Positions 1 to 43,033 of a stretch of 43,033 bases of DNA are shown here, one piece after another. The notes under the pieces were generated by a model. The model was not told the origin of the DNA. It searched no databases and was given only the letters and a program-made list of their open reading frames with translations. This DNA comes from an uncultured Erysipelotrichaceae bacterium (GTDB taxonomy: Bacteria; Bacillota_I; Bacilli_A; Erysipelotrichales; Erysipelotrichaceae): assembly GCA_902795865.1 (NCBI GenBank), contig CADBMV010000090.1, positions 1 through 43,033 of the forward strand, in the 5' to 3' direction. The first letter of the stretch is position 1. Every line of letters begins with the position of its first letter. The translations under genes were made by a program, and so were the position numbers.

Positions 1-1059
1 GGCTGTGGTAAAATGGGCAAATATCTAATGCGCTATGGCATTGAAAAAGGTGCAGAATTAGTTGGAGCATTTGATGTTAATCCAGAAATAATTGGAAAAG
101 ATGTTTCTGTTGTGATTGGTGATGGATACCCTGAAGTAGGAATAAAGATTGACGATGCAAAAGATGCTGAAAATTTATTAGCACAAATGAAACCAGATGT
201 ATGTATCGTAGCAACTAGAAGTACTGTTGCAGAGATTGCAGACATTTATAGAATCTGTGCAAAACTAGGAATAAATGCAATTTCAACATGTGAAGAAGCA
301 TTATATCCTTGGAACTCATCTCCTGCTTTAACTGCAGAATTAGATGAGCTTGCAAAAGCTGGAAACTGTACGCTAACAGGTGTTGGTTATTGTGATTTAT
401 ATTGGGGCACAATGGTTACTAACTTCATGGGTGCTCAAGCTAATGTTACAAAGATCGTTGGATCATCATGGTATAACGTTGAAGATTATGGTATTGCTTT
501 AGCAGAAGGACATGGAGCTGGTTTAACTATTGAAGAATTCAATAAAACTATTGGTGCTTATAATGATTATTCTTCACAAGATTTAAAGAAAGCAGTTGAA
601 TCTGGTGAATATGTACCATCATATATGTGGAATCAAAATGGTTGGTTATGTTCAAAACTAGGTTTACATGTTAAATCACAAGTTCAAAAATGTGTTCCTA
701 CAACATGGCCAACAGACTTAGAAAGTTCAACATTAGGATTTACTGTTAAAGCTGGTAATGCTACAGGAATGAGAGCTATCGTTACTACTGAAACTCAAGA
801 AGGTATAACACTTGAAACAGAATGTGTTGGTAAAGTTTATGCACCAGAAGAATTTGATAAAAATGAATGGACACTATATGGTGAACCAGAGTCATCTCTA
901 GTATGTAACAAGCCAGCAACTGTAGAATTAACATGTGCAAACATCATTAATAGAATTCCTCAATTAATTGATGCACCTAGTGGTTATGTAACAACTGATA
1001 AATTCCCTTACAATATATATTGCATTAAACCACTAAATGAATATGTTAAAACAAAGTAA
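1..1059 (+). CDS. NAD(P)-dependent dehydrogenase, 2,4-diaminopentanoate dehydrogenase-like (5' partial)
   Basis: The reading frame is open from base 1, and its first codons give GCGKMG, the end of a glycine-rich dinucleotide-binding loop. The true start therefore lies upstream of the window, and the ATG at 13 is only an internal Met. The following residues (GAFDVNPEIIGKDV) fit a Rossmann fold of the DapB-N type. The overall length and the C-terminal half resemble the 2,4-diaminopentanoate dehydrogenase family, which in clostridia oxidises 2,4-diaminopentanoate during ornithine fermentation. Substrate is inferred from family resemblance only; another amine or amino-acid dehydrogenase is possible. 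The gene ends before a strong intrinsic terminator at 1081-1125, so it is the last gene of its transcript. Cytosolic; no membrane segment is visible. Confidence 0.6.
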   Translation, partial: GCGKMGKYLMRYGIEKGAELVGAFDVNPEIIGKDVSVVIGDGYPEVGIKIDDAKDAENLLAQMKPDVCIVATRSTVAEIADIYRICAKLGINAISTCEEALYPWNSSPALTAELDELAKAGNCTLTGVGYCDLYWGTMVTNFMGAQANVTKIVGSSWYNVEDYGIALAEGHGAGLTIEEFNKTIGAYNDYSSQDLKKAVESGEYVPSYMWNQNGWLCSKLGLHVKSQVQKCVPTTWPTDLESSTLGFTVKAGNATGMRAIVTTETQEGITLETECVGKVYAPEEFDKNEWTLYGEPESSLVCNKPATVELTCANIINRIPQLIDAPSGYVTTDKFPYNIYCIKPLNEYVKTK

Positions 1060-1080
1060 TAAATTATAATTATGCAGAAA

Positions 1081-1125
1081 AAAGAGTTGTAGATCAATAA
1101 TTGTGTCTACAACTCTTTTATTATT
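1081..1125 (+). terminator. Rho-independent terminator of the dehydrogenase gene
   Basis: A perfect 13-bp inverted repeat (AAAGAGTTGTAGA, 1081-1093, with TCTACAACTCTTT, 1106-1118) encloses a 12-base loop and is followed by a T-rich tail. Confidence 0.85.
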
Positions 1126-1145
1126 TTGATAAATTACTATAAAAA

Positions 1146-1171
1146 TTAAAAAAGCCTTATTTTAAGGCTTT
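1146..1171 (-). terminator. Terminator of the tRNA-Ile/tRNA-Ala transcript
   Basis: A 9-bp inverted repeat (AAAGCCTTA at 1151-1159, TAAGGCTTT at 1163-1171) with a 3-base loop. Read on the minus strand it is followed by a T-rich run. It lies just 3' of tRNA-Ala, in the right orientation to end the tRNA transcript. Confidence 0.8.
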
Positions 1172-1184
1172 CTGAAGCGATAAA

Positions 1185-1260
1185 TGGTGGAGAATAGGGG
1201 ATTCGAACCCCTGACCCCTTGCTTGCAAAGCAAGTGCTCTCCCAACTGAGCTAATTCCCC
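1185..1260 (-). tRNA. tRNA-Ala (anticodon UGC)
   Basis: Read on the minus strand, this 76-base gene begins GGGGAATTAGCTCAG and has the D-loop GGGAGAGC, a 5-bp anticodon stem CTTGC/GCAAG around TTTGCAA (anticodon TGC), the T-loop GGTTCGAATCC, and an encoded CCA end. It is the second gene of a tRNA pair, 5 bases after tRNA-Ile. A tRNA-Ile(GAU)/tRNA-Ala(UGC) pair is often found in rRNA spacers, but no rRNA lies within the 1.2 kb visible on either side here. Confidence 0.97.
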
Positions 1261-1265
1261 ATAAA

Positions 1266-1342
1266 TGGTGGGCCTGATAAGACTTGAACTTGCGACCTCG
1301 CCCTTATCAGGGGCGCGCTCTAACCACCTGAGCTACAGGCCC
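1266..1342 (-). tRNA. tRNA-Ile (anticodon GAU)
   Basis: On the minus strand this is a 77-base gene. Its acceptor stem GGGCCTG pairs with CAGGCCC, followed by discriminator A and an encoded CCA. The anticodon loop CTGATAA carries anticodon GAT, and the T-arm has GTTCAAGTC. It is the first gene of a two-tRNA transcript driven by the promoter at 1364-1392. Confidence 0.97.
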
Positions 1343-1363
1343 ATAAATCTTTGTTGCTTATTT

Positions 1364-1392
1364 ATTCTACTAAAAACCTATATCAATGTCAA
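1364..1392 (-). promoter_or_regulatory. Promoter of the tRNA-Ile/tRNA-Ala operon
   Basis: On the minus strand there is a consensus -35 TTGACA (1387-1392), a 17-bp spacer, and a -10 TAGAAT (1364-1369). The -10 lies about 22 bases before the mature 5' end of tRNA-Ile. It is the best sigma-A promoter in the window, as expected for a stable RNA. Confidence 0.85.
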
Positions 1393-1425
1393 TTATATAT
1401 ATTAAATATATTTTATTTTAATTCC

Positions 1426-1454
1426 TTGTCTTATTAGTGATTTTAGAGTATAGT
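1426..1454 (+). promoter_or_regulatory. Promoter of the secreted-protein gene at 1469
   Basis: -35 TTGTCT (1426-1431), a 17-bp spacer, and -10 TATAGT (1449-1454). Only 14 bases separate the -10 from the ATG at 1469, so the untranslated leader would be about 7-8 bases with no Shine-Dalgarno sequence. It is arranged back to back with the tRNA promoter. Confidence 0.6.
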
Positions 1455-1468
1455 AGTAATTACCCACT

Positions 1469-2131
1469 ATGAAAAAAGTTTTGGTATGTTTATTAAGTAT
1501 GTTTATGATGATAATGCTTACGGGATTTACCTTTTTTGATGATGAAAATCAAGATTCTTTTGATATAGATAATCTTTATGATTACCAAAAAGAATTTAAA
1601 ACAGAGGAGTTAAGTGTTTGTTCAATGAACAGCGCTAAGACATACATGGATTATCGTATGACTACTTTAGTTTCATCTAAGCAATATCAATTTTTAAACT
1701 ATGAATGTACCGTAGATACAAAGACTGGCTTTTTATATGATGAAGAAGGATTTATTGCGGTAGCTTTAGGTTCTTATTATGGAGAAATTGGAGACAGGTT
1801 TTATTTCACTTTAGATTCTGGGGTAGTATTACCTTTAGTTAAAGGTGAAGAAAAGGCTGATGAAGATACAGACTCTAGTGGTTGCTACCACACACTAGAT
1901 GGTAGTGTTATTGAATTCGTAATTGATAGTGATTATGCATCTAATTATTTCTTCTCTAATGGAAATGGTTTAGTTTTAAATGGTAACTATAATAACTATT
2001 CATTGTTTAGTGGAAGTGTAGTTAAAGTTGAGAAAGTACTAGATGAAAAAAATGAAAAGCTAGTGAGTTATAAAGCGGAGGATATTACTCCAGTAAACAT
2101 TGATATGTTTAATTATGCTTCAGGTTATTAA
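1469..2131 (+). CDS. Secreted or membrane-anchored protein of unknown function
   Basis: The 220-residue protein starts with a typical signal peptide: MKKVL followed by a hydrophobic stretch to about residue 23. It lacks a Cys-containing lipobox, so it is probably secreted or held by an uncleaved N-terminal anchor. The rest is acidic and rich in Asp, Tyr, Ser and Asn, with no Cys cluster and no catalytic motif I recognise. The gene is monocistronic: it has its own promoter at 1426-1454 and a terminator starting at its stop codon. Translation probably starts on a very short leader without a Shine-Dalgarno site. Function unknown; an extracytoplasmic beta-rich domain is a guess from composition only. 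Confidence 0.7.
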   Translation: MKKVLVCLLSMFMMIMLTGFTFFDDENQDSFDIDNLYDYQKEFKTEELSVCSMNSAKTYMDYRMTTLVSSKQYQFLNYECTVDTKTGFLYDEEGFIAVALGSYYGEIGDRFYFTLDSGVVLPLVKGEEKADEDTDSSGCYHTLDGSVIEFVIDSDYASNYFFSNGNGLVLNGNYNNYSLFSGSVVKVEKVLDEKNEKLVSYKAEDITPVNIDMFNYASGY

Positions 2132-2156
2132 GGTCGTATGACCTTTTCTTTTTTAA
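2130..2156 (+). terminator. Terminator after the secreted-protein gene
   Basis: AAGGTC (2130-2135), loop GTAT, GACCTT (2140-2145), then TTCTTTTTT. The stem begins at the last base of the stop codon. The tail ends 4 bases before the next ATG (2160), so the downstream GNAT gene is expressed either by read-through or from a promoter I could not identify. Confidence 0.7.
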
Positions 2157-2159
2157 GTT

Positions 2160-2645
2160 ATGTTAAGTATTAGAAAAACAAAATTAGTTGATTTGGATGA
2201 ATTAAAACTTGTTTTTGATTATGCAAGAAATACTATGAGAGAAAATGGTAATCCAACTCAATGGGGAAGTGATAGACCAGGAATTAATTTGATAATAAAT
2301 GATATTAATAATGGTGAATCATATGTTGTTGAAAACGATGGTGAAATAGTTGCTACTTTTGCGTGCATTGAAGGAATAGAACCTACATATATTGATATAG
2401 ATGGAAAATGGTTAAATGATGATGAATATCTTACGATTCATCGAATTGCTTCTAATGGTAAAGTTAAGGGTATCTTTGATTTTGTGATTGATTATGTATC
2501 TAACATGAACAAAGATATTAGAATAGATACACACGCAGATAACGCAACCATGAAACATTTAATTGAGAAGAATGGTTTTATTGAGTGTGGAATAATAGTT
2601 GTTGATGATGGCACTAAGAGAATAGCTTATCAGAAAACGATATAA
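2160..2645 (+). CDS. GNAT-family N-acetyltransferase
   Basis: A 161-residue protein that fits the length and layout of a single-domain GCN5-related acetyltransferase using acetyl-CoA. It has an N-terminal strand-helix (MLSIRKTKLVDLDELKLV), a central beta strand (VVENDGEIVATFAC), and the typical C-terminal segment in which a helix (NATMKHLIEKNGF) is followed by a beta strand. The substrate cannot be read from the sequence. The ATG at 2160 directly follows a terminator tail and has no Shine-Dalgarno sequence. The gene lies 8 bases upstream of the preferred miaA start and may share its transcript. Confidence 0.8.
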   Translation: MLSIRKTKLVDLDELKLVFDYARNTMRENGNPTQWGSDRPGINLIINDINNGESYVVENDGEIVATFACIEGIEPTYIDIDGKWLNDDEYLTIHRIASNGKVKGIFDFVIDYVSNMNKDIRIDTHADNATMKHLIEKNGFIECGIIVVDDGTKRIAYQKTI

Positions 2646-2653
2646 TAGTGTAT

Positions 2654-3538
2654 ATGCAGAAAGTTTTGGCTATAGTTGGTCCAACAGCAGTAGGAAAGAC
2701 ATCATTTGGAATAGAATGTGCCAATCTTTTTAATGGTGAAATTATATCTGGTGATTCTATACAAATATATAAAGGTTTAGATATTGGTAGTGCTAAACCA
2801 AATAAAAAAGAATTAAGTGAAGCTAAACATTATTTAATTGATATTAAGAAAGCTAATGATAATTATAGTGTTAAACAATTTCAAGATTTATCAAGAGAAT
2901 ATATAAATAAGATTAGTAATGATAATAAGCTTCCAATTATTGTAGGAGGTACAGGTTTATATATAAAAGCCGCTTTATATGATTATGTATTTTTTGATGA
3001 AGATAGTAAAGATAATCAATATGAAGATCTTACAAATGAGCAATTATATAATCTCTTAAAAGATAAAGATCCAAAAGCATTAGAAAAGATACACATCAAT
3101 AACAGAAAAAGATTAATTAGAGCTTTAAATATTTATGAAAAACATGATAAAGGTATTTCAGAAATTAAGGATAGTCAAAAACACAAACCAATATATGATT
3201 GTTTAATAATTGGTTTAACTTGTGATAGAGAAGAATTATATAAAAGAATTGATGATCGAGTTGATAAAATGATTGAAGAAGGTCTATTAAAAGAAATAGA
3301 AGGATTATTAAATGAAGGTATTACTTTTAATAACCAATCTATGCAAGCAATAGGTTATAAAGAGTTTAAAGATTATTTTGAAAATAATAAAACTTTAGAA
3401 GAAGTAATAGAAGACATTAAAAGAAATTCAAGGCATTTTGCGAAAAGACAATACACATTCTTTAATAATCAATTAGATGTAAAATGGTTTACTAATAAGG
3501 ATGACGCATTATTAGAGGTTAAGAAATGGTTGATTTAA
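2654..3538 (+). CDS. miaA: tRNA dimethylallyltransferase (isopentenyl-tRNA transferase)
   Basis: MiaA transfers a dimethylallyl group from DMAPP to N6 of adenosine 37 in tRNAs that read UNN codons. The P-loop GPTAVGKT is at residues 8-15, followed by the MiaA signatures SGDSIQIYKGLDIGSAKP and GGTGLYIKA, and a C-terminal QAIGYKE and KRQYTFF region. At 294 residues it is full length. I prefer the ATG at 2654, because family members begin a few residues before the P-loop; a GTG at 2648 would add two residues. The gene overlaps tcdA by 13 bases, which suggests translational coupling. A TATAAT formed by the end of the upstream gene (2641-2646) lies 7 bases before the ATG. Confidence 0.95.
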   Translation: MQKVLAIVGPTAVGKTSFGIECANLFNGEIISGDSIQIYKGLDIGSAKPNKKELSEAKHYLIDIKKANDNYSVKQFQDLSREYINKISNDNKLPIIVGGTGLYIKAALYDYVFFDEDSKDNQYEDLTNEQLYNLLKDKDPKALEKIHINNRKRLIRALNIYEKHDKGISEIKDSQKHKPIYDCLIIGLTCDREELYKRIDDRVDKMIEEGLLKEIEGLLNEGITFNNQSMQAIGYKEFKDYFENNKTLEEVIEDIKRNSRHFAKRQYTFFNNQLDVKWFTNKDDALLEVKKWLI

Positions 3539-4230
3539 GTCGTATTGAATATTTAGTTGGTAAAGATAAGATAAATCTTTTAAAGAAGAAGAAAGTTTTA
3601 GTATGCGGTGTAGGTGGCGTTGGATCTTTTGTGGTTGAAGCGTTATGTAGATCAGGATTAGGTTATATTACATTGCTTGATTATGATGTTGTAGAGAAAT
3701 CAAATTTAAATAGACAATTGATGACTGATAAAAATAATATTGGCGAAAATAAAGCTGAAGTATTAAAAAGAAGAGTTGAGAATATTAGCGATTGTAAAGT
3801 TGATGTGATTAATTGTTTTATCGATGAAAACTTTGAATTAGATAAGAAATATGATTATGTAATAGATTGTATAGATACTTTAACAAGTAAATTTACATTA
3901 GTAAAAAAATGTCATGAAGCTAATATTCCTGTTTTGTCTTCTTTAGGTAGTGCTAAAAGAATAAAGCCAGATAATATTAAACTAACTACTTTAGATAAAA
4001 CAAGAAACGATCCTTTAGCTAAAGCATTTAGAAAAATAGTAAAAGATGAAAATTATAAACATAAAATAGAAGTAGTATTTGTGGATAGTCCTGCTATAAA
4101 GACAAGTGTTGTGAAACAAGGAAACACCAATAAAGAAAAATATCCTTTAGGTTCAAGTGTTTTTGTGGTGGGTAGTGTTGGATTATATATTGCTTCAATT
4201 GTATTTGAAAGATTAATCGGAGGAAAATAA
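3526..4230 (+). CDS. tcdA: tRNA threonylcarbamoyladenosine dehydratase (TcdA, ThiF/MoeB/HesA fold)
   Basis: TcdA uses ATP to dehydrate and cyclise t6A37 into ct6A37 in ANN-decoding tRNAs. The E1-like nucleotide-binding site is visible as GVGGVGSFVVEALCRSG (about residues 28-44), followed by LLDYDVVEKSNLNRQL, in which the conserved Asp, Asn and Arg contact ATP, and the VIDCIDT segment. The length of 234 is slightly short for the family. The start lies inside the end of miaA (13-base overlap), so two anticodon-loop position 37 modification enzymes are translated together. Other ThiF-like adenylating enzymes are the alternative, but the TcdA-type sequence and tRNA-modification neighbour favour this call. 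Confidence 0.87.
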   Translation: MVDLSRIEYLVGKDKINLLKKKKVLVCGVGGVGSFVVEALCRSGLGYITLLDYDVVEKSNLNRQLMTDKNNIGENKAEVLKRRVENISDCKVDVINCFIDENFELDKKYDYVIDCIDTLTSKFTLVKKCHEANIPVLSSLGSAKRIKPDNIKLTTLDKTRNDPLAKAFRKIVKDENYKHKIEVVFVDSPAIKTSVVKQGNTNKEKYPLGSSVFVVGSVGLYIASIVFERLIGGK

Positions 4231-5922
4231 ATGAAATTTAGTGAATTTAAGTATGAACATTTAAATTATGAAGATTTGAAAAAAGAATTTGAAGACTATT
4301 TAGAAAAACTTAGAAAATGTGATAATCCTAAAGATTTTTTAGAAGTGTTTGAAGAAATAAATGTTTTTAGAGGTCATATTCAATCAATGAGTACTATTTG
4401 TTCAATCAGACATTCAATTAATACTGCTGATGAATATTATGATAAAGAAAATGAGTATTGGGATAATACTTATCCTTTACTACAAGAATATGAAGTGACT
4501 TTAGGAAAGATTCTATTAGAGTGTCCATTTAAAGATGAACTAAACATTCCTAAACCGTATTATTTAATGGCTGAAAATTCTTTAAAGTCATTTTCACCAG
4601 AAATAATTGAAGATCTTCAAGAAGAAAATAAATTATCTACCGAATATGGAAAATTAAAATCAAGCGCAAGAATTGAATTTGAAGGTGAGATATATAATTT
4701 ATCTTCAATTGCAGTGAAGATGAATGATGATGATAGAAATATTAGAAGACAAGCAACTAAAGCTTTTATGAAATTCTATGAAGATAATGAAGAAAAATTT
4801 GATGATATCTATGATAAGTTAGTTAAGGTTAGAGACAGAATTGCTAAGAAACTAGGATATGAAAACTTTATTCCTTTAGGATATATAAGAATGAATAGAT
4901 TTGATTATGATCAAAAGATGGTTGAAAACTATCGTAATCAAGTTATTAAGGATATAGTTCCATTAACAGTAGAATTAAGAAAAAGACAAGCTAAAAGAAT
5001 TGAAGTTGATAGGCTAGAAGCATATGATGTAAATTATAATTTTAAAACTGGTAATCCCAAACCACATGGTGATATAGATGAGCTAGTAGCTGCAGCTTTA
5101 AAGATGTATTCAGAAATGTCTCAAGAGACTAGAGATTTCTTTAAGATGATGAGCGAACAAGAATTATTTGATCTACCTACTAGACCTAATAAAGAGATGG
5201 GTGGATACTGTACAAGCATCTATGATTATAAAGTTCCATTTATTTTTTCAAATTCAAATGGTACAGCTGCCGATGTAGATACTTTAACTCATGAAGCAGG
5301 ACATGCGTTCCAATCATATTGCACAATGAAGAATGTAACAATACCAGATCTTTGTTTCCCTACAATGGAATCTGCAGAGATAAATTCAATGTCTATGGAA
5401 TTTTTTGCACATCCATGGTCACATCTATTCTTTAAAGAAGATAGCGATAAATATCATTTCTTGCATATAGCTGATTCAGTATTGTTTTTACCATATGGAT
5501 GTTTAGTGGATCATTTCCAACATGAAGTATATGCAAATCCTAATATGACAAGTCAAGAAAGAAAGAGTTGTTGGAGAAAACTAGAAAAGATTTATAAACC
5601 AGATATTAATTATGATGAATTCCCTCTACTTGAAAAAGGAGGATACTTCTATAGACAGGGTCATATTTTCCAATCACCTTTCTATTACATTGATTATACT
5701 TTAGCTCAAGTATGTGCTTTACAATTCTATGTGAGAATACTAAATAACGATGAAAACGCATGGAAAGATTATGTGCATATATGTGAACTAGGTGGAACTA
5801 AGACCTTTACAGAAATTGTAAAGGAAGCAAATTTAAAAGTTCCTTTCGAAGATGGATGTTTAACTGATGTAGCTATAAAAATAAAAGAAGAATTAGATAA
5901 AATTGACGATAGTTCTTTATAG
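4231..5922 (+). CDS. M3-family oligoendopeptidase (PepF/thimet-like zinc peptidase)
   Basis: A cytosolic zinc metallopeptidase that cleaves oligopeptides. The zinc motif HEAGH is at residues 354-358. The third ligand region (PTMESAEINSMSMEF) follows about 25 residues later, and the substrate-binding segment FPLLEKGGYFYRQGHIF lies towards the C-terminus. At 563 residues it is close to the 560-600 residues of the M3 clade found in clostridia and related Firmicutes. A strong Shine-Dalgarno GGAGG precedes the ATG, which directly follows the tcdA stop codon. No signal peptide. The function in peptide recycling is inferred from the family. Confidence 0.93.
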   Translation: MKFSEFKYEHLNYEDLKKEFEDYLEKLRKCDNPKDFLEVFEEINVFRGHIQSMSTICSIRHSINTADEYYDKENEYWDNTYPLLQEYEVTLGKILLECPFKDELNIPKPYYLMAENSLKSFSPEIIEDLQEENKLSTEYGKLKSSARIEFEGEIYNLSSIAVKMNDDDRNIRRQATKAFMKFYEDNEEKFDDIYDKLVKVRDRIAKKLGYENFIPLGYIRMNRFDYDQKMVENYRNQVIKDIVPLTVELRKRQAKRIEVDRLEAYDVNYNFKTGNPKPHGDIDELVAAALKMYSEMSQETRDFFKMMSEQELFDLPTRPNKEMGGYCTSIYDYKVPFIFSNSNGTAADVDTLTHEAGHAFQSYCTMKNVTIPDLCFPTMESAEINSMSMEFFAHPWSHLFFKEDSDKYHFLHIADSVLFLPYGCLVDHFQHEVYANPNMTSQERKSCWRKLEKIYKPDINYDEFPLLEKGGYFYRQGHIFQSPFYYIDYTLAQVCALQFYVRILNNDENAWKDYVHICELGGTKTFTEIVKEANLKVPFEDGCLTDVAIKIKEELDKIDDSSL

Positions 5923-5931
5923 GAGGTACTT

Positions 5932-7590
5932 ATGAGTTTTGTAGCAAAAATTACTAATTTAAATAATAGAGAAATATCTTTTGAAGATGGAGAAGTATTA
6001 GAAAGTGTTTTAAAAAAGATTGAGAACGAATTAGATTATCCAGTTTATTTGGCTAAGCTTGATAACGCATATAGAGCTTTAACCCACAAAATGTCACATG
6101 ATTGTGAAGTAGAGTTTTTAGATTTAAGAAATCAGCAAGCTTGGCTTGTTTACCAAAACTCTTTGATTCTTATATTTATTAAAGCAGTACATGATGTACT
6201 AGGTAAAAATGTTTTAGTTACTGTAAATAATTCTTTGAATAAAGGTTTATATATCACTTCTAATCATAAGTTTACTAGCGAAGATATTGATAATGTGAAA
6301 AAGAGAATGAATGAATTAGTTAAGATGAATTTGCCTATTATTAAGGAACACTTAACTAAAGAAGGTGTAAGAAAATTAGCTCGTAAACAAAAATTAGATG
6401 AAGCAGTTAAATTAGTTAACAGTATTACTAATATTGATGATGTAGAAATATATTCACTAGATGATGAAGTACAAATATTCTATAACTTATTAGTTCCTTC
6501 AACTTCATATATCAAACATTTTGAAATAACTAGTTATCGTAATGGTTTGGTTTTAAGATATCCTCATCCAGCTAATCCAATTGAAGTAGCTCCATATGAG
6601 GAGCAAGAGCTTCTTTATAATGCATTTTCTGAAGCTACTAAATGGGGACAACTCACAAATATTAATTTTGTGTGTGACTTAAATGAGAAAATTATTAACG
6701 AAGATATTGATGATGTCTTTTTAATGCAAGAAGCACTACATGAAAAAAAGATTGGTGATATTGCGGATATGATCAAAGATAAAAAAGCAAGAGTTGTCTT
6801 AATATGTGGACCTAGTTCTTCAGGTAAGACAACATTTGCGAAAAGATTGTGTATTCAATTAAGAGTTAATGGTTTTAAGACATTATATATGGGTACTGAT
6901 GATTATTATAAAGAACTTGAAGAAAGAATTTATGATGAAAATGGTGAACCAGATTTAGAAAGTATAAAAGCTATTGATACTAGATTATTTATGAATAATA
7001 TAAATGATTTATTAGAAGGTAAAGAAGTTGATTTACCTCGATATGATTTTGGAAGTGCTTCTAAAAAATATGGTGAGCGTTTTACTAAACTTGATAAGAA
7101 TCAGATTATTGTGATTGAAGGTATTCATGGTATGAATGATGAATTAACTGAAACTATTGATGATTCATTAAAATTCAAAATTTATATCTCACCATTTACT
7201 CCTATTTCTATTGATCATCACAATCGTATATCTACTACTGATGCAAGATTGATAAGAAGACTTGTAAGAGATCATAAGTTTAGAAACGCTCCTGCACAAC
7301 AAACTATCAATATGTGGTCAAAAGTAAGAGCTTCAGAAGATGCAAATATATTCCCATATAATTCAAAAGCTGATGTTTTCTTTAATTCAAATTGTATTTA
7401 TGAATATGCAGTATTAAAGAAGTATGCAGAACCATTATTAAAAAGAATTAATAGAAATGAAAAAGAATATGCTGAAGCACAAAGACTATTAAGTTTCTTA
7501 AAGTATTTTGATCCTATCTATGATGATTCATATATACCTAACAACTCTATTATTAGAGAATTCATTGGAGGCTCTGTAATAGTTAAATAG
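5932..7590 (+). CDS. TGS-domain nucleoside (uridine-kinase-like) kinase
   Basis: The 552-residue protein has three parts. An N-terminal TGS-like domain covers about residues 1-65. A middle region resembles the second additional domain of threonyl-tRNA synthetase. The C-terminal kinase is of the phosphoribulokinase/uridine kinase family, with P-loop GPSSSGKTT at residues 293-301 and the strand motif KTLYMGTDDYY typical of uridine kinases. The expected reaction is ATP-dependent phosphorylation of a nucleoside. The ThrRS-like N-terminal half suggests a regulatory or RNA-related input, but this is inferred. A good AGGAGG Shine-Dalgarno lies before the ATG, 9 bases after the peptidase gene. Confidence 0.88.
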   Translation: MSFVAKITNLNNREISFEDGEVLESVLKKIENELDYPVYLAKLDNAYRALTHKMSHDCEVEFLDLRNQQAWLVYQNSLILIFIKAVHDVLGKNVLVTVNNSLNKGLYITSNHKFTSEDIDNVKKRMNELVKMNLPIIKEHLTKEGVRKLARKQKLDEAVKLVNSITNIDDVEIYSLDDEVQIFYNLLVPSTSYIKHFEITSYRNGLVLRYPHPANPIEVAPYEEQELLYNAFSEATKWGQLTNINFVCDLNEKIINEDIDDVFLMQEALHEKKIGDIADMIKDKKARVVLICGPSSSGKTTFAKRLCIQLRVNGFKTLYMGTDDYYKELEERIYDENGEPDLESIKAIDTRLFMNNINDLLEGKEVDLPRYDFGSASKKYGERFTKLDKNQIIVIEGIHGMNDELTETIDDSLKFKIYISPFTPISIDHHNRISTTDARLIRRLVRDHKFRNAPAQQTINMWSKVRASEDANIFPYNSKADVFFNSNCIYEYAVLKKYAEPLLKRINRNEKEYAEAQRLLSFLKYFDPIYDDSYIPNNSIIREFIGGSVIVK

Positions 7591-7593
7591 TTT

Positions 7594-8430
7594 ATGTCTA
7601 ATAGAAAATATATTGCAAGTATATTATTGATAGCTGCTACTTTGATGTGGGGCTTATCTTATTCAATACAAAGTATTTCTGCTAGTAGTCTAGGCACTTT
7701 TACCATTGTCTTTTTTAAAGGTGTTGGAGGTTTGTTTGTATTTCCATATTTGATTATTAAAAAGATTAAAATTGATAAACAAACTATAATAGGTGGTTTT
7801 TTAATTGGCGTTGTAGCTTTTCTTGGACTTGTATTTCAACAGATGGGTATAGAATTATCAACTGTTAGTAAAGCAAGTTTTATTACATCTTTATATATAA
7901 TAATTGTTCCAATACTAGAAATATTTAATGGTAAAAAACCTGCTAAGAAATTGTTTTTAGCAATCTTAATAGCTTTAATTGGTTTATATTTACTATGTTT
8001 TTCTGGTAATTATAGTTTTAATGTTGGAGATGTTTTGTTGCTTCTATGTTCGTTATTTTTTGCCTTTCAAATTATGTTTATTGATAAGTATTCAAGAATA
8101 AAAGATTCTTTAGCTTTAACTTTTGTTTCTCAAGGGACAATAAGTATACTTGCTTTTATTGTGATGCTTATAAAAGAAAGTCCTAATTTTGAAGTATTAG
8201 CAACACAAATCTTACCAATACTTTATATGGTGTTTATTGCAGGTATGATTGCTACAACCATTCAAATAGTTTTCCAAAAGGATTGTGGTCCAACTTTAGC
8301 TTCATTACTAATGAGTTTTGAATCTGTTTTTGGTGCTATCGGAGGATGGTTAATACTAAATCAAGTTTTATCTATCAAAGAGATAGTTGGTTGTATATTA
8401 GTTTTCATTGCGATCTTGATAGCTGAATAA
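7594..8430 (+). CDS. EamA/DMT-superfamily transporter
   Basis: A 278-residue integral membrane protein with about ten hydrophobic helices in two homologous halves, the usual layout of the drug/metabolite transporter superfamily. It starts with MWGLSYSIQSIS, close to the canonical EamA N-terminal motif, and the second half ends in a helix with the typical GGWLILNQ segment. The substrate is unknown; amino acids, nucleosides or drugs are all possible. Only 3 bases separate it from the kinase gene, and no Shine-Dalgarno site is seen, so it probably depends on the upstream transcript. A new promoter for the MarR gene begins just after its stop. Confidence 0.88.
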   Translation: MSNRKYIASILLIAATLMWGLSYSIQSISASSLGTFTIVFFKGVGGLFVFPYLIIKKIKIDKQTIIGGFLIGVVAFLGLVFQQMGIELSTVSKASFITSLYIIIVPILEIFNGKKPAKKLFLAILIALIGLYLLCFSGNYSFNVGDVLLLLCSLFFAFQIMFIDKYSRIKDSLALTFVSQGTISILAFIVMLIKESPNFEVLATQILPILYMVFIAGMIATTIQIVFQKDCGPTLASLLMSFESVFGAIGGWLILNQVLSIKEIVGCILVFIAILIAE

Positions 8431-8447
8431 AGATTAGTATTTGATTA

Positions 8448-8501
8448 TTGATAAGAGTAATTATAATGATATAATAAATTAGTTAGTTTCCTAACTAATT
8501 T
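8448..8501 (+). promoter_or_regulatory. Promoter and palindromic operator of the MarR-ABC exporter operon
   Basis: -35 TTGATA (8448-8453), a 16-bp spacer, and -10 TATAAT (8470-8475). Immediately downstream, over the expected transcription start, lies a perfect palindrome: AAATTAGTTAG (8476-8486), spacer TTTC, CTAACTAATTT (8491-8501). Its place between the -10 and the AGGAGG of the MarR gene is what an autorepressor site would need. Confidence 0.82.
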
Positions 8502-8512
8502 AGGAGGCAGTT

Positions 8513-8944
8513 ATGAGAAATGTCGTGAAAGAGTTAAGTGATTTAAATAAATGTATAAGTAAATATATTTCAAATGGAAATGATTTATTAAGGATTTTTA
8601 ATTTAACACAAATACATATTATTGGTTATTTACTTCAACACGAAGGTGAAGAAGTTTGTCAGAAAGATTTAGAAATAGAAACAAATCTTAAAAAGGCATC
8701 TATTACTGGTTGTATAGATTCTTTAGTAGATAAAAATATTGTTTATCGTAAACAATCTGAAACCGATAGAAGAAAAAACTATATCTATTTAACTGATATG
8801 GCTTTAAAACACAAAAAGGATTTTGAAGATCGTGGTAATTTATTAAATAATAAGATAATAGAAAACATATCTGAAAAAGATTTGAAAATATTTTATAATG
8901 TATTAGATTCAATAAGAAATAATATCAAAGAGATTAGTAAATGA
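8513..8944 (+). CDS. MarR-family transcriptional regulator of the ABC exporter operon
   Basis: A 143-residue winged-helix protein. The recognition region ETNLKKASITGCIDSLVDKN is followed by the wing KQSETDRRKNYIYLT, the conserved DxRxK-type MarR signature, with dimerisation helices at both ends. It is translated from a strong AGGAGG and overlaps the first ABC gene by 4 bases. By analogy with other MarR-ABC operons it probably represses its own promoter through the 26-bp palindrome at 8476-8501 and releases it when a toxic ligand binds. The ligand is unknown. Confidence 0.92.
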   Translation: MRNVVKELSDLNKCISKYISNGNDLLRIFNLTQIHIIGYLLQHEGEEVCQKDLEIETNLKKASITGCIDSLVDKNIVYRKQSETDRRKNYIYLTDMALKHKKDFEDRGNLLNNKIIENISEKDLKIFYNVLDSIRNNIKEISK

Positions 8945-11055
8945 AGTTAATTTTTAAGTATTTAAAACCTTATGCATTAATAGTAGTAGCAATTATATTG
9001 TTTACTATTTTGCAAGTGCAAACAGAATTAAGTTTACCTGAATACATGTCCAAGATAGTAAGTAATGGTATTCAATATGGTGGTATTGAAGAGAAAGTAC
9101 CTACAGTTATTAGTGCAGATGATATGAATGATATTTTATTGTTTGCATCTGAAAGTGATAAGAATAAAATTCTACAAGGTTTTGAGTTAATTGGAAAAGG
9201 AAGTACTATTAACATTGATAAACAAGAACTAATTTTGGATAAAGATGTTTATTTATATAAGAGTGATGAAATATCTGATCTATTAGAAATGCCTTTGGTA
9301 TATACATATCTGGCCAGAGCTAATAATATTTCATTGAGTGATGATATTAATAATATTAAGAAAACATTAGATGAAAAATTAGTATCTTTACAAGATAATC
9401 ATGAATCTTTAATAAGAGTATTTATTAAGGATTTATATACAAATATAGGAATAAAAACTGATAATATACAAAATTCTTATATTTTAAGAACTGGTTTAGT
9501 AATGTTACTGATTGCTGCAATTGGTGTAGTAGTACAACTATGTGGTACATATTTATCTAGTAAGACTGCAGCTAAGATTGCCGCTACAATGCGTAAAGAT
9601 GTCTTTGAAAAAGTAGAATCTTTTTCTTCAAGTGAATTTTCTAAATTTTCAACTTCTTCATTAATAACAAGAACTGGTAATGATGTAACTAAGATCCAAC
9701 AACTAATTCAGATGATGCTTAGAATGATGCTTATGGCACCAATTATGGGCACCTCTGCTGTTGCAAGAGTACTACGTTATCCAAATATCTCATGGTTATT
9801 AATAGTAGCTATAGGCATTATGGTTGTCACAATGATTGTTTTGGTTATATTTGCGATTCCAAAATTTGAGGTTGTTCAAAAACTTACAGATAGAATTAAT
9901 TCTATTATGAGAGAATTCTTAGATGGAATGTTGGTAATTCGTGCATTTAATTCTCAAGAAGTAGAAGAAGAAAAATTTGATGATGTAAATAGTGAGTTTA
10001 AAAGAACAGAATTATTTGTATCTAATTTAATGAACATCATTGGACCAATTATGACATTTGTCATGAATGGTTTAACTGTAGCTATTACATGGTTTGCGGC
10101 TAAACAAATTGATATAGATGCTATGACTATTGGCGATATGATGGCGTTTAGTCAATATGCTATGCATGTTGTAATGTCATTCATGTTTGTAACAATGTTA
10201 TTCTTTATGATTCCTAGATCACTTGTATCTGTTAGAAGAATTAAAGAAATATTAGATACTGAAAATACAATTGTTGATAAAGATAATCCTGAATTACTTC
10301 CTGAAGAAAATGGGGAATTAGTATTCGACAATGTTTCATTTAAATATCCTGGTGCTCAAGAAAGTGTATTAGAAAATATTAACTTTATTGCAAAACCTGG
10401 ACAAACATTAGCATTTATTGGTTCTACTGGTTCAGGAAAATCTACAATTATTAAATTAATACCACGATTATTTGATGTAACATCAGGTAGTATTTCTTAT
10501 TGTGGAAAAGATATTAGAGATGTTTCTCAAAAACAACTACACGATAAGATTGGTTATGCTTCTCAACAAGCTTTATTGTTTACTGGTGATATTAAATCTA
10601 ATATAGAATTTGGTAGAGAACTAAGTAAGCAAGAATTAGATGAAGCTATTAGAATATCGCAATCAGAAAACATAATCTTAGAGAAACAAGATGGTATTAA
10701 TGAACAGATATCACAAGGTGGTACTAATGTCTCTGGTGGACAGAAACAAAGACTTTCAATCGCTAGAGCTTTAGCGCAAAAGAAAAACATTTATATCTTT
10801 GATGATTGTTTCTCTGCTTTAGATTATGAGACAGATAAAAAATTAAGAAAGAGTTTAAATGAATTAATAGAAAAAACAAAAGCTACAGTAATTATTGTTG
10901 CGCAAAGAATTGCGACAATTAAAAATGCTGATAAGATTTTTGTTTTGGATGAAGGCAAGATTGTTGGTGAAGGAAGTCACAGTGAACTTTTGAAGAATTG
11001 TGATGTCTATAAACAAATTGCTTATTCACAACTATCAAAGGAGGAACTTGCATAA
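8941..11055 (+). CDS. ABC exporter half-transporter A1, degenerate ATPase site, large extracellular insertion
   Basis: A type IV exporter half (membrane domain plus ATPase, 704 residues) that should pair with the product at 11055. Walker A GSTGSGKS is at 494-501 and the signature SGGQ at 598-601. After Walker B Asp621 comes Asp622 instead of the catalytic Glu, and the H-loop residue is Gln655 instead of His. These are marks of the degenerate half of heterodimeric exporters such as BmrCD or LmrCD. Between TM1 (about 8-30) and TM2 (about 179-205) is a polar segment of roughly 145 residues, predicted to lie outside the cell; this accounts for the extra length over its partner. The start codon overlaps the MarR gene. 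Confidence 0.93.
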   Translation: MKLIFKYLKPYALIVVAIILFTILQVQTELSLPEYMSKIVSNGIQYGGIEEKVPTVISADDMNDILLFASESDKNKILQGFELIGKGSTINIDKQELILDKDVYLYKSDEISDLLEMPLVYTYLARANNISLSDDINNIKKTLDEKLVSLQDNHESLIRVFIKDLYTNIGIKTDNIQNSYILRTGLVMLLIAAIGVVVQLCGTYLSSKTAAKIAATMRKDVFEKVESFSSSEFSKFSTSSLITRTGNDVTKIQQLIQMMLRMMLMAPIMGTSAVARVLRYPNISWLLIVAIGIMVVTMIVLVIFAIPKFEVVQKLTDRINSIMREFLDGMLVIRAFNSQEVEEEKFDDVNSEFKRTELFVSNLMNIIGPIMTFVMNGLTVAITWFAAKQIDIDAMTIGDMMAFSQYAMHVVMSFMFVTMLFFMIPRSLVSVRRIKEILDTENTIVDKDNPELLPEENGELVFDNVSFKYPGAQESVLENINFIAKPGQTLAFIGSTGSGKSTIIKLIPRLFDVTSGSISYCGKDIRDVSQKQLHDKIGYASQQALLFTGDIKSNIEFGRELSKQELDEAIRISQSENIILEKQDGINEQISQGGTNVSGGQKQRLSIARALAQKKNIYIFDDCFSALDYETDKKLRKSLNELIEKTKATVIIVAQRIATIKNADKIFVLDEGKIVGEGSHSELLKNCDVYKQIAYSQLSKEELA

Positions 11056-12860
11056 TGCCTCCAATGAGAATTGCTGAAAAGCCAAAGAATTTCAAAACAA
11101 CAGCTAAACAATTGGCTTCATATGTAAGACCATATTATTTCAAAATAATACTATCTTTAGTGTTGATGGTTATCTCAACTGTGATGTGTATTTATGGTCC
11201 TAGATTAATAGGTGATGTTACTACTGCAATATCTAATGGTATTTTATCTAAATATGCAGGTGGCCCTGGTATTGATTTTAAGACTATTGGTAGATTAATA
11301 ATTATTATCTTAGCTATTTATAGTGTTAGTGCTTTGATAGATTATGTAGTTAATTTACTTCATATTAATATTGCGGTTAATATTTCATATAGATTAAGAG
11401 ATGATATTTCAAAGAAGATAAATAGATTACCACTTTCATATTTTGATAATCAAACTCATGGTGATGTTTTATCTAGAGTAACTAATGATGTAGATAATAT
11501 ATCTAACCAATTAACTAATACTATCTCACAAGTATTGAATTCTTTAGTTAATATTGTGGGTGTTTTGTTTATGATGTTTTCTATTTCATGGAAACTAACT
11601 TTAATATCTTTGGTTGTAGTTCCTTTATCTGGAATAATTGCAGCTTTAACTGTAAAAAAATCACAAGGTTATTTCCGTGCTCATTCTGAACAATTAGGAA
11701 AAATTAATGGTCATATAGAAGAAATGTATTCAGGACACTTACTAGTTAAGACTTATAACTATGAAGATAAATCTATTGAAAGATTTAATGAAATAAATGA
11801 TAAATTGTTTGATGCTGCGCATAAATCACAATTCTATTCTTCTGTAATGATGCCTTTAACTGGTTTTCTTCAAAATGTAGGATATGTGGCAGTGTGTCTA
11901 GTTGGTGGATTTGAAGTAATAAAAAGAACAATGAATATTGGTGATATTCAAGCCTTTACAACTTATGTAAGAAGACTACAAAGACCTATATCTTCAATAG
12001 CTCAATTATTAAATACAATTCAAACAATGGTTGCTGCAGCAGAAAGAGTATTTGCTTTATTAAATGAAACTGAAGAAATAAAAGATATAGAAAATCCTGT
12101 AAGTATTTATGATGATAACAATTCAATTATTGAAGGTAATGTAACATTTGAGAATGTTAAATTTGGTTATAATCCAGAAAAAATTATTATTCATGATTTT
12201 TCAATGTATGTAGCACCTGGCAAAAATGTAGCTATTGTTGGTCCAACTGGAGCAGGCAAAACAACATTAGTTAAATTATTAATGAGATTTTATGAACTTA
12301 ATGGTGGTGCCATTTATGTAGATAATAAAAAAATAAATGATTTTACTAGAAAAGATTTGCGATCTATTTTTGGCATGGTTTTACAAGATGCTTGGTTATT
12401 TGATGGAACAATAAAAGAGAATATTAGGTTTAGTAAACCTGATGCAACTGATGAAGAAATATATGAAGCTTGTAGATTGGCACACGTAGATAGATTCATT
12501 AAGACTTTAGAAAATGGTTATGACACTATTATTTCTGAGGAGACTTCAGGTATTTCTCAAGGTCAAAAACAATTATTAACAATAGCTAGAGCTTTCTTAA
12601 AAGATCCAAAGATTTTAATATTGGATGAAGCTACTTCATCAGTTGATACAAGAACAGAACAACTAATTCAAGATTCTATGGATCAATTAAGAGAAGGTAG
12701 AACAGCATTCACAATAGCTCATAGGCTTTCAACTATAAGAAATGCGGATATCATAATTGTCTTAGATAAAGGTGATGTAGTAGAAGTTGGCAATCATGAA
12801 CAACTCATGGAAAAACAAGGTTTCTACTATAAACTATATAATTCACAGTTTGATTTGTAG
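11055..12860 (+). CDS. ABC exporter half-transporter A2, canonical ATPase site
   Basis: The 601-residue partner of the preceding half-transporter. Six membrane helices are followed by an ATPase domain with Walker A GPTGAGKT (from residue 396), signature SQGQ, Walker B ending in Asp524-Glu525, and the H-loop AHRLSTI with His556. The catalytic residues are intact. The altered signature (SQGQ) faces the partner's degenerate Walker site, so the pair should have one active and one inactive site. The ATG shares one base with the upstream stop codon and has AAGGAGG about 12 bases upstream. Probable multidrug, peptide or lipid export; the substrate is unknown. Confidence 0.93.
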   Translation: MPPMRIAEKPKNFKTTAKQLASYVRPYYFKIILSLVLMVISTVMCIYGPRLIGDVTTAISNGILSKYAGGPGIDFKTIGRLIIIILAIYSVSALIDYVVNLLHINIAVNISYRLRDDISKKINRLPLSYFDNQTHGDVLSRVTNDVDNISNQLTNTISQVLNSLVNIVGVLFMMFSISWKLTLISLVVVPLSGIIAALTVKKSQGYFRAHSEQLGKINGHIEEMYSGHLLVKTYNYEDKSIERFNEINDKLFDAAHKSQFYSSVMMPLTGFLQNVGYVAVCLVGGFEVIKRTMNIGDIQAFTTYVRRLQRPISSIAQLLNTIQTMVAAAERVFALLNETEEIKDIENPVSIYDDNNSIIEGNVTFENVKFGYNPEKIIIHDFSMYVAPGKNVAIVGPTGAGKTTLVKLLMRFYELNGGAIYVDNKKINDFTRKDLRSIFGMVLQDAWLFDGTIKENIRFSKPDATDEEIYEACRLAHVDRFIKTLENGYDTIISEETSGISQGQKQLLTIARAFLKDPKILILDEATSSVDTRTEQLIQDSMDQLREGRTAFTIAHRLSTIRNADIIIVLDKGDVVEVGNHEQLMEKQGFYYKLYNSQFDL

Positions 12861-12875
12861 TTTTTAGATGTAATT

Positions 12876-12923
12876 AATATATAAAATATATTATAATAAC
12901 TAAGCAGATTAAGGCTGTAATAT
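12876..12923 (+). promoter_or_regulatory. Candidate promoter region of the second ABC exporter operon
   Basis: The 68 bases between the ABC pairs hold an AT-only inverted repeat (AATATAT/ATATATT, 12876-12892), a TATAAT at 12892-12897, and a TAATAT at 12918-12923 just 5 bases before the ATG. No convincing -35 and no Shine-Dalgarno are seen. The region may instead simply be read through from the MarR promoter. Confidence 0.4.
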
Positions 12924-12928
12924 TTTTT

Positions 12929-14704
12929 ATGAAAAAAACTACTATTAAAGATTATTACTTAAAATTTGCAGGACTATTCATTATCGGTATTATTGCGGAT
13001 ATTGTAGTCGATCTTGCTCAGACATATGTGCCCGAGTTTTTAGGTAGTATTGTTGATATTGTTTCTAATAAGCAAAATGTTGTATTTGCAGACATTGCTC
13101 CAGTAATTAGAAATATTATTATAGTTGCAGTTGTTTTATTTTTAGGAAGAATGATTCTTCGTTTTGGTATCTTAACTGCATCTGGAAAGATTGAGGCAAA
13201 TCTTCGTCATGATATGTTTTTAAAAGCTGAAAAATTATCACAACGTTATTATCATGAAAATAAAATTGGTACCATTATGTCTTGGTTTTCTAGTGATGTT
13301 GAAACAGTAGAAGAGTTTACTGGTTGGGGAACCATAATGATAGTTGATGCGATATTTTTATCAATCATTTCGATATATAAGATGATTAGATTAGATACTG
13401 TGTTAACTATAGTAACAATGATTCCAATGATTGCTTTAGTTATTTGGGGTAATGGTGTAGAAAAAATATGGTCTGATAAATGGGAAGAAAGACAAAAACA
13501 ATTTGATAAATTATATGATTTTACTCAAGAAACATTTACTGGTATTAGAGTAATAAAAGCATTTGTGAAAGAGCAACAAGAGCTTAAAGCTTTTTCTAAA
13601 GTTGCGAAGGAAAATGCTGAAAAGAATTTAGATTTCACTAAATCAGCTATTAAATTTGATGTTTATATTGAAATAATAATTGGTGCTACGATGTCTATAT
13701 TATTAGGACTAGGTTCTTATTTTGTATATCGTTTATCTATTGGCAATCCTGTTGTTATATTTAATCATTTAATAGATTTAAGTGCTAGTAAACTAATTAC
13801 CTTTATTGGTTATACTGATACTTTGATTTGGCCAATGATTGCCATGGGACAAATCTTACAAATGCATTCAAGATTTAAAACATCTACTCAAAGAATCTAT
13901 CGTTTCCTAGATGAAGAAGAAGAAATTCAAAATATTGATGATCCAGTAGTATTGAAAGACTGCAAAGGAAAGATTACTTTCAATGATTTCTCATTTGCAT
14001 ATCCTGATGGTAATACTCATTCATTAAGCAATGTGACTTTTGAAATTAAACCAGGAGAAATGGTTGGTGTAGTAGGGAAGATTGGTTCTGGTAAAACAAC
14101 TTTAGTTAATTCATTATTACGTTTATATAACATTGAGAAAGACAAGATTTTAATTGATGATGTGGATATTATGGATTTAGATATTAAGAGTTTAAGAGAT
14201 AATATCGCTTATGTTCCACAAGATAATTTCTTATTCTCAGATAATATTAAAAACAATATTTCTTTTGCGAATAATAAAGCAGAATTAAACGAGATAAGAG
14301 AAGCTGCTAAGTTTGCAGATGTAGATGAAAATATTATTGATTTTGCTCAAGGTTATGACACCGTAACTGGTGAAAGAGGTGTCACTTTATCTGGTGGACA
14401 AAAACAAAGAATTGCGATTGCCAGAGCATATATTAAGAATTCTCCAATTATGATTATGGATGATTCAGTTTCGGCTGTTGATGTTAAGACTGAAGAAACA
14501 ATCTTACACAACATTAAAGAAAAAAGAAAAGGAAAGACAACTATTGTAATAGCTTCTAGAATTTCTACAGTAGCACATATGGATAAAATTTTAGTGTTAA
14601 ATGAAGGAAGAGTTGAAGCGTTTGATACACCTAAGAATTTATTAGAGATATCTCCTACATATAAAAAGATGTCTTATCTACAACAATTAGAGAGTGAACT
14701 ATAA
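12929..14704 (+). CDS. ABC exporter half-transporter B1, degenerate ATPase site
   Basis: A 591-residue exporter half with an N-terminal six-helix membrane domain and a C-terminal ATPase. The P-loop is GKIGSGKTT and the signature is intact (LSGGQKQR). The residue after Walker B Asp511 is Asp512, not Glu, and the H-loop position holds Ser543 (IASRIST), not His. It is therefore the non-hydrolysing half of a second heterodimer with the next gene. Unlike A1 it has no large loop insertion. The gene has no Shine-Dalgarno sequence. Its substrate is unknown, and it could be under the same MarR control as the first pair. Confidence 0.92.
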   Translation: MKKTTIKDYYLKFAGLFIIGIIADIVVDLAQTYVPEFLGSIVDIVSNKQNVVFADIAPVIRNIIIVAVVLFLGRMILRFGILTASGKIEANLRHDMFLKAEKLSQRYYHENKIGTIMSWFSSDVETVEEFTGWGTIMIVDAIFLSIISIYKMIRLDTVLTIVTMIPMIALVIWGNGVEKIWSDKWEERQKQFDKLYDFTQETFTGIRVIKAFVKEQQELKAFSKVAKENAEKNLDFTKSAIKFDVYIEIIIGATMSILLGLGSYFVYRLSIGNPVVIFNHLIDLSASKLITFIGYTDTLIWPMIAMGQILQMHSRFKTSTQRIYRFLDEEEEIQNIDDPVVLKDCKGKITFNDFSFAYPDGNTHSLSNVTFEIKPGEMVGVVGKIGSGKTTLVNSLLRLYNIEKDKILIDDVDIMDLDIKSLRDNIAYVPQDNFLFSDNIKNNISFANNKAELNEIREAAKFADVDENIIDFAQGYDTVTGERGVTLSGGQKQRIAIARAYIKNSPIMIMDDSVSAVDVKTEETILHNIKEKRKGKTTIVIASRISTVAHMDKILVLNEGRVEAFDTPKNLLEISPTYKKMSYLQQLESEL

Positions 14705-14706
14705 AG

Positions 14707-16467
14707 ATGAATGACGAACTAGAAGTCTTAAAAGGTGATAAGAAGTTACCCTTAAGTGTAATTATTAAAAGAACACTTAAGTATATCTCAACAGAAAGAA
14801 GAAGTTTTATACTAGCGTTATTTTTAGTTGCATTAAATGTTACTTTAAGTACAGTATCTCCTTTATTTACAAGCAGAATAACTGATGAATTAGTTGTAGA
14901 AAATATTAATCTAAAATTTATTTTATCTATCGTTTTATTATCTTTTGTAATTACTTTAATAAATCAAGTATTCTTATATGCTGAATCAATGATTCTACAA
15001 AAATGTGGCCAAAGAATAATTTATAGATTAAGAAATGAGATTTTTGAACACATTGAAAATATGTCTTTGAATCAGTTTAACGAAATGCCTGTAGGTTCTC
15101 TAGTAACTAGAGTTACTTCATATACTGCAAGTATGTCTGATTTATTTACTGGTGTTCTTGTAAGAATTCTAAGAGATATTACAACTTTAATTGGTGTATA
15201 TGTGATTATGATTTATATATCACCATCTTTGTCTTTATCAATGGTTGGTATTATTGCGATAGTGTTTGTGACATCTTTCTTCTTCTCTAAAATTGTTAAG
15301 GAAGTATTTAGAAAAGAAAGAGCATGCATCTCAGATATTAATACTTTCTTATCAGAGAATTTAGCTGGTATGAAATTAACACAAATTTTTAATCAAGAAA
15401 AAACAAAAGAAGAACAATTCAACGTTAAAAATGAAGAATTAAGAAAACAAAGATTAAATGTTATAAAGGCCTTTGGTTTCTATAGACCTACTATTTCATT
15501 TATTTATACTTGTTCGATTGCTTTATCTTTTACATTAGGTATTAGATATCAATTGAGTGCTGGTGAAATAGTTGCTTTCTTCTTGTATTTATCAAGATTC
15601 TTTAATCCTGTACAAAATTTGGCAGATCAACTTAATTCATTACAAAAAGCTTTTACAGCATCAGAAAGAATCTTTAACTTATTGGATGTTAAGCCTGATG
15701 TATTAGATAAAGAAGATGCAATAGAGATTGATAAATTTGAAGGTAAGATTGAATTTAAAAATGTTTGGTTTGCATATAAAGATGATAATTGGATCTTAAA
15801 AGATGTATCATTTACGATTAATCCTAAAGAGACTTGTGCTTTCGTTGGCGCAACAGGTGCAGGTAAAACTACCATTCTATCTTTAATAGTTAGAAACTAT
15901 GAGATTCAAAAAGGCGAAATATTAATAGATGGTATTAATATCAATGATATTAAGATTTCTTCTTTAAGAAAAGCAATCGGTCAAATGCTTCAAGATGTAT
16001 TCTTATTCTCAGGAACTATTAAGGATAATGTAACTTTACATGATGAAGCTTTTAGTGATGATGATGTGAATGATGCATGTAAATATGTAAATGCAGATAG
16101 CTTTATTGATAAGTTACCTAAGGGTATTGATGAAGAAATAATTGAAAAAGGTGAAAACTTATCACAAGGTCAAAGACAACTATTGTCTTTTGCAAGAACA
16201 ATTATTCATAAACCACAGATTTTAATATTAGATGAAGCTACAGCAAACATTGATACTGAAACTGAAGTGTTAATACAAGAATCTTTAGAAAAGATGAAGA
16301 GTATTGGTACGATGTTGGTAGTTGCGCATAGATTATCCACAATTCAACACGCTGATCAAATCATTGTTTTACAAAATGGTTCAGTTGTAGAAAGAGGTAA
16401 TCACCAACAATTACTAAAAAATAGAGGATATTACTATAAGTTATATCAATTACAGTTTGAGCAATGA
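14707..16467 (+). CDS. ABC exporter half-transporter B2, canonical ATPase site
   Basis: The 586-residue partner of B1, starting 2 bases after it. Its ATPase domain has Walker A GATGAGKTT, signature LSQGQRQ, catalytic Glu510 after Walker B (ILDEATANID) and H-loop His541 (VAHRLST). The SQGQ variant is shared with A2, so the two operon pairs have the same division of labour and probably arose by duplication of a whole pair. The C-terminal end overlaps the HAD phosphatase gene by 4 bases. Confidence 0.93.
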   Translation: MNDELEVLKGDKKLPLSVIIKRTLKYISTERRSFILALFLVALNVTLSTVSPLFTSRITDELVVENINLKFILSIVLLSFVITLINQVFLYAESMILQKCGQRIIYRLRNEIFEHIENMSLNQFNEMPVGSLVTRVTSYTASMSDLFTGVLVRILRDITTLIGVYVIMIYISPSLSLSMVGIIAIVFVTSFFFSKIVKEVFRKERACISDINTFLSENLAGMKLTQIFNQEKTKEEQFNVKNEELRKQRLNVIKAFGFYRPTISFIYTCSIALSFTLGIRYQLSAGEIVAFFLYLSRFFNPVQNLADQLNSLQKAFTASERIFNLLDVKPDVLDKEDAIEIDKFEGKIEFKNVWFAYKDDNWILKDVSFTINPKETCAFVGATGAGKTTILSLIVRNYEIQKGEILIDGININDIKISSLRKAIGQMLQDVFLFSGTIKDNVTLHDEAFSDDDVNDACKYVNADSFIDKLPKGIDEEIIEKGENLSQGQRQLLSFARTIIHKPQILILDEATANIDTETEVLIQESLEKMKSIGTMLVVAHRLSTIQHADQIIVLQNGSVVERGNHQQLLKNRGYYYKLYQLQFEQ

Positions 16468-17114
16468 TAAAAGGTATTATATTTGATTTAGATGGTACTT
16501 TATTAGATACCATGAAAGACATAACTACTGCATGTAATCTCACAATGAAAGATTATGGTTTTAAAACTTTTAGTGTGAAAGAGATATCTTTAAAAGTTGG
16601 TAATGGCAATCGTAAACTAGTTGAAAGATGTCTACCTGATGATAAGTTAGACTTATTAGATGAAGCAGTAGATAAATTCTGTATGCATTATGAAAAATGT
16701 TATATGGATGAAACAATTCCATTTAAGGGAATTAAAGAATTATTAAAAGAGTTAGCTAATAGAAATATTAGAATTAGTTGTAATACCAATAAGTTTAATC
16801 AATTCTGTGAAAATCTATTAAAAAACAAGTTACCAGAAACTACTTTCTTTAGAATTATTGGCAGTAGAAAAGACATTCCTAATAAACCTGATCCATATAG
16901 CGCTAATGAAATAATTAATGCTTTAGGCGTTAGTAAAGATGAAGTACTATATGTTGGGGATAGTGATGTAGATGTAAAGACTGGTTTAAATGCAGGTATT
17001 AAAACTGTATTTGTGAAGTGGGGTTCTAGAACTTTAGAAGATATTAAAGATTTAAGTGTTGATTATATAATTGATGAGCCACTTGATTTATTAAAAATAG
17101 TTGATTCATTATAG
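16464..17114 (+). CDS. HAD-superfamily hydrolase, phosphoglycolate phosphatase-like
   Basis: A 216-residue haloacid-dehalogenase phosphatase. Motif I FDLDGTLLDT carries the nucleophile Asp8 and acid/base Asp10. Motif II is the SCNTNK segment, and motif IV YVGDSDVDVKTGLNAG coordinates Mg2+. The helical cap between motifs I and II is of the phosphoglycolate phosphatase/beta-phosphoglucomutase type. The substrate is a small phosphate ester and cannot be named from sequence. The start codon overlaps the last codons of the ABC gene, so it is the final gene of the exporter operon; whether it works with export is unclear. Confidence 0.88.
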   Translation: MIKGIIFDLDGTLLDTMKDITTACNLTMKDYGFKTFSVKEISLKVGNGNRKLVERCLPDDKLDLLDEAVDKFCMHYEKCYMDETIPFKGIKELLKELANRNIRISCNTNKFNQFCENLLKNKLPETTFFRIIGSRKDIPNKPDPYSANEIINALGVSKDEVLYVGDSDVDVKTGLNAGIKTVFVKWGSRTLEDIKDLSVDYIIDEPLDLLKIVDSL

Positions 17115-17136
17115 CTTATAGTAATAGTAAGTAATA

Positions 17137-17186
17137 TAGACTTTAAATATAAAAAATTCTATAATAATACTGTTCATATCTGAACA
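17137..17186 (+). promoter_or_regulatory. Promoter and palindromic operator of the marR-atp operon
   Basis: -35 TAGACT (17137-17142), a 17-bp spacer, and -10 TATAAT (17160-17165). A palindrome TGTTCA-TATC-TGAACA (17171-17186) sits on the expected transcription start. The sequence differs from the palindrome at 8476-8501, so the two MarR proteins should recognise different sites. No Shine-Dalgarno is visible between this and the ATG at 17201. Confidence 0.75.
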
Positions 17187-17200
17187 ATATTTTACTTTTT

Positions 17201-17626
17201 ATGTTGACTATTTTAGACAATATCTACGCAAGTAAAGGTTTATATCAAGAGCTTCTATCTCCTTTATGCAAGAAGTATAATTTAACGGATTCAGAAGTAG
17301 TTATTCTAATGTTTCTTGATGATAAAACTACCGGAGATACTTCTACTGATATTGTCTTAAATCAACGTTTAAAAAAATCTGTAGTATCTGGTAGTATCAA
17401 AGACTTATTAGATCGTAAATTAATTAGTTCTGAATACTATGATGGTAATCGAAGATCTTTACATCTTAAATTAGAAGATGGTGCTAAGCAAATCGTTAAT
17501 GAAGCTAAAGAGGTAAAAGATATTTATTATCAAATATTAACAGAGGGTTTAGATAAACAAGAGAAAAGTAATTTAGAGTCTTATATGAAGAAGATAAGTA
17601 AAAATATTAAAAGTTATAAGAAATGA
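17201..17626 (+). CDS. MarR-like winged-helix regulator leading the ATP synthase operon
   Basis: A 141-residue protein with the MarR layout: an N-terminal dimerisation helix, a helix-turn-helix (about 55-75, LNQRLKKSVVSGSIKDLLDR), a wing with the NRRSLHLKL signature, and a C-terminal dimerisation helix. It is the first gene after the promoter-operator at 17137-17186 and overlaps atpI by 4 bases, so it should be co-transcribed with the whole ATP synthase. Autoregulation through the TGTTCA/TGAACA palindrome is inferred. The start codon lacks a visible Shine-Dalgarno. I know of no standard arrangement in which a MarR protein heads an atp operon. Confidence 0.85.
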   Translation: MLTILDNIYASKGLYQELLSPLCKKYNLTDSEVVILMFLDDKTTGDTSTDIVLNQRLKKSVVSGSIKDLLDRKLISSEYYDGNRRSLHLKLEDGAKQIVNEAKEVKDIYYQILTEGLDKQEKSNLESYMKKISKNIKSYKK

Positions 17627-17970
17627 GTTTAAAAATTTATTTACTTACTAGTTTAATTGCATTTATTATTTCAATAGTATTTGCATTCATTGATTTAAAG
17701 ATAGCCTTTGGAATTATATTAGCTACTGTTTTTAGTTTAATTAATTTATTTCTTTTATCAGAAAGTATGAAAAAGGTTATTTCTTCAGATCAGCCTTCAT
17801 ATGGACTTATGATGGCTGGCAATGTGATTAGATTTACGTTGTTGTTTGTGATGATGTTTATAGCATATAAATTACCTAATGTATTTAATATGATAGGTAT
17901 TGCGATAGGTTTAACATTATTTATTGTTGCATTAGTGATAGATGCTTTAATGAAAAAAAGGAGTACATAG
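17623..17970 (+). CDS. atpI: ATP synthase subunit I (AtpI-like membrane protein)
   Basis: A 115-residue protein with four hydrophobic helices in two hairpins, at the canonical position before atpB. AtpI proteins help assemble the c-ring and have been linked to Mg2+ handling. Sequence conservation in this family is low, so the call rests on size, topology and position. The ATG overlaps the MarR gene by 4 bases. Confidence 0.8.
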   Translation: MSLKIYLLTSLIAFIISIVFAFIDLKIAFGIILATVFSLINLFLLSESMKKVISSDQPSYGLMMAGNVIRFTLLFVMMFIAYKLPNVFNMIGIAIGLTLFIVALVIDALMKKRST

Positions 17971-17972
17971 TT

Positions 17973-18653
17973 ATGGAATTTCAAACAACGATACTTTCAA
18001 TTATTATAATAACCATTACTATGGCATTACTTTTGTTCTATATTAATAAGAAATTAAGAGAATATAATCCTTTAGAAAAACCAAAGGGCATTGTTTTACT
18101 AGTGATAATGTTTGGACAAATGATTGATAAGATGGTTAAAGAAAAAACAAATGAAAGAGTCGCAAAATATTTAACTCCTTATATCATGTCAGTAGTAGCT
18201 TATATTTTCTTATCTAATATTGCAGGTTTATTCTCACTTGAAACACCTACATCTAATTATTCAGTAACTTTAGTATTGGGTGCTTTAACTTGTATTTTAA
18301 TCGAAGTTTATTCATTTAAGGAAAGAGGTACTAAAGGTTATATTAAATCATGGTTTGAACCATTAGCACCATTTGTTTTAGTTAATATTTTAAGTAAGAT
18401 ATCTACTTTGTTGTCATTGTCGCTTCGTTTGTTTGGTAATATTCTATCTGGTGGTATTTTAATGTCAGTTATTTATCAAATGTTAGGATCGATATCTAAA
18501 ATGATTCCATTAATTGGTAATCTAAATGTTGTTGGTATTATTATTGCGCCTGTTTTACATTTCTATTTTGATTTATTTTCAGGAATTATGCAGGCTTATA
18601 TATTTATAACTTTAACTATTTCATTTATAGGTAAGGAATTACCTAATCAATAA
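17973..18653 (+). CDS. atpB: F1Fo ATP synthase subunit a
   Basis: The ion-channel stator subunit of Fo. The 226-residue protein has five to six membrane helices. The essential arginine of the penultimate helix is Arg152 in LSLRLFGNILSGG, the most conserved segment of the family. AGGAG precedes the ATG. It works with the c-ring encoded next to conduct the coupling ion, which I predict to be Na+ from the c subunit. Confidence 0.95.
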   Translation: MEFQTTILSIIIITITMALLLFYINKKLREYNPLEKPKGIVLLVIMFGQMIDKMVKEKTNERVAKYLTPYIMSVVAYIFLSNIAGLFSLETPTSNYSVTLVLGALTCILIEVYSFKERGTKGYIKSWFEPLAPFVLVNILSKISTLLSLSLRLFGNILSGGILMSVIYQMLGSISKMIPLIGNLNVVGIIIAPVLHFYFDLFSGIMQAYIFITLTISFIGKELPNQ

Positions 18654-18667
18654 GGAGGAAAAAATTT

Positions 18668-18898
18668 ATGGAAAGAGCTTTACTAGGTTTTGCTGCAGCA
18701 CTATGTGTATGTGGTGGATGTGTCACAGGTATCATGGAAGGTAAGGTTGCAGTGCAAGCAGTAGAATCAATTGGAAAAAATCCAGATGCAGCTGATAAGA
18801 TTCAATCAATGGCTATTATTGGTGCTGCTATCTCAGAAACTTGTGCTATTTATTGTTTATTAGTAGCTTTCTTGATTATCTTCATTTTAGGAGCTTAA
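18668..18898 (+). CDS. atpE: F1Fo ATP synthase subunit c with two-carboxylate (Na+-type) ion site
   Basis: The 76-residue hairpin of the membrane rotor. Helix 1 contains GIMEGK, putting Glu24 where Na+-binding c subunits such as that of Ilyobacter have Gln. Helix 2 contains ISETCAIY, with the ion-binding Glu57, Thr58 and Tyr62. The polar loop is GKNPDAADK. The pair Glu24 plus Glu57-Thr/Ser...Tyr is the pattern reported for the two-carboxylate Na+ rotor of Fusobacterium nucleatum. The protein also has five cysteines (13, 15, 18, 59, 63), which is unusual for a c subunit. A strong TAAGGAGG suits the high copy number of c. Confidence 0.93.
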   Translation: MERALLGFAAALCVCGGCVTGIMEGKVAVQAVESIGKNPDAADKIQSMAIIGAAISETCAIYCLLVAFLIIFILGA

Positions 18899-18899
18899 T

Positions 18900-19409
18900 A
18901 TGCAAATAATTGATATTCTTCAATTATTGGTGCCAAATGTTTGGACAGCTATAAGCCAGTTGTGTGCTAGTGCAGTACTATTTTTCTTAATGTATAAACT
19001 AGCATGGAAACCTGTAAAAAAGATATTAGATCAAAGAAGCGAGTTTGAGCAAAGCAAACTATCTGAGGCTGAGGCTTTAAAAGAAGAAAACGAGAGATTA
19101 AACAAGGAAGCTAAACAAGCAATCAGTGAAGCGAATAAAACAGCAGAAACGATTGTGAAAAGTGCAAGAGAAGAAGGTCTTAGTGTTAAACAAGAATTAA
19201 TTGAAGAAGGACGTCAAGAAAGCAGAAATCTTTTGGATAATGCAAAACGAGATATTGAACTTCAAAAAAGTAGATTACTTGAAGAGATGCATGAAGAGAT
19301 TATTGATGTAGCTTTAAGTGCTACTGAAAAAATGCTTAATGAAAAACTTGATAAAAAATCTTCAAAAAGCGAAATTGATTCTTTTGTTAAGGAAGTAATT
19401 CAAAAATGA
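18900..19409 (+). CDS. atpF: F1Fo ATP synthase subunit b
   Basis: The peripheral stalk subunit: 169 residues with one N-terminal membrane helix (about 14-33) followed by a long, charged, Glu/Lys/Ala-rich coiled coil. The start lies one base after the atpE stop, and the end overlaps the delta-alpha gene by 4 bases. In standard enzymes the C-terminus of b binds the C-terminal domain of delta, which here is fused to alpha. Confidence 0.93.
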
Positions 19410-21463
19410 ATGTGAATGTTAGAAGCTATGCTAGAAATTTGATGGAACTTGCTAAGCAAGAAGGTTCTGTAGATCATTGCTATCGTGAAATTAAAAGTAT
19501 CAATGATGAAATCAATCGTAATGATGAATTAGCTAAGTATTTAGTTTCTGATGATTATAGCAGCAGTCAAAAGAAAGAAAAACTTCAAGAAGTTTTCAAA
19601 AATGAACTTGATGAATCCATTCTTTATGGCTTGTTTTTAACAATCGATTCTATGCCTAGAAAAGGTTTAGAAATTGAATTAATTCATGATTTTTTAGAGT
19701 ATTATTATCAATCAAGAGGAATTGTTTTTGGTACAGCTTATAGTGCTAAACAATTAGATAAAAATGATTTAGCTTCTTTAGAAGCTGCTTTTTCCTATAA
19801 ATTAGAACATAATGTTAGATTAGAAAATAAAGTTGATAAAAAACTAATTGGTGGTGTTAAGGTTATCGTCAATGATAATGTGTGGGATGGTACATATAAG
19901 ACAAAGATTGAAGATTTACGTGCATCACTTATAAAAAATGAAGTTAAGAATAAAGAAGAGTTAGGTAGTGAACTTTTAAAAGATATTAATGATTTTAATC
20001 AAAAGAGTATTAAGACAGAATCAAGTTTAACTACAGGTTATGTAACTAGTGTTGCTGATGGTGTTGCTAATATTTCTGGTATTTATAATGCAATGGCTGG
20101 AGAAATATTAGATATTGGCGAAACTAAAGGCATGGTTATGGATTTAGAAGAAGAAAGTATTGCTGCAGTTTTATTGGGCAATGATATGGATATTGTTAAG
20201 GGTACTCAAGTATCTTCTACTGGTAAAGTAGCGGAAGTTCCTGTTGGTGATGAACTTCTAGGAAGAGTAGTAGATGCTTTAGGTAGACCAGTTGATGGTA
20301 AAGGTGTAATTAAAACTAATGAATTTAGACAAATTGAAGTTGGTGCACCTGGAGTTATTGATAGAAGTCCAATTGATGAACCTTTACAAACAGGTATTAA
20401 GATAATTGATTCAATGATTCCTATTGGTAAAGGTCAAAGAGAATTAATTATTGGCGATAGACAAACTGGTAAAACAGCTATTGCGATTGATACAATTATC
20501 AATCAAAAAGGTAGAAACGTTAAGTGTATTTATGTTGCAATTGGGCAAAAGAATTCTACTGTTGCGCAAATAATTGAAAAACTAACAGGATTTGGTGCTA
20601 TGGAGTATACAACAGTTGTTGTTGCAGGTGCGAGTGAGCTTGCATCTTTGCAATACATCGCACCATATTCAGGATGTAGTATTGGTGAATATTGGATGAA
20701 TAAGGGAGAAGATGTCTTAATTGTTTATGATGATTTATCTAAACATGCAGTTGCATATCGTACCTTGTCATTACTATTAAGAAGACCACCAGGAAGAGAA
20801 GCCTTCCCAGGAGATGTATTCTATTTACATTCAAGATTATTAGAAAGAAGTGGAAAGCTTTCAGAAAAATTAGGAAAGGGATCTTTAACAGCTTTACCAA
20901 TTATTGAAACACAAGCTGGTGATATTTCTGCATATATTCCTACAAATGTTATTAGTATCACTGATGGACAGATATTCTTACAAAGTGATTTGTTTAATAG
21001 TGGAATTAGACCAGCGATTGATTATGGTCTATCAGTATCACGTGTTGGTTCGGCTGCGCAAATTAAAGCAATGAAGTCTGTTTCATCTTCGTTAAAGCTT
21101 GATTTATCACAATATCAAGAAGTGTTAGATTTTGCGCAATTTGGCTCAGACCTAGATCCTTCAACACGTGCAAGAATTAATCATGGTAGACACCTAGTTG
21201 AACTTTTAAAACAAGCACAATATAAACCAATGGAGACTACTGATCAAATATTGTTATTGTTTGCAAATAAATTAGGTTTATTAGATGATATTCCAATTGA
21301 AAGAATCAGAGAATATGAAAAAGAATTATTATTTGAAATGAATAATGTTCATTCTGATTTAGTTGAACAGATTAATGAAAAACATGTAATAGATGATAAG
21401 TTAAGTGAAAGATTAACTGACATCATTACTATTTTTACTACACAATTTAAATTAATGGATTAA
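19406..21463 (+). CDS. atpHA: Fused F1 ATP synthase delta and alpha subunits
   Basis: A single 685-residue frame carries a whole delta subunit (about residues 1-176, ending [15 protein letters not shown]) and a whole alpha subunit (from about 182, including the N-terminal helix [15 protein letters not shown]). Alpha motifs are intact: Walker A GDRQTGKT at 350-357 (E. coli 169-176 plus 181) and the arginine-finger segment [10 protein letters not shown]. There is no stop, frameshift or missing segment at the joint, and between Val159 (GTG, without a ribosome site) and Met230 there is no ATG, GTG or TTG codon in frame. Normal enzymes have one delta and three alpha chains, so this gene implies three delta domains, or cleavage. 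A sequencing error seems unlikely, because the linker reads as ordinary coding sequence. Confidence 0.95.
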
Positions 21464-21464
21464 T

Positions 21465-23701
<2,237 letters not shown>

Positions 23702-23702
23702 A

Positions 23703-24113
23703 ATGTTATTTACAGTTGAATTTATTACATATCAAGGTGTTTATAAAAGTATTGAAACCGATAAATTAAATATTCCAACTAGTGAAGGAAGAAGAACGAT
23801 ACTTTCAAATCATATGCCTATTATGATACCTATTCAAATAGGTGTCATTGAAACTAGTAACAATAATAAAACATCCCATTATGCAATTAATGGTGGAGTT
23901 TTATATTTTGATTCAAATGTAGCTGAAATTGTTGCAGATGATGTTGTTGATGTAAATGAAATAAATATTAATGAAATAACACAAGAAAAACAAATTACTG
24001 AAGAAAAATATAAAAAAGTTAGAAGGGCTAATGAAAAACATCGAATTCAAACTAAATTAGATAGTTTAGATAATTTAATTAACGCTTACAAAAAGTATGT
24101 TGAAGTATCATAG
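23703..24113 (+). CDS. atpC: F1 ATP synthase subunit epsilon
   Basis: A 136-residue protein with the N-terminal beta sandwich (LFTVEFITYQGVYKSIE, NHMPIMIPIQIG) and a C-terminal helical hairpin from about residue 85, the usual two-domain layout of epsilon. It is the last gene of the operon. The stop codon lies in the loop of the terminator hairpin at 24102-24126. Confidence 0.93.
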   Translation: MLFTVEFITYQGVYKSIETDKLNIPTSEGRRTILSNHMPIMIPIQIGVIETSNNNKTSHYAINGGVLYFDSNVAEIVADDVVDVNEININEITQEKQITEEKYKKVRRANEKHRIQTKLDSLDNLINAYKKYVEVS

Positions 24114-24126
24114 GATACTTCTTTTT
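24102..24126 (+). terminator. Terminator of the atp operon
   Basis: GAAGTATC (24102-24109), loop ATAG, GATACTTC (24114-24121), then TTTTT. The hairpin overlaps the last codons and stop of atpC. Confidence 0.88.
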
Positions 24127-24131
24127 ATAAG

Positions 24132-24155
24132 AAAAAAAGTTCAATATGAACTTTT
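24132..24155 (-). terminator. Terminator of the rubredoxin gene
   Basis: AAAAGTTCA (24135-24143), loop ATA, TGAACTTTT (24147-24155). On the minus strand it is followed by a run of seven T. It begins within the rubredoxin stop codon and lies only 9 bases from the end of the atp terminator stem, so the convergent units are insulated. Confidence 0.85.
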
Positions 24156-24321
24156 AGTCTTGTTTAACTTCTTCAAACATATCTTTGCTTACACCGCATA
24201 GTGGACATACCCAATCTTCAGGAATATCTTCAAATGCAGTTCCAGCTTCAATTCCGCTATCAGGATCGCCTATTTCAGGATCATAAATATAACCACATAC
24301 TGTACAAATATATTTTTTCAT
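24154..24321 (-). CDS. Rubredoxin
   Basis: A 55-residue protein containing the two iron-binding knuckles CTVCGY (Cys6, Cys9) and CPLCGV (Cys39, Cys42), the PEDWVCP turn and the YDPEIGDPD segment. It is nearly identical in pattern to clostridial rubredoxins. A single iron held by four cysteines makes it a small cytosolic electron carrier, often feeding oxygen- or peroxide-reducing enzymes in anaerobes. AAAGGA lies 10 bases before the ATG. The gene is a single unit with its own terminator; no partner oxidoreductase lies nearby. Confidence 0.96.
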
Positions 24322-24404
24322 TAGTTATTTTTTCCTTTCATCTTATACATAAATTTTATAATATTTAAATATTTTTCTAAAGAAAAATGACCAGTGAAAC
24401 TAAG

Positions 24405-24431
24405 TGGTATAATTTTACTATATGTAAGGGA
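24405..24431 (+). promoter_or_regulatory. Extended -10 promoter and ribosome site of the M16 peptidase gene
   Basis: TGGTATAAT (24405-24413) is an extended -10 (TG-N-TATAAT) without a clear -35. AAGGGAG (24425-24431) lies 8 bases before ATG 24440 and selects that start over a TTG at 24434. Confidence 0.65.
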
Positions 24432-24439
24432 GTTTGATT

Positions 24440-27331
24440 ATGCAAGTAAACGATGTAATTCATGGATTTAAAGTAAATAGAATTAGACATGTTGATGAAA
24501 TTAATGCAGACATGTATGAGATGATACATGAAAAAACAAACGCAAAAACAATTTGGTTAAAAAGAGATGATGAAAATAAAACATTCTCTATTGCCTTTAA
24601 AACTACACCAGTAGATGATACAGGCGTGTTCCATATACTAGAACATTGTGTTTTGAATGGTTCTAAAAGATATCCTGTTAGAGAACCTTTTGTTGATTTA
24701 TTAAAAGGATCACTACAGACATTTTTAAATGCAATGACTTATCCAGATAAGACAGTGTATCCAGTATCTTCTAGAAATAATAAAGATTTTATAAACTTGA
24801 TGAGAGTTTACTTAGATGCAGTATTTAAACCTTTAGTAATAGAAAATCCAAGCGCTTTTTATCAAGAAGGCTGGCATTATGAATTAAACAACATCGATGA
24901 TCAACCTATTTATAAAGGTGTAGTTTTTAATGAAATGAAAGGTGCTTTTTCTTCAGCTGATTCATTAAGAAGTAGACTTATGATGCACGAATTATTTCCT
25001 GATACATGCTATGGAAATGAATCAGGAGGAGATCCTGAATATATTACTGATTTAACTTATAAACAATTCTGTGATGCACATAAAAAATATTACAACCCAA
25101 GTAATTCTTATATCTTTTTAGATGGTGATATGAATATTGAAGAAATATTAGGAATTATTGATGATGAATATTTATCTGAGTATTCTAATGATGGTGAAAA
25201 AATAATTATTGAAAAACAATCAGCACATGTTAATGATCCTATTATTAAAGAATATGAAGTTGGTGCAGATACACCTTTAGAAAAGAAAGCACAAATTGCT
25301 TATGGATATGTAATAGGTGATTATGACGAATATGAAAAAACAGTAGCTTTCTCACTATTGTCATCTGTTTTATGTGGAAGTAATGAATCACCATTAAAGA
25401 AGGTAATATTAAATAATAATTTAGGAGAAGATATCAGTTTTGATGTTCAAGATGGTATTTTACAACCTTATGTAGAAATAGATGTAATTAATACAGATTT
25501 AGAAAAAGAAGAAGAAATTAGTAAAACTATTGAAAATGAATTAAGAAAAATAATAAAAGAAGGTGTTGATAAAGAAGAGCTAAAAGCAACTTTAAATCAA
25601 AGAGAATTTAAGGCAAAAGAAAGAGATTTTGGTGGCGCACCAAAAGGTTTAGTATTTGCATTAAGTAGTTTAGATAGTTGGTTATATGATGGTGATCCAA
25701 TTGATACTCTTTGTTTTGATAAACTATTTGAAAGTCTAAGAAAAAAGATTGATACAGATTATTATGAGAAATTATTAGAAGAATATATTATTAATAGTAA
25801 ACATAGTGCAAAAGTATTATTAAAACCATCTAATACATTAGGACAAGTAAAAATAGAAAAAGAAAAGAATAAATTAAAGAAGATAAGTGAAACTTGGTCT
25901 AATGAAGATAGAGAAGAATTGATTGAATTAAATAGAAAGTTACAAGAATATCAAGTTAGTGAAGATACTCCTGAACAAAAAGCAAGTCTTCCTGCTTTAC
26001 ATTTGGAAGATTTAAAAGATACACCAACTGATTATCCAATTGAAATTGACAATTATAATGGTAATGAAATCATTAAACATAATGTTGATACAAATGGAAT
26101 ATCTTATGTGACTTTATCAATTAAAGCTGATGATTTTGTTTTAGAAGATTATACTATTTTGAATCAATTGTTAAGTTTGTTAAGTAAATTAAAAACTGAT
26201 AAATACAATGTTCTTGAACTAAATAGACAAATGAAGAGTATTTTAGGTAACTTCTCATTATCTTTTTCACCAAGATATAGTTATCATGAAAAGATAGATA
26301 ATAATGAAGTAGCATTAAGTTATTCATCTTTATTTAGAAATGATTCACAAGCTATAGATTTGATTTCAGAAATAATTTATCATACTGATTTTTCTGATAA
26401 ACAAGCAATTCGTGATGTTTTAAAACAAAATATCTATTCTCTACAACAAGCATTTATAAATGCTGGTCATTCTTTAGCTATCCAAAGATGTTTAGCATAT
26501 ACTTCACCAGTTGCAGTAGTATCTGAATATGCAGGAGGATATGAAGCATATAAATTCTTAAAAGAATTAGATGAAAAATGGGATGAAAAATCAGATGAGT
26601 TTATAAACAAACTAATTAAGTTAAGAGATTCTCTATTTATTAAAGAAAGATATACTTTAAGTATTAGTTCTGAAAACACAGATTTAATTACTAAGAATAT
26701 TTTAGATAATGCACCTAGTGCAGTTGTTGGTGAAAAAACAAATAAACAACCTTTAGGTAATCTTAAAGAGGGAATAGTTTCACCATCTAATGTTTCTTAT
26801 GCTGCAAAGACATCATTAATAAAAGATGAAAAATATAATATAGGTGCAATGTATGTATTATCAAATATTTTAACTTATGATTATTTATGGAATAATATTA
26901 GAGTTAAGGGTGGAGCATATGGTTGTGGCTTTAGAAGTGGATATAATATGACTGCAAGTTTCTATTCGTATAGAGATCCTAGCCCTGCAAATTCTTTGAA
27001 GATATTTGAAAATACTATTAACTACTTAAAAGAATTCTTAGAAAAACAAGATAGTGTGGAAAATTATATTGTAGGTACTACTGGTGATTTTGATCCACTA
27101 CTTAGCACTAAGACAAGTATTAGAGTAAGAGATATTGAATATATGATGGGACTTACTTATGAAGATAAAAAAGAAATACTCAAACAAATACTAAATACTT
27201 CTAAACAAGACCTGTATGACTTAATAAAGCAACTTGAAAAAATTAATTTAGAAAATAATATATGTGTTATCGGTAATAAAGAAGCAATCAGTAAATGTGA
27301 GGGTCTAGATAATATAATCGAATTAAGTTAA
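24440..27331 (+). CDS. M16C-family zinc peptidase (presequence protease/insulinase-like)
   Basis: A 963-residue cytosolic metallopeptidase of the large single-chain M16C type, which degrades peptides inside a closed chamber. The inverted zinc motif HILEH is about residues 60-64, in the context FHILEHCVLNGSKRYP. The third ligand lies in the following FNEMKGAFSS helix. The C-terminal, catalytically inactive half contains the conserved NNIRVKGGAYGCGF segment, whose Arg and Tyr help bind substrate. The length matches bacterial homologues of yeast Cym1/PreP. The start is set by the AAGGGAG site. Monocistronic, with its own terminator. Confidence 0.93.
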   Translation: MQVNDVIHGFKVNRIRHVDEINADMYEMIHEKTNAKTIWLKRDDENKTFSIAFKTTPVDDTGVFHILEHCVLNGSKRYPVREPFVDLLKGSLQTFLNAMTYPDKTVYPVSSRNNKDFINLMRVYLDAVFKPLVIENPSAFYQEGWHYELNNIDDQPIYKGVVFNEMKGAFSSADSLRSRLMMHELFPDTCYGNESGGDPEYITDLTYKQFCDAHKKYYNPSNSYIFLDGDMNIEEILGIIDDEYLSEYSNDGEKIIIEKQSAHVNDPIIKEYEVGADTPLEKKAQIAYGYVIGDYDEYEKTVAFSLLSSVLCGSNESPLKKVILNNNLGEDISFDVQDGILQPYVEIDVINTDLEKEEEISKTIENELRKIIKEGVDKEELKATLNQREFKAKERDFGGAPKGLVFALSSLDSWLYDGDPIDTLCFDKLFESLRKKIDTDYYEKLLEEYIINSKHSAKVLLKPSNTLGQVKIEKEKNKLKKISETWSNEDREELIELNRKLQEYQVSEDTPEQKASLPALHLEDLKDTPTDYPIEIDNYNGNEIIKHNVDTNGISYVTLSIKADDFVLEDYTILNQLLSLLSKLKTDKYNVLELNRQMKSILGNFSLSFSPRYSYHEKIDNNEVALSYSSLFRNDSQAIDLISEIIYHTDFSDKQAIRDVLKQNIYSLQQAFINAGHSLAIQRCLAYTSPVAVVSEYAGGYEAYKFLKELDEKWDEKSDEFINKLIKLRDSLFIKERYTLSISSENTDLITKNILDNAPSAVVGEKTNKQPLGNLKEGIVSPSNVSYAAKTSLIKDEKYNIGAMYVLSNILTYDYLWNNIRVKGGAYGCGFRSGYNMTASFYSYRDPSPANSLKIFENTINYLKEFLEKQDSVENYIVGTTGDFDPLLSTKTSIRVRDIEYMMGLTYEDKKEILKQILNTSKQDLYDLIKQLEKINLENNICVIGNKEAISKCEGLDNIIELS

Positions 27332-27360
27332 AAGCTGGATTTCCAGCTTTTAATATTTTA
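27328..27360. terminator. Bidirectional terminator between the M16 peptidase and MBL genes
   Basis: TTAAAAGCTGG (27328-27338) and CCAGCTTTTAA (27343-27353) form a perfect 11-bp stem with a 4-base loop. It overlaps the stop codon regions of both convergent genes and has a T-rich tail on the plus strand and TTTTAA on the minus strand. Confidence 0.85.
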
Positions 27361-28735
27361 TTAATTGACCATCAATTAATTTATAGAATTTATTCTGTTC
27401 AGGAAAAAATTGTTTACTATTTACTGGATTTAGATTTTCGGGATGTTTCGAATGAACTGCAACGACGCTTTTAGCATTTATCCTATCTATCACATAAGCT
27501 AAATGATTTGGATAAGTATGAGAAAACGAATAAAGATTAGCGTAACTTATAAAATCCCATTTTAATTTATTAATTATGTTTACCATTACTTTATAATTTT
27601 TATCTTCCTTTACTAATGGTTCACCAAATAAATGGAAGTATTTTCCTGATAGATTATCAAAATCAATTAAAGATAAAATATTTGGATAAGAGTTTTGTAT
27701 TAAGTACATTTCAGGATGACTTAATATTTTATTTGTATCTATAACTTCAAAGTCAGACATCTTACTTAATATTGAATCTTGTTTCTTATTATTTGGAATA
27801 TAAATAGGAACTTTTATATTTGTGAAATTATAAAATACATAAGCATATGATGCTTCCATGATTAGTTGTCTATTTAATGACAAAGATAAATCATAGATAT
27901 GCTTCATCATTTTAATATCTCTAATATATTGATTAAAAACAGCTACACCTTTATAATCTTTTAGATTGTTGAAGATGTTGTTATAAATATCTTGTTCACT
28001 AATAGAACCAGGAACTAATATTTTTGAAGGTGTTTTATATAATTCTTCATACTTATTATCTTTATTAAATTCTGATGGAGAAGTTGTAGTTGAATCAACA
28101 ATCAATAAATCAATCTTTTCTTTAGATAACTCTTCTAATTCTTCAAATGCTTTTTTACTATTTGTACCATGGAATCTAATATCACCACTATAATAAATAG
28201 TTGCATCTGGTGTTTTTATTAAGAAACCTGCAGAACCAGGACATGGATGATCTGAATAATATGGACTTATAGTTATCTTTCCAACATGTATATCTTTATG
28301 ATATTCAAAAGAACTATATTTTCGAGTTTGCGTATTATTATCAATAGCATCTAGCAAATTTAATAGTTTCAAACCATCACTATGTATGTAGACAGGTATT
28401 TGTTTTGCAACCTTATCTATTTCAGACATATGATCTAAATGTAAATGACAAATTAATATAGCAGTATTTAAATTTGATTCTTCATATGATTGAAGATCAA
28501 TATCTTTTAAATCTTCCTTTGAAAAAACACCTTCAATCATTGGAATTTTATCCAAAAGTAGTGCGTCATAAACTTTGTTATTTATTCTTTGCTTAACAGT
28601 GCCATCATAAACATTACTACTAGGTTCAAATGGTGCACCAAAGTCAAAAATAACACGATCATTTTCGTATGTCACAGATATGACTATTCCCATTCCTAAT
28701 GTTCCACGATAAAAATTAACTAGAGTATTACTCAT
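27350..28735 (-). CDS. Metallo-beta-lactamase-fold hydrolase, complete metal site (MBL A)
   Basis: A 461-residue MBL-fold protein. Metal ligands in order are His97, His99, Asp101 and His102 (CHLHLDHM), His163 (SDHPCPGS), Asp185 (YYSGDIRFHG) and a C-terminal His428 in VVAVHSKHPEN. The SGDIRFHG and final VHSKHPE...GQLIKY pattern recall RNase J/CPSF-type nucleases, but the protein is too different for me to assign a substrate, and I see no beta-CASP motif that would settle it. It lies downstream of, and overlaps by 8 bases, a paralogue that lacks His in motif III. The pair is transcribed away from the L,D-transpeptidase gene. Confidence 0.85.
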   Translation of the reverse strand: MSNTLVNFYRGTLGMGIVISVTYENDRVIFDFGAPFEPSSNVYDGTVKQRINNKVYDALLLDKIPMIEGVFSKEDLKDIDLQSYEESNLNTAILICHLHLDHMSEIDKVAKQIPVYIHSDGLKLLNLLDAIDNNTQTRKYSSFEYHKDIHVGKITISPYYSDHPCPGSAGFLIKTPDATIYYSGDIRFHGTNSKKAFEELEELSKEKIDLLIVDSTTTSPSEFNKDNKYEELYKTPSKILVPGSISEQDIYNNIFNNLKDYKGVAVFNQYIRDIKMMKHIYDLSLSLNRQLIMEASYAYVFYNFTNIKVPIYIPNNKKQDSILSKMSDFEVIDTNKILSHPEMYLIQNSYPNILSLIDFDNLSGKYFHLFGEPLVKEDKNYKVMVNIINKLKWDFISYANLYSFSHTYPNHLAYVIDRINAKSVVAVHSKHPENLNPVNSKQFFPEQNKFYKLIDGQLIKY

Positions 28736-30140
28736 TTATTTTCTCCAAAGTGTTTGTATTTTGATTAAAAATATATTCTACATCCTTTTCAACATAGTAT
28801 GAATCTTTATTTATGTTTTTAATCATTGCATCACGATTTAGTGTATGACAAGGAATTACTAATTTAGTTTTTATCATATCGATGTAAGCAAGTATTTGAT
28901 AGTTTTCAGCATGTGGTGAAAAATAACCTTTATCTGTCTCATATGTTTCCACATATTTCATATTTGCTTTATTAACTATATTAAGCATATTCTTAAATTT
29001 AGGATCAAAAATTCCTAAAGGAGTACCGGAATGATGTAAATATAGAGAATTAATATTTCGGTAGTCTAGTAATTCTAAAATATTAGAATAAGAGTTTTGT
29101 AATAAATATTTATTAGGATTATTAATAATATCTTGTTTAGATATAAGGATGTTGTAATTAATAATGTCATCTAAATAATCAGGTTTACTTTTATATGTAT
29201 CAGGAAGTATTATATTAACTTTTTTATTAAAGAACTTATTTATTAAGTGAGCACTTTCGGGTTCATATACTATGTTTCTATTAGTTTTGTTTGCAATATC
29301 TTCAAACAACATTACATCGCTCATTTCTCTTTCATAATAGTTAAACACCACTAAACCATCAAAACTATTTATAGTATTAAAAATTGAATCAACTAATTCT
29401 TGTTTAGTTATTAGATTATCTTTTGGTTTAAATGATGGAGTTATTTTCTTACTTAAATCCATATTTGAAACAAATCTAGTTCCTTCACAAACTAAAATAT
29501 CAATATCTTTATTGTTTAAGTATTCAATTTCTTTAAGAATATTTTCTTCATATTTTCCATATACAAAAACATCACCAGTATAATGTATCTTCAAATCAGG
29601 AGTTTCAATATAAAAGGAATAATCTTGATATGAATCATCATTTAATATAAATCTCTTAACAAATATATCTCCTATATATGTTTCATCATTCATATCTTTA
29701 TATTTAAAACATCTAATACTCTCTACTCCCATACCTACATCTTCTAAAGCTTTTTCAAGTATTTGTGCTGGTTTTGATAAATAGACCTTCACATCAGGTG
29801 ATATTAAACCCATCATGGCCATATGATCTAAATGCATGTGTGATATGAAGAACGCTTGATCATCTATAACATAGTCTTCCACAGGTATTAGATTAGGAAA
29901 TTTATCTCCAATATCTATTTTTCTATATATTCCATCAATTAAAGGTATTTCATTAATCCAAAGATAATCAGATATATTATTATTTCTGATATTTACAGAA
30001 CCATCAAATATATCAAACGCAGGATTATAAGCTCTACCAGCCTCAAAAAAAGCTCGATAGTTATTATATTTGACCTCCATGATGACTCCACCGATACTAT
30101 CTAGTCCAGAATAGAATTTGATCGAAGTTTTATTATTCAT
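28728..30140 (-). CDS. Metallo-beta-lactamase-fold protein with altered metal site (MBL B)
   Basis: A paralogue of MBL A, aligning along its length (MNNKTSIKFYSGL with MSNTLVNFYRGT). Motif II is intact (SHMHLDHM), as is motif IV Asp (HYTGDVFVYG), and a C-terminal PCHT remains. The motif III His of MBL A is replaced by Asp in LNDDSYQDYSF, and the flanking Pro/Cys/Gly are lost. Activity may therefore be changed or absent. I place the start at 30140 by alignment with MBL A; an ATG at 30149 would add three residues. A -10 TATGAT (30153-30158, minus strand) ends only 12 bases before this start. Confidence 0.8.
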   Translation of the reverse strand: MNNKTSIKFYSGLDSIGGVIMEVKYNNYRAFFEAGRAYNPAFDIFDGSVNIRNNNISDYLWINEIPLIDGIYRKIDIGDKFPNLIPVEDYVIDDQAFFISHMHLDHMAMMGLISPDVKVYLSKPAQILEKALEDVGMGVESIRCFKYKDMNDETYIGDIFVKRFILNDDSYQDYSFYIETPDLKIHYTGDVFVYGKYEENILKEIEYLNNKDIDILVCEGTRFVSNMDLSKKITPSFKPKDNLITKQELVDSIFNTINSFDGLVVFNYYEREMSDVMLFEDIANKTNRNIVYEPESAHLINKFFNKKVNIILPDTYKSKPDYLDDIINYNILISKQDIINNPNKYLLQNSYSNILELLDYRNINSLYLHHSGTPLGIFDPKFKNMLNIVNKANMKYVETYETDKGYFSPHAENYQILAYIDMIKTKLVIPCHTLNRDAMIKNINKDSYYVEKDVEYIFNQNTNTLEKINE

Positions 30141-30149
30141 TATTTTCAT

Positions 30150-30196
30150 ATTATCATAATCTAAGTAGCAGAATATAAATTATAATAGTATATGTA
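30150..30196. promoter_or_regulatory. Divergent promoter region, MBL pair and L,D-transpeptidase
   Basis: Only 47 bases separate the longer MBL B start from the transpeptidase ATG. Plus strand: TATAAT (30180-30185), 11 bases before ATG 30197. Minus strand: TATGAT (30153-30158), 3 or 12 bases before the possible MBL B starts. Neither gene has a Shine-Dalgarno, and neither -10 has a good -35. Both transcripts would have very short or no leaders. Confidence 0.5.
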
Positions 30197-31477
30197 ATGA
30201 AAAAAAGAGTCATAATTATTATTTCGCCGTTGTTGATACTATTAGGAATATATTTTGGTGGATATGTTTACTTTAATAATCATTTTCTTGCAAATAGTTA
30301 TGTAAATAATAAAGATGTTTCCTTAGATGATTTAAGCTCAGCTAATGAAAAATTTAAAGATGAAATACCTATTATTATAGTTAAGCAAAAAGACAAGAGC
30401 GAAGAGATTAGATTAACAGATTTAGATCAAAGTATTCAATATGATATGTCTGATTTAATTAATAAGCAAAATAAAATATTTTGGTTTATCTCGTTTTTTA
30501 ATAAAAGAGAATATGCTTGCAATAAGATAAGTGGAGAATATAAAGAAGATAGCTTAAATAGAATAGTTGATAATTTATATTGTCTTAAAGAAGAAAACAT
30601 CAAGATGCCTGTTGATGCACATTTAAGTATTGATAATGGAAGTATACAGATAATCAAGGAAGATGATGGTGCTTATATCAAAAAAAATGTAGTCTATGAT
30701 TCATTAAAAGAAAAAATAGATGATTATTATGAAGGTTTAGATGATAATGTTTTAGATTTAACAGATAAATATGAAATTGCGAATATAAAAGAAGATGATA
30801 ATGAATTAATTAATAAAAGGAAAGAATATGATAAATATTTAGAGAAAACTATCACGATTAATATCAATAATTCTAATAGCGAATATTTAAGTGGCAATAG
30901 TTTAGCCAATTTATATAAGATTGAAAATAATGAATTAAAATATGATGATGATAAAGTTAATAATTATATTTCATCTATCACAAATTATTATAATGTGTCT
31001 TCATATAATTACATTGATAGATCAAGTTTTAAAAATGATTTAGTTAAAAGTTTAGATAGTATTAATAATTCAACAATTAATTTAAATTGGATAGAAGAAA
31101 CAAAAAGGTTTATTGAAGTTATTATTTCTGAACAAACTTTATATTATTATGAAAATGATACTTTAATATTAAGCTCTCCTGTAGTTACCGGTAATGCTGA
31201 AATTACAGAGCCAACTCCTACAGGATATTTTAGTGTTACAAGAAAGGTTACTGATACAAATTTAGTTGGTGCTGATTATACTGAACACGTAGATTATTGG
31301 ATAGGTTTTGATGAAACAGGTAGAATCTTTGGTTTTCATGATGCTTCATGGAGAGATGAATTTGGTGGAGAAATTTATTTAAGTGATCCATCAAGAGGTT
31401 GTGTTAATATGCCTGTAAGTAAGATTTCAATTCTATTTGACTATGTAACAATAGGTACGAGTGTGTATATCCATTAG
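30197..31477 (+). CDS. L,D-transpeptidase (YkuD family), membrane anchored
   Basis: A 426-residue cell-wall enzyme. An N-terminal membrane anchor (about residues 5-27) is followed by a long extracytoplasmic region, the upper part of which fits a PG-binding_4-type domain. A C-terminal YkuD domain begins near residue 305. Catalytic residues are His381 (GFHDASW) and Cys402 in the SRGCVNMP motif. The family makes 3-3 cross-links in peptidoglycan, or attaches proteins to it, using a Cys acyl enzyme that is insensitive to most penicillins. The next gene, 3 bases on, is another envelope protein. Confidence 0.93.
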   Translation: MKKRVIIIISPLLILLGIYFGGYVYFNNHFLANSYVNNKDVSLDDLSSANEKFKDEIPIIIVKQKDKSEEIRLTDLDQSIQYDMSDLINKQNKIFWFISFFNKREYACNKISGEYKEDSLNRIVDNLYCLKEENIKMPVDAHLSIDNGSIQIIKEDDGAYIKKNVVYDSLKEKIDDYYEGLDDNVLDLTDKYEIANIKEDDNELINKRKEYDKYLEKTITININNSNSEYLSGNSLANLYKIENNELKYDDDKVNNYISSITNYYNVSSYNYIDRSSFKNDLVKSLDSINNSTINLNWIEETKRFIEVIISEQTLYYYENDTLILSSPVVTGNAEITEPTPTGYFSVTRKVTDTNLVGADYTEHVDYWIGFDETGRIFGFHDASWRDEFGGEIYLSDPSRGCVNMPVSKISILFDYVTIGTSVYIH

Positions 31478-31480
31478 CAA

Positions 31481-32254
31481 ATGAAAAACAAATATAAAAA
31501 CTTAAATAAAATTGAGAAATTATTTTTTAATATTTCAATAGCGCTTATTTTATATGGCCTATTCATACTGATTAAAATAGGTTTTCTGAGTTTGTTTAAT
31601 TATCTATTTGTGTTTACTGGTTTATTCTTACAATGCTTAGTATTATTTAATAAAAGAATTAAAAGGGAAGTATTCATGTTTATAAAAATAATAATTGCAA
31701 TAGTGTTATTGGTATTTATATGTGTTGAAATAAATATTATTTGTTTTTCTAGCAGAGATTATAATAGCAATGTTGATTATGTGGTGTTATTAGGATCGGG
31801 AGTAACTGATAAGGGACCTTCATTAGATTTTGTAAGAAGAATAGATTCCGCTTATGAATATTTAACTAGTAACAACAGTAAAGTGATAGTTACTGGAGGA
31901 AAAGGAAGAAACGAACCTGTCTCTGAAGCTTTTTGTGCAAAACAATATTTAATAGAAAAAGGAATAGTTGAAGATAGAATTGTTGTGGAAGATAATAGTT
32001 TTTCAACATATGAGAATCTGTTTAATGCTAAAAGATTAATTGAAAATGAAAAAGGTGATTTAAATAAAAATAGTGTTTTAGTTGTTTCTTCTTGTTTTCA
32101 TTTATATAGAGCTAGTTATTTATGTAATAAACTAGGATATACTAATGTATCATTTAAACCAAGTCTTGGAGTTGTTTATTTGTGGCCATATAGCTATACT
32201 AGAGAATTCTTTGCATTAGTGAAAGAAATTATTTTTTTCACATTAAGTAAGTAG
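31481..32254 (+). CDS. YdcF/SanA/ElyC-family membrane protein (DUF218)
   Basis: A 257-residue protein with three hydrophobic helices in the first 90 residues followed by a DUF218 domain. Its conserved motifs are VVLLGSGVTDKGPS, VTGGKGRNEPVSEA, the EDNSFSTYENL segment, and SSCFHLYRA. Members of this family (ElyC, SanA, YdcF) influence envelope integrity and peptidoglycan precursor or lipid-carrier metabolism in E. coli; the exact reaction is unsettled. It is co-directional with the L,D-transpeptidase, 3 bases downstream and without a Shine-Dalgarno, so the two are likely co-transcribed. Confidence 0.88.
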   Translation: MKNKYKNLNKIEKLFFNISIALILYGLFILIKIGFLSLFNYLFVFTGLFLQCLVLFNKRIKREVFMFIKIIIAIVLLVFICVEINIICFSSRDYNSNVDYVVLLGSGVTDKGPSLDFVRRIDSAYEYLTSNNSKVIVTGGKGRNEPVSEAFCAKQYLIEKGIVEDRIVVEDNSFSTYENLFNAKRLIENEKGDLNKNSVLVVSSCFHLYRASYLCNKLGYTNVSFKPSLGVVYLWPYSYTREFFALVKEIIFFTLSK

Positions 32255-32256
32255 GT

Positions 32257-32281
32257 CTAGTAAAACTATGATATTTACTAG
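32257..32281 (+). promoter_or_regulatory. Inverted repeat at the start of the mgtA leader
   Basis: CTAGTAAA (32257-32264) and TTTACTAG (32274-32281) form a perfect 8-bp repeat around ACTATGATA, which contains a possible -10 TATGAT (32267-32272). With no T-run after it, an operator or promoter-overlapping site is more likely than a terminator. No clear -35 is seen. Confidence 0.4.
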
Positions 32282-32309
32282 TAAAATGTAGATACAAGGA
32301 GGTAGCAAG

Positions 32310-32378
32310 ATGGAAGATCCTTTAAGTTATTGTAACAATACATCTAAAAGTCTTTTATCTGGCTACCACAACAGATAA
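32310..32378 (+). CDS. 22-residue leader peptide upstream of the Mg2+ ATPase
   Basis: A short open frame with an excellent AAGGAGG (32296-32302) 7 bases before its ATG, better than the site of mgtA itself. It starts MEDPL, and Tyr, Cys, Asn, Ser and Lys follow. It ends with a TAA inside the right arm of the hairpin at 32352-32381. The acidic-plus-proline start resembles enterobacterial MgtL (MEPDP), whose translation destabilises ribosomes at low Mg2+ and turns on mgtA. The strong ribosome site and the gene downstream are seen directly; the sensing role is inferred. Confidence 0.68.
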   Translation: MEDPLSYCNNTSKSLLSGYHNR

Positions 32379-32381
32379 AAG
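32352..32381 (+). promoter_or_regulatory. Hairpin over the end of the mgtA leader peptide, with alternative pairings
   Basis: CTTTTATCTG (32352-32361) pairs perfectly with CAGATAAAAG (32372-32381). The 10-base loop begins GCTACC (32362-32367), which is exactly complementary to GGTAGC (32301-32306) at the leader's own ribosome site. AGTCTTT (32349-32355), overlapping the left arm, is complementary to AAAGACT (32456-32462) just before the mgtA ATG. These pairings compete, as expected of a translation-controlled switch. Confidence 0.6.
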
Positions 32382-32462
32382 ATAATTTATTTGAGATCAT
32401 GACAATTTTTATAAGTTTCTTTGTTGTCTAGAACTCTTTTTGTGGTTGAAAGGGGAAAGACT

Positions 32463-35096
32463 ATGAAAAGAAAAACAAAAGATCTTGAGAAGAACGAGAA
32501 AAAACAAAAAAAGTTAGAAAAAAATCTCATTAAAGATTCTTATCTTAGTGTTGAACAACTATTTGGAAAATATGATAGTTCTTATGATGGCTTGAGTGAA
32601 GAAGAAGTTATAGAAAGATTAGAAGAATATGGTTTGAATACTATTGAAATAGAAAACAATCATCCTATTTTAAAAAGAATAAAAGAATCTTTAATTAATC
32701 CTTTTAATATTGTATTAATAATTGTTGCCTTAATAACTTTAGCAACTGATGTTTTGTTTGTTTCAAGAAAAGATTATTCAACATTTATTTTGATAATGTC
32801 AACAATTACAGTTTCAGCAATAATATCATACACACAATCAGCAAGATCAGATACTGCTGCTAATCAGTTAAAGAGTATGATTTCTAATAAGATGGACATT
32901 ATTAGAAAAGGCGTTATAAAAACTATTCCTGTAGAAGAAGTTGTTCCGGGAGACATTGTTAAATTATCCTCAGGAGATATGATTCCTGCAGATATTCGTT
33001 TTATAGAGACAAAAGACTTGTTTATAGATCAAGCTGCTTTAACGGGTGAATCTGCTGCGGTAGAAAAGTTTTCTACATGGAAAAAAGAAAGCGAAATAAC
33101 CGACTTACCAAACATTGGCTTTATGGGCACTGACGTTGTTTCTGGTACTGCAACAGCTATTGTATTAACAACAGGAGAAAACACTTATTTTGGGCATATG
33201 GCTAAATCATTAGAAAGTGTTTATCAACAGAATTCTTTTGAAAAAGGTGTGAATTCAATATCTAAATTATTAATAAGAATGATGTTTATTATGCTTCCTA
33301 TTATTTTGCTAATCAATTTACTAAACAAATCAGATGTGTGGGATTCTATTATTTTTGCTTTGACGATAGCGGTTGGTTTAACTCCAGAGATGCTTCCAGT
33401 CATCATGACTTCAACTCTTGCTAAAGGAGCTGTGATGATGAGTAAAGAGAAAACTATCGTAAAGAAACTAAATTCAATACAGACGTTTGGACAAATGGAT
33501 ATTTTATGCACTGATAAGACGGGTACCTTAACCGAAGACAAAGTAATACTAGAAAAATACATGGATTGTTTTGGAAATGAGAATAAAAGAATTTTAAAAC
33601 ATTCATTTTTAAATTCCTATTTTCAAACAGGATTAAAGAATTTAATTGATTTGGCAGTAATATCTAGAGCTGAGAAAGAGCAAATGGGTGGATTAAAAGT
33701 AGAATATGAAAGAATTGATGAAATACCATTTGATTTTGTAAGAAGAAGAATGTCTGTTTTATTGCAAGATAAAAAAGGTAAGATTCAACTTATTACTAAA
33801 GGTGCCGTAGATGAAGTTATGTCGGTGTGTAAGTATATCGAATGTGAAGATCTCGTTATTGAAATAAACGATGATTTGAAATCAAAAGCATATGAAACAT
33901 ACGAAAAGTATAATAATGAAGGTTTAAGAATAATTGCAGTAGCTCAAAAGAATCATGTTGATTTATCAGATGGATTATCTTTAATTGATGAATCAGACAT
34001 GGTATTAATAGGCTTTATAGGTTTTCTAGATCCTCCTAAACAATCTGCAAAACAAGCTATCAACGCTTTAAAAGCACATGGTGTTGATACAGTTGTATTA
34101 ACTGGAGATTCAGAAGGAGTTGCAATTAATGTTTGTAAACAAGTTGGAATTGATGTTTCTAATTGTTTACAAGGTAAGGATGTTGATGAATTAGATGATG
34201 AGCAATTGATAGAAAAATTAAAAGATTGTCACTTATTGAGCAAATTATCACCAATTCAAAAACAAAGAGTTGTAAGACTTTTTCAGGAATCTGGACATAC
34301 AGTAGGGTATATGGGAGATGGTATTAATGATTCTCCAGCTTTAAAACAATCAGATGTTGGTATATCAGTAGATACCGCTGTTGATATCGCAAAGGAAACC
34401 GCAGATATAATCCTTTTGGAAAAAGATCTAAATGTTTTAGAAAAGGGCGTAATCAATGGTAGAAAGACATTTACCAATGTTTTAAAGTACATTAAGATGG
34501 CTACCAGTGGTAATTTTGGTAATACAATGTCTGTAATAATAGCATCACTATTTTTACCATTTTTGCCTCTTCTTCCAATACATATCTTAATTCAAAACTT
34601 ATTAAATGATGTTGCTCAAATAGGAATGCCTTTTGACAATGTTGATGAAGACTATATTTCTTTACCTAAAAAATGGGATGAAAAAGATATTCAAAGATTT
34701 ATGTTTATTTTTGGACCAACAAGCACTATTTTAGATGTGTGTTGCTTTGTAGTGTTGTGGTTTATTATGAAGTATAACAGTATGGAAATGGCTACACTAT
34801 TTCAAACTGGGTGGTTTACATTTGGTATTGTTTCTCAAACTTTAATCATACATGCGATAAGAACAGATAAAATACCTTTTATTACTAGTAAATCTTCAAT
34901 ACAATTGATGATATCAACATTATTAGTAGTTCTGATTACCTTAATAATTTCGTTTACTGATATTTCATATATATTTAATTTAAGTAAACTTCCACTAGAT
35001 TATTTAAAATGGTTGATAGTATTATTGATTTTATATGTTTTACTTATTGAAATATTTAAGAGAATCTACATTAAAATAAAAAAACAATGGTTATAA
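32463..35096 (+). CDS. mgtA: MgtA/MgtB-type magnesium-importing P-type ATPase
   Basis: An 877-residue P-type ATPase. TGES is present in the actuator domain, phosphorylation motif DKTGT at about residue 351, the nucleotide-domain segment with IPFDFVRRRMSVL typical of Mg2+ ATPases, and the hinge GDGINDSPALKQSDVGISV. About ten membrane helices are present, and the Lys/Glu-rich N-terminus is cytosolic. The length is close to the 898 residues of E. coli MgtA. I chose the ATG at 32463 because AAAGGGG precedes it; an upstream TTG has no support. It follows a 208-base leader with a peptide frame and hairpin, and no M-box riboswitch was recognised. Confidence 0.93.
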   Translation: MKRKTKDLEKNEKKQKKLEKNLIKDSYLSVEQLFGKYDSSYDGLSEEEVIERLEEYGLNTIEIENNHPILKRIKESLINPFNIVLIIVALITLATDVLFVSRKDYSTFILIMSTITVSAIISYTQSARSDTAANQLKSMISNKMDIIRKGVIKTIPVEEVVPGDIVKLSSGDMIPADIRFIETKDLFIDQAALTGESAAVEKFSTWKKESEITDLPNIGFMGTDVVSGTATAIVLTTGENTYFGHMAKSLESVYQQNSFEKGVNSISKLLIRMMFIMLPIILLINLLNKSDVWDSIIFALTIAVGLTPEMLPVIMTSTLAKGAVMMSKEKTIVKKLNSIQTFGQMDILCTDKTGTLTEDKVILEKYMDCFGNENKRILKHSFLNSYFQTGLKNLIDLAVISRAEKEQMGGLKVEYERIDEIPFDFVRRRMSVLLQDKKGKIQLITKGAVDEVMSVCKYIECEDLVIEINDDLKSKAYETYEKYNNEGLRIIAVAQKNHVDLSDGLSLIDESDMVLIGFIGFLDPPKQSAKQAINALKAHGVDTVVLTGDSEGVAINVCKQVGIDVSNCLQGKDVDELDDEQLIEKLKDCHLLSKLSPIQKQRVVRLFQESGHTVGYMGDGINDSPALKQSDVGISVDTAVDIAKETADIILLEKDLNVLEKGVINGRKTFTNVLKYIKMATSGNFGNTMSVIIASLFLPFLPLLPIHILIQNLLNDVAQIGMPFDNVDEDYISLPKKWDEKDIQRFMFIFGPTSTILDVCCFVVLWFIMKYNSMEMATLFQTGWFTFGIVSQTLIIHAIRTDKIPFITSKSSIQLMISTLLVVLITLIISFTDISYIFNLSKLPLDYLKWLIVLLILYVLLIEIFKRIYIKIKKQWL

Positions 35097-35110
35097 TTGA
35101 ATTCTTTGCT

Positions 35111-35139
35111 TTGTGTACTTTTTAACAAGATTGTATAAT
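35111..35139 (+). promoter_or_regulatory. Promoter of the 35169-37443 operon
   Basis: -35 TTGTGT (35111-35116), a 17-bp spacer, and -10 TATAAT (35134-35139). TTAGGAGG follows before the ATG at 35169. Confidence 0.6.
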
Positions 35140-35168
35140 AAACTTAGGTTATTTAGGAGGATGAGAAT

Positions 35169-36032
35169 ATGAAGGTATTATTGGCTGGAGCTTTTGGAAA
35201 TCTAGGTTTTGAAATACTAAAAGCTTTAGTAGATAAGAAATATGATGTTTTGGCAGCCGATTTAAAAGAAAAAGAAAACAATGGTTTGCAAGGAAAATAT
35301 ACTTTTAAAGCAATTGATGCAACTAAATCAGAAACACTAGCTGGTATTTGTGATGGTGCTGATGTAGTTATTACAACCATGGGCCTAACCACATCTTCTA
35401 AAACATTTACTGCTTATGATATTGATTATCAAGGTAATTTAAATCTATTAGAAGAAGCAAAGAAAGCTAATGTAAAAAAGTTTAACTATATTTCAGTTAT
35501 TTCTTGTGATGAACCAGGTGCTGAAAAAGTTCCTATGCTTCATGCGAAATATATGTTTGAACAAAAACTTAAGGAAAGTAACATTGAATATGTAATATAT
35601 AGACCAACTGGTTATTTCTATGATATTGCAAAAGTATTTAAACCTTATATTGATAAAGGAGAAATGCAATTACTAAAAGGTTATCATGATGTGAAAGCTA
35701 ATGTAGTTGACTGTCCAGATTTTGCAAATTTCATTGTTGAACATATTAATGATAGTAATGTTACATATAATGTTGGTGGTAAAGAAACATACACTTATGA
35801 GCAAATGGCTAAAATGTGCTTTAGAGCTGCTAATAAACCTACAATCATTAAAGATTCTCCAATTTGGATGTTTTCAGTATTAGCTAATCTTCCTAAGATT
35901 AAAAAAGAAGGAAGAAAAGATATTATCATGTTTTCTAAATGGACTCTATCACATGATTTAGTAGGTGATACTAAAGTTGGTGAGGCATCATTTGCGAAAT
36001 ATATTGAAGAATATTTTGGAGGTAACAATTGA
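35169..36032 (+). CDS. NAD(P)-binding epimerase/NmrA-like (atypical SDR) protein
   Basis: A 287-residue Rossmann protein starting MKVLLAGAFGNLGFEIL, the GxxGxxG loop of extended or atypical short-chain dehydrogenases. Asp after the second strand (VLAADLKEKE) suggests NAD rather than NADP binding. The active-site Tyr of classical SDRs is not evident in a YxxxK context, which points to an NmrA/HSCARG-like or atypical group. The role is unknown. AGGAGG precedes the ATG. The stop overlaps the next start (TGATG), so it is coupled to two membrane-protein genes. Confidence 0.85.
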   Translation: MKVLLAGAFGNLGFEILKALVDKKYDVLAADLKEKENNGLQGKYTFKAIDATKSETLAGICDGADVVITTMGLTTSSKTFTAYDIDYQGNLNLLEEAKKANVKKFNYISVISCDEPGAEKVPMLHAKYMFEQKLKESNIEYVIYRPTGYFYDIAKVFKPYIDKGEMQLLKGYHDVKANVVDCPDFANFIVEHINDSNVTYNVGGKETYTYEQMAKMCFRAANKPTIIKDSPIWMFSVLANLPKIKKEGRKDIIMFSKWTLSHDLVGDTKVGEASFAKYIEEYFGGNN

Positions 36033-36859
36033 TGTTTAAGTTAGATCCAAGTTATGTAGGTAAAGTTTGGCCAGGTTTTATGTGGACTGTAACATTAGTT
36101 GCAGCACTAGGTTGTTGTATGGGATTTAAATCATTTGTATGGTTTATGTCTGTAGGATATGGCTTTGCGGTAATGTGCATAGGTTTATTCCATTTAGTAT
36201 TTGGCTTAATAAATCATAGTTTGACTATAGCTACTACAATCATGTCAATTTTATTTGTAATTTACGGATATAGATTAGGTGGTTATATTTTAAAAAGAGA
36301 ATTAACAAACAAAGAATATAAAAAGAAACTAGATGAAACTGGTTCTACAAAAGCTATGCCTATATTTGTATCTTTATTTATGTGGGCATATTCAATGTGG
36401 ATGTATACTGCACAAACTTCTGCAGTTTCTTATCGTATTATGAATAGAGCCAATGATAATATTTTCGCATGGCTTGGAATTATAATTATGGTTTTAGCTA
36501 TTATAGGTGAAGCTATTGCGGATAAGCAAAAATCAGATGCAAAGAAAATCAATCCAAAAAGATTCTGTGATACTGGGTTATATAAATATTGTAGATGTCC
36601 AAATTATTTTTCAGAGATTATATTTTGGGTTGGTGTAACAGTATCGGGTATAGGTGCTGTTCAAGGTAAACAATGGATTATGGTTTTAATAGCTTTAGCA
36701 CTAATTACTTTTGTCATGTATAACTCAGCTCAAAGACTTGAACTTAGACATGAAAAAACATATGGCTTAGATAAAGAGTATCAAAAATATTCAGATACAG
36801 TACCACTTCTATTTCCATTTACAAAACAATATCATTCAATGAAAGTGTATAGGGATTAA
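36032..36859 (+). CDS. DUF1295/steroid 5-alpha-reductase-like membrane protein
   Basis: A 275-residue integral membrane protein with about seven helices. The C-terminal part carries FCDTGLYKYCRCPNYFSEI, the conserved motif shared by DUF1295, steroid 5-alpha reductases and isoprenylcysteine carboxyl methyltransferases, including the catalytic-region Tyr and Asn-Tyr-Phe-xx-Glu. Here a Cys stands where most members have His (CRCPNY rather than SRHPNY). The substrate is probably a lipid or isoprenoid, by family inference. GGAGG selects the ATG at 36032, which overlaps the preceding TGA. Confidence 0.83.
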   Translation: MFKLDPSYVGKVWPGFMWTVTLVAALGCCMGFKSFVWFMSVGYGFAVMCIGLFHLVFGLINHSLTIATTIMSILFVIYGYRLGGYILKRELTNKEYKKKLDETGSTKAMPIFVSLFMWAYSMWMYTAQTSAVSYRIMNRANDNIFAWLGIIIMVLAIIGEAIADKQKSDAKKINPKRFCDTGLYKYCRCPNYFSEIIFWVGVTVSGIGAVQGKQWIMVLIALALITFVMYNSAQRLELRHEKTYGLDKEYQKYSDTVPLLFPFTKQYHSMKVYRD

Positions 36860-36861
36860 TT

Positions 36862-37443
36862 ATGAAACAATCTAGTTTATTAATGGCATTAGTTGATTAT
36901 ATACCAGTATTATTATTCTTTTTAGCAGCTAAGCTAATTTATAATAATCTAAAAAACAAAGTAAACAAAACATTCCTTTATGTATTTGTGTTAGGTGCTT
37001 TGATGGTAAATACTGCAGGTTTTTTAAAAGCTTCATACAAATTACTTTATTCATTAAACATAGGTGATTTTATTTGGATGTCTAAACAGATGTTTCCTAA
37101 TCATTCAATTGGTTTTTTACTTGCGGGACTAGGATTAATACTTGCGGTATTAAAACCAACAAATAATAAAGTATATGCTATTCCAATAGTGGCTTTTGTG
37201 AGTATGATGATAATTGGCTTAGGAGCTATGGATGCGGGATTATGTTATATTGCAAGTAAACAAAAAAATAGGAAAGCACTAGTTATGTTTATTGTTTCTT
37301 TCTTTTTATCAATGATGATGGGTTATCTATCTTCTAGAGACTTTACTCAAGCATCAATGAATTGGGTTGCTGAAATAGTAAATATATGTGGACAGGTTCT
37401 GTTATATTTGGGATGTAAATCATTAGGAAACTTTGAAATGTAA
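36862..37443 (+). CDS. Multi-spanning membrane protein of unknown function
   Basis: A 193-residue, very hydrophobic protein with about six predicted membrane helices and short loops. I recognise no family motif. Met, Leu and Ile dominate; a few conserved-looking polar residues lie between helices (NHSIG, AMDAG, SSRDF). It starts 2 bases after the DUF1295 gene and ends before a terminator. As third gene of a unit with an NAD(P)-binding protein and a reductase-like membrane protein, it may be a membrane partner of a lipid-modifying system; this is context only. Confidence 0.75.
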   Translation: MKQSSLLMALVDYIPVLLFFLAAKLIYNNLKNKVNKTFLYVFVLGALMVNTAGFLKASYKLLYSLNIGDFIWMSKQMFPNHSIGFLLAGLGLILAVLKPTNNKVYAIPIVAFVSMMIIGLGAMDAGLCYIASKQKNRKALVMFIVSFFLSMMMGYLSSRDFTQASMNWVAEIVNICGQVLLYLGCKSLGNFEM

Positions 37444-37469
37444 TTTTAAAAAAATATATTAATTGTACA

Positions 37470-37495
37470 AGTATATCTAAAAGGATATACTTTTT
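37470..37495 (+). terminator. Terminator of the 35169-37443 operon
   Basis: AGTATATC (37470-37477), loop TAAAAG, GATATACT (37484-37491), then TTTTATT. Confidence 0.8.
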
Positions 37496-37514
37496 ATTAT
37501 GTTTTCATAGATAG

Positions 37515-37520
37515 TATAAT
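37515..37520 (+). promoter_or_regulatory. -10 box of the chromate-transporter-like operon
   Basis: TATAAT, 12 bases before the ATG at 37533. The predicted leader is about 6 bases with no Shine-Dalgarno. No clear -35 is visible, because the upstream bases belong to the preceding terminator tail. Confidence 0.5.
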
Positions 37521-37532
37521 AATATTGTTTAT

Positions 37533-38105
37533 ATGGAAGAAAAGATGCTTAAAAGAATATGGTTATTATTTATTAATACCTTTACTATTTCTTTAACTGC
37601 AAATTCAGGATATGCAATGTTGGGAGTAATTAAAAACCGTTTTGTAGATAAATACGGTTGGTTTTCAAAAGAAGAAATGGAAGATTATATAGCCCTAGCT
37701 CAAAGCTGTCCTGGACCTATAGCTTGTTCATCATCAATGATTATTGGTTATCAAAGTTGTGGTGTTTTAGGCGCTTTAGCTTCTGTATTAGGAGTTATTA
37801 TTCCTCCTTTTATAATGATGATAATTGTTACTTTCTTCTATACCTTTATTTCTACAAATCAATATGTACGTATCTTTATCAATGGAATGCAAATAGGTGT
37901 ATGCGCTATGCTTCTTGATGTTGTATTAGGTTTGTTTTCTGGTGTAGTTAAATTTAATAAACTGTTTTATTATGTGATAGTCTTATTATCATTTTTATAT
38001 GTGAGATTAACAGATTATTCTATATTCTTTTTAGCGTTAATATGTATATTAATTGCTGTAATTAAATCTTTATTAATAAAAAAGGAGGTTGATAATAGAT
38101 TATGA
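37533..38105 (+). CDS. Chromate-transporter-family (CHR) protein, first half
   Basis: A 190-residue single CHR domain with the family hallmarks: N-terminal helix TANSGYAMLGVI, the WFSKEEMEDYIALAQSCPGPIA motif and G-rich helices. Long CHR proteins (ChrA) carry two such domains; here two half-size proteins are encoded side by side with a 4-base overlap, as in paired short-chain CHR systems that work as heterodimers with opposite membrane topology. Members move chromate or another anion. No chrB regulator is nearby, so the natural substrate may not be chromate. Confidence 0.9.
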   Translation: MEEKMLKRIWLLFINTFTISLTANSGYAMLGVIKNRFVDKYGWFSKEEMEDYIALAQSCPGPIACSSSMIIGYQSCGVLGALASVLGVIIPPFIMMIIVTFFYTFISTNQYVRIFINGMQIGVCAMLLDVVLGLFSGVVKFNKLFYYVIVLLSFLYVRLTDYSIFFLALICILIAVIKSLLIKKEVDNRL

Positions 38106-38662
38106 TTTCTTTATTTGAGATCTTCCTTAGTTTTATTAAGATAGGATTATTTGCTTTTGGTGGCGCTTATGCAGTAATTCCTTTAATCGAAGAAGAGATG
38201 GTTAATACTACTGCTTGGATGAGTTTTAAAGAGTTTTCTGATTTAGTGGCAATTGATGAATTAACTCCAGGACCAATCATCGTTAATTCTTCAACGTTCA
38301 TTGGTATGAAACTTGCAGGAATTCCTGGGGCTATAGTAGCAACATTATCTTGTGTAGTTCCTGGATGTATAATTGCCTTAATACTTATATATCTTTATAA
38401 AAAATATAAAGAAATACCAGTAATATCAGAAACTATCAAAGTTTTAAAGTGCATGTCTGTTGCTTTAATATTTTCAGTACTATTAAAAATGTTTATGAAT
38501 GTTGTATTTAATAGTGAAACACTTTCTTTAACAAACATAAATTACTTCACAATAATATTGATGATTATATGTTTTTATCTATTAAAAAAATATAAGACCA
38601 ATCCTTTATTTATAATGCTTGTATGTGGTCTTATAAATTTATTAATTTCATTTATTCTTTAG
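38102..38662 (+). CDS. Chromate-transporter-family (CHR) protein, second half
   Basis: A 186-residue CHR domain: FIKIGLFAFGGAYAVIPL, WMSFKEFSDLVAIDELTPGPIIVNSSTF, and the G-rich FIGMKLAGIPGAIVA. AGGAGG lies shortly before its start within the end of the first gene. The protein ends in hydrophobic helices. Its last 15 bases overlap the 3' end of the opposite-strand lipid kinase gene, and an inverted repeat inside its coding sequence appears to serve as that gene's terminator. Confidence 0.9.
   Translation: MISLFEIFLSFIKIGLFAFGGAYAVIPLIEEEMVNTTAWMSFKEFSDLVAIDELTPGPIIVNSSTFIGMKLAGIPGAIVATLSCVVPGCIIALILIYLYKKYKEIPVISETIKVLKCMSVALIFSVLLKMFMNVVFNSETLSLTNINYFTIILMIICFYLLKKYKTNPLFIMLVCGLINLLISFIL
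38583..38635 (-). terminator. Lipid kinase terminator embedded in the CHR gene
   Basis: TATAAGACCA (38591-38600) and TGGTCTTATA (38626-38635) form a 10-bp stem with a 25-base loop. On the minus strand it is followed by a run of seven T (38584-38590). It lies wholly inside the coding part of the convergent CHR gene. Confidence 0.6.
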
Positions 38663-39523
38663 AAACTCTGAAATAAATTCAGGATCAAAATCTATTTTAA
38701 ATCCTGAAGGAATCATTTCTAATTCAAATCTATTAGCTTCAATTGCTTCACCATCAATATTAGCTTTAAATGTTTCATCAGCTGATATCACAAGTTTATT
38801 AGTTGTAAATGATTTAAGTGCAGGATTTTTTAAATGACCGGCATTTTTCATAGAAAGAATAATACTAGCTATTTTCACTTTGTTTAATCTATCTACTAAA
38901 AATACATCAAATACCCCATCATCATATTTACTATTTGGAGATACTTTATAACCACCACCATAGTATTTCGCATTAGCTACAATTATAGTTGTGAAGTCTT
39001 GTTCAATTACTTTATCATCAAATTCAACTCTCATTTTTCTTCCTTTATAAGTTAAAAAATGATGAATAACACCTGCATTATATCTCATAGATTCAGGTAT
39101 TAATTTGTTATGAATATATCTATCATCATTTGCGATATCTGCATCTATTCCAAAACAAGAAACATTAATAAAATATCGATCATTAATTCTTATAACATCT
39201 ATATTGTGTATACCGCTTTTTAAGTCTTCTAGATTAGCACGATAAAAATCATTTCCTGTCCCATAAGGGATGTAAGAAAGAGTATTATTTGTACCCATTA
39301 TATCGTTTAATACTAAATTAATTGAGCCATCACCACCTATGGCAGTTATTATATCTTCGCTATATTTAAATCTTTCTTTTAATTTATATACATCATCTAA
39401 TGTCTCGTTTATAACTATTTCATAATCACGATTAAACTTTTCTGAAATTAATCTAAGTTTTTCAACAATCTTATTTGTACGCTCCTTAAAATTAAATCTG
39501 TTTACTATATATACATATTTCAT
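38648..39523 (-). CDS. Diacylglycerol kinase-like lipid kinase (YegS/DgkB/BmrU family)
   Basis: A 291-residue lipid kinase with DAGK-type catalytic fold. The ATP-binding motif GGDGSI (residues 63-68) is followed by IPYGTGNDFYRA and the C-terminal VDGEAIE-like strand (NIDGEAIE) typical of YegS and DgkB. It probably phosphorylates diacylglycerol or a related lipid released during lipoteichoic-acid or membrane turnover. On the minus strand TATAAT lies exactly 7 bases before the ATG, so the transcript would be leaderless. It shares a 58-base divergent promoter region with xpt. Confidence 0.9.
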   Translation of the reverse strand: MKYVYIVNRFNFKERTNKIVEKLRLISEKFNRDYEIVINETLDDVYKLKERFKYSEDIITAIGGDGSINLVLNDIMGTNNTLSYIPYGTGNDFYRANLEDLKSGIHNIDVIRINDRYFINVSCFGIDADIANDDRYIHNKLIPESMRYNAGVIHHFLTYKGRKMRVEFDDKVIEQDFTTIIVANAKYYGGGYKVSPNSKYDDGVFDVFLVDRLNKVKIASIILSMKNAGHLKNPALKSFTTNKLVISADETFKANIDGEAIEANRFELEMIPSGFKIDFDPEFISEFLKNK

Positions 39524-39530
39524 ATATATA

Positions 39531-39565
39531 ATTATAAAACATAATAACCTAGAAAATGTTATAGT
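39531..39565. promoter_or_regulatory. Divergent -10 boxes of the lipid kinase and xpt
   Basis: Minus strand: TATAAT (39531-39536), 7 bases from the kinase ATG. Plus strand: extended TG-T-TATAGT (39557-39565), 16 bases from the xpt ATG. No Shine-Dalgarno is seen for either gene. The space is too short for a purine riboswitch. Confidence 0.55.
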
Positions 39566-39581
39566 TATTTCATAAGAAGAT

Positions 39582-40157
39582 ATGAAATTATTACAAGATA
39601 GAATTCAGAAACAAGGAAAGATTTTAAAAGGAAATGTCTTAAAAGTAGATATGTTTTTAAATCATCAAATTGATACTAAGCTACTTGATGAAATAGGAAA
39701 AGAGTTTTATAAATTATTTAAAGATAAAAAACCAAACAAGATTTTAACAATTGAATCTAGTGGTATTGCGATAGCTGTTGCTTGTGCAAGATATTTTGAT
39801 TTCATACCTGTAGTCTTTGCTAAAAAGTTTACTGCGACAAACTTATCTAAAGATGTATATTCTTCCCTTGAACATTCATATACTAAAAACGATGATTACA
39901 ATATTCAAGTATCTAAAGAATATTTAAATGAAAATGATAATGTACTAATAATTGATGATTTTTTAGCCAATGGAGAAGCTATGAGTTCTTTAATAGATAT
40001 CTGTAAACAAGCTAATAGCCAAATAGCAGGCTGTGGTGTAGTGATATGTAAGACATATCAAAACGGAGAAAATAGAATAAAAGATCTTGGTTATGATGTT
40101 AAGTCACTAACTAGGATTAGAAAGATTGATGAGAAAGGAAATATAGAATTTGATTAA
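39582..40157 (+). CDS. xpt: Xanthine phosphoribosyltransferase
   Basis: A 191-residue enzyme, matching the 194 residues of B. subtilis Xpt, that makes XMP from xanthine and PRPP. The PRPP-binding loop VLIIDDFLANGEA is at 121-133. The upstream GIAIAVACARYFDFIPVVFAKK segment and the N-terminal MKLLQDRIQKQG fit the family well. In many Firmicutes xpt has a guanine riboswitch; here only 58 bases separate it from the divergent kinase gene and no aptamer fits. A PNPOx-like gene follows after 2 bases. Confidence 0.93.
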   Translation: MKLLQDRIQKQGKILKGNVLKVDMFLNHQIDTKLLDEIGKEFYKLFKDKKPNKILTIESSGIAIAVACARYFDFIPVVFAKKFTATNLSKDVYSSLEHSYTKNDDYNIQVSKEYLNENDNVLIIDDFLANGEAMSSLIDICKQANSQIAGCGVVICKTYQNGENRIKDLGYDVKSLTRIRKIDEKGNIEFD

Positions 40158-40159
40158 TT

Positions 40160-40636
40160 ATGTTCAGAGAATTAGTTCGTAAAAAACAAGCATTAGATAC
40201 TAAAGAATGTATAGAAATATTAAAGAACGAGAAAAGGGGAGTTTTATCTGTTTTGGGAGATGATGACTACCCATATGGGATGCCTTTAAATCATTATTAC
40301 AATGATGAAGATGGTTATTTATATTTTCATAGTGGAAAACATGGACATAAAGTAGATTCTTTTATTAAACATAATAAAGCTTCTTATTGTGTATATGATC
40401 AAGGATATAGAAAAGAAAACGATTGGGCACTGAATATTAAAAGTGTAATTGTTTTTGGAAAGATAGAAATAATAAATGATGAACATACAATATATGACAT
40501 AGCACGTAAGCTTAGCTATAAGTTTACAAACGATGAAAAATATATTGAAGAAGAAATTAAGAATTCTGGTAAGGCAACATTAATGTTTGTGTTAAAACCA
40601 GAATATATAACAGGAAAATTAGTTAATGAATCATAA
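40160..40636 (+). CDS. FMN-binding pyridoxamine 5'-phosphate oxidase-like (NimA-type) protein
   Basis: A 158-residue split-barrel flavoprotein-like protein. The strands GVLSVLGDDDYPYGMPLNHYY and GYLYFHSGKHGHKVD are characteristic of the Pfam group containing nitroimidazole-resistance proteins. FMN binding is expected from HSGKHGHK. The substrate is unknown, and it should not be taken as a true PdxH or a resistance gene. It lies 2 bases after xpt. Its stop overlaps by 6 bases the end of a gene on the other strand. Confidence 0.88.
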   Translation: MFRELVRKKQALDTKECIEILKNEKRGVLSVLGDDDYPYGMPLNHYYNDEDGYLYFHSGKHGHKVDSFIKHNKASYCVYDQGYRKENDWALNIKSVIVFGKIEIINDEHTIYDIARKLSYKFTNDEKYIEEEIKNSGKATLMFVLKPEYITGKLVNES

Positions 40637-40900
40637 AAGATAATTATATGTTTTGTCACATTTATCTAAGCTTAACTTATCATATGCGCCTTTTAAAAAG
40701 GTGTGAAAGTTTCCAAAATTCACATCGTTATCTTTACATATTTTATATCTACTTATTCTTTTTTTACTTAATAAATCTATAATTCTCTTATGATATGCTT
40801 TCTTTAAACTGCTGTCACTTTTGTTTTCGTTAAGATAATTATAATAAGCTATTACTGCTTTACTTTGTTCTGTTGTAAGTTCATTAATAAAGGAGTCCAT
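40631..40900 (-). CDS. Small HTH-like (XRE-like) protein
   Basis: An 89-residue basic protein. The C-terminal half (about 43-85) reads as a helix-turn-helix: LLSKKRISRYKICKDNDVN, then a GNFHTFLKG turn and helix, then a final helix. This is the pattern of small XRE-type DNA-binding proteins. The N-terminal half is helical and charged. There is no Shine-Dalgarno; TATAAA on the minus strand lies about 13 bases before the ATG. A perfect 24-bp palindrome (40921-40944) sits directly upstream of that -10, consistent with autoregulation. The family assignment is by eye. Confidence 0.65.
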   Translation of the reverse strand: MDSFINELTTEQSKAVIAYYNYLNENKSDSSLKKAYHKRIIDLLSKKRISRYKICKDNDVNFGNFHTFLKGAYDKLSLDKCDKTYNYLL

Positions 40901-40920
40901 ATCTTTAAAATTCTTTATAT

Positions 40921-40944
40921 AAACAGCTAGCTATCTAGCTGTTT
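40921..40944. promoter_or_regulatory. 24-bp palindrome upstream of the small HTH gene
   Basis: AAACAGCTAG, spacer CTAT, CTAGCTGTTT. It overlaps the likely -35/-10 spacer of the minus-strand HTH gene, which suits an operator. Followed by TTTTGAG on the plus strand, it could also end read-through transcripts of the xpt operon. Confidence 0.5.
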
Positions 40945-41066
40945 TGAGTTCTTAAAATATAGTTTATACAATTATATTTTACAAATCTCTTATTATTGCA
41001 GAATGCGATAATGCTTATTAGTTAATAAAAAAAGATATGGAAAAGTTAAACATTAATGCAACGATC

Positions 41067-41135
41067 AAATCTAGCATAATGCATATAAAATAAAAGTATA
41101 TCAAGCTTGTTTAAATCTAGATTGTGCATATAAAA
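41067..41135 (+). repeat. Two-copy spaced direct repeat upstream of the GH1 gene
   Basis: AAATCTAG, 6 bases, GCATATAAAA (41067-41090) and AAATCTAG, 5 bases, GCATATAAAA (41113-41135); the copies start 46 bases apart. A further pair, ATTAATGCAA, flanks them at 41052-41061 and 41143-41152. The order suggests binding sites or a decayed duplication. Confidence 0.6.
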
Positions 41136-41242
41136 CAGACGAATTAATGCAAATAGGAAATGATTGTAAAATAATACTAAGAATACACAAAAGAAATTCA
41201 AATATGGCATTTAGTTCGCCAATATTCATTAGAAAGAAATAG
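41075..41242 (+). other. Open relic frame in the 354-base gap before the GH1 gene
   Basis: The gap 40901-41254 contains the palindrome at 40921, the repeats above and no full gene. From 41075 to a TAG at 41242 one frame is open for about 55 codons with plausible composition (QACLNLDCAYKTDELMQ), but its only start would be an internal ATG. The stop overlaps the ribosome site of the GH1 gene. It could be the remnant of a small gene or chance. No promoter or RAT-type antiterminator site was recognised. Confidence 0.3.
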
Positions 41243-42718
<1,476 letters not shown>

Positions 42719-42762
42719 TAGATAAAAGATCTAATGTGTTATATTTTGTTGCTGATTGAATG

Positions 42763-42793
42763 TTATAGTTGCACATGAAAATGTGAATTATGA
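42763..42793 (+). other. Stable stem-loop in the 3' region of the GH1 transcript
   Basis: TTATAGTT, a bulged G and CACAT pair with ATGTG and AATTATGA around a GAAA loop, giving about 13 pairs. It lies between the GH1 stop and the terminator. No frame or known RNA family is recognised in 42719-42870; it may be a 3' UTR element or a small RNA. Confidence 0.4.
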
Positions 42794-42870
42794 AAACCCT
42801 TTGTGTGTTACTAGTAAATGGAGCTTCTTAAACCGATCACACCCTCATCATAAAGATGTAAGGTAAAAGA

Positions 42871-42908
42871 AAAGGTCTATTCATAAGTGGATAGACCTTT
42901 TTTGTTTT
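42871..42908. terminator. Terminator after GH1, probably bidirectional
   Basis: AAAGGTCTATTCA (42871-42883) and TGGATAGACCTTT (42888-42900) pair over 13 positions with one G-T pair and loop TAAG. It is followed by TTTGTTTT on the plus strand and by TTCTTTT on the minus strand after the CW_7 gene. Confidence 0.88.
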
Positions 42909-42914
42909 AAAAGA

Positions 42915-43033
42915 TTAACCTAATAGTTTGTTTACTAGAGTTTGTACTTCAGTGAAGTCATATCCAGCTTCTTTTAGTTTTTGTTTTCTTTCTTCACCAT
43001 TGCCCCATTTGCCTTGAATAACTTCTTTAGCTA
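42915..43033 (-). CDS. C-terminal end of a CW_7 (Cpl-7-type) cell-wall-binding protein (partial)
   Basis: Read from the window edge, the last 38 residues begin AKEVIQGKWGNGEERKQ and continue with LKEAGYDF and VQTLVNKLL before TAA. This is the CW_7 motif, first seen in the pneumococcal phage lysozyme Cpl-7, which binds peptidoglycan muropeptides. Such repeats usually end lysozymes, amidases or other wall hydrolases. The catalytic part lies outside the window, so the enzyme type is unknown. Confidence 0.88.
   Translation of the reverse strand, partial: AKEVIQGKWGNGEERKQKLKEAGYDFTEVQTLVNKLLG

Follow-up and report, generated by a model that had tools for sequence, protein, structure and literature searches.

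Gene layout and a short ORF in front of mgtA

What controls the Mg2+ transporter gene mgtA in an uncultured Erysipelotrichaceae bacterium in which a short ORF with an acidic start, and no M-box, lies in front of the gene? In Firmicutes, transporter genes are known to be under Mg2+ control by the M-box riboswitch (RF00380), and in Enterobacteria Mg2+ is known to be sensed through leader peptides that destabilise the ribosome. The window that we analysed, 43,033 nucleotides long, is one contig of a draft genome (1.36 Mb). Its mgtA (32463–35096; this and all other window features are on the + strand) encodes a Mg2+-translocating P-type ATPase of 877 aa, matched by the equivalog model TIGR01524 with 1066 bits (cut-off 610.75 bits) and preceded by the Shine-Dalgarno (SD) sequence AAAGGGG at 32449–32455. 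A start at TTG 32421 was rejected because ATG 32463 carries this SD and aligns with the relatives. The upstream DUF218 gene has its stop at 32254, and the intergenic space up to the mgtA ATG measures 208 nt, the length given in the original prediction. The 22-residue peptide with a near-perfect ribosome site that was expected here is indeed encoded at 32310–32378 (MEDPLSYCNNTSKSLLSGYHNR), with the acidic/Pro start EDPLS at codons 2–6 and the SD AAGGAGGT at 32296–32303, an 8-nt match to the anti-SD complement; the distance from this leader ORF to mgtA is 84 nt. A consensus scan upstream of the leader revealed no sigma-70 promoter. A second 36-nt DNA match in the same genome (L032) is not a second leader, as it sits in an unrelated stretch.

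The covariance model of the M-box, applied at its gathering score to the window, the checked genus loci and the 36 genus genomes, had no match in any of them, and positive controls were matched. An Rfam scan of the window gave two tRNAs and nothing else, and the genus loci scanned had no match.

Conservation of the leader in the genus

The leader is real and conserved. mgtA is present in 19 of the 36 genus genomes, upstream DNA is assembled at 17 of these 19 loci, and all 17 have the leader, each preceded by a ribosome site; an 18th leader (L122 in G016) is followed by a truncated ORF at a contig end. In the window's clade (L001, L002, L018) the peptide starts with MEDPLS, continuing as MEDPLSRKN in L002 and MEDPLSRSR in L018. 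A sister clade of 15 genus loci, with MgtA ~55% identical to that of the window, has the start M[ED]xx[ED]xPLS, and its degenerate DNA, ATGGANNNNNNNGANNNYCCTTTATCG, has 15 exact matches in the 36 genus genomes, all of them before mgtA or at the G016 contig end. Here codons 2–6 vary, mostly conservatively, while CCT TTA TCG is invariant: TTA occupies codon 8 in 14/14 leaders and accounts for 5% of the Leu codons that the mgtA genes use, and codon identity at conserved 4/6-fold sites averages only 43%. The rare TTA between CCT and TCG suggests slow decoding or an RNA constraint. Pairing to the mgtA start, considered as an explanation for the invariant CCTTTATCG, occurs in some folds and is broken by four sister-clade sequences, and was rejected. 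The C-terminal part of the leader is conserved neither in sequence nor in length (15–25 aa in the sister clade).

Acidic-start leaders across Erysipelotrichales and beyond

mgtA was found in 77/316 genomes of Erysipelotrichales. For a wider survey, which also took in a few more distant relatives, the ORF with the best SD upstream of mgtA was chosen mechanically at each locus, yielding leaders at 62/108 loci, 57 of them distinct. As background we used 390 gene starts from the analysed loci, which are ordinary genes and not leaders of other genes. Asp or Glu is found at residue 2 in 41/57 distinct leaders compared to 44/390 gene starts (p = 1e-21, a value that overstates the independence of the counts, as the leaders are related sequences), and this feature recurs in many genera. 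Over residues 2–6 the leaders have on average 1.65 acidic and 0.11 basic residues, against 0.50 and 0.96 in gene starts. The peptides themselves are wholly different between genera, as in MEGQSC..LDDDPLG, MxxxDDYHSR, MEDSPHC and MDEGPKPE, and other families of the class add MEEPQSR and MEDSQSR.

A second regularity is an acidic residue followed within five positions by Ser-[Arg/Cys] (residues 2–14), seen in 28/57 leaders and in 4/390 genes. The underlying AGT[AT]G keeps to the reading frame in 25/26 cases, at codon 4, 5, 6, 9 or 10, and the Ser codon is AGT in most lineages and TCG in the sister clade; such in-frame placement at varying codons, together with TCG for the same Ser, indicates a constraint on the peptide or its codons. 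The invariant CCT TTA TCG and the recurrent Ser-[Arg/Cys] suggest something more specific than acidity alone, a point against the explanation favoured below.

Several variants were also observed. Leaders of one genus (g40; L090, L092, L095, L096, L113, L115, L116 and L126) have, around residues 16–22, a further acidic/Pro motif, DDDPLG, in which a TTG codon is retained, and the leader of L033 carries SSDDPLG. In two mollicute-type genomes with TGA read as Trp (L146, L150), a leader starting with MSPLSSFNDEVPI and having the ribosome site GAGGTG precedes mgtA, and a clear leader was not found in most other mollicute-type genomes examined.

Mutually exclusive pairings in the sister clade

The RNA logic is clearest in the sister clade. 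A GGCGGC(T) element inside the leader pairs with AGCCGCC just before mgtA (pairing P1). In 10/15 sequences its start lies exactly 40 nt past the leader ATG. It falls in each of the three reading frames, and the peptide tail varies freely, which marks GGCGGC as an RNA element. The same AGCCGCC can instead sequester the mgtA SD, as AAGCC(G)CC with GG(A)GGCTT (pairing P2), so that P1 and P2 are mutually exclusive and P2 hides the mgtA ribosome site. Mean z values against shuffled sequences are -2.9 for P1 and -2.4 for P2. The predicted openness of the SD is 0.50 with P1 formed and 0.20 when the leader is occupied as far as its stop, and the shift has the same direction in 15/15 sister-clade sequences (p = 6e-5). 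Both pairings are also kept in another genus, through changes that compensate one another: GGCGGTC/GACCGCC, and TCATACTG/CAGTATGA against CATGCTG/CAGCATG.

A hairpin and a loop pairing in the window's clade

In the window itself, the end of the leader frame lies in a hairpin (S1), as originally predicted, although it is longer than the perfect 10 bp proposed: the 5′ arm GTCTTTTATCTG (32350–32361, within leader codons 14–18, kept in L002, L018 and L070) and the 3′ arm CAGATAAAAGAT (32372–32383, supported by folding and by relatives, and holding the leader stop codon 32376–32378) form 11 Watson-Crick pairs and one G.U. The loop between them, GCTACCACAA (32362–32371), is 10 nt long in all four sequences compared. 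The best-conserved pairing, absent from the original prediction, is S2, between loop bases ACCACAA (32365–32371) and TTGTGGT (32440–32446), a strand 16 nt before the mgtA ATG that covaries with the loop. Its equivalents in the relatives are CACCACAG/CTGTGGTG, ACCGCAG/CTGCGGT and TCACCACAG/CTGTGGTGA; across the four sequences the S1 loop pairs with 7–9 nt located 13–18 nt before the ATG (p = 0.0365, 0.002, 0.0265 and 0.0055). Taken together, S1 and S2 have 95.8% of alignment cells paired, compared to 28–59% when slid, and include two compensatory pairs.

Two further pairings had been proposed. The loop can also pair with the leader's own SD (GCTACC/GGTAGC, 6 bp, p = 0.03 by shuffling), and 6–8 bp of this kind are found in each of the four sequences; since the register is shifted in the three relatives, and 54% of cells are paired in the alignment, support for it is weak, and it represents a possible feedback. 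The left arm is complementary to bases before mgtA in the window (AGTCTTT/AAAGACT), but L002 and L070 lack this match and L018 has it in a displaced position; it is probably due to chance and was dropped.

The S2 strand has a competitor. A 13-bp hairpin, UCUUUUUGUGGUU/GACUAUGAAAAGA (32435–32471), is predicted around the mgtA start codon by minimum-free-energy folding and would compete with S2 for TTGTGGT; its exact form varies among the relatives, also by prediction. Blocking the S2 strand in the window raised the openness of the AUG from 0.10 to 0.75 but lowered that of the SD, and the same computation changed little in the relatives; the programs used fold nested structures without pseudoknots, and such values cannot fix the sign of the switch in this clade.

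A proposed translational attenuator and its rivals

What would these pairings do then? We consider translational attenuation by a ribosome-destabilising leader peptide, with a response to Mg2+, to be the best explanation and a fairly probable one, by analogy with the known systems discussed below. In this mechanism a local hairpin would hold the mgtA ribosome site closed, while the leader would be translated from its strong ribosome site. With ample Mg2+ the ribosome would reach the leader stop and cover or melt the anti-sequestering hairpin arm, which lies in the final third of the leader ORF, so that complete translation of the leader leaves the mgtA site closed. When Mg2+ is scarce and the 70S ribosome is less stable, it would abort or pause at the acidic/Pro start (EDPLS, or ExPLS for the sister clade). 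This would let the hairpin form, and its arm (in the sister clade) or its loop (in the window's clade) would engage the sequestering strand, allowing mgtA to be translated. Translation of the leader and its abortion are what we infer from this arrangement, and Mg2+ is the presumed signal because the target gene is mgtA. Which way the switch works in the window's own clade is presumed by analogy with the sister clade, MgtQ and MgtL. The core idea of the original prediction, an acidic/proline leader with competing pairings before a Gram-positive mgtA, withstood the conservation check that had been set for it: the peptide start is kept in related genomes, and RNA pairings too.

The peptide could instead arrest the ribosome in a sequence-specific manner, stalling it without drop-off where Ser-[Arg/Cys] comes after an acidic residue, perhaps with help from the rare Leu codon and in response to Mg2+ or another signal, with the downstream RNA switch unchanged. 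The excess of this motif at residues 2–14 (28/57 leaders, 4/390 genes), the frame of AGT[AT]G (25/26) and the invariance of TTA (14/14, at 5% of mgtA Leu codons) would fit an arrest, and the position of GGCGGC at 40 nt (10/15) is close to the end of a ribosome halted at codons 8–9. However, Ser-[Arg/Cys] is missing from four sister-clade leaders (PLSS, PLSI twice, PLSL) and from the window (LSYC), and the known destabilisation is explicable by acidity and Pro alone, and we regard arrest as rather unlikely. Less likely still is a switch of opposite sign in the window's clade, in which the hairpin and the downstream loop close the mgtA site and translation of the leader opens it. In L002, L018 and L070 the S2 strand makes up the greater part of the local SD hairpin's loop, and a loop-loop complex that keeps the mgtA site closed is possible on these models; such a sign would, however, run contrary to the logic that is clear in the sister clade, and would be wrong for Mg2+ supply if the leader is stopped by low Mg2+.

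Could the ORF be incidental to a riboswitch-like RNA that senses a metal or ligand? Hairpins and pairings are conserved near the mgtA site, as such an RNA would have them, but the genus leaders have no Rfam match, the hairpin element drifts across three frames behind a fixed peptide start, the Ser codon changes its class and a ribosome site precedes every leader, all of which make this reading very improbable. That a small protein encoded by the leader acts on MgtA is scarcely credible: the strong ribosome site and conserved start would be expected of it, but the C-terminal part is unconserved (15–25 aa in the sister clade) and the peptides differ wholly among genera.

Comparison with known leader peptides

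The translational attenuator proposed here resembles Salmonella MgtQ, where abortion of translation on a uORF with Asp2 and Glu5 allows an alternative stem to free the mgtB ribosome site (PMC8092293). In both cases a short acidic uORF with a ribosome site has early acidic residues (Asp2 and Glu5 in MgtQ, Glu/Asp at residues 2 and 5 in the sister clade) and abortion of the uORF favours, here by prediction, an alternative stem by which a Mg2+ P-type ATPase gene has its ribosome site freed. MgtQ differs in being 8 aa long, in its location between mgtC and mgtB within an operon under PhoPQ and in having no recognisable sequence relation, whereas the Bacillota leaders are 15–34 aa long and lie in the mgtA 5′ region. 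In MgtL, the EPDP motif leads to ribosome drop-off, which at low Mg2+ raises mgtA (PMC11282234). The MgtL-like start that had been noted in MEDP stands as an acidic/Pro motif in a short ORF of the mgtA 5′ leader (EDP at residues 2–4 in the window) and in the acidic enrichment of the relatives, but not as homology, since neither the peptide nor its leader RNA shares sequence with MgtL. The outlet of MgtL is Rho-dependent transcription termination, whereas the predicted outlet in the window is the mgtA ribosome site. As there is no shared sequence and the modelled switch looks translational, MgtQ-like rather than Rho-dependent, we do not assign the leader to MgtL.

Leaders in series with the M-box

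Elsewhere in the order the M-box precedes many mgtA genes, in contrast to its absence from the window's genus. At 18 other loci of the order it lies upstream of mgtA, and most of these have an acidic-start leader between the M-box and the gene. The order therefore contains loci with M-box plus leader and loci with the leader only, the window being of the second kind, and the original contrast between leader and M-box holds for the window's genus (0/36 genomes), while elsewhere in the order the two often occur together. At L049, L056 and L064 two successive short acidic-start ORFs are found between the M-box and mgtA (in L064, MDDYLSMNF and then MEEHGRYDN). A comparable layout is known from M. 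tuberculosis, where an M-box is followed by the conserved uORF Rv1805A (PMC12810186), which also has a conserved Pro; that uORF does not precede an MgtA-type transporter and is restricted to mycobacteria.

We found no acidic Mg2+ leader from Bacillota in the open-access library searched. It is conceivable, though we would stop short of calling it probable, that mgtA genes in Erysipelotrichales and other Bacilli are under the control of a large, so far undescribed family of leader peptides that respond to Mg2+, in many species in series with the M-box; as part of the same tentative reading, the hallmark of the family would be an acidic start, then usually Ser-Arg or Ser-Cys. If so, one tandem transcript would read Mg2+ twice, as the free ion via RNA and via ribosome stability. 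The tandem loci make it a testable question what a second, translational sensor adds to the riboswitch. A sequence-unrelated counterpart in Bacillota, wired to translation initiation, would also mean that the Mg2+ dependence of the ribosome was recruited as a sensor more than once, and the many natural peptide variants would provide a ready set for finding ribosome-destabilising nascent sequences.

Further variation in layout was observed. Genome G276 has two mgtA paralogues (L102, L127) with leaders of different types: one resembles the window's clade, with an RNA hairpin and loop, and the other the sister clade, with a GCGG-type switch. In L016 (484–1482, - strand) and also in L006, a protein with MgtE_N and CBS domains is encoded directly downstream of mgtA; the L016 protein has no Pfam match to the MgtE membrane domain and is possibly a split Mg2+ sensor subunit of the mgtA operon.
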